Source of the DNA: Robiginitomaculum sp.
GTDB taxonomy: Bacteria; Pseudomonadota; Alphaproteobacteria; Caulobacterales; Maricaulaceae
DNA: 64,000 nucleotides
Assembly (NCBI GenBank): GCA_030949705.1
Contig: JAUZSF010000024.1
Location: 1-64,000, forward strand
Direction: 5' to 3'
Shown: positions 1 through 64,000 of the stretch, piece after piece
Layout of the letters: each line of letters starts with the position of its first letter
Position numbering within the stretch: position 1 is the first letter of the stretch
Translations under genes and position numbers: made by a program
Notes under the pieces: model-generated
Database searches by the model: none
What the model was told of the DNA's origin: nothing
What the model saw: only the letters and a program-made list of their open reading frames with translations

Positions 1-263
1 GCCGGGGTCCATTTTGAGGCCTCACTATGGATTGCGGCCAGAGCCTGTGCTTGCGAAAGCGGGGGCCGCAATGACGTGAGGGGTGCCTCCCACCAGCAGC
101 GCTGTCGTGGAAATGACGCAAAACTGTGCTCTGCCTTTGCAAACGCGCAAAATGGCTTTGCCATTGCCATAGGCACGGGGTGAATATCGCCCGGGTGACC
201 GGCATCGGCTTGCGAAGGTGCCGCAAATTGGCATAGCGTGCAAAAAGCGTGGAGTAAGCACAG
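1..263. repeat. Upstream non-coding stretch with a REP-like palindrome
   Basis: No convincing gene is visible here. Positions 20-81 form a long imperfect stem-loop: CCTCAC (20-25) pairs with GTGAGG (76-81) and ATTGCGGCC (31-39) pairs with GGCCGCAAT (64-72). The arms read TGGATTGC on one side and GCAATGAC on the other, the same edges as the palindromes at 60591-60661 and 62992-63069, so it looks like a member of one dispersed family. The rest should hold the promoter of the glpQ gene. A purine-rich GGAG lies about 10 bases before its ATG. Confidence 0.5.
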
Positions 264-1307
264 ATGAGCAATCAGAAAATCAATTTAACCCGACGGTATG
301 CTTTGGCCGCCGTACCAGCCGTATTGGCCACCGCCGGTTTGGCCGCCTGTCAGCCCAAAGCCCCCGCCGTTCATAATGCCAAAAAAAAGGATACCCCCAT
401 GTCCGATCCAAAACAGGCCCAGCCATTGGTCATTGCCCACCGCGGCGCGCCGGGATATCTGCCCGAACATACGGCCCCGGGGTATGATCTGGCGATCCGC
501 ATGGGGGCCGATTATATCGAGCCCGATCTGGTCTTTACCAAAGACGGACATCTGATTGTTCGCCACGACCATTATCTGTCAGATACCACCGATGTGGCTG
601 ATCATCCGGAATTTGCCGACCGCAAAACCGTCAAGGAAGGCCATGAGGGCGAAGACTGGTTTTCCGAAGATTTCACCCTGGCCGAGATCAAGACCCTGCG
701 CGCCACCCAGGCTTTTGAAAGCCGCAGCCATGCCGCCGATGGCAAATTTGAAATCCTGACCTTTGGCGAATTTATTACCATTGCCCAGGGGCGCACCTCT
801 TTGCAGGGCAAGCCCATTGGCATTTATCCGGAAACCAAGCTGCCGTCTTATTTCAAATCTCTGGGCTATGATTTTGAAACCGCGGTATTGGACGAACTGA
901 AAAAAACCGGGTGGGACCGCCCCGGCTCGCCGGTCTTTATCCAATCTTTCGAGGATGGCATTTTGCGCTCATTACGGCAAAAAACCGAATTACCGCTGAT
1001 CATGTTGCTGGAATTTGCCGATGGCGTGGACATGAAGGACATTGCCACCTATGCCGACGGCATTGGCCCGTCCAAGGCGCTGTTGGCAAACCAGGATGGC
1101 ACCTCCACCGGCTTTATCGAGGCGGCCCACAAAGAGGGGTTGAAGCTCCACCCGTGGACGTTCCGCTCGGACATGCTGCCCGAGGTCTTTGCCAATGCGC
1201 AGGCCGAATTTGATTTCTTCTTTGATCTGGGTGTGGACGGGGTATTTACCGATTTTTCCAATGATGCCCGCGCTGCCCTCTTGGCGAGAGCCGCAAGATC
1301 GGGCTAA
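264..1307 (+). CDS. glpQ: Glycerophosphodiester phosphodiesterase, exported lipoprotein
   Basis: Predicted to hydrolyse glycerophosphodiesters to glycerol 3-phosphate and an alcohol, in the periplasm. The N-terminus has an RR pair at residues 10-11, a hydrophobic stretch and a lipobox GLAAC ending at Cys29, so it is probably a lipoprotein and perhaps Tat-exported. The GDPD barrel starts near residue 56 with the catalytic HRG (59-61), then EPD (86-88) and the second catalytic HD (101-102), all in the usual order. At 347 residues it is full length for the periplasmic type. It is followed 32 bases later by an aldehyde dehydrogenase gene on the same strand. The family assignment is firm; the substrate is inferred. 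Confidence 0.88.
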   Translation: MSNQKINLTRRYALAAVPAVLATAGLAACQPKAPAVHNAKKKDTPMSDPKQAQPLVIAHRGAPGYLPEHTAPGYDLAIRMGADYIEPDLVFTKDGHLIVRHDHYLSDTTDVADHPEFADRKTVKEGHEGEDWFSEDFTLAEIKTLRATQAFESRSHAADGKFEILTFGEFITIAQGRTSLQGKPIGIYPETKLPSYFKSLGYDFETAVLDELKKTGWDRPGSPVFIQSFEDGILRSLRQKTELPLIMLLEFADGVDMKDIATYADGIGPSKALLANQDGTSTGFIEAAHKEGLKLHPWTFRSDMLPEVFANAQAEFDFFFDLGVDGVFTDFSNDARAALLARAARSG

Positions 1308-1339
1308 GATGAACGCTGTTCACTTTTTGCGGAGACATC

Positions 1340-2728
1340 ATGCAATCGATTTTGGAAAAACAGCGCGCCGCCTTTCGCGCCGAGCCGAACCCCTCTTACG
1401 AAGTGCGCGATGATCGCCTGAAGCGTCTGGCGGAAATGATCACGCAAAATGCCGATGAGATCGCCGACACCGTGTCCGAGGATTTTGGTCATCGTTCCAA
1501 GATCGAAACACGCCTTGCCGACATTGCCGCCCTGCTTACCGAGATCAAGCACACCCGGGCCCATTTGAAAAAATGGATGCGGGTGGAGCGCCGCCCGGTG
1601 GCGCTGCAATTCAAACCGGCCAAGAACGAAGTGCGCTATATGCCCAAGGGCGTGGTGGGCATTATCAGTCCGTGGAATTATCCGTTCCAGTTGGCCATTT
1701 CACCGCTGATTGCCGCCCTTAGCGCCGGCAATCGTGCCATGATAAAGCCATCCGAGTTGACCCCACGCACGTCGGAACTGACCAAGCGTTTGCTGGGCGA
1801 GATCTTCGACGAAGATCTGGTGGCCGTGGTCACCGGAGATGCCAAGGTGGCGCAGGAATTTTCAGCCCTGAATTTTGATCACATGCTGTTTACCGGCTCG
1901 ACCAAGGTGGGCCGGTATGTGATGGAGGCAGCGGCCAAAAACCTGACCCCGGTAACGCTGGAGCTGGGCGGCAAGTCCCCCACCATTATCGATTATGACT
2001 ATCCGTTAAAAACCGCGGCGGAGCGGATTTTGTCTGGCAAATTGCTCAATTCAGGCCAGACCTGCATTGCGCCAGACTATGTTCTGACCCCCAAGGATCA
2101 GGTGGATGCCACGGTCAAGCAACTGACCAAGGTATGCCGGCGGTTTTACAAAAACATTCACGATAATGACGACTATACCGCCATTATTTCGGAACAGCAT
2201 TTTGCCCGCCTGAACGGCCTGATCGAGGATGCGCGCGAAAAAGGCGCCAACGTGATTGAAATCTATCCTGAAGAGGCCAAAACCAGCTCGAATGTGCGCA
2301 AAATGCCGCCCAAGCTGGTCACCGATGTCACGCCGGACATGGCCATTATGCAGGAAGAGATTTTCGGGCCGTTATTGCCTCTGGTCCCCTATGAAAGCCT
2401 TGACGAGGCCATTGATTTTGTTGCCGAGCGGCCGCATCCACTGGCACTTTATGTGTTTTCGGACAACAAGATTGTGGTGGAGCGCACCAATAATGAATTG
2501 CTGGCCGGTGGCGTTGCCATCAATGATACGCTGATGCACATCACCCAGAATGATCTGCCCTTTGGCGGCATAGGCGACAGCGGCATTGGGGCTTATCACG
2601 GCCATGACGGGTTTTTGACCTTTTCCCATGCCAAGGCGACCTTCCGCCAGTCCAAAATCAATGGCCGCAAAATGCTGTTCCCGCCCTATGGCAAGTCCAT
2701 TGAACGGGTGCTTGGCTTTTTGACCTGA
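1340..2728 (+). CDS. Aldehyde dehydrogenase, coniferyl aldehyde dehydrogenase type
   Basis: A cytoplasmic NAD(P)-dependent aldehyde dehydrogenase of 462 residues, a short form lacking the N-terminal extension of the 500-residue enzymes. Visible landmarks are PWNYP (111-115), the FTGST nucleotide-binding turn (184-188), the general base Glu208 in ELGGK and the nucleophile Cys242 in GQTCIAPDY. The LAPDY/IAPDY form after the cysteine and the overall sequence resemble the coniferyl aldehyde and fatty aldehyde dehydrogenase branch. It lies directly downstream of glpQ and 10 bases upstream of a small membrane-anchored protein gene, suggesting cotranscription. Substrate is uncertain; long-chain or aromatic aldehydes are both possible. 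Confidence 0.85.
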   Translation: MQSILEKQRAAFRAEPNPSYEVRDDRLKRLAEMITQNADEIADTVSEDFGHRSKIETRLADIAALLTEIKHTRAHLKKWMRVERRPVALQFKPAKNEVRYMPKGVVGIISPWNYPFQLAISPLIAALSAGNRAMIKPSELTPRTSELTKRLLGEIFDEDLVAVVTGDAKVAQEFSALNFDHMLFTGSTKVGRYVMEAAAKNLTPVTLELGGKSPTIIDYDYPLKTAAERILSGKLLNSGQTCIAPDYVLTPKDQVDATVKQLTKVCRRFYKNIHDNDDYTAIISEQHFARLNGLIEDAREKGANVIEIYPEEAKTSSNVRKMPPKLVTDVTPDMAIMQEEIFGPLLPLVPYESLDEAIDFVAERPHPLALYVFSDNKIVVERTNNELLAGGVAINDTLMHITQNDLPFGGIGDSGIGAYHGHDGFLTFSHAKATFRQSKINGRKMLFPPYGKSIERVLGFLT

Positions 2729-2738
2729 GGGGCCATCA

Positions 2739-3179
2739 ATGCCTGACCTGATGACCGTGATTGTGCCCTCCCTGATTGCCATTGCGCTGATGGTAGGGCT
2801 GATCCGCCTGACCGGCCTGGCCCATCCGGTGGTACTGGATGACGAATCCCTGGTGCGCGACGCCATTGACGAACATTTTGAGGGTATGCCGATTGAACGC
2901 ATCATTCTGGGACAGGATGGCCAATGCGCCCTGGTCGTGATGAGCACCGGCGCCCCGGCGCTGGTGCGGGCCATGGGCGATCGCATGGTGGTACGTCGCC
3001 TGACGTCAAATATGGTCAAGGCGGTCTCTGGCAAGGATACGGTTCTAAATCTGAAACTGCGTGATTTTACCTGGCCTCGCGCGCGTATGGTGTTTGAAAA
3101 TACCACCGCCCGCGCCAATGCCCAGGATTTGATTGAATCCCGGATAGCCGATAAGCGCGAGGCGATGGCCCATGCCTGA
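2739..3179 (+). CDS. Conserved hypothetical, single membrane anchor
   Basis: A protein of 146 residues that I do not recognise as a named family. One hydrophobic segment covers residues 5-25, followed by a soluble domain of about 115 residues with mixed alpha/beta character and a basic C-terminus. Its stop overlaps the start of the sterol-desaturase-like gene by 8 bases, so the two are translationally coupled. Coupling suggests a membrane partner for that enzyme, but this is inference from position only. Confidence 0.7.
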   Translation: MPDLMTVIVPSLIAIALMVGLIRLTGLAHPVVLDDESLVRDAIDEHFEGMPIERIILGQDGQCALVVMSTGAPALVRAMGDRMVVRRLTSNMVKAVSGKDTVLNLKLRDFTWPRARMVFENTTARANAQDLIESRIADKREAMAHA

Positions 3180-4100
3180 GTTTTTACAAGGCCCCCCGAT
3201 CACCACCCTGGCGGCCCCGTTTTTTGTGTTGCTGATCCTGGCCGAAATTATTCTGATCAAGCTACGCGGCAAAGGCGGCCAGTATGAAAGCCGAGACGCC
3301 GCCACCAGTGTCTTTATGGGGCTGGGCAGTACCATTGCCGATGGCCTGATGGGTTTTATTTCCTTTGCGGCCTTGCTGCTTGCCTATCAGATTGCGCCCA
3401 TCAAGCTGCCGATCAACTGGATAACGGGGGCGGCCTGTTTTGTGCTGGTGGATTTGGCCTATTACTGGATCCACCGCTATTACCACCGCTCGCGCTGGGG
3501 GGTGGGCGGCCCATGTGATCCACCATTCCTCACAGCATTACAATCTGACCACGGCATTGCGCCAGACCTGGTCCGGCCTGCTATCTGGTGCATTCATTGT
3601 GTACGTTCCCATCGCGCTGATGGGCTTTCATCCGGCCCTGATGGGGTTTTGTTTTGGCCTGAATCTGATTTACCAGTTCTGGTTCCACACCGAAGTGATC
3701 GACAAAATGCCCCGCTGGTTCGAGGCCATTATGAACACCCCCTCGCACCACCGGGTGCACCATGCCAATAACCCGCGCTATCTGGATGCCAATTATGCCG
3801 GCGTGTTCATTATCTGGGACAAGATGTTCGGCACCTTTGTTGCCGAGCGCGAAGACGACAAACCCCGCTATGGTCTGGTCAGTGATATTGGTACGTTCAA
3901 CCCCTTGCGCGTCGCCACCCATGAATATGTGGGCATCATCAAGGATGTGGCGCAAAAGGGCCTGACGCTAAAAGAGCGGCTCTGGTACATTTTTGCCGAG
4001 CCCGGCTGGTGCCATGACGGGGGGGCGCAAATCCTCCCGCCAGATCAAGGCCGACTATGTCGCTCGCCACCCGGAACACAAAGGCGAACCGGGGCTTTAA
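3172..4100 (+). CDS. Sterol desaturase / fatty acid hydroxylase family protein (two frameshifts)
   Basis: An integral membrane di-iron hydroxylase or desaturase. Reading frame 1 gives MPEFLQGP with two hydrophobic segments and the first His box HRYYH; frame 2 then supplies HVIHH, SQHYN and later SHHRVHH. The frames join if one G is removed from the run at 3497-3502. The end also needs one G removed from 4019-4025: the frame then runs GWCHDGGRKSSRQIK to EPGL and a TAA at 4098-4100, a normal family C-terminus. All His boxes are intact, so I think both indels are consensus errors, not decay, though a real pseudogene is not excluded. Reconstructed length is about 308 residues. Substrate is unknown. 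Confidence 0.75.
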
Positions 4101-4115
4101 GACGAAAGACGTATC

Positions 4116-4261
4116 CCTTCTCCCTTGGGGAGAAGGTTAGGATGAGGGGCTTGTGCGGTTTGATATGCCTTAGGCACAACCAAGTAAGCCTTTACCACCT
4201 CACCGTTCGTTAAAAATGATCATCTATCATTTTCTACCTCACCCTCTTCCCATGGGAGAGG
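4116..4261. repeat. Pair of CCTTCTCCC-type palindromes
   Basis: Between two converging genes lie two palindromic units in opposite orientation. The first is CCTTCTCCC (4116-4124) with GGGAGAAGG (4128-4136), followed by a GGATGAGGGG edge. The second (4237-4261) reads CCTCACCCTCTTCCC then ATGGGAGAGG, an imperfect hairpin with the mirror-image edge. The arrangement of two inverted units about 100 bases apart is that of dispersed intergenic repeats in many alphaproteobacteria. They may also act as a bidirectional transcription barrier here, since both flanking genes end at this point. Confidence 0.55.
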
Positions 4262-4277
4262 AAGATCAGGCGCCTAT

Positions 4278-5567
4278 TCACTCCCCCTTATAGACCTCGC
4301 CGCCCTTCATCACGAAGGTCACACGGGTATATTCCCCGGCGTCTTTTAAGGGGTCGCCATCCACCGCTATAATGTCGGCAAAGCGGCCCGGTGTGATGGC
4401 GCCAATGTCGTCTTGCATCCCCAGCAAGGTTGCCGACCCCATGGTAGCGGTCTGGATGGCCACCATGGGGGACATGCCCCATTCCACCATTTTGGCCATT
4501 TGCTTGCCATTATCACCGTGGGGATAGACGCCCTCGTCAGTGCCAAAGGCCATTTTCACCCCGGCCTTATAGGCCCGGCGAAAGCTTTGGCGCTGCACGA
4601 GGCCAATGGCGCGTTCCTTTTCAATGGATTCGGGCAACATGCCGTTCTTGATCCCTTCGGACAGGATGTAATCATCATTATAAATGTCCATGGAGAAATA
4701 GGTGCCGTGTTCCTTGGCCATTTTTATGGCTTCATCGTCCAGAATGCTGGCGTGTTCAATGCTGTCCACACCGGCGCGGATCGCGGTTTTGATACCATCG
4801 GTGCCATGGGCATGGGCGGCCACACGGCGGCCATGCAGATGCGCCTCGTCAACAATGGCTTTCATTTCCTCAAATGAATATTGCTGTGCGCCGGGGCTGT
4901 CGCCCTTGGAGAGCACGCCGCCAGTGGCGCAAAATTTAATCACGTCCGCGCCGTATTTAATCACTTCGCGCACCTTGGCCCGCACCGCCCAGGGGCCATC
5001 GGCCACGCCGCCGGCTTTCACATGGTATTCAGCAGGCAAAAGATTGCTGTCGCAATGGCCGCCAGTCATACCCAAAGCCGTGCCGGCAACCAGCATACGC
5101 GGCCCCGGCACATCGCCATCGTTTATGGCATCGCGCAGCGCCACATCACTATACCCATCAGCCCCGGCATCGCGCACGGTGGTGATGCCCGCCAACAGGG
5201 TGATGCGCGCATTCTTGGCCCCATAAAGCGCTGCGCGCGGGATGGAGACCTTTAGCGCCTCATAGCCATGAAACGGTGCGCCGGTCATGTGGGTATGGCT
5301 ATCCACCAACCCCGGCATAATGGTTTTGCCACCCAGATCGATCACCCGCGCCCCATCGGGGATAGCGTCGCCCGCTTTGCCCACTTTTTCAATGCGCTCG
5401 CCGCGCACTACCACCATCACATTATCGCGGCGCTTGCCGGCAATGGTGTCGATCATATGCGCCGCCTTGATCACCGTGACCGGCTCGGCGGACTTGTCCG
5501 CGGCCATGGCCGCAAACGGCAGGCTGGTCGCGGCAATTAATGTCAAAATGCTCGTTTTCATTTCCAT
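4278..5567 (-). CDS. Exported metal-dependent amidohydrolase, Xaa-Pro dipeptidase-like
   Basis: An amidohydrolase-superfamily enzyme with a cleavable signal peptide (about residues 1-22, ending AMAA), so probably periplasmic. Metal ligands are all visible: HTH (91-93), the likely carboxylated Lys211 in IKFCATGG, HAH (252-254), EH (271-272) and Asp344 in GTDEG. This order matches the imidazolonepropionase-like branch that includes characterised Xaa-Pro and acyl-amino-acid dipeptidases. ATG codons at 5567 and 5561 are both possible; the GGGG before them is better spaced for the second. Two exported M28 peptidases nearby suggest peptide scavenging. Exact specificity is unknown. Confidence 0.82.
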   Translation of the reverse strand: MEMKTSILTLIAATSLPFAAMAADKSAEPVTVIKAAHMIDTIAGKRRDNVMVVVRGERIEKVGKAGDAIPDGARVIDLGGKTIMPGLVDSHTHMTGAPFHGYEALKVSIPRAALYGAKNARITLLAGITTVRDAGADGYSDVALRDAINDGDVPGPRMLVAGTALGMTGGHCDSNLLPAEYHVKAGGVADGPWAVRAKVREVIKYGADVIKFCATGGVLSKGDSPGAQQYSFEEMKAIVDEAHLHGRRVAAHAHGTDGIKTAIRAGVDSIEHASILDDEAIKMAKEHGTYFSMDIYNDDYILSEGIKNGMLPESIEKERAIGLVQRQSFRRAYKAGVKMAFGTDEGVYPHGDNGKQMAKMVEWGMSPMVAIQTATMGSATLLGMQDDIGAITPGRFADIIAVDGDPLKDAGEYTRVTFVMKGGEVYKGE

Positions 5568-5809
5568 CCCCTTTTTTTAGCACTCTAGGAGACGGTGCGC
5601 CGCATAACAACACTCCTCTTTTTGGCACTGCCGTCCACCTCCTCGTCATCCCCCGGCCTGATCGGGGGACCTATAGATAGGGTCGACGCATATTTCGATT
5701 GGATATGGATCACGGATCAAGTCCGGGATGATACGACCGGAGAGACTTAATCCCGCACTTTTGTCCAAACAAGACCGCCTTGGCCTTGTTGGTGTCTTTG
5801 TTTTAATTC
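5568..5809. repeat. Intergenic gap with REP-like palindromes
   Basis: No gene is seen. A hairpin TCCCCCG (5649-5655) with CGGGGGA (5663-5669) begins with the GTCATC edge typical of the dispersed palindromes in this window. A second, weaker unit GGATCACGGATC with GTCCGGGATGAT lies at 5707-5733. The promoter of the amidohydrolase gene should lie near 5570-5640. Confidence 0.45.
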
Positions 5810-6457
5810 TCAGGCAGCACGCAATTCCGCGCCCAGCGCATGGCCCCTTTTCACCGCCGGGCGCTCGCCCACCCGTTCAAACCAGGCCTTCAGATTGGAA
5901 AAATCGTTCAGGTCCTGCCCCTCTCGCTCGTGCAAGAAAATCCAGCCCCAACACGCCATATCAGCAATGGAATACTCATCGGCCAAATAATCGCGCCCCT
6001 CAAGACGCTTGTTCATCACCCCGTAAAGCCGTTTTACTTCATTGGTATAACGCGCGATCGCATAGGGGATTTGCTCGTCACAAAATTCACGAAAATGAAG
6101 CGCCTGCCCGCCCATGGGACCAAGGCCACTGGTTTGCCACATCAGCCATTCTTCCACGGCGACGCGGCTTCGCTCGTCCTTGCCATAAAACTTGCCAGTC
6201 TTGCGGGCCAGATATTGCAAGATCGCCCCCGACTCGAAGACTGATATCGGTTTGCCGTCCGGGCCATCGGGATCGATAATGGCCGGCATTTTGTTATTGG
6301 GGCTGATGGCTTCATATTCTGGTTTGAACTGATCGCCCTTGCCAATCATCACCGGCTTCATGACGTATGACAGCCCCATTTCCTCCAGCGTGATAGACAC
6401 TTTCCAGCCATTGGGGGTCGGGAAAAAGTAAAGCTCGATCGGGTTTTGCTGGGCCAT
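5810..6457 (-). CDS. Glutathione S-transferase family protein, YghU/YfcG-like
   Basis: A cytoplasmic protein of 215 residues with a thioredoxin-fold N-domain (about 8-90) and an all-helical C-domain. The N-domain starts IELYFFPTPNGWKVSI, in which the catalytic position is the Asn/Thr-rich loop found in the disulfide-bond oxidoreductase (YghU, YfcG) branch, not a Ser or Cys. NNKMPAI carries the cis-proline, and ESGAIL the glutathione gamma-glutamyl contact. Full length. It ends a row of minus-strand genes for flavin and CoA enzymes. Real substrate unknown; GSH-dependent reductase activity is inferred. Confidence 0.85.
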   Translation of the reverse strand: MAQQNPIELYFFPTPNGWKVSITLEEMGLSYVMKPVMIGKGDQFKPEYEAISPNNKMPAIIDPDGPDGKPISVFESGAILQYLARKTGKFYGKDERSRVAVEEWLMWQTSGLGPMGGQALHFREFCDEQIPYAIARYTNEVKRLYGVMNKRLEGRDYLADEYSIADMACWGWIFLHEREGQDLNDFSNLKAWFERVGERPAVKRGHALGAELRAA

Positions 6458-6547
6458 GAGGTGCTCCTTTATATTATCTGATGCAGATATGGCCCCCGGC
6501 GCCCAAAATCCAAGGGCCGTGCCATCACGTTTTGCTGGTGAAACGCT

Positions 6548-7843
6548 TCACCATGCCAACGCCTTGGCTTTTTTCTTTTCGCCGGATTGGTATTTCAAAA
6601 AGGCACGAAACACCCCCAAACGCGGATTGGGGGCCTTGCCCGCGCCCATGCGCAGAAGTTGCAGACAAAACCACGCCTGAATGCCCCAGCCATTGAGCAT
6701 ACGCAGGGTATTGTTCTTGCTTTGCGGGCCAAACCAGCCGGGGCCAATGCGCAATATATTTTCCCAGGCGGTCAGATGATCGGCCGCGCCGCCAAGCAGT
6801 TTTGCCGGGGCATCGGTATCCACACACAGGGGACGGCCCAGACCAATCATCGCCACCCCATCATCACGGATGGCCGTTTCCATGCCCGTGCGGGTACGAA
6901 ACCCGCCGGTGACCATCAAGGGCGGCGTATCGGCGGCACGCATCTCGCGCGCATAATCCAGAAAATATCCCTCCCGGGCGCGGGTACTTTCGCGCTTGCC
7001 TTCCTCGAATACCGGCTCTATCCCTTCGGTACCCATCATCACCGGCTGTTCATAATTGCCACCCGAGATTTCCAGAAGGTCCACCCCATCTTCGCGCAGC
7101 CATTTGGCCACCTGCCGACTGTCGGCAAAGTCAAACCCGCCTTTTTGAAAATCTGACGAGTTCAGCTTTACACTGATGGGAAAATCTGCGCCCACCGCTT
7201 GGCGCACGGCGGCAATCACGCTGCGCAGCAAACGCGCCCGGTTCTCCAGCGCCCCGCCCCATTCATCCTCGCGCCGGTTGGTCAGCGGGTTCAGGAATTC
7301 GGATAGCAAATACCCATGGGCTGCGTGGATTTGCACCCCGTCAAAGCCGGTCTCTTTGGCGATGCGCGCCGTGTGGGCAAAGCGACCGATAATATCGGTA
7401 ATCTCATCCGCGCTCAGCGCCCGTGGTTTGCCAAACATGCCGCCGGGCATTTCCACTTGCACCGCTGATGGACCGACGGGTTCGCTGGCCACATATTTCA
7501 TGGTCTGGCGTCCGGCATGGCTGATCTGCATCCAGATGGCCGCGCCGTTTTCCTTGGCCGCCGCCGACCAGCGTTTCAAGGCGTCCAGTTGTTCGGAGCT
7601 TTGTTCCCCTTCGATCACCACATTGCCGGGGCGTTCCAGATAGCGGTGATCCACCTGCACATTGCCGGTCAACATCATGCCGATACCGCCCGCGCCCCAG
7701 CGCCGGTATAGCCTCTCGTGCCCCTTTGTGGCGCGGTTATACCGGTCCGCCAGCCCTTCAGTCATGGCCGCCTTGCACAAACGGTTTTTAAGAACGGCGC
7801 CGCACGGCAGGCTCAGCGGTTCGTTCAGTATGGAATCATGCAT
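6548..7843 (-). CDS. NADH:flavin oxidoreductase, Old Yellow Enzyme family
   Basis: An FMN-dependent ene-reductase-like enzyme of 431 residues. The barrel begins LSLPCGAVLKNRLCKAAMTE, then QISHAGRQ (FMN contact), HAAHGYLLSEFL (the paired His of the active site, about residues 172-177), NRREDEWGG, and the late phosphate-binding segments VTGGFRT and GLGRPL. It has no C-terminal 4Fe-4S and pyridine-nucleotide domain, so it is the single-domain type with a C-terminal extension of about 60 residues. It is 3 bases from the enoyl-CoA hydratase stop-to-start boundary, so cotranscribed. Substrate is unknown; reduction of an unsaturated carbonyl is the family reaction. Confidence 0.86.
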   Translation of the reverse strand: MHDSILNEPLSLPCGAVLKNRLCKAAMTEGLADRYNRATKGHERLYRRWGAGGIGMMLTGNVQVDHRYLERPGNVVIEGEQSSEQLDALKRWSAAAKENGAAIWMQISHAGRQTMKYVASEPVGPSAVQVEMPGGMFGKPRALSADEITDIIGRFAHTARIAKETGFDGVQIHAAHGYLLSEFLNPLTNRREDEWGGALENRARLLRSVIAAVRQAVGADFPISVKLNSSDFQKGGFDFADSRQVAKWLREDGVDLLEISGGNYEQPVMMGTEGIEPVFEEGKRESTRAREGYFLDYAREMRAADTPPLMVTGGFRTRTGMETAIRDDGVAMIGLGRPLCVDTDAPAKLLGGAADHLTAWENILRIGPGWFGPQSKNNTLRMLNGWGIQAWFCLQLLRMGAGKAPNPRLGVFRAFLKYQSGEKKKAKALAW

Positions 7844-7846
7844 AGA

Positions 7847-8638
7847 TTACTCTGCCCAGCTGGGTTTTCGTTTTTCCAAAAAGGCGGTCAGGCCCTCTTT
7901 GCCTTCGTCCGAGGCGCGCATGGCCGCAATGCGTTTGGCGGTCATATGGATCAGGTCTTCGGTAATCGGCCGATCGGCCACATCATCAACCAGTTCCTTG
8001 GCCGCCGCGACGGCACCTGGCGCGGTCTGGAAGGCCAGCTTGACCAGATATTCCAACATTTCTTCCATGGCGTTTTCATCATCCACGGTATAATGCACCA
8101 GGCCCATTTTTTCGGCCATAACGCCGTCAAACCCCTCGCCCGTGGCGAACAGCGCCCGCGCCCATCGCGGCCCGATGGCCCGCACCGCATAGGGGGAAAT
8201 GACCGCCGGAATCAGGCCCAGTCGCACTTCGGAAAAGCGAAATTTGGCATCTTTGCGCGCCACCGCCACATCACAGGCCGCCACCAGACCACAGCCGCCG
8301 CCCATACAGGCCCCCTGCACGCTGGCAATGGTCAGCATGGGCAGATCGGCCAGTTTTTTCAGCATATGGCCCAGTTTTACCGCATCGTTTTCATTTTCCG
8401 ACTTGGTATAATGCCCTGCCGCGCGCATCCATTTCAGATCACCACCAGCGGAAAAGCTTTTGCCCGCGCCGCGCAGGATCACGGCCCGGCAATTGGACGT
8501 GCGCACGGTTTCAAAGGCATCAGCCAGTTGTTCCACCACTTCGCCATTAAAGGCATTGTGCAGTTCCGGCCGGTTAATCAGTATGGTGGCCAGACCGCCG
8601 GGGCTGGCGTCCAGAATGACATCATTTTGCTCAGACAT
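7847..8638 (-). CDS. Enoyl-CoA hydratase/isomerase family, methylglutaconyl-CoA hydratase-like
   Basis: A crotonase-fold protein of 263 residues. The first oxyanion-hole strand reads GKSFSAGGDLKWM and the second VQGACMGGGCGLVAACD; a Glu at SEVRLGL takes the usual catalytic position. The segment DLKWMRAAGHYTKSENENDA resembles the leucine-degradation hydratase LiuC more than FadB-type hydratases, though other genes of that pathway are absent here. It lies between an exported M28 peptidase gene and the flavin oxidoreductase gene on the same strand. The family is certain; the substrate is an inference. Confidence 0.83.
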   Translation of the reverse strand: MSEQNDVILDASPGGLATILINRPELHNAFNGEVVEQLADAFETVRTSNCRAVILRGAGKSFSAGGDLKWMRAAGHYTKSENENDAVKLGHMLKKLADLPMLTIASVQGACMGGGCGLVAACDVAVARKDAKFRFSEVRLGLIPAVISPYAVRAIGPRWARALFATGEGFDGVMAEKMGLVHYTVDDENAMEEMLEYLVKLAFQTAPGAVAAAKELVDDVADRPITEDLIHMTAKRIAAMRASDEGKEGLTAFLEKRKPSWAE

Positions 8639-8649
8639 TGTATAATCTC

Positions 8650-10050
8650 CTATTCTTCGCTGGCCGGTTTTTCGGGGGGATGGAAGCCACCTTGGGTATT
8701 GGCAACCATCAGGGCAAAGGCCGCATAAACGGCAATGTTTTGCGCCAGATCATCCGGATCCACCTTGTCCAGCGTATCATTGGGGGTATGGTGCAGATCA
8801 AAGTATTCCCAACCATTTTGCCCCAAGGTGATGGCTGGTGTGCCGGCCGCCGAGAGCGCCGACACATCAGAGCCGCCGGATGCCGTACGCGCGCCCGGCA
8901 AAACCCCCAGGGGGGCCAGCACCCGTAAAATGGCATCGGCCTTTGCCTCATCCGCCTTGGCTATGCCGGTATCCATGCGCCAGATACGGCCCGATCCGAA
9001 ATCGGATTCGGATACCATGATGATCTTGTCCAATTCGTCCTTATGTTCTTTTACATAGGCTCTGGCCCCGATCAGGCCCGGTTCTTCGGCCCCAAAAAAG
9101 ACCACCCGAATGGTGCGTTTGGGCCGGGCATGCATGGCAACCAGCTTGGCCGCTGCGGTGATGATGGCCACGCCGGTGCCATCGTCAATCGCCCCGGTGC
9201 CTTCGTCCCAACTGTCCAGATGCGCACCCAACAGCACAATTTCGTCCGGATATTCGCTGCCTACAATATCGCCAATGACATTGCCCGACATCACTTTGCC
9301 AATGCGTTTGGAACTCATGGACAGGCTAAGCGGCAGATCACTTTTCAGCGCCAACAAGCGGCCCAACTGGTCCGCATCATTGTTGGAAAGGGCGGCGGCC
9401 GGAATGCGCGGCTGTTGATCATCATAACGCAAGCCTCCGGTATGGGCATTGCGCTGGTAATCGGTACCGGCAGAGCGAATAAGCAGCGCCAGTGCCCCCC
9501 GCTCGGCCGCAATGGATGGCCCGGCAGAGCGTTTTTGCACGGCCTGTCCGTAACCGGCCCCCCGTTGCGTGCGGGTCATTTTGCTGTCGACAAAGGCGAT
9601 CTTGCCCTTGAGGGAACCGACCTTGGCATCGCGCAAATCCTGAAGGCTTTCAAAGCGCACCACCGGCGCGGTAATGCCGCCCACCGGCGTACCGATCGAG
9701 CCACCCAGCGCCGTGGCCACCAGGCGTTGCGGATAAGGATCACCAACGTTTAGCGCAATGGTGCCCCGTTGCCAGCCTTCCATCTCGAAAGGTTCCACAT
9801 GCACATTGGCAAAGCCCAGAGCGTTCAGTTTTTTAACCGCCCAATCGCGCGCCCGGGCCTCGGCAGCCGACCCGGCCAGGCGGGGGCCCACTTCGGTGGT
9901 CAGGCTCTCTACAATGTCCCAGCCCAGCGTGCTGGCTTGTGCTTTTTCAATCAGAACTTTGGCGCTGGCGGCGCTGTCTTCGGCCAAAGCAGGCCCGGCC
10001 AAACTCAGGATGAGGGCGCTGGAAATCAGCAGTGTTTTAAAATGTTTCAT
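8650..10050 (-). CDS. Exported M28-family metallopeptidase
   Basis: A zinc aminopeptidase-type protein of 466 residues with a signal peptide (about 1-23, LAGPALAED). A protease-associated insertion occupies roughly residues 120-220, and the M28 domain follows. Metal ligands are visible: His277 and the DD pair at 289-290 (HLDSWDEGTGAIDDGTG), EE at 322-323 (FGAEEPGLIGA), an Asp in SESDFG and a late His in FDLHHTPNDT. The order fits the plasma glutamate carboxypeptidase-like branch, which releases N-terminal residues from dipeptides. It is divergent from the next gene. Role in periplasmic peptide use is inferred. Confidence 0.87.
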   Translation of the reverse strand: MKHFKTLLISSALILSLAGPALAEDSAASAKVLIEKAQASTLGWDIVESLTTEVGPRLAGSAAEARARDWAVKKLNALGFANVHVEPFEMEGWQRGTIALNVGDPYPQRLVATALGGSIGTPVGGITAPVVRFESLQDLRDAKVGSLKGKIAFVDSKMTRTQRGAGYGQAVQKRSAGPSIAAERGALALLIRSAGTDYQRNAHTGGLRYDDQQPRIPAAALSNNDADQLGRLLALKSDLPLSLSMSSKRIGKVMSGNVIGDIVGSEYPDEIVLLGAHLDSWDEGTGAIDDGTGVAIITAAAKLVAMHARPKRTIRVVFFGAEEPGLIGARAYVKEHKDELDKIIMVSESDFGSGRIWRMDTGIAKADEAKADAILRVLAPLGVLPGARTASGGSDVSALSAAGTPAITLGQNGWEYFDLHHTPNDTLDKVDPDDLAQNIAVYAAFALMVANTQGGFHPPEKPASEE

Positions 10051-10206
10051 GATGGCAGTCTCCCTAAGGGAGACAGACTAGGACGGGGCTGGCCAGTGCG
10101 CCAGTCTGAAAATGTAACCGGGCGAATATGTCACCCTTGTATCGTTATTCATTCCTCCATATCATGAAAGGCGCGAGTGGACAGCTTTGATAGGAAGGAT
10201 GCAATT

Positions 10207-10719
10207 ATGCGAACCCCTTTAATATTACTGGCAAGTACGCTGGCCTTGGGCATCGCTCTGGCGACCGCCCACACCGCCAAGGCCGCCCCCAAAAATTACA
10301 CCCTAGTCTGTAATGAGGTTGAAGCAACGTATCAGAACCATGATCCGTGGTTTAATGGCAAACCAAGCATCCGCGTTTATTTTAGTCGGTCCGCCAATGC
10401 CGCCAGTCGGCAAAAGCCCGGCCACGGGCAATGCGCATGGGTGGACAGGCCCGTGGCGGCAAGTGAACCAGGCTTCTTCATTTTCAAGAATGCCGAAAAC
10501 CCGGTGCGTTCTGTAAAGGTCTCGCCACAAGGAATAACCGCAAACATACTGGGCGTGGGTAGAATTGACCGAATTCCCCACGGTGGCCGACAATCGCACG
10601 TGGCCCAAAACTTATTGCTGTTGGATGCGGTTAAAAAATCGCAACTGTTTTACGTTCAGGTCCACAGTGAAAAAATCAATGGTAGAAATTCCCTTATTAT
10701 GACCCGTTTTGGTCCCTGA
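10207..10719 (+). CDS. Small exported protein of unknown function
   Basis: A protein of 170 residues with a clear signal peptide (MRTPLILLASTLALGIALA to HTAKA, cleavage near residue 26). I do not recognise the mature domain of about 145 residues. It has two cysteines (one at LVCNEVE, one at QCAWVDRP) that could form a disulfide in the periplasm. The start at 10207 is preferred over the upstream in-frame start because AGGAAGG lies just before it and the signal peptide follows at once. It sits between two M28 peptidase genes. A periplasmic partner or inhibitor role is possible but unsupported. Confidence 0.62.
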   Translation: MRTPLILLASTLALGIALATAHTAKAAPKNYTLVCNEVEATYQNHDPWFNGKPSIRVYFSRSANAASRQKPGHGQCAWVDRPVAASEPGFFIFKNAENPVRSVKVSPQGITANILGVGRIDRIPHGGRQSHVAQNLLLLDAVKKSQLFYVQVHSEKINGRNSLIMTRFGP

Positions 10720-10801
10720 AGCTTAGCCCTTTCCCGTTTTCATCAAGGACACACACACCACAACGGCAAACACAAAATTGCCCAATAGAAAGTCATCAAC
10801 C

Positions 10802-12559
10802 ATGAAAATCCATCACACGCTTAAAACGCTGACCCTGGCGGGGCTGACCCTTGGTGCCCTGGCCGCCTGTGCCCCCCAGGCCAGCGCCCCCACCGATGCC
10901 AAGAACCAGAAAACCACGGCACCAGACCCCACGCCGTTACCGCGGGGGGAAAAGGTAAGCGGCATCATTGCCGAGGCCAGCCCGGCCATCGTGGTTTCGC
11001 AAGAGGCTCTGGGCGCGCGCATTGCGCAATTGGCAGATGACAAGTTCGAGGGCCGCGCCCCCACCACCCCCGGCGGCATTGCCGCCAGTCAGTGGGTTGC
11101 CGACGAAATGGCCCGCATTGGCCTGAAGGGTGCCGTGGATGGCGGTTATTTTGAACGGGTACCGCTGGTCGAAGCCACCCTGGATGAAGGGGCATCCCGT
11201 TTTGGCTTTACCGCCAATGGCAAAACCCTGGACATCCCCTTTGGCAGTGATGAGATTTTCTGGACCAAGCGTATTGATGAAAACCTTAGCTTTGATGACA
11301 CCGATGTGGTGTTTGTTGGCTATGGTGTGGTGGCCCCGGAATATGGCTGGAACGATTATGCCGGCATAGACGTGAAGGGCAAAACCGTGGTGATGCTGGT
11401 CAATGATCCGGGCTTTGCCACCCACGATCCAGACCTTTTTAACGGCAAGGCGATGACCTATTACGGGCGCTGGACCTATAAATTCGAAGAGGCCGGTCGC
11501 CAGGGCGCCGCCGCCGCCATCATTGTGCACGAGACCGCCCCGGCCAGCTATCCCTGGGAAGTGGTTTCCGGCTCGTGGGCCGGGGCGCAATATGATCTGG
11601 AACGCCCGGACGGGGGAGCCAACCGCACCAAGCTGGAAGGCTGGATATCCCATGATGCGGCGCAAAAACTGTTTGCCGCCGCGGGCGAAGATTATGAAGT
11701 CATGAAAGAAAGCGCCGCCAAAAAAGGCTTCAAGCCTTCTGTGATGAAGGGGATCAAAGCCTCCGGCGTGGTCAAAACCGGTATCAAGCATCTGGTTTCA
11801 CGCAATGTCGCCGGGGTATTGCCTGGGGCCAAAACCCCCGATGAATACGTGCTCTATATGGCCCATTGGGACCATCTGGGCAAAAAGGACGTGCCCGAGG
11901 GTGAAGATGGCATTTATAATGGCGCGGTCGATAATGCCACCGGGGTCGCCGCCATATTGGGCATTGCCGATGCCTTTGTGCATCAGGAAACACCCCCGGA
12001 TCGCTCCATCCTGTTTTTGGCGGTTACCGCCGAGGAATCCGGCCTGTTGGGCTCTGCCTATTTTGCCGAAGACCCCTTTGTGCCCCTTAAGAACATTGTT
12101 GGCGGCATCAATATTGATGCCCTGATGCCCATGGGCCGCACCAAAGATATGGAGGTCGTAGGCTTTGGGGCTTCGGAAATGGAAGATATCCTGAAAGAAA
12201 AGGCCGCCCGCCACGGCAAGCATCTGGTGCCGGACCAAACCCCCGAGGCCGGACATTTTTATCGCTCGGATCATATCAGCCTCGCCAAAAAGGGCGTGCC
12301 AATGATTTATGGTTCTGGTGGCGAAGATCTGATCAAGGGCGGCAAAGCCGCCGGCAAGGCCTTTACCGAAGGTTATACGGCCAATCGTTATCACAAACCG
12401 GCGGATGAATATTCAAAGGATTGGGATCTTTCGGGCATCGCCGAGGACGCCAGCATTTTGTATGAAGTGGGCGAAACCATGAGCCATGATGGCGTTTGGC
12501 CAAACTGGTACAAAGATAACGAGTTCCGCGCCTTACGCGATAAAATGCGAGAAGAATAA
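10802..12559 (+). CDS. M28-family metallopeptidase lipoprotein
   Basis: A second M28 peptidase, 585 residues, distantly related to the one at 8650-10050. The start at 10802 gives a lipoprotein signal (LGALAAC), so it is membrane-anchored in the envelope. A PA-type insertion (residues about 130-340) precedes the catalytic domain, where the ligands are MAHWDHLG, GAVDNATG, TAEESGLLG, INIDAL and the final His in YRSDHISLAKKG. This is the arrangement of the long bacterial aminopeptidases related to PepS/YwaD. The gene converges on the truncated kinase gene, with 12 bases between stops. Cleavage of short peptides is inferred. Confidence 0.88.
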   Translation: MKIHHTLKTLTLAGLTLGALAACAPQASAPTDAKNQKTTAPDPTPLPRGEKVSGIIAEASPAIVVSQEALGARIAQLADDKFEGRAPTTPGGIAASQWVADEMARIGLKGAVDGGYFERVPLVEATLDEGASRFGFTANGKTLDIPFGSDEIFWTKRIDENLSFDDTDVVFVGYGVVAPEYGWNDYAGIDVKGKTVVMLVNDPGFATHDPDLFNGKAMTYYGRWTYKFEEAGRQGAAAAIIVHETAPASYPWEVVSGSWAGAQYDLERPDGGANRTKLEGWISHDAAQKLFAAAGEDYEVMKESAAKKGFKPSVMKGIKASGVVKTGIKHLVSRNVAGVLPGAKTPDEYVLYMAHWDHLGKKDVPEGEDGIYNGAVDNATGVAAILGIADAFVHQETPPDRSILFLAVTAEESGLLGSAYFAEDPFVPLKNIVGGINIDALMPMGRTKDMEVVGFGASEMEDILKEKAARHGKHLVPDQTPEAGHFYRSDHISLAKKGVPMIYGSGGEDLIKGGKAAGKAFTEGYTANRYHKPADEYSKDWDLSGIAEDASILYEVGETMSHDGVWPNWYKDNEFRALRDKMREE

Positions 12560-12571
12560 CCCCTGCCGCCC

Positions 12572-14527
12572 CTAGCTAAAACTCATCTGCAGGGGCGTAT
12601 TCTGGTCTTCTTTCTCTGCCGTGATCTGTTCCAGCACGCCGTATAGCTCGGCGGGCTGGATCGGTTTGTTGATATGGCCATCCATGCCTGCTGCCCTGGT
12701 CTGTTTATGGTGCTGGCTGAGAGCATTGGCGCTGACGGCATAGATGGGCACCTTGCCATAGGGCGGATGCAGTTTGCGGATTTCCCGGGTGGCGCTAAGG
12801 CCATCCAGCACGGGCATTTGCAAATCCATCAGGATCACATCAAATTCCATGCTGGCGGCCAGCTCGACCGCCTGAAGGCCATCATCAACGCAGGTGACGT
12901 GGTGGGCGTTGGCCTCCAGCATTTTGCGGATCAGAAACTGGTTATGCCGGTTGTCCTCGGCCACCAGAATGTTCAATGGCATGGCCGGCATGGTCTCTTC
13001 GGCCTGTTCCCCTTCGGCGAGCGGGGAAATCCTCCCGGCCACTGCGCGCACCGGCAAGCGTACCCAAAAGGTACTGCCTTCATCCAGTACCGTTTCCACG
13101 CCAATCTTGCCTCCCATGGCCTTAGCCAGGGTTTTACAGATGGCCAGTCCCAGCCCCGTACCCCCAAAACGGCGGGTGATGGAGGTGTCGGCCTGGCTGA
13201 AACGCTCAAAAATACCGCTTAGGGCCTCTGGTTCGATCCCCGGCCCGCTGTCGATGACCATGACCATCATTTCAGGGGTTTCGGGGGTGCCAGCCACATC
13301 CACTTTGACCTCAATGCGCCCCTGAGCAGTGAATTTCAACGCATTGGAAATCAGATTGGTAAGAATCTGGCGCAAGCGTGCCGGGTCGCCCACAATATGG
13401 GGCGGCAGACCTTCATTGACCTGTAAGAACAGCCCCAGCCCCTTGGCCTGTGCCGGCGCCCGAAAAGGCTCCATGCTCTGGGTCAATAACTGACGTAAAT
13501 CAAAGGGAATTTCCTCCAGCGTAAAGGCCCCCTGCTCGTACTTACTATAATCCAGTATATCGTCGATAATATGCATCAGGCTGTCGGCAGAGTTCTTGCC
13601 AATAGATACATATTCGCTCAGCTCTTCGTTCAGTTCGCTTTGCTCCATCAGGTATAACATGCCAATGACCGAGTTCATCGGGGTACGGATTTCATGGCTC
13701 ATGGTGGCCAGAAAATTGGCCTTGGCCTCGGCGGCCTGCATGGCCTCTTCGCTGGCGGCCTGGGCCTGTTTGGCCAGCGCATTCGAGCGTTCCACCTCTT
13801 CATTCAGGCGGATTTGTTTTTGCTTGAGGCGGATAATGATGGCCAGAGCCGCACAATAGGTTTTCAAAAAATCCGCCTGCGCCGGATTATATTGGGCCCC
13901 CTCTTCCAGATACACCACCAACACGCCCAGCAATTCACGATCAAACATCAAGGGCACATTGTAATGGCCATGGGGCTGCATGTCGGCAAAACGGGTGTCA
14001 TGGCGTTCGTCCACACAGCCGGCAAATTGCAATTCCTGGCTTTTTGCTGCCCGCCCGCACAGGCAGTGCCCATAGGCAACCTTGGCACACAAGCTTTTCA
14101 AAGGACCCAACTGGTGCGCACTTTCCAGCCGCAAGGTTCGCTCTTGCGGGTCTGCCAGAAAGATACCGCCCTTATCCGATAGTTTAAGCCAGGATAGTGA
14201 AAGCAGGATTTTCAGGGCTGCATCCAGAACCTCGGCAACACTGGTGGTCTCATAAGTGAGTTCATATAGGGCTTTCAGGCAAGCCGCATTCTCGGCCTCC
14301 ATTTTTCGCCGGTTTTTGTCCTTCACCAGCTCCGTTATGTCGGTTCGTACCGAGGCATACCCTGTCACGGTGCCATCAGGGGCCAGCATCGGCGTAATGG
14401 TGGTATCCACCCAGTAATGATTGCCGTTTTTGGCCCGGTTCTGAATATTACCACGCCATGGTTTTCCCGATGAAATACATTGCCACAATTTTTCAAAAAA
14501 TTCTGGCGGGTGAAAGCCTGAATTAAC
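12572..14527 (-). pseudogene. Hybrid sensor histidine kinase, N-terminus lost to an IS element
   Basis: The remaining frame runs PAS (second half), GAF-like domain, HisKA, HATPase_c and a C-terminal receiver. The phosphorylated His is in TMSHEIRTPMN; the ATPase boxes are NLISNALKF, DSGPGIEP and GGTGLGL; the receiver Asp is in ILMDLQMP. The reading frame stays open to 14527, beginning VNSGFHPPEFFEKLW, which is the middle of a PAS domain, and stops exactly where the IS3-family sequence begins. So the start codon, any sensor segments and the first half of the PAS domain are missing. A TTG at 14488 could restart translation, but a functional sensor seems unlikely. Confidence 0.82.
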
Positions 14528-14610
14528 TGTCCCCCTTCAGCGCTTATGGGACTGATTTAGGCCTGTGCTAAGGGAGGGTTTTTGTTCATCTTGATCTCAC
14601 GGAGAGAAAG

Positions 14611-14985
14611 ATGAGACAGAAACGTAAAAGTGAGCAATCGCCATCGGAGCGGGTTGTTCGAAACATTCAGCGTAAAACCCGCAAGCAGTATGGTGCGGAG
14701 GAAAAGATTCGCATTGTGCTGGATGGCCTGCGTGGTGAGGACAGCATTGCCGAGCTGTGCCGCCAGGAAGGCATATCGCAGGGTCTGTACTACAAATGGT
14801 CGAAGGATTTCCTTGAAGCGGGCAAGAAACGCCTGGCGGGTGATATCACCCGCCAGGCCAACACCGATGAGGTTAAAGCTTTGCGGGCCCAGGCCCGTGA
14901 CCTCAAAGAGGTTGTGGCCGAACAGACGCTGGAACTTCGCCTTCTTAAAAAAAGCATGATCGGGGATGGGGGAGACGCAGAATGA
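14611..14985 (+). CDS. IS3-family transposase OrfA (copy A)
   Basis: A 124-residue protein with a helix-turn-helix (about 30-75: EEKIRIVLDGLRGEDSIAEL then ISQGLYYKWSKDFLEAG) and a C-terminal leucine-rich coiled coil (LRAQARDLKEVV to LRLLKKS), the normal OrfA layout. A GGAGAG ribosome site precedes the ATG. Its TGA overlaps the orfB ATG as ATGA at 14982, so orfB would be made by coupled restart. This copy is intact, unlike the OrfA of copy B, so it could act in trans with the intact OrfB of copy B. Confidence 0.88.
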   Translation: MRQKRKSEQSPSERVVRNIQRKTRKQYGAEEKIRIVLDGLRGEDSIAELCRQEGISQGLYYKWSKDFLEAGKKRLAGDITRQANTDEVKALRAQARDLKEVVAEQTLELRLLKKSMIGDGGDAE

Positions 14986-15142
14986 GGTACCCTGCATCAG
15001 AAAAGCTGGAGATTATCCGCACTGTTGAGCGCTCCCACCTGCCTGCCAAACGGACGCTGGACAAGCTGGGCATTCCCAGGACCACGTTCTATCGCTGGTA
15101 CGACCGGTATCTGTCTGGGGGAGCTGAGGCTCTTGAGGATAT
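14982..15142 (+). pseudogene. IS3-family transposase OrfB, first 54 codons (copy A)
   Basis: The frame begins MRYPASEKLEIIRTVERSHL, identical to the start of the complete OrfB on the other strand, and reaches LEDI before entering copy B sequence at 15143. The frame then reads about 24 foreign codons to a stop at 15215. Only the N-terminal helix-turn-helix is left; the DDE catalytic core is absent. Confidence 0.85.
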
Positions 15143-15217
15143 TGTCCGTGTTCATATGAAGTGGGACAGATTTCCCTTTGAGCGTTGCGAGGGTTTTGCT
15201 CATCGTTTGTGTTGATA

Positions 15218-16198
15218 TTAAGCGACGGCTTTGCGGTATTGCAAGCGCCGGTGTTGGATTGTTTGTTGTTTGATTTTTCTCCTTCTGTTCAAGATTGATT
15301 GCCCGCGTCCGAAGTAGACGTCTGCCGGGGTAAGGTTGCTCAGACTTTCGTGATAGCGCCGATGGTTATAGTGATCGACGAACGCCTCGACTTGGGCTTC
15401 CAGATCGCCCGGAAGGAAGTAGTTTTCCAACAGGATGCGGTTCTTGAGCGTTTGGTGCCAACGTTCGATCTTACCCTGAGTTTGCGGATGATACGGCGCC
15501 CCTCGTACATGGGACATGCCCTTGGTTTTGATCCAGTCCGCCAGATCGCCAGATATGTAGCTGGCACCATTGTCACTGAGCAGCCTTGGTTTGTGCCGCA
15601 CCTTGGCCTGATCGCAGCCAGAAGCCTGTAGAGCCAGTTCCAGGGTTTGGGTGACGTCAGAGGTCTTCATCGTGGTGCACAGTTTCCAGGCGATAATGTA
15701 GCGGGAGAAGTCATCCAGGATGGTCGACAGATACACCCAGCCCCAGCCGATGATTTTGAAGTAGGTAAAGTCAGTCTGCCACATCTGGTTGATGGCCGTT
15801 GTCTTGTCGGTAAATTCACTGGCCGCCTTCATGACGATAAAGGCCGGGCTTGTGATCAGGTCATGGGCCTTCAGGAGCCGGTACACCGAGCTTTCTGACA
15901 CGAAGTAGCCTTGTGTATCTGTAAAGCGTACCGCCAGCTCACGTGGGGACAACTCAGGGCATTCCAGGGCCAGATCGACAAGCTGGCCCCTTACCGCATC
16001 CGGGATACGATTCCATACGCTTGATGGCATGGATGCTATATCCTCAAGAGCCTCAGCTCCCCCAGACAGATACCGGTCGTACCAGCGATAGAACGTGGTC
16101 CTGGGAATGCCCAGCTTGTCCAGCGTCCGTTTGGCAGGCAGGTGGGAGCGCTCAACAGTGCGGATAATCTCCAGCTTTTCTGATGCAGGGTACCTCAT
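15218..16198 (-). CDS. IS3-family transposase OrfB (copy B)
   Basis: A complete 326-residue DDE transposase. An N-terminal helix-turn-helix (about 1-45) and HTH_21-like segment (LSPRELAVRFTDTQGYFVS) precede the integrase core. Catalytic residues are Asp in WQTDFTYFK, Asp in LLSDNGASY and Glu in GKIERWHQTLKN. The C-terminal HYNHRRYHESL segment is typical of IS3-family OrfB. The start overlaps its OrfA stop as in copy A. The partner OrfA of this copy is broken, so activity would depend on OrfA from copy A or another locus. Confidence 0.9.
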   Translation of the reverse strand: MRYPASEKLEIIRTVERSHLPAKRTLDKLGIPRTTFYRWYDRYLSGGAEALEDIASMPSSVWNRIPDAVRGQLVDLALECPELSPRELAVRFTDTQGYFVSESSVYRLLKAHDLITSPAFIVMKAASEFTDKTTAINQMWQTDFTYFKIIGWGWVYLSTILDDFSRYIIAWKLCTTMKTSDVTQTLELALQASGCDQAKVRHKPRLLSDNGASYISGDLADWIKTKGMSHVRGAPYHPQTQGKIERWHQTLKNRILLENYFLPGDLEAQVEAFVDHYNHRRYHESLSNLTPADVYFGRGQSILNRRRKIKQQTIQHRRLQYRKAVA

Positions 16199-16572
16199 TC
16201 TGCGTCTCCCCCATCCCCGATCATGCTTTTTTTAAGAAGGCGAAGTTCCAGCGTCTGTTCGGCCACAACCTCTTTGAGGTCACGGGCCTGGGCCCGCAAA
16301 GCTTTAACCTCATCGGTGTTGGCCTGGCGGGTGATATCACCCGCCAGGCGTTTCTTGCCCGCTTCAAGGAAATCCTTCGACCATTTGTAGTAGCAGACCC
16401 TGCGATATGCCTTCCTGGCGGCACAGCTCGGCAATGCTGTCCTCACCACGCAGGCCATCCAGCACAATGCGAATTCTTTCCTCCTGCACCATACTGCTTG
16501 CGGGTTTTACGCTGAATGTTTCGAACAACCCGCTCCGATGGCGATTGCTCACTTTTACAGTTTCTGTCTCAT
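16195..16572 (-). pseudogene. IS3-family transposase OrfA (copy B), frameshifted
   Basis: Aligned by eye with the intact OrfA of copy A, this copy has an extra base near the start (AAACTGTAAAAG against AAACGTAAAAG), an extra A (GTGCAGGAGG against GTGCGGAGG) and an extra C (CTGCTACTAC against CTGTACTAC). The frame is therefore broken three times within 130 bases. These are not homopolymer errors. They may be real decay or poor consensus in a repeat. Confidence 0.72.
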
Positions 16573-16621
16573 CTTCTCTCCGTGAGATCAAGATGAACAA
16601 AAACCCTCCCTTAGCACAGGC

Positions 16622-18766
16622 CTAAATCAGTCCCATAAGCGCTGAAGGGGACACACCAGCGCGCCGAGAGCCGGTAATCAGCTTTCCATCCGGGCAATTA
16701 GCAACATTACGCGCTGTGGGGCGCAAGGTCGTAATCACCAGATCCGCAACCCGACAATCTTCGGCCAGATGATCAAGTTGGCGGTTAAACACAACACGGC
16801 GGCCATCTTTTAGCCTGGCAGAACAACCGCTGGCATCACAGGGCAATTGTTTTTTCGCTTTTTTCAGGCGCACAGCGCGTTCAGGGGCGATGGCTAGTGC
16901 GGTTGCAAATTGTTCCAGTTCAAATTGGGATATATCACCAAAACCGATCACGCTTTCCTGCCCCTGGATCTGCACTTTCAAGGCCCCGCCAGTGGACGTA
17001 ACCACCCCGTCGGGCACTGATGTCTGGGTCCATAGCCCCAGGCCAGACAGGATCAGTGCCAGCCCCCAAAGACGACGGCGTTCGCGCATAAGGCATACCA
17101 GCAACAGCCCAATGGTGATCGGTCCTAACACCAACGCCGGAGCAGCATTAATACGGGCCAGCGCCCCGGGATAATGGGCAACCGTATGGGCAATGCCCAT
17201 AATGACATCTAGCCCCCAGCCAGCCAGGGCAAAAAAAGGGGCCCCGGCCCCGATCGGATTGAGCAAGGTGCCAGTCAGCAAAGAAGGCATGACAACAAAG
17301 GTAAAGACCGGCATGGCCGCCATATTGGCAATCAGGCCATATACGGCGGTGCGGTGAAAATAAAAAGCCGCAAAGGGGCCAGTGGCCAGTCCCGCGATCA
17401 AACTGGTCAGCGCCAGAGCCGCCAATATGCCAAGAAAACGCAAAACCAATTGCCATGGTGTGGTCCCTCCCCCCTTTGGCAAAATCTGCCCCCGCATTCC
17501 GACCCATTCATAAAATGCAATCAGCGCCAGCGCGGCGGCAAATGACATTTGAAAGCCTGGCGAAATTACATTTTCCGGCGACAAGGCAATGACGATCAGC
17601 GCAGCCAAAGAAATGGTGCGCAAAGAAAGGGCACGGCGATCAAACAAAACCGCGGCCAACACCACCGCTGTCATGACAAAGGCACGCTGGGTGGGCGCAC
17701 TGGCTCCGGAAAGCAAAAGATAGACAATCGCCACGGCCAGCCCCAGCAAGGCCGCCGGCTTGCGCGCATCATAACGCCGCCCAATTGCCGGTATGGCCGC
17801 CAACACCATGGCCCCGCCGCCAAACACCAACCCGGCCACCAGCCCCATATGCAGGCCCGAAATCGCCAGCATGTGCGCCAGTCCGGCTTCGCGTAAATCA
17901 TCGGCGGTTTCCTCGCTGATAGCACTGCGATCCCCGGTAACCAGCGCCGCGGCCACAGCGCCCTTTTGGCCGCCCAGGTTCTCACGAATACGCAATGCCA
18001 TGCCCCGCCTGATTTTGGCCAGATACAGAGGCGCCGCGCTGGCCGGTTCTGTGGCGGGCATCAAATGCAAATGCCCATAAGAAAACCCGGTGCCACCAAT
18101 TTGCTTGAACCAGGCATCACGGATAAAATTATACCCCCCCGGGAAACTGGCCGCGGCGGGGGCCTGTAACGCGGCGGTGAATCGCACCCGATCACCGGGT
18201 TCGGCATCCTGACGAAAGCTGCTGATGCGAATGTATTTTGGGATTTGGCGGGGTGGCAAACGCCCAAGGGTTTGCGGAGCAATCAGATAGCGCGCCCGAT
18301 GACCGCGTTCCTTATCAACGGCCACCACCCGCCCTTTGCCCCGATAGACGGCGCTCTGTCCCTTTAGGACCGGCGCCGCACGGGCATAACTTCGCCATTG
18401 CGCCACCCCCCATCCCGCCATAAAGGCCGCAATAAGCGCCAAAACAAAACCCAGCCAGACAAATTGGGAGCTGGTAAAACGACGCAGATATATCAGGGCT
18501 ATGGCGCACAACAGAAAGACAAATACAGGCACCGGCCATAATGGTTCATGGCTTGGAAAAAAATAAGCCGCCGCCCCGGCGCAAAATGCCCAGGGTGCCC
18601 AGAGCGAAAAACTGCCCCGGGTGGGGGCCACCACCATGGATTTAATCATACCGGCCCAGAATGGGCGTACCCGACCCCAATGCCAGCGTCTTGCAGATTT
18701 GCTGGCGGCGGCTGTATCCGTGCCGAAAAAGCCCCCAATTGGCTGTGCTTCTTTGCTGTTCGCCAT
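16622..18766 (-). CDS. comEC: ComEC/Rec2-type DNA uptake channel, C-terminus replaced by IS sequence
   Basis: An inner-membrane protein of competence for DNA uptake. The N-terminal part (about 50-130) has several hydrophobic helices, then a DUF4131-like soluble domain (about 130-260), then the competence domain with LAHMLAISGLHMGLVAG, the diagnostic motif, and about eight more helices. A soluble tail follows (LPCDASGCSARLKDGRRV, ADLVIT). The last ten residues, VSPSALMGLI, are encoded by the end of IS copy B from 16653 downwards, so roughly 30-50 native residues are lost. No metallo-beta-lactamase domain is present, which is common in alphaproteobacteria. Function may be impaired. Confidence 0.85.
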   Translation of the reverse strand: MANSKEAQPIGGFFGTDTAAASKSARRWHWGRVRPFWAGMIKSMVVAPTRGSFSLWAPWAFCAGAAAYFFPSHEPLWPVPVFVFLLCAIALIYLRRFTSSQFVWLGFVLALIAAFMAGWGVAQWRSYARAAPVLKGQSAVYRGKGRVVAVDKERGHRARYLIAPQTLGRLPPRQIPKYIRISSFRQDAEPGDRVRFTAALQAPAAASFPGGYNFIRDAWFKQIGGTGFSYGHLHLMPATEPASAAPLYLAKIRRGMALRIRENLGGQKGAVAAALVTGDRSAISEETADDLREAGLAHMLAISGLHMGLVAGLVFGGGAMVLAAIPAIGRRYDARKPAALLGLAVAIVYLLLSGASAPTQRAFVMTAVVLAAVLFDRRALSLRTISLAALIVIALSPENVISPGFQMSFAAALALIAFYEWVGMRGQILPKGGGTTPWQLVLRFLGILAALALTSLIAGLATGPFAAFYFHRTAVYGLIANMAAMPVFTFVVMPSLLTGTLLNPIGAGAPFFALAGWGLDVIMGIAHTVAHYPGALARINAAPALVLGPITIGLLLVCLMRERRRLWGLALILSGLGLWTQTSVPDGVVTSTGGALKVQIQGQESVIGFGDISQFELEQFATALAIAPERAVRLKKAKKQLPCDASGCSARLKDGRRVVFNRQLDHLAEDCRVADLVITTLRPTARNVANCPDGKLITGSRRAGVSPSALMGLI

Positions 18767-18824
18767 CAGACATCATGATAGCATGAGTTTTGATTCATGC
18801 CTCATTTTCTTTACTGGTCCAGCC

Positions 18825-20234
18825 ATGCCTGATGTGATTACCCGCTTTGCCCCCTCTCCCACCGGATTTTTACATATTGGCGGTGCCCGCACGGCGCTGT
18901 TTAACTGGCTCTATGCCCGGGCCAAAGGGGGTAAATTTTTGCTGCGGATCGAGGATACAGACAAGGCCCGCTCCACCCCGGAGGCCAAAGCGGCCATTGT
19001 GGATGGACTTGACTGGCTGGGTCTGGATCATGATGGGGAAATTATATACCAGAGCCAGCGCGCGACACGCCATGGTGAGATTGCTCACCAGCTATTGCAA
19101 ACGGGAGCCGCCTATCGCTGTTATATGACCCCCGAAGAGATCAGCGAAGAGCGCGATGCCGCCCGCCAGGAAGGCCGTGTTTTTCGCTCGCCGTGGCGTG
19201 ACCGGAACGAAGATGAAGCGCCGGCGAACCAGCCATTTGCAGTGCGTATCAAAGCCCCGACCGAAGGGGAAACCCGCATTCATGACGAGGTTCAGGGCGA
19301 GGTTGTATTTGCCAATACAGAACTGGATGATCTGATCCTGTTGCGGGCCGATGGCACGCCGACCTATATGCTGGCGGTGGTGGTTGATGATCATGACATG
19401 CAGATCAGTCACATCATTCGCGGCGATGATCATCTGGTCAATGCGGCACGCCAAGCCCTGATCTATCAGGCCCTGGGCTGGGATATGCCGGTCTTTGCCC
19501 ATATTCCCCTTATCCATGGTCCGGATGGCAAAAAACTATCCAAACGCCATGGAGCGCTGGGGGTCGAGGCCTATCGTGATATGGGCTATTTACCCGAAGC
19601 CATGCGCAATTATCTGGTGCGACTGGGCTGGTCCTATCAGGATCTAGAGATTGCTTCGACTGAAGAATTGCTGGAGGTTTTTGACCTTGGCGGCATTAAC
19701 AAGGCGCCATCCCGGCTGGATTTTGACAAAATGGCCAGCATCAATGCCCATTATCTGCATCTGGCCGATAATGCACGACTGGCAAAACTGGTGCGGGAAC
19801 ACATCCGCCAATTCAAAGACTGGCCAATGGATGCGCAGGCGCAGGCACGCCTGGAAAACGCCATGGAAATTCTAAAAAAACGCGCCAAAACCATTTCCGA
19901 TCTAGCCGATCAGGGGTACTTTCTGGTGCGGTCCCGTCCGATTCCCTTGAGCGGCAAAGTGGCAAAGCCACTAAAAGGGGATGCACTGCCCAGACTAGCA
20001 CGCTTGCGCGAAGTTCTGGCAAAGGAAACGGATTGGACGGCAGATCATTTGGGCGAGTGCCTTCAGGCTTTCGCCGATGAAGAGGGGGTCGGGTTTGGTA
20101 AAATTGGCCAGCCATTACGCGCAGCCCTGACCGGCGGTGCACCGGCACCGGATTTGGGTGCCAGCTGTGCGTTGTTGGGCAAGGCAGAAACGCTGGCGCG
20201 CATAGATGACGCCCTGGCGGCAAGATTGGATTGA
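18825..20234 (+). CDS. gltX: Glutamyl-tRNA synthetase
   Basis: Charges tRNA-Glu in the cytoplasm. The class I signatures are present: FAPSPTGFLHIGGARTALFN near the N-terminus (HIGH-type HIGG) and KLSKRHG near residue 235. The zinc region is reduced, as in many bacterial GltX. About 470 residues from the ATG at 18825, chosen because MPDVITRFAPSP is the conserved start; an upstream in-frame ATG at 18783 would add 14 residues of no family similarity. The gene is divergent from comEC, with about 60 bases between them for both promoters, and lies 54 bases before gltA. Many alphaproteobacteria have a second GltX-like gene, not in this window. Confidence 0.93.
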   Translation: MPDVITRFAPSPTGFLHIGGARTALFNWLYARAKGGKFLLRIEDTDKARSTPEAKAAIVDGLDWLGLDHDGEIIYQSQRATRHGEIAHQLLQTGAAYRCYMTPEEISEERDAARQEGRVFRSPWRDRNEDEAPANQPFAVRIKAPTEGETRIHDEVQGEVVFANTELDDLILLRADGTPTYMLAVVVDDHDMQISHIIRGDDHLVNAARQALIYQALGWDMPVFAHIPLIHGPDGKKLSKRHGALGVEAYRDMGYLPEAMRNYLVRLGWSYQDLEIASTEELLEVFDLGGINKAPSRLDFDKMASINAHYLHLADNARLAKLVREHIRQFKDWPMDAQAQARLENAMEILKKRAKTISDLADQGYFLVRSRPIPLSGKVAKPLKGDALPRLARLREVLAKETDWTADHLGECLQAFADEEGVGFGKIGQPLRAALTGGAPAPDLGASCALLGKAETLARIDDALAARLD

Positions 20235-20288
20235 AAGACGACAAAAAAGAGAGGCGTACATAGCGCCATAATATTGAGATGAGGTCTA

Positions 20289-21599
20289 ATGATGGAAATA
20301 AAGATTAAAAAAACAGATAAAACGGTATTGAGCATTCCGTCCGGCGAAGCTCTGGAACTGCCGGTATATTCGGGCACGGTGGGGCCAGATGTCATCGACA
20401 TACGCGCGCTGTACAAGCATTCAGGCATGTTCACGTTTGATCCGGGCTTTACCTCTACCGCCAGCTGCGAATCCCAGATCACCTATATTGATGGCGGCGA
20501 AGGCACCCTGCTCTATCGCGGCTATCCGATTGACCAGCTTGCCGAACAATCCAATTTCCTCGAAGTTTCGTATTTATTGCTTTATGGCCATTTGCCCACT
20601 TCGGCAGAGATGGCGGAGTTCTCCCACTCCATTACCTATCACACCATGTTGCACACCCAGTTTGATACCTTCTTCAACGGCTTTCGGCGCGATGCGCATC
20701 CCATGGCCATTGTCTGTGGCGCGGTGGGGGCCTTGTCGGCTTTTTATCACGATTCCACCGATATTAATGACCCGGTACAACGCACCGTCGCCAGCCATCG
20801 CATGGTCGCCAAAATGCCTACCATTGCAGCCCGGGCCTATAAATATTCGATTGGCCAGCCGTTTATCGGACCGCGTAATGATTATGGCTATGCGGAAAAT
20901 TTCCTGCGCATGTGCTTTGCCGTGCCAGCAGAAAATTATGATGTAAATCCGATCTTGGCCCGCGCCATGGATCGCATCTTCATCCTGCATGCCGACCATG
21001 AGCAAAATGCCTCGACCTCTACGGTGCGTCTTGCCGGCTCATCCGGGGCCAACCCCTTTGCCTGTATCGCCGCCGGCGTAGCCTGTCTGTGGGGACCGGC
21101 CCATGGCGGTGCCAACGAAGCGGCATTGCGTATGCTCTATGAAATCGGTTCGGTCGATCGCATACCGGAATTCATCAAACGGGCCAAAGACAAGGACGAT
21201 CCCTTCCGTCTGATGGGCTTTGGCCACCGGGTTTACAAAAACTATGATCCACGCGCAAAAATCATGCAACGCACCTGTCACGAAGTGCTGGATGTCACCG
21301 GGCACCGCGATGACCCCATTTTGAAAATTGCGCTGGAACTGGAACGTATCGCCCTTAGCGATGAATATTTTGTTGATCGCAAGCTCTATCCCAATATTGA
21401 TTTCTATTCTGGTATTACCCTGAAGGCCATGGGTTTCCCGACCGATATGTTTACGGTTTTGTTTGCCCTGGCCCGTACCGTGGGCTGGATTGCGCAATGG
21501 TCTGAAATGCTTAGTGACCCATCACAGAAAATCGGGCGCCCGCGCCAGATTTATACCGGCGCGCCGCAACGGGACTATGTGCCGATGGATAATCGCTAG
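20289..21599 (+). CDS. gltA: Citrate synthase, type II
   Basis: Condenses oxaloacetate with acetyl-CoA in the TCA cycle. At 436 residues it has the N-terminal beta domain of the hexameric, NADH-regulated Gram-negative type ([20 protein letters not shown]). Catalytic residues are visible: His in [11 protein letters not shown], His in [15 protein letters not shown] and Asp in NIDFYSG. GAGG lies 5 bases before the ATG. The stop overlaps the stop of lpxB on the other strand by 4 bases, so the two transcripts converge with no visible terminator between them. Confidence 0.95.
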
Positions 21600-22783
21600 G
21601 GCCTATTTTGCCAAAATTCATGAATGGCCTCGGCGGCGCGCTGCGCCGTCGGTGGTCCATTCGACCCCATTTTATCGACGGCATCGGCCAGGGCCTTTTG
21701 TTGTCTGGCTCGACTAGTCTCATCATTAAGCAATGTATCCAAGGCCGCCCCTAAGGCCTCTGGCTGGCACGCGCCTTGAATATATTCGGGCACGATCATC
21801 GCCTTGGCCGCCACATTGACCAAAGAGGCAAAGCGGGTTTTGAGCAAGAAAACCTTCAGCAATCCCCAGGTGACCGGATTGACCTTATAACCAACCACCA
21901 TGGGCACTGCGGCGGCGGCCAGTTCCGTTGTAACCGTTCCCGAACAGGCCAGGGCCAGATCCGCCGCGGCAAAGGCATCTTCCTTGTCTGCCTCATCCAG
22001 AAAAATAAGACCTTCAAAGCGTGGGTTATTTATTGCCGCGGCGCGCACCTGTGTCGCAATCGCTTCAGACAGCGGACAGAAAACCGTCAATGCCGGGTTC
22101 TTCGCGCGCACAATCTGAACCGCCTCTATAAACGGCTCCTGCAATTTGGAAAATTCGGCCCGGCGGCTACCAAAGAGAACCAGCATCACCTTGTCTTGCG
22201 GCCCAAGTTTATAGGTTTTGCGCAAAGCCGCCTCATTCCCCTTTCTTTGGCGCGATAGTACCGGGTTGCCAACAAAATGAACCGGCAGAGAGGTATGCTC
22301 GTAAAACGGCGCATCAAACGCATGAATGGTCAGTAATTGATCCACGGTATTGGCCAGGTCAACAGCCCGCCCCGGACGGGAGGCCCAGACCTGTGGCCCT
22401 ACATATTTGATCAGGGTCGTTTGGGGGCGCAAGGCCCGCACGGCCTTGGCCACGCGCATGGTAAAGCCCCAACTGTCCACCAGAACAACAATATCGGCCT
22501 GAAACTCATCAATCATCATGGCCGTTTTTTTTGCCAACTTGCTGATCCGCCACCAGGCCATCAGGCCTTCTACATAACCCAGAACCGATAATTGAGACAT
22601 GGAAATGGGGCTTTCTACCCCCTTTGCCGCCATAGCGGGCCCACCTATGCCAGCAAATACCGCCTTGCCACCGAAACGCTCGTGCAGAGGCTCGATCAGT
22701 TCGGCAGCCAACACATCGCCACTGGCTTCGCCGGCTACCAGAAAGATACGCACCGGGGCGTTGGGTGCCTTTTGCTCTGCCAT
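21596..22783 (-). CDS. lpxB: Lipid-A-disaccharide synthase
   Basis: A GT19 glycosyltransferase joining UDP-2,3-diacylglucosamine and lipid X at the cytoplasmic face of the inner membrane. 395 residues, full length. The N-terminal signature [15 protein letters not shown] and [11 protein letters not shown], the central [16 protein letters not shown] and the C-terminal [21 protein letters not shown] with the N-terminal-switch region are all present. It is the last gene of the lpxD-fabZ-lpxA-lpxI-lpxB series, starting 2 bases after the lpxI stop. Confidence 0.95.
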
Positions 22784-22785
22784 GC

Positions 22786-23649
22786 TCAGCCCCCGGCCTT
22801 AGCCCCAAGCATAAAAAGGCCCAAGCGCTCAACTGTGGCCTTGACGGCATCGGGTTCCAGTATCATTACCGCCCCGGCCTCCAGAACCAGACCGGCCAGT
22901 CCAGCCCGTGCAACGCTTTCCACCGTGGACACCCCCACCACAGGCAGATCAATGCGGCGATCCTGGCCGGGCTTAGCCCATTTGGCAAACACGCCACGTC
23001 TTTGTTTCGCTGTGCCACGCAAAGCCTCAGGCAAGCTGGCACAGCGAGCCAGCATCTGTTCGGTTCCCTCTTGCGCCTCTACGGCCAGCACAATGCCTTT
23101 GCAAACCACAGCACTTTGCCCAATATCCATTGCCCCGATTTGGCGGGCAATGTCGCTGGCGCGCTGGCAATCGTCCTGTGACTGGGCACAGGCCTGTTGG
23201 TTGCCAATGACACCGGGCTGCACCAGATAATCCGGCGCAATTTCATCCAAACCCAGCACGGTAAATCCAGCCTTTTCAAAAATACTGATCACGCTGCGCA
23301 ACAAGGCGTCTTCGCCCTGGCGCGCCGCACTTTGCAAGGCTTCTTGAGCGGAATCCGGTATGCCTTTAATGGTAAAATCATCAAAATCCGGGCGGCGGAC
23401 ATTACCGGCAAAGGTGACGGCATCCACACCGGCTTCATAGAGATATTTGCCGATGGGGGTCATATTGTGGATGGAAAATTCCTGGGCAGAAAACCCAGTC
23501 CAATCCTGATCGGCAAATCCACTCAACCGCACAATAGAAACCTTTTTGGCCTTGGCAACGGCCTGTTTGGCCAGCACCAGAGGCAAATCCCCGCCACCGG
23601 CAATAATGCCCAAATGCGCCCAGTCCGCGTTATGTTTGTTAGCAGTCAT
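22786..23649 (-). CDS. lpxI: UDP-2,3-diacylglucosamine pyrophosphatase LpxI
   Basis: Cleaves UDP-2,3-diacylglucosamine to lipid X and UMP; it replaces LpxH in alphaproteobacteria. 287 residues with the conserved GIIAGGGDLPL start, FAGNVRRPDF, and the C-terminal LPVVGVSTVESVARAGLAG segment. It begins within the last codons of lpxA (11-base overlap, ATGACTGCTAA) and is followed directly by lpxB, so the pathway steps are coupled in order. No signal peptide, as expected for a peripheral cytoplasmic enzyme. Confidence 0.93.
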   Translation of the reverse strand: MTANKHNADWAHLGIIAGGGDLPLVLAKQAVAKAKKVSIVRLSGFADQDWTGFSAQEFSIHNMTPIGKYLYEAGVDAVTFAGNVRRPDFDDFTIKGIPDSAQEALQSAARQGEDALLRSVISIFEKAGFTVLGLDEIAPDYLVQPGVIGNQQACAQSQDDCQRASDIARQIGAMDIGQSAVVCKGIVLAVEAQEGTEQMLARCASLPEALRGTAKQRRGVFAKWAKPGQDRRIDLPVVGVSTVESVARAGLAGLVLEAGAVMILEPDAVKATVERLGLFMLGAKAGG

Positions 23650-24439
23650 CGGGTAAACACAAGGGGCGCAAAGAACGCGTCTGAATAAAATCCATAATAT
23701 CCATGGCGGGCTTATCTTGTTTGTACAAGGATTGTGCGTGCTTTAAACGATCTTCAAACAATCCCTCTTTATTGCTGAAAATTGCCTTATAGGCAGCGCG
23801 GGCCTGTTGAATGGAAGCACGGGACATGGCGGCGCGTTGCATACCAATCACGTTTAACCCTTTCAGCTGCGCCGGATTTCCCTGGATCATGCCATAGGGA
23901 ATGACGTCATTGGTTACACATGCCATTGCCCCAACAAAAGCATGATGACCCACACGCACAAATTGATGCACCCCGGCAAACCCGCCAAAACTGGCATAAT
24001 CACCGACCTGCACATAACCGCCCAGCGCCACCGAATTGGCAAGCGTTACATGGTTCCCCACCACGCAATCATGCCCGACATGAGAGCCAACCATGAAAAA
24101 ACCATCATCACCGACAATGGTGATGCCATTGCCCACCGCAGTGCCCGGATGCATGGTTACGTGTTCGCGGATGAGATTGCGCACCCCGATAACCAGGCGA
24201 GTCTGTTCGCCCCTGTATTTCACATCCTGAGGTGCCATGCCCAGAACCGCCTGTGGAAACACCTCGCACCCTTCGCCCAGGGTAACCGATGCAGCAATAT
24301 AGACTTGGCCGTGAATGACGACTCCATCATGCAATTCTGCCCCGGCCTTAATCACGCTAAAGGGGCCAATTTTCACCCCGGCGCCCAATTTGACACCGTG
24401 CTCTACGTCAGCACTCGGATGAATAATGGTATCGCTCAT
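23639..24439 (-). CDS. lpxA: UDP-N-acetylglucosamine acyltransferase
   Basis: First enzyme of lipid A synthesis, transferring a hydroxyacyl chain from ACP. 266 residues of left-handed beta helix made of hexapeptide repeats (IHPSADVEHGVKLGAGVKIG) followed by the helical C-domain (MSRASIQQARAAYKAIFSN). The catalytic His lies in the FGGFAGVHQFVRVGHHAF region. The start at 24439 (MSDTIIHPSA) is preferred because its ATG overlaps the fabZ stop as ATGA. Acyl chain length cannot be read safely by eye. Confidence 0.94.
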   Translation of the reverse strand: MSDTIIHPSADVEHGVKLGAGVKIGPFSVIKAGAELHDGVVIHGQVYIAASVTLGEGCEVFPQAVLGMAPQDVKYRGEQTRLVIGVRNLIREHVTMHPGTAVGNGITIVGDDGFFMVGSHVGHDCVVGNHVTLANSVALGGYVQVGDYASFGGFAGVHQFVRVGHHAFVGAMACVTNDVIPYGMIQGNPAQLKGLNVIGMQRAAMSRASIQQARAAYKAIFSNKEGLFEDRLKHAQSLYKQDKPAMDIMDFIQTRSLRPLCLPDDC

Positions 24440-24912
24440 GCTTTGCTCGGCACGGCCATGGCACTGAATGTGCATTGTGCACACACGGCATCATTGACCC
24501 GTACTTCACCTTCATAGAAATGAATATTGCGACGAATTTTGAGCAATTTGACCGGAATGCGCAAGTAATCTCCTGGCACAACCGGGCGCCTGAACTTACC
24601 TTTTTCTACCCCCAGAAACATGATGGTTTGCTGTCCGGGTTTTAAATCCAGTGTTTTAGAAGATAACAGCGCCCCGGACTGGCCCATTGCCTCGATCAGC
24701 AACACCCCCGGCATCACCGGATTGCCCGGAAAATGCCCTGGGAAAAAAGGCTCATTGGCGCTGACGGCCTTGATGCCGGTAATACTTTGGCCCTCGATAA
24801 ATTCTTCGGCCCGGTCAATCATCAAAAAGGGAAAGCGGTGAGGAAGATAATGGCAAACCTCCTCCAGACTGATGGATTGCCCCCTACCTGCCGGTGCTTC
24901 GGCCACGCCCAT
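24436..24912 (-). CDS. fabZ: 3-hydroxyacyl-[ACP] dehydratase FabZ
   Basis: Dehydrates 3-hydroxyacyl-ACP in fatty acid elongation and competes with LpxA and LpxD for substrate. 158 residues, hot-dog fold. The catalytic His is in LPHRFPFLMIDR and the Glu in PGNPVMPGVLLIEAMGQ. It begins at the base where lpxD stops (24912 shared) and overlaps lpxA by 4, so dehydratase and acyltransferase levels are coupled. Confidence 0.95.
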   Translation of the reverse strand: MGVAEAPAGRGQSISLEEVCHYLPHRFPFLMIDRAEEFIEGQSITGIKAVSANEPFFPGHFPGNPVMPGVLLIEAMGQSGALLSSKTLDLKPGQQTIMFLGVEKGKFRRPVVPGDYLRIPVKLLKIRRNIHFYEGEVRVNDAVCAQCTFSAMAVPSKA

Positions 24913-25931
24913 TATGATACCCCTTTTTTGGTCGCCAAATCACGAAGCGCAATCTGTTCACGCATATAACGGCGCAATGGGCGCGCCGGATGGCCACCCC
25001 AAACCTCGCCATCGGGAATGTTTTTCATCACAGCAGCGGCAGCGGCTATCCGAGCCCCGGTGCCAATCGTAATGTGATCGGCAATACCGGCCCGCCCCCC
25101 CATCATTACATCATTACCCAAAACGGAGCTGCCGGCGATGCCACAAAAAGATGCCAGAACACAGTCTTCGCCGATCTGAACATTATGGGAAACTTGCACA
25201 AGGTTATCGAGTTTTGAGCGCGCACCGATTTGGGTTTGCCCGAATACGGCGCGATCTACTGTAGAATTGGCCCCAATGCGCACCTCATCCCCAAGATATA
25301 CAGAGCCAAAATGCGCGCTAGCAACAATCCCGTTTTCATCAGCAAACACCCCCAGGCCAGGCTCACCCAGAACCGCCCCCGGGCGAATATCCACCCGATC
25401 ACCCATTACGGTAAAGCCGACCACCGCATTAGCCCCAATGATACAATTTTTCCCAAGCACACAGCCGGGGCCAATAACAGCATACGGCCCAATAACCGTG
25501 CCATCACCGATCTGAGCATCAGGGCCAATACAGACCCCGGCCCCGATTTGTACATTTTTACCCAAACGGGCATGGGGGGAGATGGCATACTCGGTAAAAG
25601 AGGCCCGTTTGGGCTGAACCAACAATAATGCCAGCGTATTAAACGCCTCGTCCGGACGTGGACATACCGCCACGGCCTGCACCCCCAAGGCAATCAGAGG
25701 ATCTTTAACATCCTCTGTACAAAGGCATAAACCGGCAGACAGAGAATGCAGGCCTTTTAAATGCCGGGCGCTGCGTACAAAAGCGATCTCGTCGGGGGCC
25801 GCCGTTTCAAGGGCAGCCACATCACAAAGCATGAGGGTATCATCCCCATGTACCAGTGCCGCCCCAGCCGCCAAAGCGGCTGCGCGTACAGTTAGAGGCG
25901 CTTGCAGTTCATAAAAGCGTTTATCACTCAC
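24912..25931 (-). CDS. lpxD: UDP-3-O-(3-hydroxyacyl)glucosamine N-acyltransferase
   Basis: Third step of lipid A synthesis, N-acylating UDP-3-O-acylglucosamine. 339 residues: an N-terminal uridine-binding domain (about 1-110, MSDKRFYELQAPLTV), hexapeptide-repeat beta helix (about 110-300) and a C-terminal helix. The catalytic His is in NLVQVSHNVQIG. It lies 23 bases downstream of skp, in the standard bamA-skp-lpxD-fabZ-lpxA order. Confidence 0.95.
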   Translation of the reverse strand: MSDKRFYELQAPLTVRAAALAAGAALVHGDDTLMLCDVAALETAAPDEIAFVRSARHLKGLHSLSAGLCLCTEDVKDPLIALGVQAVAVCPRPDEAFNTLALLLVQPKRASFTEYAISPHARLGKNVQIGAGVCIGPDAQIGDGTVIGPYAVIGPGCVLGKNCIIGANAVVGFTVMGDRVDIRPGAVLGEPGLGVFADENGIVASAHFGSVYLGDEVRIGANSTVDRAVFGQTQIGARSKLDNLVQVSHNVQIGEDCVLASFCGIAGSSVLGNDVMMGGRAGIADHITIGTGARIAAAAAVMKNIPDGEVWGGHPARPLRRYMREQIALRDLATKKGVS

Positions 25932-25954
25932 GCAGCGGCGCCCCTCTTTTCTGT

Positions 25955-26578
25955 TTATCTGCGCTGTTGGGCCCGGGCCTGCGCTTGTTGCAGTTCCTGT
26001 TGTGTCGGTTTGCGTGGCACCCGCACCCGGTTAACCGGTGTCGTGGTCATAACCGCATCAATTTTTGCAACCACGGCTTCGGTAATATCGACCGCCGACG
26101 TACGATAGAGCGTGGCCTCACCAGGGAGCAGAATTTGAATATTTTTTTCCTTGATAACCTCGTTAACCGCCTTTTCATAGGCCTTGTACGCCGGGGCAAG
26201 GGCCTGTTCGCGAGTGGCCGCCATCTGACGTTGTTTCCAATTCCCCAGCTCGGCAAATTTTTGGCGAATTTCCTGTCCACGGCGTTGTAAATCCGTCCGG
26301 GTTCTCAGCGTTTCCGGCGAAAGCGCTTTGATCTCGGTATTGAGCTGTTGTGCCTGCGTACGCAGTGGTGCCAGCTCGCTTTCGAATTCTTTATCAATGG
26401 TTTTATCCAGTGCCATAAGCTGGTCCGCAATATAAATGCCGACCTTGGATTTAGCCAAAGAAAGTTCCTGGCTGATGACCGCCACCTTGGTGCCGGCTTC
26501 TGCCTTTTGTGCCTGTGCTGGCATTGTCGAGAATGCGCCCAGCAAGGCGAGTGCAATGCTTGTTATTAGAGTTTTCAT
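25955..26578 (-). CDS. skp: OmpH/Skp-family periplasmic chaperone
   Basis: Escorts unfolded outer-membrane proteins to the BAM complex. It has a signal peptide (MKTLITSIALALLGAFSTMP to AQA), then a mostly helical charged region (about 60-170) that would form the coiled-coil tentacles, and an Arg/Gln-rich end. About 207 residues from the ATG at 26578, which I prefer to the TTG two codons upstream. It is 2 bases from the bamA stop. Confidence 0.87.
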   Translation of the reverse strand: MKTLITSIALALLGAFSTMPAQAQKAEAGTKVAVISQELSLAKSKVGIYIADQLMALDKTIDKEFESELAPLRTQAQQLNTEIKALSPETLRTRTDLQRRGQEIRQKFAELGNWKQRQMAATREQALAPAYKAYEKAVNEVIKEKNIQILLPGEATLYRTSAVDITEAVVAKIDAVMTTTPVNRVRVPRKPTQQELQQAQARAQQRR

Positions 26579-26580
26579 GA

Positions 26581-29052
26581 TCAAAACCTTGTTACCTGAC
26601 TGAATCTGAATTTAGTTATATCGTCATAGACTTCACTTCTGATAATGCGCGAGAAGTCGAAACGAACAGGCCCGAACGGCGAATCCCAAAAGATGGAAAC
26701 CCCGGCTGAGCCACGGATTGCCAGATTATCCCGCACTGCAAAGCGCGTTGGATCCGACACGACCTTATCAATCGAATCGAGCAATCCGAGTGTCCCCCAT
26801 TCGGTGAAGAGAGCCCCTTTAACCCCATATTGTTCGGGTAGCCCCGTTGGAATGGTCAATTCAAGAGCACCAATCGCAAAAGCCTTGCCGCCCAACGCCT
26901 GACGCGCCAAATCTTTGGTGCCGCCATTACCATCATCTACAACCTCAACAATACGTGGCCCGATGCCCGCAATATCAAACCCGCGGAAAGAGAGACCGCC
27001 TTTGAAAAAGCGGTCGTTAATGCGCAAATCCTTGCCACCCCAAGCCGTGATATAACCGGCATTGATATGAGCACTGAGGGTAAAGTTTTTGATGATGCCG
27101 CGATATGCATCGCCCGACAATGTCGAACGGACATAGCGGACATCCCCACCAACCCCGGCAAATTCCTGATCAAACGACACATTAAAGCCACGTGTCGGCG
27201 TGATTGGATCATTGCGTTTATCCCAGATCAGCGAATAGCCGACCAATGATGTCATGCGCCGCCCCAATTGCGAACAGATCTGCAAAGAGGCCCGACAGGT
27301 TGTGATCAAATTACCGTTGGTATCAAATTGCGGATTGCCAAACACATCCCGCGCGGCAATTTCCGGCGCCGTAATTTTATCGCTTCTGGCGGTATATCGT
27401 AAGAACAGCCGCGAATTAGCCGTGGTGGGAAATCCTATGCGCAGGCTGCCGCCGAGCGAATTGGTACGAAAGCCCGCTTCGCGGATAAAATCCGATTTAA
27501 TGTTAAAGGCCTCAATACCTGCGGACAGATTACGCCCCAGAAATCTGGGCTCCGTAAACCGCATATCGATTTGTTGTTGGCGCGCACTGGCCGAAACCGC
27601 AAAGCGCAAGAACTGGCCACGACCACGGAAGTTCCGCTGGGTAACGGAAATATCCACCAAAAAAGAATTTACCGAAGAAAACCCAAGACCAAAAGACAAC
27701 TCGCCCGTAGGCTGTTCTTCCACCGTTACCTCGACAACGGCGCGGTCAGGCTTGGAGCCAGGTTTTTCTGTGATCTCTACAGATTTAAAAAATCCGAGCC
27801 CACGGATCAGATTACGGGAACGATCCAGCAGCACGCGGTTAAAAGCATCCCCCTCAACCAATTGAACTTCACGCCGGATCACCCGATCCAGCGTTTGCGT
27901 GTTGCCAACCACATCAATACGCTCGACATAAACCCGCGGCCCTTCATTCACCACAAATTTTACATCCACCGTGCGCTTGTCACGATTACGCGTGCGCTGC
28001 GGTCTCACATCAACAAAGGCATAACCGGACGCACCGGCCGCAAAGGTTAGCGAATCCACCGCATCATCAATCTTCTGGTTTTTGTAAAGGGATCCGGGTT
28101 TAATCCGGACGAACGCTTTCAGAAGTTTGGTATCCAGCGCATCCAGTTCAGACTCCACAGTCAATTCACCAAATTTGTATTTGATGCCCTCATCAACCGT
28201 GAAGGTGATGAAAAAGTCTTTTTGATCTGGCGTCAGTTCAGCAACCGAGGACACCACCCGAAAATCAGCATAGCCCTTGTCCCCATAGAATTTGCGCAAT
28301 TGTTCACGGTCATATTCCAGCCGGTCCGGGTCATAATTATCGTTGGAGGTCAGAAATTTGTACCAGCGGGATTCTTTGGTGGCGACAATGCGGCGCAATT
28401 CAGAGTCTGAATACACCAGATTGCCGACAAAATTGATCCGGCGCACATTAGTTACCGGCCCTTCCGAAATTTCAAAAATCAGATCAACCCGGTTTTGCGG
28501 TTGTTCGGCCACCTTTGGTGTCACGGTGGCGGCAAAGTGCCCGGCCTGGCGATAAAGGTCCACAATACGCTGAACATCGGCCTGCACCCGCGCGCGGGTA
28601 AAGATTGCCCGCGGCTGTGCTTCCACTTCATCGCGCAATTTATCTTCTTTGAGGGCGCGGTTATTTTCAAAAATAACCCGGTTGATAATGGGGTTTTCCA
28701 CCACGGAAACAACCAGTGTGTCGCCTTCTTCGTGGATTTCAACATCCGCAAACAGCCCCGTGGCAAATAGAGTTTTCAAAGACAGGTCAATACGGGCCGG
28801 ATCAAATACATCCCCCGGCCCCAATAATAGATAAGATTGTACGGTGCCAGGTTCCAGTCGCTGGTTTCCCTGCACCATAATCTGGCGTATGCGGGCCACT
28901 GGTGCAGGCGCAGTGGCAGGTGCCGGAGCATCAACCAAGGGGGCGGGATCTTGTGGCACTTGGGCCTGCGCTGGCCCAGAGGCTACGGACAAAATGCCTG
29001 CTACGAACAAACATGCCAAGAGGCGTAGGCCAATATGCGGCAAATACATCAT
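26581..29052 (-). CDS. bamA: Outer membrane protein assembly factor BamA
   Basis: Core of the BAM complex. 823 residues: a signal peptide (about 1-30, ending AQAQ), a Pro/Ala-rich linker, five POTRA domains (about 52-440) and a C-terminal 16-strand beta barrel. The barrel lid motif is visible as GLSFRGFDIAGIGPR and the chain ends in the outer-membrane signature with terminal aromatic residue (FRFSQVTRF). Extracellular loop TTCRASLQICSQ contains a Cys pair. It lies between rseP and skp. Confidence 0.95.
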   Translation of the reverse strand: MMYLPHIGLRLLACLFVAGILSVASGPAQAQVPQDPAPLVDAPAPATAPAPVARIRQIMVQGNQRLEPGTVQSYLLLGPGDVFDPARIDLSLKTLFATGLFADVEIHEEGDTLVVSVVENPIINRVIFENNRALKEDKLRDEVEAQPRAIFTRARVQADVQRIVDLYRQAGHFAATVTPKVAEQPQNRVDLIFEISEGPVTNVRRINFVGNLVYSDSELRRIVATKESRWYKFLTSNDNYDPDRLEYDREQLRKFYGDKGYADFRVVSSVAELTPDQKDFFITFTVDEGIKYKFGELTVESELDALDTKLLKAFVRIKPGSLYKNQKIDDAVDSLTFAAGASGYAFVDVRPQRTRNRDKRTVDVKFVVNEGPRVYVERIDVVGNTQTLDRVIRREVQLVEGDAFNRVLLDRSRNLIRGLGFFKSVEITEKPGSKPDRAVVEVTVEEQPTGELSFGLGFSSVNSFLVDISVTQRNFRGRGQFLRFAVSASARQQQIDMRFTEPRFLGRNLSAGIEAFNIKSDFIREAGFRTNSLGGSLRIGFPTTANSRLFLRYTARSDKITAPEIAARDVFGNPQFDTNGNLITTCRASLQICSQLGRRMTSLVGYSLIWDKRNDPITPTRGFNVSFDQEFAGVGGDVRYVRSTLSGDAYRGIIKNFTLSAHINAGYITAWGGKDLRINDRFFKGGLSFRGFDIAGIGPRIVEVVDDGNGGTKDLARQALGGKAFAIGALELTIPTGLPEQYGVKGALFTEWGTLGLLDSIDKVVSDPTRFAVRDNLAIRGSAGVSIFWDSPFGPVRFDFSRIIRSEVYDDITKFRFSQVTRF

Positions 29053-29060
29053 GAAGAACC

Positions 29061-30245
29061 TTAGGAAAATAATCGACCGATACTCTCAAACAGGCCGAAA
29101 TAGCGCAAATCATTGAGAGTAGCAAACACCATCAGACTCAGGATCAGCGCCAGGCCAACCTTAAATCCGACAAGTTGCATGTTTTCACTCAACGGCTTGC
29201 CCGTCACGGCCTCGAATGCGTAGTACAACAAATGCCCGCCATCAAGTACGGGAACAGGCAATAAATTTACCAAACCAATGGCAACCGACAAAAGCGCTGC
29301 CAGATTGATCAGGTTTACAATGCGCAAGGCCAGTGAAACAGGGGCGCTTTGTGCGTCTGCTGCCGGAGCAGTCCCGACCGCACCGGTGTATGCAAAAATA
29401 CGCAATGGCCCACCAAGCATATCCACAGAACCATGACCGCGTACCAGCCTGCCCATGAATTTCAGCTGGTCGGTAATGCTGTTCCAGGTTTTACTGGTCC
29501 CCGCCGCAACCGCGGCCAGAGGGCCATAGCGTTGATGCTCCACCACCCCTGTGGTGGCTCTGATCCCCAAATACCCGATGCGAATGGTATTACCCAGCGG
29601 ATCGGTTTGTTCGACCAGACCGGGAACTGCCCTCAGGGTGATGGTCTCGCCGGCCCGTTTTACAACAAAATTTACCGGCTCATTGGCAGCAATGGAAACA
29701 ATGGCAGCAACATCGGCAAAGCTTTTTACCTTTCTACCATCAGCAGCAACAATCAGATCGTCTTGCATAAAGCCAGCCAGGGCTGCCGGCGAGTTCGGCT
29801 CGACGCTATCGATACGCGCTGGAATGCTGGCCGAGCCAAAAGACATCAGCAAGATGGCAAAAATCACAATTGCAAAAAAGAAATTCATGAGAGGGCCAGC
29901 CGCCACAATGATGGACCGGCGCCAGACAGGCAGTAAATGAAACAGATTTGCCTTCCCATCGGACTGAGCCGCCTTGATCGCCTCAAAATCTGGCGTACTG
30001 ACTGCACCGGAATCGCCGGCAAATTTTACAAACCCGCCAATGGGGAACAAGGAAATCTGCCATAAAGTGCCATAACGATCGGTGCGCTGAAACAGGCGTT
30101 TGCCAAATCCGATTGAAAAAACATCAACTTTGGCGCCCAGGGCCCGGGCAGCCAGAAAGTGCCCCATCTCATGCACAAACACGATCAGCGTAAACACAAA
30201 AGCAAAGGAGAGGATGAACCCCGGCGTGTGGATAATGGCCTGCAT
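29061..30245 (-). CDS. rseP: Site-2 intramembrane zinc protease RseP/MmpA
   Basis: Inner-membrane protease that cleaves anti-sigma factors or other membrane substrates. 394 residues. The metal site HEMGH is at residues 25-29 in the first helix and the third ligand is Asp in LPVPVLDGGHLLYY near the C-terminus. One PDZ domain lies between (about 120-210; ANSPAALAGFMQDDLIVAADG). The first helix and the NLLPVPVLDG helix flank a periplasmic loop. GAGAAGG precedes the ATG. It follows dxr and precedes bamA, the usual order. Confidence 0.94.
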   Translation of the reverse strand: MQAIIHTPGFILSFAFVFTLIVFVHEMGHFLAARALGAKVDVFSIGFGKRLFQRTDRYGTLWQISLFPIGGFVKFAGDSGAVSTPDFEAIKAAQSDGKANLFHLLPVWRRSIIVAAGPLMNFFFAIVIFAILLMSFGSASIPARIDSVEPNSPAALAGFMQDDLIVAADGRKVKSFADVAAIVSIAANEPVNFVVKRAGETITLRAVPGLVEQTDPLGNTIRIGYLGIRATTGVVEHQRYGPLAAVAAGTSKTWNSITDQLKFMGRLVRGHGSVDMLGGPLRIFAYTGAVGTAPAADAQSAPVSLALRIVNLINLAALLSVAIGLVNLLPVPVLDGGHLLYYAFEAVTGKPLSENMQLVGFKVGLALILSLMVFATLNDLRYFGLFESIGRLFS

Positions 30246-30277
30246 ACAGTAAAACCTTCTCAGTCGATCATTCTTGC

Positions 30278-31486
30278 TTAGTTATATTTTTGCGCCAGGA
30301 GAGCTTGTGCACGGGTTCGCGCCAAATGGTCCAAGGCAAACACGCTTTCATAATCCTCCGGCGCTCCTTCCCAGTCCCCCCCATCAGGATGTCCCCCTTC
30401 TAGCACATCTGCGACCAGCGCAGAAATGTCCAAAAAACCGATCTGGCCAGCCAGAAACGCCTCGACCGCCACCTCATTGGCAGCGTTCAGCGCCGTACAT
30501 GCCACATCCCCCGCCTTCATGGCATTGCGCGCCAGATTAAGCGCTGGAAAACGATCTGTATCGGGCGTTTCAAAATCCAGCCGCGAAACCCGGGCCAGAT
30601 CAAGCCGTTCACACCGCGTGGCGATCCGCTCTGGCCAGGCAAACGCCGACGCAATCGGCACGCGCATGTCCGCCGGTCCCAATTGTGCCAATATCGATCC
30701 ATCTGCATATTCAACCAGACCATGTACCACAGATTGCGGGTGGATAAGAACATCAATTTCGCCCGAACTTACGTCAAAAAGATGGCAAGCCTCGATTAAT
30801 TCCAGACCTTTGTTCATCAGGCTGGCGGAATCCACAGATATTTTCGCCCCCATGGACCAAATCGGGTGGGCAATGGCTTGTTCCGGGGTTGCAGTTTTCA
30901 TCTGTTCCAATGTCCAGGTACGAAACGGTCCACCAGAGGCAGTAAGCACGATTCGTACCAGGGCACTGCGCCGTTCCGGATCAAGTACCTGAAATATGGC
31001 ATTGTGCTCAGAATCTACCGGCAAGACCTGCGCCCCTGTGCGCGCGCAGGTGCGCATCAGCAATGCCCCCGCACAAACCAGAGATTCTTTATTGGCAATG
31101 GCAATGGCGCCACCACGATTGGCGACCTGCAAGGTGGAACGCAACCCCGCCGCACCAACGATCGCTGCCATGGTCCAATCGGCCTCGCGAGCCGCGGCCT
31201 CCTCTACGGCCCCCTGGCCAGCCCCATGGGCAATGCCGGTACCGGCCAGGGCATCACGCAAATCTTCGCTAAAACGTTCGTCGGCAATGGCAACAAATTC
31301 AGGTCGAAACCGCAGTGCCAGTTCGGCCAGGGCCGCCACATTGCGTTTGGCAACAAAAGCCACCATATGCAGGCTGTCTTCACCATGGCGGGCCAATTGG
31401 TCGGCAATGATATCAAATGTGGACTGCCCCACCGACCCGGTCGCCCCCAAAACGCTGATACGTCTGGCATTTTCTGGTAAGGTCAT
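30278..31486 (-). CDS. dxr: 1-deoxy-D-xylulose 5-phosphate reductoisomerase
   Basis: Second step of the MEP isoprenoid pathway, making 2-C-methyl-D-erythritol 4-phosphate with NADPH. 402 residues. The NADPH loop is VLGATGSVGQST (12-23), the metal and substrate residues lie in IANKESLVCAG, PVDSEHNAIFQ and SMGAKISVDSASLMNKGLE. The product feeds undecaprenyl diphosphate made by uppS in the same operon. Its ATG overlaps the cdsA stop by 4 bases. Confidence 0.95.
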   Translation of the reverse strand: MTLPENARRISVLGATGSVGQSTFDIIADQLARHGEDSLHMVAFVAKRNVAALAELALRFRPEFVAIADERFSEDLRDALAGTGIAHGAGQGAVEEAAAREADWTMAAIVGAAGLRSTLQVANRGGAIAIANKESLVCAGALLMRTCARTGAQVLPVDSEHNAIFQVLDPERRSALVRIVLTASGGPFRTWTLEQMKTATPEQAIAHPIWSMGAKISVDSASLMNKGLELIEACHLFDVSSGEIDVLIHPQSVVHGLVEYADGSILAQLGPADMRVPIASAFAWPERIATRCERLDLARVSRLDFETPDTDRFPALNLARNAMKAGDVACTALNAANEVAVEAFLAGQIGFLDISALVADVLEGGHPDGGDWEGAPEDYESVFALDHLARTRAQALLAQKYN

Positions 31487-32307
31487 AAAACCGTGTTCCC
31501 ACCAAACAACATCATAAACGCCGCCAACGCCATGCCTGCTGCCAAAATAGAGTCCAGACGGTCAAGCACCCCCCCGTGTCCCGGGATAGACGTACCTGTA
31601 TCCTTGACGCCAAACCGGCGCTTTAACCAGGAACTTAAGAGATCTCCTGCCACTGAAATCACTGCCAGCACCGCTGATAAGACAACCAGTCCGACCGCCA
31701 CCCCATAGCCGGCAATATAAAAAGTCAAACTGCCCGCCAGCGTACCAGCGACCAGACCGGCAACAAAGCCGGACCAAGTTTTATTGGGGCTGACCGAGGG
31801 CCAAAGCTTGGGTCCGCGCATCTGACTGCCAAAAATATAGGCCGCAGAATCGGCGGCCCAGACCACAGCAAACAGGTATAACAGGCGTAACAGGCCGTCC
31901 TGGCCAGTACGCAAATATAATATGGATAAGACCGCAAAACCAATATAGAGCAGCCCGCCAACGGCCCGCCACGGTTCGCCGCGACCGACCCGTTCAATGG
32001 CAGCCACCAATGCCACCAGGAAAAGCGATAACAACGCCCATATCCATTGACCACCATTGGCAAAATATATCGGCACCATCAGGCCCAGCATGGCCGCAGC
32101 ATACGCCCGCGCCCCGGCCCCGCGATCTGACATGCGCACCCATTCACGCCCCATGGCGGCGCTGGCCAGGGCCACCAGAAGGATAAACCATATGCCGCCA
32201 AGGATGGCACACGTAAGCGTCACCGGTATCAGAATTAATGCAGACACCATCCGGACCCAGAAATCCCGTCTTTTGAAACGGCTTTTCACTGGCGGGCCAG
32301 CATTCAT
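31483..32307 (-). CDS. cdsA: Phosphatidate cytidylyltransferase
   Basis: Makes CDP-diacylglycerol, the precursor of all phospholipids, in the inner membrane. 274 residues with about eight hydrophobic helices. The family signature is split as WAADSAAYIFGSQMRGPKLWPSVSPNKTWSG (metal ligands) and SVAGDLLSSWLKRRFGVKDTG then IPGHGGVLDRLDS near the end, all intact. Overlaps dxr (ATGA) and uppS (ATGA). Confidence 0.94.
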   Translation of the reverse strand: MNAGPPVKSRFKRRDFWVRMVSALILIPVTLTCAILGGIWFILLVALASAAMGREWVRMSDRGAGARAYAAAMLGLMVPIYFANGGQWIWALLSLFLVALVAAIERVGRGEPWRAVGGLLYIGFAVLSILYLRTGQDGLLRLLYLFAVVWAADSAAYIFGSQMRGPKLWPSVSPNKTWSGFVAGLVAGTLAGSLTFYIAGYGVAVGLVVLSAVLAVISVAGDLLSSWLKRRFGVKDTGTSIPGHGGVLDRLDSILAAGMALAAFMMLFGGNTVL

Positions 32308-33036
32308 GCGTTTACCCCCCCCTGGCGTCTTTCGCGGTTATGATAAATGCGCAAAGCCTCTTCCAGATGTTCCTGGGTGAAATCCGGCCATAGAACATCC
32401 AGTACAATAAATTCTGAATAGGCGCTCTGCCAAAGCAAAAAGTTACTCAGTCTTTGTTCGCCGCTGGTACGCAGGATAATATCCGGATCCGGCATAAAGG
32501 CCGTGTCCAGATGCCGGGCGATATCTTCTTCGGTAATCTCATCCTGACTTTGCTTGCCGGCAAGAACATCCTGTACAATCCCACGGCATGCCCGGGCAAG
32601 CTCGTCCCGACCTCCATAATTAAAGGCTATGTTCAAAAAGAGCCTGTCATTGTCCCGGGTCTGCAACTCAACATCTTCGATCAGTTGCCGTAAATCAGGG
32701 GTCAGGTTGGCGCGCCCCCCCCAGTACCCGGACCCGAACTCCATTTTCCCGTAATTGCTTGACGTCTTTTTTCACATAGTTGCGCATGAGATCAAAAAGT
32801 GACTTGATCTCATCTTCAGGACGGCGCCAGTTTTCCGTGGAAAAGCTGTAAATGGTAAGATAGTGAATACCCAGATTGCCAGCGGCTTCAACACACCGCC
32901 GTACCGCATCCACCCCTTTATGGTGACCAAATTTTCTTGGCTTTTTTCTGGCCGCGGCCCACCGCCCATTCCCATCCATAATGATGGCAACATGCTCCGG
33001 CGGTCGGAAAGGAAGGTGAGCGGTCAGCGCTGGCAC
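32304..33036 (-). CDS. uppS: Undecaprenyl diphosphate synthase (one frameshift)
   Basis: Makes the C55 lipid carrier for cell-wall synthesis, so it should be essential. The N-terminal frame reads VAIIMDGNGRWAAARKKPR (catalytic Asp) to ENGVRVRVLGG; the C-terminal frame resumes GRANLTPDLRQL through LNIAFNYGGRDEL and DIILRTSGEQRLSNFLLWQ with its end. The two join in frame if one C is dropped from the plus-strand run of eight at 32715-32722. Reconstructed length is about 243 residues, normal for the family, and every conserved motif is present. A consensus error is far more likely than a broken essential gene. Confidence 0.88.
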
Positions 33037-33040
33037 GCTC

Positions 33041-33599
33041 TTATACCTGCATGATTTCTTCTTCTTTGGCGCTCAATGCCTGATCAATATTAGCGATCGC
33101 CGCATCAGTTGCCGCTTGCACCAGGGCCCCTTTTTTCTTGTGTTCGTCTTCGCTCAGTTCATTATCTTTTTTCCAGCGCCTTGAGAGAATCCATCCCATC
33201 GCGGCGAACATTGCGCACCGCAACCCGTGCCTGTTCGGCATAGCGGCTGGCAAGCTTGGCTAATTCCGTACGGCGCTCTTCATTTAAAGGGGGAATAGGA
33301 ATGCGCAAATTCTGGCCATCTACCACGGGGTTAACCCCCAAACCGGCATTACGAATGGCTTTATCGGCGGCCTGTACCAGGCCCTTGTCCCAGATTTGTA
33401 CTGAAATCATACGGGGTTCGGGTACGGAAACCGTGCCGATCTGGTTTAGCGGGGTCGCCGCCCCATAGGCCTCGACCATCACCGAATCCAGCAAGGCAGC
33501 ACTGGCCCGCCCGGTACGCAAACCACTAAATTCCTGTTTCAGGGCAACCAGCGCCCCGTCCATACGGCGCTTTATATCGTCCAGATCAAACTCTGCCAT
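33041..33599 (-). CDS. frr: Ribosome recycling factor (one frameshift)
   Basis: Splits post-termination ribosomes together with EF-G; essential. The first frame gives [56 protein letters not shown] and ends DSLKALEKR; the second resumes [18 protein letters not shown] to EEEIMQV. They join when one T is removed from the run of six at 33167-33172, giving [10 protein letters not shown], the standard family sequence. About 185 residues after correction. It lies 4 bases before uppS. Confidence 0.9.
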
Positions 33600-33616
33600 C
33601 GTACCAACCTTTATAA

Positions 33617-34402
33617 TTATGCTTCATTGATAATGGTGCATACACCTGTACCCGCCAGCACCTCACGTAACCGTCCTGGTTCCTGAATCGAAAAAACTAT
33701 AACAGGGATTTTATTATCACGCATCATGCTGACCGCCGAAGCATCCATAACGCGTAAATCCTTTGCCAACACATCATGATAGCTCAGCTGATCATAACGC
33801 ACAGCATCAGGTTTTTTTTTCGGATCAGCATTATAAACACCGTCAACCTGGGTGCCTTTAAGCAGGGCATCACAACCCATTTCCGCGGCCCGCAGCGCCG
33901 CCCCGGTATCGGTGGTGAAAAACGGATTACCCGTGCCGGCCGCAAAAATCACCGTACGCTTGCGCTCCAAATGACGAATGGCCCGACGACGGATATAAGG
34001 CTCGCAAACCGACATCATCGGAATGGCGGATTGAACCCGCGTAGCCACGCCAATACTTTCCAGCGCGTTTTGCATGGCCAGAGCATTCATCACCGTGGCC
34101 AACATACCCATATAATCAGCGGTGGCCCGTTCCATACCCTGTTCGGCCGCCGAAAGGCCCCGAAATATATTACCGCCGCCAATGACCAGACAGACCTGTA
34201 CCCCGGCGTTCACCGCATCGGCGACCTCACCAGCAATGCGCAACACGGCCTTTTGGTCGATTCCATAGGTCTGATCGCCCATCAGGGCTTCGCCAGAGAC
34301 CTTGAGCAATACCCGCTCATAGGTCACTGGCGCTTTATCATTTTGCCTTAATTGTTTTGCTTTTGGCACAACCGCACGCTCCCGCGACTCATTTTCAGGC
34401 AC
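33617..34402 (-). CDS. pyrH: UMP kinase
   Basis: Phosphorylates UMP to UDP; hexameric amino-acid-kinase fold. Conserved pieces are [57 protein letters not shown] and [13 protein letters not shown]. The frame used starts at GTG (34402) and gives about 26 residues before the conserved domain; a shorter start at the GTG before TYERVLLK is also possible, and I cannot decide. Gene order tsf-pyrH-frr is standard. Confidence 0.92.
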
Positions 34403-34452
34403 ACTAACCCGAACCGGCTCTGCCGTCTAAGACAAACCCTTAAACCAGGGCC

Positions 34453-35379
34453 TTAAGAACTGCCGGCAACGGCAGCCACTTCAGCAGCAAAATCTTCGGC
34501 TTTTTTCTCAATACCTTCGCCAAGTCCCATACGGGAATAGCTGCTCAGGCTGATCGGTGTGCCCATTTCTTCGGCAGCCGCCTCAACCAGCTGCGCCACC
34601 GTTTGATCCGGGTTCATAACAAACGCCTGATTAAGAAGAACAACTTCCTGGTAGAACTTGCGCAGACGGCCTTCGACCATTTTTTCAATAATGTTTTCCG
34701 GCTTGCCAGAGGCCCGCGCCTGTTCTGAGAACACTTCACGCTCCTTGGCCACTACCGCCGGGTCCAGATCATCAACGCTTAGCGCCAAGGGAGAGGTTGC
34801 CGCCACGTGCATGGCAATTTTGCGACCAAGATCGTTCAGTTTTTCAGCATCCCCCGTTGATTCCAGGGCCACCAGAACCCCGATACGACCAAGATCCGGG
34901 GCGACCGCATTATGGACATAACGGGCCACAACACCATTTTCCACTGACAAGGAAACCGCGCGGCGAAAGCTCATGTTTTCGCCGATTTTGGCAATCAAAC
35001 TGGTCAGCGCTGTCGACATGTTTTCCCCGGAAGACGTTTCCGAAGCCAAAATGGCATCCACGTCCCCGCCATTGGCAACCGCCAGGTCAGCAAGGGTCTT
35101 GGCAAAAGCCTGAAAATCTGCATTTCGAGATACAAAATCCGTTTCGGAATTCAGCTCGATCATTGCACCAGACGTATCCTTGGTAGCCACGGCAACGACG
35201 CCTTCAGAGGCCACACGGCCAGCCTTTTTAGCCGCCTTGGACATGCCATTTTTACGCATCCAGTCAATGGCTGCATCGATATCGCCGCCGGTTTCCATCA
35301 ATGCTTTTTTACAATCCATCATGCCTGCGCTGGTTGCTTCGCGAAGCTCCCGTACGAGGGCTGCGGTAATTTCAGCCAT
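34453..35379 (-). CDS. tsf: Translation elongation factor Ts
   Basis: Nucleotide exchange factor for EF-Tu. 308 residues. N-terminal UBA-like domain ([24 protein letters not shown]), then the core with the exchange motif [20 protein letters not shown] and a second core subdomain. A strong AAGGAG lies 8 bases before the ATG. It is separated from rpsB by a 72-base gap holding a perfect hairpin. Confidence 0.95.
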
Positions 35380-35415
35380 GGCTGAACTCCTTAATATCTA
35401 GTCCAAATCAATCTT

Positions 35416-35442
35416 GGTCTGCGCCGCCCCGCGGCGCAGACC
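35416..35442 (-). promoter_or_regulatory. Perfect 12-bp hairpin between rpsB and tsf
   Basis: GGTCTGCGCCGC at 35416-35427 and its exact complement GCGGCGCAGACC at 35431-35442 surround a 3-base loop. On the transcript strand it is followed by AAGATTGATTTGG, not a U tract, so it is not a classic rho-independent terminator. It sits between the rpsB stop and the tsf ribosome site. Likely roles are an attenuator or 3'-end stabiliser that sets the S2 to EF-Ts ratio; this is inference. Confidence 0.75.
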
Positions 35443-35451
35443 GGATATAGG

Positions 35452-36498
35452 TTAAGCGTCTTTTTCTTTGCCTTTGGCCTCTTTAGGCTCGGCCTTGGTT
35501 TTTGGCTCCGCTTTGGCTGCTGGCTTTTCTACTGCCTTGGCATCCGCTTTTTCTTCGGCCTTGGCTTTTGGTTCCGCCTTGGCTTTGGTTGCCGCTTTTT
35601 CGTCTACCTTGGCTTCGGCTTTTTTCTCGGCCTTGGCCTTTGGCTCCGTCTTGGCTTTGGCCGCTGGTTTTTCTTCTACTTTGGCTTCGGCTTTTTCCTC
35701 GGTCTTGGCCTTAGGCTCTGCCTTGGCTTTGGCTTTAGGGGCTTCTACCTTCACGGCCAGCTCAACCGGCTCTTCAGCCGCACCCAGATCAACACCCAGA
35801 CCGGCCTGGGCATCAGCCATGCCGTCCAGCACCGCGTCCGCAATTAGGTCGCAATAGAGCGCGATGGCCCGGGTCGCATCATCATTACCCGGAATGGGGA
35901 AATCCGCATCCGCAGGATCACAGTTGGTATCCAGCACAGCAACCACAGGAATGTGCAATTTGCGCGCTTCGGCCAAGGCAATCACTTCTTTGGTCGTGTC
36001 GATGATGAACATCAGATCAGGCACGCCGCCCATATCCTTGATACCGCCCAGCGAGCGTTCCAGCTTGTCCTGCTCACGGGTGAGCTTGATCAGTTCTTTT
36101 TTGGTCAGGCCGGTTTGTGCATCCTCGGCCAACAGACCTTCCAGATCACGCAAACGCTTGATGGAGTGCGAAATGGTGGTCCAGTTGGTCAGGGTACCAC
36201 CCAACCAGCGGTGATTGATGTAATATTGTGCACAGCGTTTAGCGGATGCAGCGACCACTTCGCTGGCCTGGCGTTTGGTGCCGACAAACAAGATCCGGCC
36301 GCCTTTGGCCGCCACTTCGCGGACCTTGACCAAAGCCTGGTGCAACAACGGGACCGTCTGTGACAAATCCAAAATATGAATGTTTGAACGAACCCCAAAA
36401 ATATAGGGTTCCATACGGGGATTCCAGCGGTGTTTCTGGTGTCCAAAATGCACGCCTGCTTCCAAAAGCTGACGCATGCTCACCTCAGGTAGAGCCAT
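35452..36498 (-). CDS. rpsB: 30S ribosomal protein S2 with long Lys/Ala/Glu repeat tail
   Basis: Small-subunit protein S2. The start at 36498 ([20 protein letters not shown]) is the family start with AAAGGA upstream; longer in-frame extension is spurious. The S2 domain covers residues 1 to about 235 with [18 protein letters not shown] and [13 protein letters not shown]. After it comes a tail of about 95 residues, nearly all Lys, Ala, Glu and Pro. Within the tail residues 257-328 are three tandem units of 24 residues (72 bp each), beginning [24 protein letters not shown] and [12 protein letters not shown]. Total 348 residues against about 240-260 in most bacteria. Confidence 0.94.
35515..35730 (-). 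repeat. Three 72-bp tandem repeats in the rpsB 3' end
   Basis: These encode residues 257-328 of S2 as three 24-residue units built on K-A-K-[AT]-E-P-K-A-K-[TA]-E. The units differ at several positions, so they are not a very recent duplication. A fourth, partial unit follows ([12 protein letters not shown]). Confidence 0.75.
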
Positions 36499-36673
36499 AT
36501 TCTTTTTCCTTTTCCGGTTCGCCTCCACAGGGGTTGTCCGCGAAGGCGGCACCGGATGGATGAACACGAATGCGTCCGTGCTCCCCGCCCCTGTGTGCGT
36601 GGTGCGCGCCTTATAGGCACCCCTCGCATTCTTGGCAAGCGCCAGTTTCAGGCAATAACACCTGTAAAACGAC
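36499..36673 (-). promoter_or_regulatory. rpsB-tsf promoter and leader
   Basis: Read on the minus strand, TTGCCA (36633-36638) and TATAAG (36610-36615) are separated by exactly 17 bases, a good housekeeping-type promoter. Transcription would start near 36603, giving a leader of about 100 bases before the rpsB ATG. The leader is GC-rich and may fold, but I see no recognisable riboswitch. This supports rpsB-tsf starting its own transcript apart from dnaE, 36 bases upstream. Confidence 0.6.
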
Positions 36674-39600
36674 CTAGGGGCTACTATGAATTTCCAGGGC
36701 ATCGCGCACCCCGGCCATGGATTTTAGCGCGCGCCGGGCCGCATTATCCGCCGGCCATACCCCTTCGGCCTGAACCTCAACCTCGCAACCATTTGGGGCT
36801 TCGAAAACCAGGTTCAAACGGCGCAAGGGCACATTTTCCCGTCCCCGCAAGGCCTCCAGACAGGCCTTCACCGCCTCGGCCTGATCGCTAGCCTTTAGCA
36901 ATACGCGCAAATCACCCGTTTTTTCGGCAACCAGGGCCTGCAAAGGCTCAATCGAAATGAGCTTCAACCGACTATCACCGCCGCCGCCTTTATCCACCCG
37001 GATATTAGCCAGCACCGGCGTACCCGCCACCAGCATTTGGCCGCTCGTCTCCAGAACTTCCGGGGGAGCCAGTACCTCACATTCGCCGCTGGCATCAGAA
37101 AAGGTAACAAAGGCAAACCGGCCGCCGCGCTGGTTTACCCGCTCCCGCTTGGTTCGCACCACCACGGCCAGGCGCAATGAGCCCCCCCTGCGAGCCAGCC
37201 TTTGTGCCATTTCCCCCACCGGCGTTACGCCCATGGATTTGATATTTTGGGCAAAGGCATCAATGGGGTGACCAGAAAAATAAAATCCGATGGCCGCCAG
37301 TTCTTCCTGCAACACCCGTTCAGGCTCCCAGGGTTCCGGCTCCGGCAAGGCAGCCTGGCCAACATCGGGGGCATCATCCCCAAACAGCCCTCCTTGCGCC
37401 GACTCGCGCTCCTTGGCGGCAAGCGCGGCATGGGCCAGCAAATGACTGGCTGCACAAAAGGCTTTATGGCGATTGGGTTCCAGGGAATCAAAGGCCCCGG
37501 CCCGGGCCAGATTTTCCAATGCACGCTTGTTGATGGCCCGTGGATCCACCCGTTTTGCAAAGTCAAACAGATCTTTATACGGGCCGTTTTTCAGGCGCTC
37601 CTGTACCACCGCTTCCATGGCGCTGCTGCCGACATTGCGCACCGCCCCCAAGGCATAAATAATTTTGCCATCTTCAACGATAAAATCAGACAGGCTGCGG
37701 TTAACATCCGGTCCGCACACCTCCACCCCCTGCCTACGGGCATCCAGAATGAAACCGGCCAGCTTGTCCGTATTGGTGATATCCAGGCTCATCAGGGCGG
37801 CCAACAGTTCAACCGGATAATGCGTTTTCAACCAGGCGGTCTGATACGATACCAGCGCATAGGCAGCCGAGTGCGATTTGTTAAACCCATAGCCGGCAAA
37901 CTTGTCGACAAGATCAAAGATATATTCAGCCTGATCGTCCTCGACGCCATTGGCCACCGCGCCGGCAACAAAGCGTTCCCGTTGTGCCTGCATTTCGGAT
38001 TTGATCTTTTTACCCATGGCCCGGCGCAATAAATCGGCCTCGCCCAACGAATAGCCGGCCAGCACCTGGGCAATTTGCATCACCTGTTCCTGGTAAATGA
38101 TCACTCCATAGGTTTCCGCCGTAATATGAGTGATCTTGTCGTGCAGAAATAACGGCTCTTCGTGGCCATGCTTGCAGGCCGCATATTTGGGAATATTTTC
38201 CATCGGACCCGGTCGATAGAGGGCCACGATCGCAATAATATCTTCAAAACAATCTGGCCGGGCCTTGCGCAACACATCACGCATGCCTGGGCTTTCCAGC
38301 TGAAAAATTCCCACTGTCTCGGCCCGGGCCAGCAAATCATAGGTTTTTTCATCGTCCAGAGGCAGATTATGTATATCCACCTCGACCCCGCGCGCCGCCA
38401 GAAAAGACACCGCCCGGTCGATCACCGTCAGGGTTTTAAGGCCCAAAAAATCAAATTTGACCAGCCCGCTTTTTTCCGCCCATTTCATATTAAACTGTGT
38501 TGCCGGCACATCAGAGCGGGGGTCACGATAAAGCGGTGATAATTGCACCAAAGGCCGATCACCAATCACCACCCCGGCAGCATGGGTTGAGGTGTTCCGG
38601 TATAACCCTTCAAGAGCCAGGGCCGTATCCAGCAATTGCGCCACATCCTGATCATCATCACGGGCCTGTTGCAAACCGGGTTCCGCGGCAATAGCCTCTT
38701 TTAGCGTGACCGGATTGGCAGGATTGCTGGGCACCAGCTTGGCCAGCCGGTCCACCAGACCCAGAGGCAATTGCATAACCCGGCCAACATCACGCAATAC
38801 CACACGGGCCTGCAAGGTACCAAAGGTGATAATCTGGGCCACCCGGTCCTTGCCATATTTGCTGCGCACATATTCGATGACTTCACCGCGTCGCTCCTGG
38901 CAAAAATCAATATCAAAATCGGGCATGGACACCCGTTCCGGATTGAGGAAGCGCTCGAACAACAGACCAAAACGCAAGGGATCAAGCCCGGTTATGGTCA
39001 ACGCCCAGGCAACCACAGAGCCAGCACCGGAGCCCCGGCCCGGGCCCACGGGAATGCCCTGGCTGTTGGCCCATTTGATAAAATCAGCCACGATCAGAAA
39101 ATAGCCGGGAAACCCCATCTGGTTGATGATGGAAAGCTCGTGCTCCAACCGTTCCCAATAGGCTTCCTCGGGCGCGGCCAAAACGATATTGGCCAAACGC
39201 TCTTTCAGGCCATTGCGGGCCTGAATGGCCAGCTCTTCGGCCTCATCCACCCCTTTGCCGTCGGTAAAATTGGGCAGGATCGGTGCGTGAGTATGGGGAC
39301 GATAATGACACCGCATGGCCACCAAAGCGGTGTTGCTGATCAGTTCGGGCAAATCCTCAAAGCGTTCCGCCATCTCTCTGCCGGATTTAAAATAATGCTC
39401 GGGCGTAACCCGCATGCGATCCGGCACAGATAAATAAGTGCTTTGGGAAATACACAATAGCGCATCATGGGCCGCATACATTTCACGATTGGCAAAATAT
39501 GGCTCGTTCGTCGCCACCATGGGCACCCCATGGCGATCCGCCCAATCCAGCAAAAATGGCTCGCTGTGTGCCTCTTCGGAGCGGCCATGACGTTGTATCT

Positions 39601-40126
39601 CGACAAAAAAGTTATCGCCAAAAGTGGAGGCCATGGCATCCAGATGCTGTTGAGCCTGCTCTACATGCCCCTCATGCAGCAATCGGTTTGCCATGCCATC
39701 AAAACCGCCGCTAAGGGCAATCAGACCATCAGCATGAGCACAAACGTCCTGCCAGGTCACATGAGGCAGATCGGCCGGGTCCACTTCGAGAAAAGCCCGG
39801 GAACTTAGCGCCATCAGATTGAGATAGCCCTGTTCACTGGCTGCCAGAAGGGCAACATTACCCAAGATTTCACTGACTTGGGCGTTTTTGCCCCCAGGTT
39901 GGCCCAAAGCAAGTGTAAGACCGATCAGCGGCTGAACGCCCGCCTCGGCCAGCGTTTCAGAAAATTCCAGCGCCCCAAAAAGATTGTTTACATCGGTCAG
40001 GGCCAAAGCCGGCATCTGGTGTTTTAGCGCCAGATCACGCAGGCCTTTGATCTCAACGGCCCCTTCCAGCAGGGAATAGGCAGAACGGCATCGCAAGTGC
40101 ACGAAGGGCAATGAAGCGGTATCCAT
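36674..40126 (-). CDS. dnaE: DNA polymerase III alpha subunit
   Basis: Replicative polymerase, 1150 residues, full length. An N-terminal PHP domain ([31 protein letters not shown]) is followed by the polymerase palm with the catalytic PDFDIDF near residue 400 and [17 protein letters not shown], fingers, [23 protein letters not shown], a helix-hairpin-helix region and an OB fold ([26 protein letters not shown]). It is the DnaE1 type, not DnaE2. It sits 54 bases downstream of the SOS-boxed small ORF, so a damage-induced transcript might run into it. Confidence 0.96.
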
Positions 40127-40180
40127 AATGTCCCCTCTCTCTGCTCATACCTGATTCCCGTCCACAGCTTAGCGCGTTCC

Positions 40181-40273
40181 CTAGCCGCCGAGAACCATGG
40201 ACCATGCACCAACCAACAGGGTCAGGCCAGCCAAAACAGAAAGGGCGGCCGCTTCTCTTAATATATCACGCAT
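40181..40273 (-). CDS. Small membrane protein, SidA-like SOS-induced division inhibitor candidate
   Basis: A 30-codon ORF too short for most gene finders. It begins MRDILREAAALSVLAGL and ends SMVLGG, with a single hydrophobic helix of about 18 residues and a short charged N-terminus, so it would sit in the inner membrane. GGAG lies 7 bases before the ATG. A perfect alphaproteobacterial SOS box, GTTC-N7-GTTC, is at 40294-40308, 20 bases upstream of the start. The only characterised protein I know with this combination is SidA of Caulobacter, a 29-residue LexA-controlled inhibitor of FtsW/FtsN. Homology is inferred from size, topology and regulation, not from alignment. Confidence 0.6.
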   Translation of the reverse strand: MRDILREAAALSVLAGLTLLVGAWSMVLGG

Positions 40274-40413
40274 AACAATCTCCATTCATCAATGTTCCTG
40301 TTATGTTCTTTCATGTTTTGTTCCCGTCGTCAAGGGGTATTCTTCACCGATCCCCTCAATCGGTTCACCACGCGTTATTTCAAGCCTGGAAGGATGCCGC
40401 CATAATGGCCCAC
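40274..40413. other. Intergenic region between lolD and the small SOS ORF
   Basis: Besides the SOS box it holds a weak 6-bp inverted repeat (ACCGAT and ATCGGT near 40346-40365) after the lolD stop, without a U tract. AT content rises between 40260 and 40325, consistent with a promoter. Confidence 0.4.
40294..40308. promoter_or_regulatory. LexA SOS box GTTC-N7-GTTC
   Basis: The plus strand reads GTTCCTGTTATGTTC, an exact match to the direct-repeat operator used by LexA in alphaproteobacteria. On the transcript strand it lies between a TTGACG hexamer (40328-40333) and the start codon of the small ORF at 40273, so bound LexA would cover the promoter -10 region. The next gene on the other side, lolD, ends at 40414, so the box serves the small ORF. 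Confidence 0.72.
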
Positions 40414-41118
40414 CTAGCGGGCAACGGCTTTACCATCCTGCATCACCATCACCCGATCCATATAAGTTTGCAGGTCATGATTATGTGTCGCCACCAGCGC
40501 CGCCACCCGTTCGATACGCACCAGATCAAACAGACTTTGGAACACCGCCGCCGAGGTATTGGGATCCAGATTACCGGTGGGTTCATCCGCCAATAGAATC
40601 CGTGGCCGGTTGACCAGCGCCCGGGCAATGGCCACGCGCTGTTGCTCGCCGCCGGACAATTGCGAAGGCTGGTGTTTCAGCCGGTCCGACAGGCCCATAA
40701 TGTCCAACAGGCGTTCAGCCTCGCGCCGGGCCAGGCGCACCCCCTCGCCGGCAATGCGCAGCGGCATGGCCACATTGTCCAACGCGGTAAATTCGGGCAG
40801 CAAATGGTGAAATTGATAGACAAAACCAATGGCATTGCGCCGCACCGCGGTGCGTTCGTTATCTTTCAGGGACAGGCATTCCTGTCCCTCAATCCACACT
40901 TCGCCCTCATCGGGTTTTTCCAGCAATCCGGCGGCATGTAGCAAAGTGGATTTACCAGAGCCGGACGGCCCGATCAGGCCAACAAATTCGCCCGCATTGA
41001 TATCCAGATCCACACCGGAAAGTACATTCAGAACGCTGGTCCCGGACGGATAGCGGCGCACGATATTGCGCAAACGCAGCACCGGCCCACCCTGGCCCTC
41101 ATGCCCATAATCATTCAT
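40414..41118 (-). CDS. lolD: Lipoprotein-releasing ABC transporter ATPase LolD
   Basis: ATPase of LolCDE, which extracts outer-membrane lipoproteins from the inner membrane. 234 residues. Walker A is GPSGSGKST, the signature LSGGEQQRVAIARAL, Walker B RILLADEPTGNLD and the switch His in LVATHNHDL. It overlaps lolC by 8 bases (ATGAATGA). Confidence 0.94.
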   Translation of the reverse strand: MNDYGHEGQGGPVLRLRNIVRRYPSGTSVLNVLSGVDLDINAGEFVGLIGPSGSGKSTLLHAAGLLEKPDEGEVWIEGQECLSLKDNERTAVRRNAIGFVYQFHHLLPEFTALDNVAMPLRIAGEGVRLARREAERLLDIMGLSDRLKHQPSQLSGGEQQRVAIARALVNRPRILLADEPTGNLDPNTSAAVFQSLFDLVRIERVAALVATHNHDLQTYMDRVMVMQDGKAVAR

Positions 41119-42430
41119 AGCGCAGGGCCTCCACCGGATCGAGGCGCGATGCCCGCCAGGACGGCGGCAGGGTGACCAGAATGGACATCACAAAGCCAAA
41201 GCCCGCAATGACCATCACCTCGCTCCATTCGACCTTGGCCGGCAGGCGGGCCAGCTCGTAAACCTCGGCATCGAACAGGCGTTCACCCGGATTAAAGATC
41301 GCAAATGCCCATTGAATGACATCCTGGATAGGGTCGATATAGATGGCAAAAAGAATGCCCAGCACCAACCCGGCCAATGTGCCCATCCCACCTATGGCCG
41401 CCCCGGCCATGATGAATATACGCATCGCCGCCCCGCGGCTGGCCCCCATGGTGCGCAAAATGGCGATATCGCGGCTTTTGTTTTTAACCAGCATGACCAG
41501 GCCGGAAATGATGTTCATCACCGCAATGGCGATAATCAGCATGAGGATCATACGCATCAACATGCGCTCTACTTTGAGCGCGGTTACATAGGTCCGGTTA
41601 CGGTCTTTCCAGTCATCAATCAGGATCGGCATGGCCGCTGCGCGGGCGATCTCCAGACGAATGGGAATGGTGTTAAAAGGATCATCAACACGAATTTCGA
41701 TATAGTCCGGCCGGCCACCCCGGCTGAAAAACAGTTCGGCCTGGGACAGCGGCATATAGATAAACGCCCCATCATAATCGGCCAGACCCATCTCGAAGAT
41801 GGCGCCGACGCGATAGAGCTTGGATCGCGGCGAGGAGCCAAACGGGGTCATATTGCTGGAGCTGAAGGAAAGAAGTTTCAAATCATCGCCAACACTGATG
41901 CCAAATTTTCGCGCCATCTGAACACCAATAACGATTTCATTGCCGCCATGGCGCCCCTGCCCAAACTGATCCAGATCCCCCTCAACCAGCTTGTCAGCCA
42001 CCAGGGGAATATCACGCAAATCTTCTGGCTTGATGCCAAACACGACGGCCAGAGCCGCGTCCCCACCCCGATTGGACAACGCCGCCGCCTGCCCGACGAC
42101 CATAGAGCGCGCCGATGTCACATGGTCCAGCTTGGCCAGACGCTGGCGTAAGGGCTCTATCTCTTCGGTATCAACCCCGGTGGTCTGGACAAATATATGC
42201 CCCTGGGACCCCATCATGATTTCGAAAATTTTATCGCGATAACCGTTCATCACCGACATCACAATAATCATCACCGCCACGGCCAACATGATACCGATAA
42301 AGGAAATGGTGGTAATCAGAGACACCCCGCCTTCGGCCTTTTTGGCGCGCAAATACCGCCAGGCGACCGTACGCTCGAAAGCGCTAAAGGGGGCCGCCCC
42401 GCGCCGTGAAAGGGAGGACGGCTCGCTCAT
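41111..42430 (-). CDS. lolC: Lipoprotein-releasing ABC transporter permease LolC/LolE
   Basis: Membrane subunit of the lipoprotein release system. 439 residues with one N-terminal helix (about 35-60), a large periplasmic domain of about 230 residues and three C-terminal helices, the MacB-type layout. The cytoplasmic coupling segment [22 protein letters not shown] is at the start and [14 protein letters not shown] follows the second helix. One permease gene is present, so the complex is probably a homodimer-type LolF arrangement as in many alphaproteobacteria. Overlaps proS by ATGA. Confidence 0.93.
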
Positions 42431-43761
42431 ATAGCGCTCACATTTTTGCTGCGCAGCAGGTTAAGCGCCGCGTCCAGAGACAGGTTCTGGCGCTCACCAC
42501 TGGCCCGCTCCTTGATCTCGACCGTACCCTCTTTCAGCCCCCGCGGACCGATGATCAATTGCCAGGGCAAACCGATCAAGTCCATGCGCGAGAACTTGGC
42601 CCCGGCCCGGTTTTCACTGTCATCATACAAGGGATCCAGACCAGCCTTGACCAGAGCGGCATAGGCTTCTTCGCAGGCCGCACCGGTGGCCTCATCGCCC
42701 TGGCGCAGATTGATGATGCCCACCTTGAAAGGCGCAATGGCCATGGGCCAGATAATGCCGTCTTCATCGTGGCTGGCCTCGATGATGGCCCCGGCAATGC
42801 GTGAAACCCCCACCCCGTAGGAACCCATATGCACGGGCTGTTCGCTGCCATCAGCCAGGGTCACATTGGCACGCATGGGCGCAGAATATTTAGTGCCAAA
42901 ATAGAAAACCTGGCCCACTTCGATGCCGCGGGCGCTCAAGCGCTTGTCCTCGGGCACTTCCATAAAGACAGCCTCGTCATGGACATCTTCGGTGGCTGCA
43001 TACAATGCCGTACGCTCGTCCACTAAGGGTTGCAAGTCACCATCAAAATCCACATCCAGCCCCGGTGCCGGCATATCCACCAGATCCTTATGACAAAACA
43101 CGGCAGATTCGCCGGTATCGGCCAGAATGATAAATTCGTGCGATAAATCCCCACCAATCGGCCCGGTTTCGGCGCGCATGGGCACGGCCTTTAACCCCAT
43201 CCGGGCAAAGGTGTTCAAATAGGCAATAAACATACGATTATAGGAACGGCGGGCCGCGGCCTCGTCCACGTCGAAGGAATAGGTGTCCTTCATCAAAAAC
43301 TCGCGCCCGCGCATCACCCCAAAACGGGGGCGCACTTCATCGCGAAATTTCCATTGGATATGATAGAGCAGTTTGGGCAGGTCTTTATAGGAGCGGCAAA
43401 AGGTGCGAAAAATCGCTGTCAGCATCTCCTCATTGGTCGGCCCATAGAGCATTTCGCGTTTGTGCCGGTCGGTAATGCGCAGCATTTCCTTGCCATAGGC
43501 ATCATAGCGGCCGCTTTCTTTCCACAGCTCCGCCGGCTGGATGGTCGGCATCAGCATTTCCACCGCCCCGGCACGGTTTTGTTCTTCACGGACGATCTGT
43601 TCAATATTCTGCAAAACCTTGAAGCCCAGTGGCAGCCAGGAATAAATCCCCGCCGCCTCCTGACGAACCATGCCGGCACGCAGCATCAGGCGGTGCGAGG
43701 CGATTTGCGCCTCGGACGGGGTTTCCTTCAAGGTTGGCAAAAAATATTTGGAGACGCGCAT
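42427..43761 (-). CDS. proS: Prolyl-tRNA synthetase, short bacterial type
   Basis: Class II synthetase charging tRNA-Pro. 444 residues with the class II motifs (motif 2 [26 protein letters not shown], motif 3 [16 protein letters not shown]) and the C-terminal anticodon-binding domain. The YbaK-like editing insertion found in E. coli ProS is absent; between motifs 2 and 3 there is only about 100 residues. This short form is normal for alphaproteobacteria. It leads the proS-lolC-lolD operon, each gene overlapping the next. Confidence 0.94.
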
Positions 43762-43844
43762 CAGTACTTCCAGTCTGTCTGTAACCTTTCAGGTGATAGA
43801 CTGAGCCGCCTCATCCTGTCCACAAGAAGCAAGAAGGGATCGCA

Positions 43845-43879
43845 CAAAAAAGATCGGCCAGAGCAGAACTCTGGCCGAT
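43845..43879 (-). terminator. Rho-independent terminator of the nuo-birA-coaX-rnj-mce unit
   Basis: ATCGGCCAGAG (43853-43863) and CTCTGGCCGAT (43869-43879) form a perfect 11-bp stem around CAGAA. On the minus strand the stem is followed at once by CTTTTTTGTG. This is the orientation of the DUF1467 gene at 44055-44339 and of everything upstream of it. Confidence 0.85.
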
Positions 43880-44054
43880 TAGGAAGGAAACGCCATCAAG
43901 CATTATCAGCGTGCGAGCAAGCACAACTGAATAGAGCGATTATGGGCAGAGTTTTTCAGTGACGCAACCGCAAATGCAAAAATAATTCAATTTTACTGAA
44001 AAAACTCAGCTTAACATGCAATTTTCATCATAACAAAACGCAAATATGCAAGGT
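43880..44054. other. AT-rich 3' leader before the terminator
   Basis: About 175 bases between the DUF1467 stop and the terminator with no ORF. 43960-44050 is much richer in A and T than the rest of the window (for example AAATGCAAAAATAATTCAAT). Nothing else recognisable; a small RNA processed from the 3' end of the long transcript is possible but unsupported. Confidence 0.35.
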
Positions 44055-44339
44055 TTAACCCTCGTATGGGGATTTTGGGGCGCCAAACAGCCAATCAAAA
44101 GAGATCAATTGTAGTGCGTGGGTAGTGATAATTACATAAACCACCACCCAAAACACCGCGGCGATTCCTGTGGTGATCATAAATTTACGCAAGATGAGTG
44201 GTTTCACCGGGGCGCCAGGTTCTGAGCCATCTTTCACCTCGCCCTCTTCCCACTGCCCTTTAACCCCAAACGGCAGTACCAAGAATAAAGAGGTCCACCA
44301 GACGATAATAAAGGTCACAATGCCGGTTGTTATACTCAT
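44055..44339 (-). CDS. DUF1467 small membrane protein
   Basis: 94 residues with two hydrophobic helices (about 5-27 and 52-75) and a Pro-rich charged loop between. The start MSITTGIVTFIIVWWTSLFLVLPFGVK with WW and the LPFG motif is characteristic of DUF1467 proteins, found widely in alphaproteobacteria next to the methylmalonyl-CoA epimerase gene. Function unknown. It overlaps that gene by ATGA and is last in the operon before the terminator. Confidence 0.85.
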   Translation of the reverse strand: MSITTGIVTFIIVWWTSLFLVLPFGVKGQWEEGEVKDGSEPGAPVKPLILRKFMITTGIAAVFWVVVYVIITTHALQLISFDWLFGAPKSPYEG

Positions 44340-44761
44340 TGCATTTTCTCCTGCGGGGTTTGCATCAATTCGACCAATACGCCGCCGCTATCTTTGGGAT
44401 GCACAAAGATTACCGGTGTACCATGGGCACCAATGCGTGGCTCCCCGGTGCCAAGAATGCGCGCGCCTTTGGTCCGCATGTCATCACGGGCGGCGATAAT
44501 GTCTTCAACCTCAAAACAGACATGATGCTGGCCGCCCGCCGGGTTCCTGGCCAGAAAGGCATCAAGGGGCGAGTTTTCACCCAAAGGCTCAATCAGTTCA
44601 ATCTGGCTGTTGGGCACATCGATAAATTTTACCCTTACCCCTTGTTCAGGCATATCAAAGGCCGCGTGGGCGTGGGTGGCGCCATAAAGCGCCTGCCAGG
44701 TTTTGGCGGCTTTTTCCACATCCGATGTGGCGATCCCAATATGGTTTAGTCGACCAATCAT
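44336..44761 (-). CDS. mce: Methylmalonyl-CoA epimerase
   Basis: Interconverts (R)- and (S)-methylmalonyl-CoA in propionate metabolism. 141 residues of the glyoxalase/VOC fold: two beta-alpha-beta-beta-beta units with metal ligands at LNHIGIATSDVE, QHHVCFEVEDI and the Glu in VLVELMQTP. The start at 44761 (MIGRLNHIGI) is the family start; the longer frame is not conserved. Methylmalonyl-CoA mutase is not in the window. Lies between rnj and the DUF1467 gene. Confidence 0.9.
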   Translation of the reverse strand: MIGRLNHIGIATSDVEKAAKTWQALYGATHAHAAFDMPEQGVRVKFIDVPNSQIELIEPLGENSPLDAFLARNPAGGQHHVCFEVEDIIAARDDMRTKGARILGTGEPRIGAHGTPVIFVHPKDSGGVLVELMQTPQEKMQ

Positions 44762-44775
44762 CACGTTCTTCCCTT

Positions 44776-46452
44776 TCACAGCGGCAAGACAATCACATCG
44801 ACATGGGGGCGTTTGCCCCAAATGCGTGGTGCCAGACGGCGTACCGCCTGACGTACCGCATTTTCGGTGGCCAGTTCGTCGCCGCGATCCTGCTTTGATA
44901 TACTCTGTACCGCGTTTTGCGCTGTTTCGCACAATTGTTCAATGACGGCGTCAAACCCCTCTGCCGGTTCGGCCAGTCCAAAGAGATTGGCCTCAGGCCC
45001 GGAATGGATACGCCCGGCACTATCCACGGCCAGCGCCACACTGATGGCGCCGGCAAAGGCCAGTTTTTTGCGCTCGCGCAATGCCCCCCCTTCGGCCGGG
45101 GTCAGAATATCCCCATCGCGATGAATACGCCCGGCCGGGACCTCATCGACCAGTTCAGCGCCCTCTTCCGACAATTTGATCATATCGCCATTGCGCGGGG
45201 CAAAGCCGTGGGCCACTTGTAATTCTCTGGCCAGTTTGGCGTGTTCAATCAGATGGCGGCGCTCGCCATGCACGGGGATGGCGATTTTTGGCCGCGCCCA
45301 GGCATACATCTGGCGCAATTCATCGCGGCAGGGATGACCCGAAACATGGATATGGCGTTCTTTTTCGCCAATCACATTCACCCCGGCGCTGGCCAAAGCA
45401 TTTTGCAGGGCAAAAATGGATTTTTCATTGCCCGGAATGACCCGTGAGGAGAAAAGCACGCTGTCCCCCGGGCTCAGTTTCACATGGCGATGGGATCCGC
45501 TGGCAATACGCGACAGGGCGGCACGGGGTTCGCCCTGACTGCCGGTGCACAGATACAGCACCTTGTTGCGCGGCAAGGCGGCCGCTTCTTCTTCATCAAT
45601 AAACGGCTTGGCATTGGCAAACAGGCCCACATGGCGCGCCGCGCCCATCATGCGGTGCATGGAACGGCCAACCAGGCACACGGTGCGGCCATTGTACTCG
45701 GCGGCCTCGACCGCGGTTTGCAGGCGCGCCACATTGGAGGCAAAGGCCGCCACGGCCACCCGGCCTTCCTGTTCGCCGACCAGCTTGATCAACTCGTCAC
45801 GCACCCCGGCTTCGGAACCGGCCTCGCCCTCGGTAAAGACATTGGTGGAATCGCACACCATGGCCAGAATGCCTTCTTCGCCAGCCTTGATCAGGGCCTT
45901 TGCATCGGTGGCCTCACCAATCAGCGGGTCGGGGTCGATCTTCCAGTCCCCGGTATGCAGGATCAGCCCCGCCGGGGTGCGGATCAGCAAGGCATTGGGT
46001 TCGGGGATGGAATGGGTCAGCGTCACCATATCCATTTCAAATGGCCCCAGCGAGATATGACCGCCAAGGGGAATTTCGTGCAAGGGAACCTCGTCCAACA
46101 GACCGGCCTCAGCCAAGCGGTCGCGCACCAGATACATGGTGAATGGCGTGGCATAAACGGGCGCGCGCAAATCCGGCCAAAACGCCGCCAGGGCGCCCAT
46201 GTGATCTTCGTGGGCATGGGTCAGGATAATGCCCAGCAAATCATCCGCCCGCTCGGCAATGAATTGCGGGTCCGGCATGATCACCTCAACCCCGGGGGTG
46301 GTGGTATCGCCAAAGGTCACGCCCAGATCCACAATGATCCATTTTTCGCGCCCCTCGGGCCCGAACCCATACAAATTTAGATTCATACCAATCTCGCCAG
46401 AGCCCCCAAGGGGCACAAAAACAAGACGGTCTTTACGGTTTGCAGAATTCAA
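44776..46452 (-). CDS. rnj: Ribonuclease J
   Basis: A metallo-beta-lactamase-fold exo/endoribonuclease of 558 residues. The zinc motif [10 protein letters not shown] is at 79-88, then [26 protein letters not shown] and PVHGERRHL of the beta-CASP domain; a C-terminal domain of about 100 residues ends the chain. The start is TTG at 46452, overlapping the coaX TGA as TTGA; the next in-frame ATG is residue 23, inside the conserved GSGEIGMN. Use of TTG plus coupling suggests low, coaX-dependent synthesis. Confidence 0.92.
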
Positions 46453-47225
46453 ATTTTACCTCGATTACGTTCAAATATATCCAGAAGGCCACGCACGGTC
46501 AGATCGGAATCAAAGCGTTCTATGGTCTCCGATGCGCCGGAGAATAACGGCGACACCCCGCCGGTGCCGATCACCGTCAGCGGCTCGTCATATTCGCTTT
46601 TTATGCGACGTACCAGCCCGTCAATCAGCCCCACATAGCCCCAGAAAATACCGGACTGCATGGCGCTGACCGTATTGGTACCGATGGTCTTTTTGGGCTT
46701 TTCAATGGCAATACGCGGTAATTTTGCCGCCGCATCATGCAAGGCCTGCAAGGCCAAATACATGCCCGGCGCAATGGAACCGCCCAAAAACTCGCCCTTG
46801 GCCGAGATCAGATCAAAGGTGGTGGCGGTGCCTGAATCGACCAGCAATAACGCCCCCTCGATAAAGGTTCTGGCCCCGGCGGCATTGACCAGACGGTCGG
46901 CCCCCACTTCACGCGGATTATCAATGACCGCCACCACGCCGATATCCAGATCGCTTTCGCCCACCACCATGGGTTCGCATTTCAGATAGCGTCGTGCCAG
47001 ATTGCGCATATGAAACAGAGATTGCGGCACCACGGTGGAGATGATGCAGGCATCAATATCATCCAGGCTCAGGTTTTCCATGCCCAGCAATTGATGCAGC
47101 CAGACCGCATATTCATCGGCAGTGCGTGAAGTTTCGGTGGCGCTGCGCCATTGGGCGCGCCATTTATCGCCGTCATGCACCGCGAAAAGCGCATTGGTAT
47201 TGCCGCAATCAATCGCCAAAAGCAT
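46449..47225 (-). CDS. coaX: Type III pantothenate kinase
   Basis: First step of coenzyme A synthesis, the ASKHA-fold CoaX type. 258 residues. The phosphate-binding loop is [16 protein letters not shown] at the N-terminus, followed by the DADR-type [11 protein letters not shown] and [13 protein letters not shown], then [12 protein letters not shown] and a GGVSPLF end. It shares one base with the birA stop (TAATG) and four with rnj. CoaX and BirA adjacency is normal in alphaproteobacteria. Confidence 0.93.
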
Positions 47226-47968
47226 TATGAACTCTCCCGATCGGCAAAGAAAACTTCACCTGCGCTGATCTCAATGGACCGGCCAGAGTTTTGACGCAAG
47301 ACCAAAGCGCCCTCTTTGGTCAGGTCTTCAAAAATGCCTGCCTCACCAGAGCTGGTGGATAGTGGCTGGCCAAGTCCATGAGCCCGGGCCAGCCAGGCCG
47401 TGCGCAAAGGGGCAAAGCCCTGGTCCTGTAATTCAAGGCGCCAGCGCTCAAAAGCGCCAATCAACGGATCCAGAACGGCATCCGGGCTGGGTGCTTCGCG
47501 GCCCTTTTTAAGATGATCGCCCAGTGCGGTTGCCGGATATGGCAAATTACCCGGGGCCGTGGCCAGATTGACCCCGATACCAATGGCAATCCAGTGTCCG
47601 CCATGGGGGGATGCCCCCGATTCCAGCAAGATGCCAGCGATTTTGGCCCCACCCAGCAAAATATCATTGGGCCATTTTATCACCAGAGCATCGGGATCGC
47701 GCACAAAGGATGACAGGGTATCGGTAACCGCCAGCGCCGCTGCAAACCCCAATTGCGCCGAATGAAACAATGGCCCGGTCCAATGATACAGCCCCGTTGC
47801 CGCCAAATTGCCCGCCGGGCTTTGCCAATGCCGCGCGCGGCGCCCACGGCCATGGGTCTGGTGATCAGTGGTGATCCACAAGGGACCGGTTTCGCCCGCC
47901 GAACCCCGCCGCTTGGCCTCTTCATTGGTACTATCCAGCGTGGGATAGTGTTTGATGGGTGGTTTCAC
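47225..47968 (-). CDS. birA: Biotin-[acetyl-CoA-carboxylase] ligase
   Basis: Attaches biotin to the BCCP subunit. 247 residues: catalytic domain (about 1-190) with DSTNEEAK, the biotinyl-AMP loop [16 protein letters not shown] and [19 protein letters not shown], then a small C-terminal beta domain. There is no N-terminal helix-turn-helix, so it is not a repressor. The start is GTG at 47968, immediately after a TAG that abuts the IS630 element. No good ribosome site is now upstream. Removing the two insertions restores a junction where the nuoN TAG directly precedes this GTG, so birA probably relied on translational coupling that is now lost. Confidence 0.92.
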
Positions 47969-47979
47969 CTAGTCACCCG

Positions 47980-48036
47980 AATCTAAAGTTCGGCACATAA
48001 TCTAAAGTTCGGTGCATAATCTAAAGTTCGGTGCAT
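47980..48036. repeat. Three tandem 19-bp repeats at the IS630 left end
   Basis: AATCTAAAGTTCGGYGCAT occurs at 47980-47998 (with CAC), 47999-48017 and 48018-48036. The third copy encodes the transposase C-terminus CTEL and its TAG stop. The first copy touches the terminal inverted repeat. Confidence 0.8.
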
Positions 48037-49124
48037 AAGGTTTGCTGTGTTTTGTGGCAGAAGCGTTTGACGGAGGCAAGGATTTCATCGGCGGATTTGA
48101 CCCATCTGTATGGTTTTGGGTTTTCATTGTGGGTCTCAATGAAGGCGAGAATGTCAGCTTCCAGTTCGCGGGTTGATCGGTGAACACCGCGTTTAAGTTT
48201 CTTTCGGCTCAACTCGGCAAACCAGCGTTCGACCTGATTGATCCAGGAGGCGGAGGTGGGCGTGAAGTGAACATGCCAGTGAGGCCGCCGGACCAACCAC
48301 GCCTTGACTTCTTTGGTCTTGTGGGTCGCGTAGTTATCCATCACCAGATGCACGTCCGGTCCTTTAGGCAGACACTCATCAATCTGTTTGAGAAAGCCCA
48401 GAAATTCTTGTGAGCGGTGGCGTTTGTAGCACTTGCCGATCACCGCACCGGTGGCAATATCAAGGGCGGCAAACAGGGAAGTCGTGCCATGGCGGATATA
48501 GGTGTGAGTTTGTCGCTCTGCCACCCCAGGCATCATTGGCAGAACCGGCTGTTCGCGATCCAGCGCCTGAATTTGGGACTTTTCGTCTACACAAAGCACA
48601 ATCGCCCGGTTGGGCGGTGACATATAGAGACCAACAATGTCCCGCACCTTGTCAACAAACAAAGGGTCGGTCGAGAGCTTGAAGGTCTCACGCCGATGTG
48701 GTTGCAGGCCAAAGGCATTCCAGATGCGCCGGATGGTGGTATGCGAAAGACCGACCTCTTTGGCCATCGAGCGGATCGACCAGTGGGTGGCATCTTTGGG
48801 TGTGCTGTGCAGCGTGCGCTCAATCACCTTCGCCACTTGTGCATCAGACACCGTGCGCGGTCGGCCCGGGCGATACTCGTCCGACAAACCCTGCACACGG
48901 TCCCTCACAAATCGTCGCCGCCATTTGCCAACCGTATGTTCATGCACGCCCATGGTGCTGGCCACTTCCTTGCTGGGCAACCCATCGGCGCACAGCAGGA
49001 TCATCCGGCAGCGATCCGAAAGTGAACGCGGTGCCTTGTGCCGCCTGACCTGACTTTCCAGAAAAGAACGTTCTTCAACACTCAATACAACAACACCAGC
49101 AACACGACCCACCAAAACCTCCAA
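48021..49124 (-). CDS. IS630-family transposase
   Basis: 367 residues. An N-terminal double helix-turn-helix ([55 protein letters not shown]) precedes a DDE core: Asp in [12 protein letters not shown], Asp in [11 protein letters not shown] and Glu in [11 protein letters not shown]. Complete and apparently active. The annotated start is TTG; there is no in-frame ATG upstream within the element, so the true start may be this TTG or a nearby one a few codons in. Confidence 0.88.
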
Positions 49125-49168
49125 ATCAATAGCATCATAATGATATCAATTACAGTTCCAGATGACTA

Positions 49169-49432
49169 GGGTCCAGACTCATTCAGATGATTGATTTCAC
49201 GAGGAGAGTTTTTTTGCTTAAACAGGAAAAAGGGTGCCGGAAATATGGTATATTTTCAAGGCCTTTTGACGTCTTTAAGCGAAAAAGAACCCTCGCCCTT
49301 TGGGTGTTTTTAGGCAACGCCGCCTGTCGAAGTCCAGCCTTGCAAAGACCTATAGTCTTTGCTGCCTTGCCCTTCTTCCATTCGGCATTCCCTAAAAGCA
49401 TGAAATTAAACCATTTGAATGAGTTTGGACCC
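49169..49432. mobile_element. 264-bp MITE with 25-bp inverted ends
   Basis: The left end GGGTCCAGACTCATTCAGAT and the inward-read right end GGGTCCAAACTCATTCAAAT match at all but a few bases over about 25 bp. TA flanks both sides (49167-49168 and 49433-49434), so it was mobilised by a TA-targeting transposase of the IS630/Tc1 type, though its ends differ from the adjacent IS630. No transposase is inside; a 72-codon minus-strand ORF at 49183-49401 has no known domain. A hairpin GCAAAGAC (49342-49349) with GTCTTTGC (49355-49362) is inside. Confidence 0.8.
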
Positions 49433-50871
49433 TAAAACAGGCTGGCCGAGGCCGCCTGTGCCCAGCGCGCCAGCGCGGGTAATAACCAGACCGCGCCTGG
49501 CAACATCAAGAATGCCGCCACCCCGGCCGTGAGAGGCAAGACAAAGGCGGGGGTAACAAAGCTGGGCGCCGGATCGTCAAACCACATGATTTTAACAATG
49601 CGCAGGTAATAAAACGCCCCCACCACGCTCAACACCGCCCCATAAATGGCCAGCCACAACAGGCCGCCATCCACCGCCGCCAGGAAAATATACAATTTCC
49701 CAAAAAAACCAGCCAATGGCGGCAAACCGGCAATGGACCATAGCAACATGCTGAAGCTAAAGGCCAGACCGGGACGGCTTTGCGACAGGCCTGCCAGGTC
49801 ATCAATATTTTCCACCATGCCTTCACTTTGGCGCATGGCCAGAATGCAGGCAAACATGCCGAGCGTGGTGATCAGATAGAGCCCCATGTACAGCAATAAT
49901 GCCTCTAGGCCACGCTGGCTGCCCGCCGCCAGAGCGATCATGGCATAGCCCATATTGGCAATAGAGGAATAGGCCATCAGGCGCTTGATATTGCGCTGCA
50001 TGATGGCGCCGAAATACCCCACCGTCATGGACAGCACACTCAGCGCCACCAAGACCTGTTGCCATTGTGCCATCATGTCGGCAAAGGGGCCCAGCAGCAG
50101 GCGGGCAATCAGCACAATGGCGGCAAATTTTGGTGCCGAGGCAAAGAATGCCGTTACCGGTGTCGGGGCGCCCTGATAAACGTCTGGCGTCCACATATGA
50201 AACGGCACCGCCGAGATTTTAAAGGCCAGACCACTGAGCACAAAGACAATGCCGATCACCAGCCCCATGGAAGCATCCAGTTGGGCGGCATCGGCAATCC
50301 CGGCAAAGCGGGTGGTGCCGGCAAAGCCGTAAATCATTGACATGCCATAGAGCAGAAGGCCGGAGGAAAGCGCCCCCAGCACAAAATATTTCAGCCCGGC
50401 CTCGGATGCCCGCAAGGAAGAGCGATTAAAGGCAGCCAGCACATAAAGCGACAGGCTTTGCAGCTCCAGCCCTACATAAAGCGTCAGCAGATCATTGGCC
50501 GAAACCATGATCATCATGCCCAGGGTCGCCAGCAAAACCAGAATGGCATATTCGTATTTGATAATTTTTTCGATCTGCAAAAAGCCCGCGCCAATGACCA
50601 GCACCAAGGCCGCCGATAACAGGATAGCGGTTTTGGCAAACAGCGCCAGCTTGTCCAAAATCAATGCGCCGCCAAAGACTTGTGCCGGCTCAGCGCCCGC
50701 CGCTTTCAGCCCGAAAACCGCCGCGCCCACCAGCACCGCCACGCTGATCCAGCTGATCAGATTGCTGGCCCGTTCGCCCCGCATGGCCCCGCCCACCAGA
50801 AGCAGAAGCGCCGTTACGGTCAGCGCCACTTCGGGGCCGATGGATGAGAGATTGGACATAAAGGATGTCAT
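49432..50871 (-). CDS. nuoN: NADH-quinone oxidoreductase subunit N
   Basis: Antiporter-like proton-pumping subunit of complex I. 479 residues with about 14 helices. Conserved features are the Glu in LYVGLELQSLSLYVLAAF (helix 5), the Lys in SGLAFKISAVPFHMWTPDVYQGAPTPVTAFFA (broken helix 7) and Lys in MQRNIKRLMAYSSIANMGY (helix 8). The TAG stop uses the TA flanking the MITE, but removing the MITE restores the same TAG, so the protein is not shortened. Start at 50871 (ATG) or the GTG one codon earlier. Confidence 0.94.
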   Translation of the reverse strand: MTSFMSNLSSIGPEVALTVTALLLLVGGAMRGERASNLISWISVAVLVGAAVFGLKAAGAEPAQVFGGALILDKLALFAKTAILLSAALVLVIGAGFLQIEKIIKYEYAILVLLATLGMMIMVSANDLLTLYVGLELQSLSLYVLAAFNRSSLRASEAGLKYFVLGALSSGLLLYGMSMIYGFAGTTRFAGIADAAQLDASMGLVIGIVFVLSGLAFKISAVPFHMWTPDVYQGAPTPVTAFFASAPKFAAIVLIARLLLGPFADMMAQWQQVLVALSVLSMTVGYFGAIMQRNIKRLMAYSSIANMGYAMIALAAGSQRGLEALLLYMGLYLITTLGMFACILAMRQSEGMVENIDDLAGLSQSRPGLAFSFSMLLWSIAGLPPLAGFFGKLYIFLAAVDGGLLWLAIYGAVLSVVGAFYYLRIVKIMWFDDPAPSFVTPAFVLPLTAGVAAFLMLPGAVWLLPALARWAQAASASLF

Positions 50872-50880
50872 CACGCCGTC

Positions 50881-52387
50881 CTATTGCATGGCCGGTGCAA
50901 TGGTGGCGATGTGCTCGACAAGCGCCTCCACAGCCGGTCCGGTAAAATCAGTTACAAGAGAGGGCCACAGCCCGAATAAAATAGTAAGCACCACCAAGGG
51001 GGCAAAGGTGATCACCTCGCGCCGTACCATATCATTAATATCATTCAGCTTGGGATTGGTGATGGTGCCATAAACCACACGCTTATACAGCGTCAGGGCA
51101 TAAACCGCCGACAGATCACCCCAAAGGCCGCGCCAAAGGCAATCCAGCTGTTGACCAGATAACCACCGATCATGGTCAGAAATTCACCAATAAAGCCGGA
51201 CGTGCCCGGCAGGCCCACATTGGCCATGGTGAACAGCATAAACACGGTGGCATAGACTGGCATACGGTGCACCAGACCGCCATAGGCGGCAATCTCGCGG
51301 GTATGCATACGATCATAGATCACGCCCACGACCAGGAACAAGGCCCCCGAAACGATCCCGTGGCTGATCATCTGGAACATCGCGCCCTGTACGCCGATCA
51401 CATTCATCGAAAAGATGCCGATGGTGACAAAGCCCATATGGGCCACCGATGAATAGGCGATCAGCTTTTTCATATCGGTTTGGCGGAACGCCACCAGAGA
51501 CGTGTAGATGATGGCAATCACCGACAGGGTGAAGATAAGCGGCGCAAAGGTGTGCGAAGCATCGGGGAACATGGGCAATGAGAAGCGGATAAACCCATAC
51601 CCCCCCCCATTTTCAGCAAGACGCCCGCCAGAATGACCGAACCGGCCGTCGGCGCCTGTACGTGGGCATCGGGCAGCCAGGTGTGTACCGGCCACATAGG
51701 CATTTTTACCGCAAAGGAGGCAAAGAAGCCCAGCCACAACCAGGTCTGCATCCCCACCGGGAATTGATAATCCAGGAGTACCGTCATATCGGTGGTGCCC
51801 GCGGTGAGGATCATTGCCACCACGGCAATGAGCATCAGCACCGAGCCAAGCAGGGTATAAAGAAAGAATTTAAACGCTGCATAGACCCGGTCCGGTCCGC
51901 CCCACACCCCGATGATGAGGAACATGGGGATCAGGCCCGCCTCGAAGAAAATATAGAACAGCACGATATCGAGGGAGGCAAACACCCCGATCATCAGGGT
52001 TTCCAGGATCAGAAACGCCACCATGTATTCGGTGACGCGCTTTTTCACCACGCCCCAACTGGCAATAAAGCACAGCGGCATTAAAAACGTGGTCAGCACG
52101 ATCAGCGACAGCGAAATACCATCCACCCCCAGATGATAGGACATGCCGCCAAACCAGCTTGCCTTTTCGACAAACTGAAAGCCGGGATCGGCCATGTTGA
52201 AATCCATCAGTGCCCAGATGGACAGGCCAAAAGTAATCAGGCTGGTGGCCAGGGCCACGCTGGGGGCATTGCGATCAATAACATCGGCATCTTCGCCCCG
52301 GGCACTGGCACGAAACACCAGCAGGATCAGAGCGCCCACCAGCGGCAGGAAGGTAATCAGCGAAAGAATGTGTGGAAGCGCGTTCAT
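50881..52387 (-). CDS. nuoM: NADH-quinone oxidoreductase subunit M (two frame breaks)
   Basis: Antiporter-like subunit of complex I. The first frame begins [20 protein letters not shown] (start 52387) and reaches [12 protein letters not shown]. The second resumes [20 protein letters not shown] and [19 protein letters not shown]. They join if the plus-strand C run 51600-51608 has 7 (or 10) instead of 9. A second break near 51114 (one base missing) separates AAFGVI from [16 protein letters not shown] and the last 65 residues to 50881. Corrected length is about 502 residues, normal. The Glu in [16 protein letters not shown] and the transport Lys are intact. Confidence 0.88.
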
Positions 52388-52388
52388 C

Positions 52389-54437
52389 TTAATGCCCCCC
52401 AACCGGTGTGGAAACCAGGACCCAGGTGACAAAGCCCACCAGACCCAACAGCATCACAAAGGCATAATGATATAAAAACCCGGTTTGCAGCTTGGCGATA
52501 CGCTTGGCACTGGCCAGGGTGGTGGCAGCAAAGCCATTGGGACCAAAGCCGTCGATCAGGCGTTGATCGCCAGTCTTCCAGAAAAGATCCCCCAGTTTGC
52601 GCGCGCCGCGCACCAGCACAAAATCGTAGATCTCGTCGAAATACCATTTGTTATACAGGAAGGGATGAACAATACGGCTGTTCGCCGCCAGGCGGGCCCC
52701 CAGGCCTTCATGGGTAATATACATATACCAGGCAATCAAAAATCCGATCAAAGTCACCACAAAAGGCGTCCAGGCCACCCAGGTCGGCACATGATGGGCA
52801 CCGCCTTCATGTTCGGCCTCACTGGCCACGGCCTCATGTGTATTGACCACTGCCGCATGTTCCCCGGCCACGGGGGCCACCCCATGGGCTGTCTCGGCAC
52901 TGGCCTCGATCACCGTGGCACCACGCCAGAAATCAGCCTGTTTATCGCCAATGAAATCACCGGCAAACACCACGCCGGCAAAGATCGCACCGGCCGAAAG
53001 CAGCGCCAGCGGCACCAGCATGGAACGGGGCGATTCATGCGCGTGGTCCAAAACCTCTTTTGGCCCGCGATAGGTGCCATGGAAGGTCATGAAAATCACC
53101 CGCCAGGAATAAAAGGACGTCATCAAGGCGGCCACAACCCCAATCCAGAAGGCCTCATACCCAAAGGGCGTGCCAGCCACACCGGCTTCCCAGGCGCCTT
53201 CGATAATGGCGTCCTTGGAGAAGAACCCGGCAAAACCAAAATCTGTACCCGGTATCCCCACCCCGGTCAGCGCAATGGTACCGATAATCATGGCGATCCA
53301 GGTCAGGGGCATTTTTTTGGCGATTCCCCCCATTTTGCGCATGTCCTGTTCATGGTGCATGCCGATGATCACCGAGCCCGCGCCCAGGAACAACAGCGCC
53401 TTGAAAAACGCATGGGTGAAGAGGTGAAAAATGGCAGCGTCATAAAGCCCAAGCCCGCCGGCCATAAACATATAGCCCAGTTGCGAACAGGTCGAATAGG
53501 CGATCACCCGTTTGATATCGTTTTGCACCAGACCAATGGTGGCGGCAAAAAACGCCGTCATGCCGCCAATCACGGTGACAAACAGGCTGGCATGGGGCGC
53601 CAGATCAAAGATGGGCGCGGCGCGGGCCACCAGAAATACACCGGCGGTCACCATGGTGGCAGCATGGATCAGGGCAGAAACCGGTGTGGGGCCTTCCATG
53701 GCGTCGGGCAACCAGACGTGCAGGAAAAATTGTGCCGATTTGCCCATGGCGCCGATGAACAGCAAAAACGCGATCAGCTCGATGGCGTTAAAATGCATCC
53801 ACAAAAACGGAATGGTCTGGCCGACCTTGTCCGGGGCGGCGGCAAAGACCGTATCAAAATCCACCGCGCCAAAGACCGCAAAAATGGTGAAAATACCCAG
53901 GGCGAAACCAAAATCCCCAACCCGGTTGGTGACAAATGCCTTAATGGCGGCGGCGTTGGCCTCGGGCTTTTTATACCAAAAACCAATAAGCAGGTATGAG
54001 GCCAGGCCCACCCCTTCCCAGCCAAAGAACATTTGCAGGAAGTTGTTGGCGGTCACCAGCATCAACATGGCGAAGGTAAAGAAGGACAGATAGGCAAAGA
54101 AACGGGCCTTGTGCGGATCCTCGGCCATATACCCCCAGGAATAAATATGCACCAGGCAGGAAACAAACGTTACCACCACCAGCATGACCGCAGTCAGGGT
54201 ATCCACCCGCAGCGCCCAATTGGCCTTGAAATCCCCCACCGAGAACCAGTTGAACACCTGGATCAGTTGTTCGTGCCCGTCATAGGCCACGGATTTAAAG
54301 GCATAAAGCGACAACCCCGCCGATAGGATGAGCAGCCCTGTGGTGACCAATTGCGCCACCCGATCGCCTATGATGCGCCCGAACAGGCCGGCAATCAGGG
54401 CGCCCAGCAATGGCCCGAAAACAATTATCAGATACAT
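52389..54437 (-). CDS. nuoL: NADH-quinone oxidoreductase subunit L
   Basis: Largest antiporter-like subunit, 682 residues, with the long lateral helix at the C-terminus. Visible are [19 protein letters not shown] (helix 5 Glu), [30 protein letters not shown] (helix 7), [19 protein letters not shown] (helix 8 Lys) and [17 protein letters not shown]. Between the core and the lateral helix is an insert of about 60 residues with many His ([20 protein letters not shown]). One base separates its stop from the nuoM ATG. Confidence 0.95.
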
Positions 54438-54444
54438 GGCCCGC

Positions 54445-54756
54445 TCAACCCTTCATAAGATTGATATCAGAGACGGCAATATTGCCGCGATTACGAAAAT
54501 ATACGACTAGAATGGCCAGCCCCACGGCGGCCTCGGCGGCCGCCACGGTCAGCACAAAGAGCGCGAAAATCTGCCCGCCCAGATCATGCAAATGTGTGGA
54601 AAACGCCACAAAATTGATATTCACAGCTAACAGGATCAGCTCTACCGACATCAAAATGACGATGACGTTTTTGCGGTTGACAAAAATGCCAAAAACCCCG
54701 GTGGAGAAAATAATAGCGGCAACCGCCAGATAGTGAACAAGCCCGATTTCCATCAT
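54445..54756 (-). CDS. nuoK: NADH-quinone oxidoreductase subunit K
   Basis: Membrane subunit of complex I near the quinone-linked channel. About 102 residues, three helices, with the conserved Glu in [19 protein letters not shown] and in [16 protein letters not shown] codons at 54756 and 54753 are both possible. Lies between nuoJ and nuoL. Confidence 0.95.
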
Positions 54757-54774
54757 ACTTCCCCTAACCCCTTC

Positions 54775-55396
54775 CTAAAGCCCTTGGCCCGGTTTGACAT
54801 CAACCAGTTCCACGCCATCTTCGGCTTTGCGCGCCACTTGCGCTGATATATTCTGTCGCTTGATGCCTTTTTTATGAAAATTTGTCAGCACAATCGCGCC
54901 GATCATCGCCACCAGCAGGACCAGGCCTGCCGCCTCGATAAAGAAGGCATAATCGGTATAAAGCACCTCGGATATGGCCCGCAGATTGTCCGTATCCCCG
55001 CTGATGGGTGCCTGTCGCAACCCTTCAGCCTTGGCGCTGACATGCCAGCTTGCGCCCAGCACGATCAGTTCGACCGTCAGGATAAAGGCGAGCAGCCCGC
55101 CAAGGGGAAGATAATCGGCAAAACCCTGGCGCAGTTCGACAAAATCAATGTCCAGCATCATCACCACAAACAGGAACAACACGGCCACCGCGCCGACATA
55201 GACCATGATCAAAATCATCGCCAGAAACTCGGCCCCCATCAGCACAAAAAGGCCGGCGGCGGAAAAAAAACGTCATGATCAGAAATAATACCGAGCGCAC
55301 CGGATTGCGCGCCGAGACCACGCCAAATGCAAACGCAATGGCAGCACCAGCAAAGACGTAAAACGCCACCGCAGGAAGTAAAACGGCCAGATCCAT
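54775..55396 (-). CDS. nuoJ: NADH-quinone oxidoreductase subunit J (one frameshift)
   Basis: Membrane subunit of complex I with five helices. The first frame gives MDLAVLLPAVAFYVFAGAAI and RNPVRSVLFLIMTFF; the second resumes LMGAEFLAMILIMVYVGAVAVLFLFVVMML and continues to the end. They join if one A is removed from the plus-strand run of eight at 55263-55270, giving TFFSAAGLFVLMGAEFL. The start is ATG 55396 with GGAGAG before it. About 207 residues after correction; TTG at 55408 is less likely. Confidence 0.9.
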
Positions 55397-55420
55397 TATG
55401 CTCTCCAATGCCTCATGATG

Positions 55421-55909
55421 TTACCGGTACGGTTCATCAAGTTTGAGGTTTTGTACAATTTCACGTTCCCAACGATCACCATTGTCCAACAGCTTGTCCT
55501 TGTCATAAAACAGCTCTTCACGGGTTTCGGTGGCAAATTCAAAGTTCGGCCCCTCGACAATGGCATCCACCGGACAGGCTTCCTGACAGAAACCACAATA
55601 AATGCATTTGGTCATGTCGATGTCATAGCGCGTGGTACGGCGCGAGCCATCCACGCGCGGTTCGGCCTCAATGGTGATGGCCTGTGCCGGGCAAATGGCC
55701 TCGCACAGTTTACAGGCGATACAGCGCTCTTCACCGCTATCATAACGGCGCAAGACATGCTGGCCGCGAAACCGCGGGGATAGCGGGCCTTTTTCAAAAG
55801 GATAGTTCAGCGTTGGTTTTGGCCGGAAGAAATAACGCATCCCCAGCGCAAACGCGCTTAAGAAATCCAGCAATAGTGCGCTGCGAACAAAGCGGATAAC
55901 GGCGCTCAT
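55421..55909 (-). CDS. nuoI: NADH-quinone oxidoreductase subunit I
   Basis: Ferredoxin-like subunit carrying clusters N6a and N6b that hand electrons toward N2 in NuoB. 162 residues from 55909 ([16 protein letters not shown]). Two motifs bind the clusters: [14 protein letters not shown] and [14 protein letters not shown]. The C-terminal segment [15 protein letters not shown] is typical. It starts 2 bases from the nuoH stop. Confidence 0.95.
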
Positions 55910-55910
55910 C

Positions 55911-56966
55911 TCAGGCACCCCCTTGCGCAAAAACAACCCAGGCGGACACCAGAACCACCGCACTCATGGACATGGGCAGGAACACTTTCCAGCCCAGCCG
56001 CATCAGCTGGTCATAGCGATACCGCGGGACAATGGCCTTCACCATGGCGAACAGGAAAAAGATAAACAGCGCCTTGAAGGCAAACCAGAAAACCGGCGGG
56101 ATCCACGTAAACGGCGCAATATCAATGGGCGCGTGCCAGCCGCCAAGGAACAGGATGGTGACCATGGAACACATCAGCACGATGTTCAGATATTCGCCGA
56201 TCATGAAGAGAAGATACAGGGTTGAGGAATATTCAACCTGATAGCCCGCCACCAGTTCGGATTCGGCCTCGGGCAGATCAAATGGCGGGCGGTTGGTTTC
56301 GGCCAGCGCCGAAATAAAGAACACCACCATCATGGGCAGCATCACCAGCGTGATCGGCGAAAGCGCAATGCCGTTCCAGTGCCAGAAGCCCCCGGCCTGT
56401 GCCTCGACAATCTCGCTAAGGTTCATGGACCCGGCCAACAGCAAAACCGTAACGATAACAAAGCCGATGGAGACCTCGTAAGACACCATTTGCGCGGTCG
56501 AGCGCAGCGCGCCCAGGAAGGAATATTTGGAGTTGGATGCCCAGCCCCCAAGAATAATTCCGTATACGCCCAGCGATGAAATCGCCAGCAGATACAAAAT
56601 CCCGACGTTTAAGTCAGATACCACCCAGCCCGGCGCCACCGGGATCACAGCCCAGGCGATAAACGCCATCACCAGAGACAGGAACGGCGCCATGATAAAG
56701 ATGAATTTATCAGTGCCCGCCGGGATGATGACTTCCTTGAAAGCAAATTTGAGAAAGTCGGCAAAGGATTGAAGAAGCCCAAAGGCGCCGACCACATTGG
56801 GCCCTTTGCGCATTTGCACCGCGGCCCAGATCTTGCGATCCGCCAGCAGGATAAAGGCCAATGAAATCAGAAGAACAACCACAAAACCCAAAACCTTGAG
56901 CAGGGTCACGACCGTCCAGCCCAGCGCCGTGGAAGTATCAAACAATGCGGTGAAAAAGTCAGCCAT
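55911..56966 (-). CDS. nuoH: NADH-quinone oxidoreductase subunit H
   Basis: Membrane subunit forming the quinone chamber with NuoB and NuoD. 351 residues, about eight helices. Conserved acidic loop regions are visible as [29 protein letters not shown], with [31 protein letters not shown] near the N-terminus. Full length. Located between nuoG and nuoI. Confidence 0.95.
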
Positions 56967-56971
56967 ATTCC

Positions 56972-59029
56972 CTACTCCGCCGCCTGCGCTATGCCGACCG
57001 CATTTGCCGCACAGGCCGCCATGGTGGCGCTGGCCCGGGCAATCGGGTTGGTCATGTAATAATCGGTAATGGGCGAGACAAAGGGCTTGGCCGTGACCTT
57101 GCCCGCTTTGCCCAATTTTGCCGGATCAAACGCCGCCGCATCGGGGCGCCGGATGGTGGCGCGCAGGGCATCCAAATCATCGTAAGGCAAAGTGCGTTCC
57201 ACCGTATCGGAAAGGGCGCGGATGATGGCCCAGTCTTCGCGGGCCTTGCCCTTGGGGAAGACCGCCCGGAAGCCGTCCTGCATGCGCCCTTCGGTATTGG
57301 TATAAAGCGCGTCTTTTTCCGTATAGGCCGCGCCCGGCAAAATGACATCGGCGCGGTGCGCCCCGGCATCGCCATGGCTGCCCTGATAGATCACAAAGGC
57401 TTTGCCAAGGGCGCTCATGTCGATCTCGTCCGCGCCCAGCAGATAGACCGTGTCTATGTCGCCGGCGCTGGCCGCCTTCAAAATCCCGGCGACATCCTTG
57501 CCGCCATTAGAGGGGATAAAGCCAATATCCAGTCCGCCAACCCGGGCGGCGGCCGTATGCAGTACGTTAAAGCCGTTCCAGTCTTCGCGCACCACCTTGC
57601 ATTTGGCCGCCAGTTCACCGGCGGCGCGCAGCACCTGCGCCCCATCGGGCCGGGCCAGCGCACCCATGCCAATGATAATCATGGGCCATTTGGCCTTTTT
57701 GAATTTGGCGGCAAAGCCGCCGCGCTTGCCCGCAAAGGCGGCAATGTCGGCGGGGCCGGTACCCAGATGCTCATAAGGATAGGTCAGATCGGCGGCCTCG
57801 CCGATAACGCCGATTTCGGCCTCGCCATGCAACCAGGCACCGCGAATACGGGCATTGATGATCGAGGCCTCCAACCGCGGATTGGTACCGATCAGCAAGA
57901 TGGCGTCGGCCTCATCGATGCCGGCAATGCGCGAGTTGAAAATATATCCCTCGCGCCCCTGCCCGCCAATGGCCGCGCCATCAACCCGGCAATCCATGGA
58001 AGTGACCCCCAAGGATCCCAAAAGGTCTTTCAAGGCCTTCATGCTTTCCATATCGCACAGATCACCGGCAATGGCGGCGATGCGTTCCGGATCACCTTTC
58101 AGGCGTTCAGCCACCATGCCCAGGGCTTCGCCCCAACTGGCTTCGCGCAACATGCCGTTTTCGCGTACATAGGGCTTGTCCAGACGCTGGCGTTTCAGGC
58201 CATCCCAGACAAAACGGGTTTTGTCGGAAATCCATTCTTCGTTCACATCATCATGATTACGCGGCAAAATACGCATCACTTCGGCGCCGCGGGCATCCAC
58301 ACGAATGTTGGAACCCACCGCATCCATCACATCGACGCTTTCGGTTTTATTCAGTTCCCATGGGCGAGCATTAAACGCGTAAGGCCGAGAGGTCAGTGCG
58401 CCCACCGGGCACAGATCAATGACATTGCCAGAAAGCTCTGACGTCAGATTGGCCTGTAAATAGGTCGTGATTTCAGCATTTTCGCCGCGATTGACCAGGC
58501 CCAGTTCCTCGACCCCGGCCACTTCGGTAATAAAGCGCACACAGCGGGTGCATTGAATGCACCGGGTCATATTGGTTTTCACCAATGGACCCATGTTTTT
58601 CTCGTCCACCGCGCGTTTGACTTCGTCATAGCGGGTATGCGAGCGGCCATAGGCCACCGCCTGATCCTGCAAATCACATTCGCCGCCCTGATCACAGATC
58701 GGGCAATCGAGCGGATGATTGATCAGCAAAAATTCCATCACCCCTTCGCGGGCCTTTTTGACCACCGCGCTATCGGTGCGGATATTGGCCGGTGTGCCAT
58801 CACGATTGGGGCGCAGATCATTGACCGACATGGCGCAGGACGCCATCGGCTTGGGTGCGCCCACCCATTCGACCAGACACATGCGGCAATTGCCTGCCAC
58901 TGACAGACGTTCATGATAGCAAAACCGCGGAATTTCCGCGCCCGCTTCCTCGCAGGCCTGCATCAGCGTGTAATGGCCCGGAACCTCAATTTCCTTGCCG
59001 TCCACATTTACCTTGCGCAGCTCACTCAT
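56972..59029 (-). CDS. nuoG: NADH-quinone oxidoreductase subunit G
   Basis: Large Fe-S subunit of the NADH module. About 685 residues from 59029 ([20 protein letters not shown]). The N-terminal 2Fe-2S ([18 protein letters not shown]), the His-ligated 4Fe-4S ([17 protein letters not shown]) and the [10 protein letters not shown] plus later Cys cluster are present, followed by a molybdopterin-reductase-like fold without cofactor residues (about 220-680). The extra N7 cluster motif of E. coli type is not obvious. GGCG precedes the start; 4 bases separate it from the nuoF stop. Confidence 0.94.
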
Positions 59030-59033
59030 CGCC

Positions 59034-60334
59034 CTACTCCGCCGCCACCGCATGGACAGATTTGCCCGCGCGGTAGGTGTTGATCTTGTCTTCAATCTCG
59101 TGCCTGAAATGCCGGATCAGGCCCTGCACCGGCCAGGCCGCCGCATCGCCAAGGGCGCAAATGGTGTGCCCCTCAATCTCCTGAGAGACATCCAGCAACA
59201 TATCGATTTCCGCCATTTCGGCCTTGCCTTCGCACATGCGGGTCAACACCCGCCACATCCAGCCGGTGCCTTCGCGGCACGGCGTGCATTGGCCACAACT
59301 TTCATGCTTGTAAAAATAGGCCAGCCGCGTAATGGCGCGCACCATATCGGTGCTTTGGTCCATCACAATCACCGCGGCGGTGCCAAGGCCGGATTTATGC
59401 TCTTTAAGGGCATCAAAATCCATCAGCACATCATCGCAAATATCTTTGGGCAGGCACGGCACGGACGAACCGCCCGGGATTACGGCCTTCAGATTATCCC
59501 AGCCGCCAATAACGCCGCCAGCATGTTTTTCAATCAGGGTTTTCAGCGGAATCGACATTTCTTCTTCGACATTACACGGCATGTTCACATGGCCCGAAAT
59601 ACAGAACACCTTGGTGCCCGTATTGCCGGGTCGGCCAAAGCCGGCAAACCAGCCGGCTCCCCGGCGCAAAATGGTTGGCGCAACGGCGATGCTTTCGACG
59701 TTATTGACCGTGGTCGGACAGCCATAAAGGCCGGCATTGGCCGGAAACGGAGGTTTCAGACGTGGCTGGCCTTTTTTGCCTTCAAGACTTTCCAACAGCG
59801 CCGTTTCCTCGCCGCAAATATAGGCCCCGGCACCGTGATGCAGATAAAGATCAAAATCAAAGCCGGACCCACAGGCGTTTTTACCGATCAGCTTGGCCGC
59901 ATAGGCTTCATCAATGGCCTTTTTGCAGGGCGATGCGCTCGTCAATATATTCGCCGCGCAGGTATATATAACAGGCATTGGCACGCATGGCGAAAGAGGC
60001 GATCAAACAGCCCTCGACCAATAAATGCGGATCGTGGCGCATAATGTCACGGTCTTTACAGGTGCCGGGCTCGCTCTCGTCCGCATTGACCACCAGATAG
60101 TGCGGGCGATCCTTGACCTCTTTGGGCATGAACGACCATTTCAGCCCGGTGGGAAAGCCCGCACCGCCGCGCCCGCGAAGGCCGGACGCCTTGATCTGTT
60201 CCACAATCCAGTCATCCCCCAGCGCCATAAAGTCTTTGGTGCCGTTCCAGGCCCCACGTTTTTTTGGCGGCCTCAAGACCGGGGTCCTGTAAACCATAAA
60301 GATTGGTGAAGATGCGGTCCTTGTCGTCAAGCAT
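59034..60334 (-). CDS. nuoF: NADH-quinone oxidoreductase subunit F (two frameshifts)
   Basis: NADH- and FMN-binding subunit. The proper start is ATG 60334, [18 protein letters not shown]. Removing one T from 60259-60265 joins LEAAKK to [17 protein letters not shown]. Removing one T from 59920-59924 joins ERIALQ to [16 protein letters not shown] loop [19 protein letters not shown] segment [13 protein letters not shown] and the N3 cluster [16 protein letters not shown] plus a later Cys are all intact. Corrected length about 432 residues, as expected. Its start lies inside the end of the small two-helix protein gene (8-base overlap). Confidence 0.9.
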
Positions 60335-60575
60335 TATCGCCGCCCTTTTTAACTTCTGCTATTTTTGCTCTTGTGTCTTTCCAGCTCAGGTACATCACCG
60401 CCGCACCCGCGATCACCAGCACAACCACGCCCGCATGGATCCATGTGTCCACTTTGGTCACGAAATACCCCACCGCAATGCCGCCCAGCACCAGCATTTC
60501 CGCCAGGGTGATCAGCGCGATCAGAATTTGATTGTCGCTCATTTTTGCGGGCGCTTCGGAAGAGTTCGCGGTCAT
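60327..60575 (-). CDS. Small two-helix membrane protein between nuoE and nuoF
   Basis: 82 residues from 60575 ([20 protein letters not shown]). Two hydrophobic helices (about 15-38 and 45-63) and a charged C-terminus ([15 protein letters not shown]). I do not know the family. Short membrane proteins at this position occur in other alphaproteobacterial nuo operons (for example DUF5337), but I cannot show homology. The stop overlaps the nuoF start, so it is coupled to it. Role in complex I assembly or an accessory subunit is inferred. Confidence 0.72.
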
Positions 60576-60590
60576 GATGCCGCTCCTTCC

Positions 60591-60661
60591 GTCATTCCGG
60601 GCATGTCCCGGTAATCCAGATTGAAAAAGAACTGGATTGCCCGAACCCGTCGGGCAATGAC
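60591..60661. repeat. REP-like palindrome pair in the nuoE gap
   Basis: Unit one at 60591-60619 starts GTCATTCCGGG and ends CCCGGTAATCCAG; unit two at 60632-60661 starts CTGGATTGCCCGA and ends TCGGGCAATGAC. The two are inverted relative to one another with 12 bases between, in the form of a BIME. They lie in the 97 bases between nuoE and the small membrane protein gene. Confidence 0.75.
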
Positions 60662-60672
60662 AATACTGGGGC

Positions 60673-61389
60673 TCATTTCTTTGCCCCCTTCTTTGGCGCC
60701 GCTTTTTTGGCAGTTTTTTTAACTGCCTTTGGTGCATTGGGAATGCTTTTCAGCGGTTTTGCCCGCGTACCGTTATAAAGCGATTTATCGCTCAACGTCT
60801 GTGCGCCGCCCAAAGGTTCGGAGGTATGGCGGTCATTTTGCGGACCGGGTTTCACCTCATGCCCTGCCGCCAGATCGTCGAGCAGTTTTTCCATGCTCGC
60901 TTCGTCCAGATCCTCATAATAATGGTCACCAGAAGCATTAGAGATTTGCACCATGGGAGCATTCACGCACGCGCCCAGGCATTCCACCTCTTCCCAGGTA
61001 AATTTACCATCGGCAGAAACGGTATTTTTTTCGCCAAGGCGTTTTTTGCACACCTTGATCAGCTTTTCCGACCCGCGCAGCATGCATGGGGTGGTGCCAC
61101 ACACCTGGATCAGATGTTCGCCCACCGGTTCCAGCTTGAACATGGTGTAAAAGGTCGCCACCTCCAGCACCCGGATGGGGGCCATATCGAGACGTTCAGC
61201 GACCACACGCATGGCCGGCTCGGATAGCCAGCCACCATTATCCTTTTGCGCAATCCACAAAAGCGGGATCACCGCCGAGCGTTCCTTGCCGGCCGGGTAT
61301 TTGGCGATCCAGTATTTGGCTTGCTTTTCGCCAGCCTTGGAAAAGGCAAAGCTGTCGGGTTGTTCTTTTGCCAGATGACGTCCGCTCAT
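60673..61389 (-). CDS. nuoE: NADH-quinone oxidoreductase subunit E with basic tail
   Basis: Thioredoxin-fold subunit carrying the 2Fe-2S cluster N1a. 238 residues from 61389 ([16 protein letters not shown]). The four ligands are visible in VCGTTPCMLRGS and CLGACVNAPMVQ. After the domain (about 165) comes a tail of roughly 70 residues rich in Lys and Ala (KAVKKTAKKAAPKKG), not needed in E. coli NuoE but common in alphaproteobacteria. Its ATG overlaps the stop of the inserted membrane-protein gene as ATGA. Confidence 0.94.
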   Translation of the reverse strand: MSGRHLAKEQPDSFAFSKAGEKQAKYWIAKYPAGKERSAVIPLLWIAQKDNGGWLSEPAMRVVAERLDMAPIRVLEVATFYTMFKLEPVGEHLIQVCGTTPCMLRGSEKLIKVCKKRLGEKNTVSADGKFTWEEVECLGACVNAPMVQISNASGDHYYEDLDEASMEKLLDDLAAGHEVKPGPQNDRHTSEPLGGAQTLSDKSLYNGTRAKPLKSIPNAPKAVKKTAKKAAPKKGAKK

Positions 61390-61760
61390 GATCGTAGCCC
61401 CAGAAAGCCAATGGCCAGAGGTGTTATAATGAATAGGGAAAGCGCAATGACCTGAAAAAATGATTTGAATATTTTGAGCAATAAAACCATTAATGCGTAA
61501 CCTAGAATCACAGTTACAGGTACATACAGCCAACCAATCTTGAAAAGCGTGAGTGCGACGGATGCTATCATGGATGTAAAAGCCATGATATTTGGCCAAC
61601 TTTCACTATCCAAATAAAAAGAACCAACTGTCCAGCCACGTTCTTTGGCTGCAAAAGGGTACGATAAAGCCCCTGAACTCAAACCGAACATGACAATAAA
61701 CACCGCCTCTTTAAACGCTTTGTCATGAATAACATCAGAAGAAAAGAAAGACTCTATCAT
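61386..61760 (-). CDS. Unknown 124-residue membrane protein inserted between nuoD and nuoE
   Basis: Four hydrophobic segments are visible (about 17-38, 55-73, 75-97 and 100-120). I do not recognise a family; the chain begins [20 protein letters not shown]. The DNA is clearly richer in A and T than the nuo genes around it and uses AT-ending codons (AAT, ATT, GTT), suggesting acquisition. It starts inside the nuoD stop (ATGA, 61757-61760) and ends inside the nuoE start (ATGA, 61386-61389). Deleting it would leave nuoD and nuoE overlapping by ATGA. Function unknown. Confidence 0.72.
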
Positions 61761-62947
61761 CGGTCAATCTCCCCGAACACAACATCCAGCGAGCCAATAA
61801 TGGCGGCGATATCGGCCAGCATGTGGCCCTTGTTTAGAAAATCCATAGCCTGCAAATGCATATATCCCGGCGCTTTGATCTTGCACCGATAGGGTTTGTT
61901 GGTGCCGTCCGACACCAGATAGACGCCAAATTCACCCTTGGGAGCCTCTACGGCGCAATACACTTCGCCCTCGGGCACGTGAAAACCTTCAGTATAGAGT
62001 TTGAAATGGTGGATCAGCGCTTCCATGGACTGTTTCATCTCGGCGCGTTTTGGCGGGGCAACCTTGCCGCCGGTTTCCATCACGGGTCCCTTTGGCATTT
62101 TATCCAGGCATTGACGCATGATTTTTACGCTCTCGCGCATTTCCGCCATACGCACCAGATACCGGTCATAACAATCGCCATGCTTGCCAACGGCAATATC
62201 GAAATCCAGCTCGGAATACACTTCATAGGGCTGCGCGCGGCGCAAATCCCAGGCCATGCCCGACCCACGAACCATGACACCGGAAAAGCCCCATTCCAGC
62301 GCGTCCTGCTGGCTTACCACCCCAATATCGGCATTACGCTGTTTGAAAATGCGGTTATCGGTCAACAGACCTTCGATATCGTCCAGCACCTTGGGGAAGG
62401 TTTCACAAAATTCGCCAATGTCTTCCAAAAGCTCCGGCGGCAGATCCTGATGCACACCACCCGGGCGAAAATACGCCGCGTGCATGCGCGAGCCCGAGGC
62501 GCGCTCGTAAAAAACCATCAGTTTTTCGCGCTCTTCAAACCCCCACAACGGCGGGGTCAGCGCGCCAACGTCCATGGCCTGTGTGGTGACATTCAGCAGG
62601 TGCGATAACAGCCGACCGATCTCACAATAGAGCACCCGGATGAACTGTGCCCGGCGTGGCACCTCCACCCCGGTCAGTTTTTCAATGGCCAGACAGAAGG
62701 CGTGCTCCTGATTCATCGGGGCCACATAATCCAGCCGGTCAAAATACGGCATGGCCTGTAAGTAGGTCTTGTATTCGATCAATTTTTCGGTGCCGCGATG
62801 CAAAAGACCGATATGCGGGTCCACCCGCTCGACCACTTCGCCGTCCAGCTCGACCACCAGGCGCAACACCCCGTGCGCCGCCGGGTGCTGCGGCCCAAAG
62901 TTAATGGTGAAATTGCGGCCCTCGGTTTCGACTTCCAACTCAGCCAT
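61757..62947 (-). CDS. nuoD: NADH-quinone oxidoreductase subunit D
   Basis: Quinone-site 49 kDa subunit. 396 residues, complete. N-terminal [21 protein letters not shown] (His and Tyr loop), [20 protein letters not shown], and the C-terminal [45 protein letters not shown] are all intact. It is separate from nuoC, unlike the fused NuoCD of E. coli. Its TGA overlaps the next ORF. Confidence 0.95.
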
Positions 62948-62991
62948 CAGCCCGCCTCCACGCTATTCGTCATTCCGGGGTAACGCTTTAT

Positions 62992-63069
62992 GTCATTACC
63001 GGGCTTGTCCCGGTAATCCAGCAAAGAATGAAAGTCTGACTGGATTACCCGACTAAATCGGGTAATGAC
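62992..63069. repeat. REP-like palindrome pair between nuoC and nuoD
   Basis: Unit one at 62992-63021 runs GTCATTACCGGG to CCCGGTAATCCAG; unit two at 63040-63069 runs CTGGATTACCCGA to TCGGGTAATGAC, in inverted orientation. A third half-unit GTCATTCCGGGG lies just before at 62969-62980. Same family as at 60591-60661. The remaining part of the gap (62948-63095) has no gene. Confidence 0.75.
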
Positions 63070-63095
63070 AACGAAGAGGTTTATACCGGGAAAAC

Positions 63096-64000
<905 letters not shown>

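Follow-up and report, generated by a model that had tools for sequence, protein, structure and literature searches.

A 30-codon open reading frame (ORF) just upstream of dnaE in Robiginitomaculum sp. very probably encodes a SidA-type division inhibitor, a divergent homologue of Caulobacter SidA that occupies the same place before dnaE. Caulobacter SidA halts cell division after DNA damage. Homology to SidA is proposed because of the ORF's place, its size, the operator before it, and the similarity of the peptide profiles. The window referred to below is the whole stretch of DNA that was analyzed, 64,000 nucleotides (nt) long, and coordinates without a locus prefix are positions within it.

The ORF lies on the minus strand and runs from an ATG at 40273-40271 to a TAG at 40183-40181 (40181 to 40273, stop included). 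Its translated product is 30 residues long, MRDILREAAALSVLAGLTLLVGAWSMVLGG. A ribosome-binding site, GGAG, stands six bases ahead of the ATG on the same strand (40280 to 40283). A longer form of 34 residues, starting from an in-frame ATG at 40285, was considered and rejected, since its extra codons are not conserved among relatives. The 30-residue start was chosen because MRD, MKD, or MKE is conserved there and the codons before it diverge. The best 17-residue Kyte-Doolittle mean of the peptide is 1.97, and AlphaFold2, run on the single sequence, gave one helix covering residues 2 to 29 with a mean pLDDT of 95. In size and shape the peptide resembles SidA, being very short (SidA has about 29 residues) and made of a single helix, and an inner-membrane location is predicted. 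Pfam had no model for any of the small peptides scanned, no structured RNA of a known kind was found at the locus, and phage records gave no match at E values up to 1. An earlier note on this DNA had described a 30-codon ORF with one transmembrane helix, a GGAG site, a perfect GTTC-N7-GTTC element 20 bases before the start, and transcription toward dnaE; all four were recovered.

We searched 41 genomes, its own and 40 relatives, for the peptide. It was found in 16 of the 17 other genomes of the same genus and in one sister genus; the genus member that gave no peptide match (G005) is 87% complete. Residues A10, L11, S12, W24, L28, G29, and G30 are invariant over the 18 aligned copies, 17 from the genus (its own included) and 1 from the sister genus (L018). 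GGAG occurs no more than 22 nt from the start in 15 of these 18 copies and is absent from L006, L016, and L017. The proportions of synonymous and nonsynonymous sites that differ (pS and pN) were 0.32 and 0.015 in the comparison with L002, whose peptide is identical and whose DNA is different, 0.14 and 0.023 in the comparison with L003, and on average 0.61 and 0.19 over 136 pairs. Judged by these sequence comparisons, the small ORF is a real gene under purifying selection. The earlier note had held that loss of the frame or of the GTTC box in close relatives would count against its reading; the frame is kept in the 16 genus genomes just mentioned, and the box is present in every aligned copy. 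Beyond the genus and the one sister genus, nothing convincing came from the single-sequence search, so a profile was needed to find more distant relatives. Seventeen of the 23 profile loci that we inspected are beside dnaE and six (L035, L045 to L047, L049, and L050) look like chance; a long weak tail was left unsorted.

The curated model for SidA is NF033228 ("cell division inhibitor SidA"), an NCBIfam equivalog with a cut-off of 35 bits. It matched all 17 of the Caulobacteraceae peptides scanned, with a best E value of 7.9e-19. When 140 genomes of the order were searched with it, 17 matches exceeded the cut-off; all were in Caulobacteraceae (family f3 in our labeling; f1 is the window's own family, and both belong to the Caulobacterales), and all 17 lie less than 200 nt ahead of a dnaE match. 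Curated SidA is therefore the dnaE-linked ORF. Published gene tags point the same way: sidA of Caulobacter crescentus is given as CCNA_02004 (PMC10769358), dnaE as CC1926 and lexA as CC1902 (PMC1839093), and lexA also as CCNA_01979 (PMC11535069). An equal offset of 77 between the two tag series would make dnaE CCNA_02003, in accord with sidA as CCNA_02004. Within the genus Caulobacter, the profile matched 72 of 75 genomes, 70 of those 72 once, and among the genomes with a completeness of 90% or more and a contamination of 5% or less it matched 60 of 60. One Caulobacter genome has a second, weaker SidA-like stretch (G038:C3:315102-315185, minus strand), which lies in a frame of 132 codons and scores 28.5 bits with NF033228, below the cut-off.

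The named Caulobacteraceae loci, the best 80 of 534, give the same picture of this family. A membrane ORF of 27 to 31 residues precedes dnaE in 78 of these best 80, and it has exactly 29 residues in 54 of the 78. A perfect box lies within 150 nt in 66 of the best 80 loci, and 12 of the 78 ORFs have no perfect box. These counts are not fully independent, because some named and unnamed loci come from one organism (L060 and L081, for example). The ORF's recurrence upstream of dnaE in related genomes, which the earlier note had proposed as a check, is thus borne out here and in the further families described below.

The window peptide falls outside this curated group. NF033228 did not match it, either in the 34-residue form (E up to 1) or in the 30-residue form (E up to 10). 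Nor did the model match any of the 25 sequences of alignment A3 (E up to 10), any locus at the dnaE place in 28 genomes of family f1 (genome search, E up to 1), or any of the 16 peptides of alignment A4, which come from f5 and other orders. The window gene is a distant SidA-type relative and not a member of the curated group. The earlier note's view of it as a SidA-type protein stands as regards place, size, operator, and profile match; the curated NF033228 cut-off is not reached. One A3 sequence matched a twin-arginine signal model with an E value of 0.0022, which we took as chance.

Profile-profile comparison carries the link to SidA across this gap. Against the Caulobacteraceae profile, hhalign gave 94.8% for the window's genus and 96.8% for family f1, and these percentages have to be read alongside the scores because probabilities for 30-column helices are soft: one column shuffle (A1 versus shuffled A2, genus pair) reached 85.8%, with a score below the real one. 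None of 60 column shuffles and none of 60 shuffles confined to the hydrophobic core scored as high as the real comparisons, 28.2 for the genus and 35.4 for f1; the reversed profiles scored 11.6 and 9.8. Identity to the first sequence of the Caulobacter profile is about 30% over 23 to 24 columns. The f1 profile compared with a profile of twelve peptides from other orders gave 97%, and none of 60 shuffles was as good. The peptides in alignments A2, A3, and A4 were picked by hand, and the peptides of f46, f120, and f127, which have both box and ORF, were omitted from A4 as unlike the rest. Short hydrophobic helices are easily reinvented, and DinQ- and TisB-type peptides have another membrane target. 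That the window ORF encodes an SOS-induced membrane peptide which acts like SidA without descending from it, or which has some other membrane target, would agree with the blindness of NF033228 to the window peptide and with the 85.8% shuffle. We nevertheless regard this as unlikely, given that place, size, and operator are those of curated SidA, that a helix start of the form [RK]-[DE]-x-x-A-[LA] recurs across the groups, and that no shuffle equaled the real profile score.

If the ORF is a divergent sidA, its position is the expected one, directly upstream of dnaE. The minus strand reads, in order, lolC/E, a lolD-like gene, the 30-codon ORF, and dnaE. The gene for the DNA polymerase III alpha subunit, dnaE (36674 to 40126, minus strand; NF004226, 1420.1 bits), begins 54 nt 3' of the small ORF. 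The upstream neighbor (40414 to 41118, minus strand) is a lolD-like ABC ATPase gene, whose best match, TIGR02211, scored 261.7 bits, below the cut-off of 307.75; beyond it is a lolC/E permease gene (41111 to 42430, minus strand; TIGR02212, 420.7 bits, above the cut-off). At the far end of dnaE, the window has an ORF for ribosomal protein S2 (35452 to 36702, minus strand) that is 416 codons long and has an extended C-terminal part; it matched a "sunset domain" S2 variant with 295.9 bits versus a cut-off of 710.

So close a spacing on one strand, with no terminator-like site found in 40060 to 40430, could also mean that the small ORF serves to regulate dnaE, as a leader peptide or an upstream ORF whose product does nothing in itself. 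The 3' end of the ORF is constrained at synonymous sites in a way that suggests an overlapping regulatory element. Among 12 hand-picked sequences of the 17 from the genus, codon identity given the same residue is 0.77 for codons 22 to 30 versus 0.45 for codons 2 to 21. These last codons, together with GCTAAGCT after the stop, form a candidate dnaE promoter (40166 to 40210, minus strand), to which we assign that function tentatively; the GCTAAGCT region may resemble the Caulobacter -10 element. Against a dnaE leader, residues are conserved along the peptide, and the gene also exists away from dnaE. Of the 18 loci found by the single-sequence search, 15 have dnaE within 1.5 kb and the same number have lolD that close. 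In L009, L012, and L015 dnaE is missing from this range and the ORF and its operator remain, with box, GGAG, and frame all in place. A leader function is for these reasons very unlikely. In L009 the small gene precedes an aspartyl protease gene. In L012 and L015 (match at 1501) the small gene and operator are away from both dnaE and lolD, and the next gene is a convergent pyridoxal-dependent decarboxylase gene.

The predicted LexA operator of the small gene is a perfect GTTC-N7-GTTC (GAAC-N7-GAAC on the coding strand) at 40294 to 40308, with the sequence GTTCCTGTTATGTTC, 20 bases ahead of the start. By sequence, then, the ORF has in its promoter the operator that SidA has. The number of such boxes was rejected as evidence in its own right: the 64-kb window has 2 perfect boxes versus 1.32 expected, and the genome has 38 versus 65 for the reversed pattern, so that the count is not above chance in either. 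Because the count is uninformative, the weight rests on place and conservation. A perfect GAAC-N7-GAAC lies 14 to 36 nt ahead of the start in all 18 aligned copies. The reading under which the ORF is a chance frame next to a LexA box whose target is dnaE could appeal to a box no rarer than chance, but it is scarcely credible for a frame that is under purifying selection, that is present in nearly all members of the genus searched, and that has a box 14 to 36 nt ahead of it even at the loci without dnaE.

We surveyed 20 of the 38 boxes in the genome, picked by eye; the other 18, two of them in the window, were left out. Five of the 20 are at SOS-type genes, namely before dinB, recA, yifB, and lexA and in the gap between ssb and uvrA. 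Ten others are inside ORFs and five are beside other ORFs, with a family scan that covered some of the neighbors only. From the motif's presence at lexA, recA, dinB, and uvrA we infer that GTTC-N7-GTTC is the LexA operator in this genome, as the earlier note had assumed of the box. Another box of the same genome (L162:1517-1531, on contig C17) has the same 15 bases as the dinB box and stands about 210 nt before an ORF on the minus strand (L162:473-1303). This ORF matched no Pfam model (1e-3) and no NCBIfam model (1e-6) and is possibly an SOS gene of no known family.

A second, imperfect LexA-like element, GAAC-N7-GAAA (40309 to 40323), adjoins the perfect box upstream, and a putative -35 box, TTGACG, follows farther out (40328 to 40333, minus strand). 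TTGAC is present in all 17 genus copies but is absent from the sister-genus copy (L018). TTGAC followed after 3 to 8 nt by GAAC-N7-GA was found in 16 of the 18 copies (16 of 17 in the genus, the exception being L011; it is also missing from L018), and the order in the genus copies is TTGAC, GAAC-N7-GA, perfect box. This arrangement suggests that the imperfect element is an auxiliary operator and that the promoter would be covered by a strong LexA site and a weaker one. A scan with the sigma-70 consensus gave no full promoter at the small ORF, and no -10 box was assigned for the window copy. Six loci with Brevundimonas titles (L097, L101, L113, L115, L124, and L154) have a tandem operator ahead of the small gene, made of two perfect LexA boxes spaced 18 bases apart.

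To see how far the arrangement extends, we compared 263 regions, each comprising at most 600 nt ahead of dnaE. This count leaves out L051 (wrong orientation), L181 (the window), L211 (a genome of the same genus that had been covered before), and L237 to L239 (repeats of L063, L052, and L077); L051 was included in the f3 rows of the joint-HMM search. The 109 regions from other orders were among the better-scoring dnaE matches and not a random draw. We counted the regions in which an ATG-started membrane ORF of 24 to 50 residues follows GAAC-N7-GAAC at a distance of up to 70 nt. There were 71 among the 111 regions from Caulobacteraceae, 22 among the 43 from other Caulobacterales families, and 15 among the 109 from other orders (11 of 74 families). 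Controls with wrong spacings gave 0 to 16, 0 to 2, and 0 to 1 regions in the same three groups; the excess of 16, at a spacing of N3 in Caulobacteraceae, fits the tandem boxes seen there. A membrane ORF of this size, box or no box, is present in the last 400 nt of 94 of 111, 29 of 43, and 20 of 109 regions; the corresponding reverse-strand counts are 16, 3, and 2.

The joint HMM matched 20 of 20 regions of family f1 with E values of 2.1e-4 or better; ten of these regions were outside the model, and six had no perfect box. It matched 6 of 8 regions in f5, 2 of 12 in f4, and 0 of 5 in f2. The other orders gave 15 matches at E < 0.01, 13 of them to sequences in the model. The reverse strand gave nothing below an E value of 7.9. 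In f46, f120, and f127, where box and ORF also occur together, the model does not detect the peptides, and these may not be related to the others. As sampled by these searches, the gene family is wide but patchy, being absent before dnaE from most of the other-order families. In the literature, no title or abstract opening that we found dealt with SidA outside Caulobacter or with a link between SidA and dnaE, which is weak evidence of absence.

By homology with SidA, we infer damage induction, a membrane topology, and a target for the peptide (FtsW/FtsN). LexA bound at 40294 to 40308, and probably also at the weaker adjoining site, would keep the gene silent. DNA damage would activate RecA, LexA would be lost, and the 30-residue peptide would be made. 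It would insert as one helix, with its basic N terminus in the cytoplasm and its C terminus outside, and would bind the late divisome complex of FtsW, FtsI, and FtsN, keeping synthesis of the septal wall switched off until the DNA is repaired. The genome contains the peptide and its operator, as well as lexA and recA. It also has an FtsW/RodA-family gene, a precondition for the proposed block and no more, which scored 276.1 bits with the ftsW model, below the curated cut-off of 337.5.

Other SOS-induced division inhibitors are YneA in Bacillus, SosA in Staphylococcus, and SulA in Escherichia. These three are likened to the window peptide by description only, and SulA differs in its target, FtsZ. 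SidA of C. crescentus (CCNA_02004; NF033228) is the nearest parallel: it has 29 residues versus 30 in the window peptide, one helix, a LexA-type operator, a place directly before dnaE, and a similar profile. It differs in its low identity (about 30%) and in matching NF033228; in addition, the window's genus has an invariant W24 and finishes in LGG, and the C-terminal end of the Caulobacteraceae peptides is a different one. PMC4211646 describes SidA as a 29-residue inner-membrane protein that binds FtsW, and sidA and yneA as genes unrelated to sulA; YneA is reported to interact with FtsW (PMC13396833). DidA of C. crescentus, as described in PMC4211646, is likewise a small membrane division inhibitor that responds to DNA damage and acts on the FtsW/I/N complex. 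Unlike SidA-type genes under LexA, DidA is induced independently of SOS; it is likened to the window peptide by description.

There is perhaps an even chance that the SidA-type peptide beside dnaE represents an ancient module of the alphaproteobacteria that predates Caulobacter and reaches beyond curated SidA. Operator, peptide, and polymerase gene would then have come together before several orders diverged. Taken together with that reading, and on the same even terms, the peptide would have been overlooked through its small size and its divergence. Were the module ancient, the damage-induced transcript may continue into dnaE, coupling the supply of polymerase to the block of division. Across the 140 searched genomes from the order, NF033228 exceeds its cut-off in Caulobacteraceae only, and other families now have a candidate inhibitor that can be found by searching the DNA ahead of dnaE for a LexA box together with a helix of roughly 25 to 47 residues that starts with K/R-D/E. 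The peptides found in this way offer natural sequence variation for mapping how so small a peptide might inactivate FtsW, FtsI, and FtsN.
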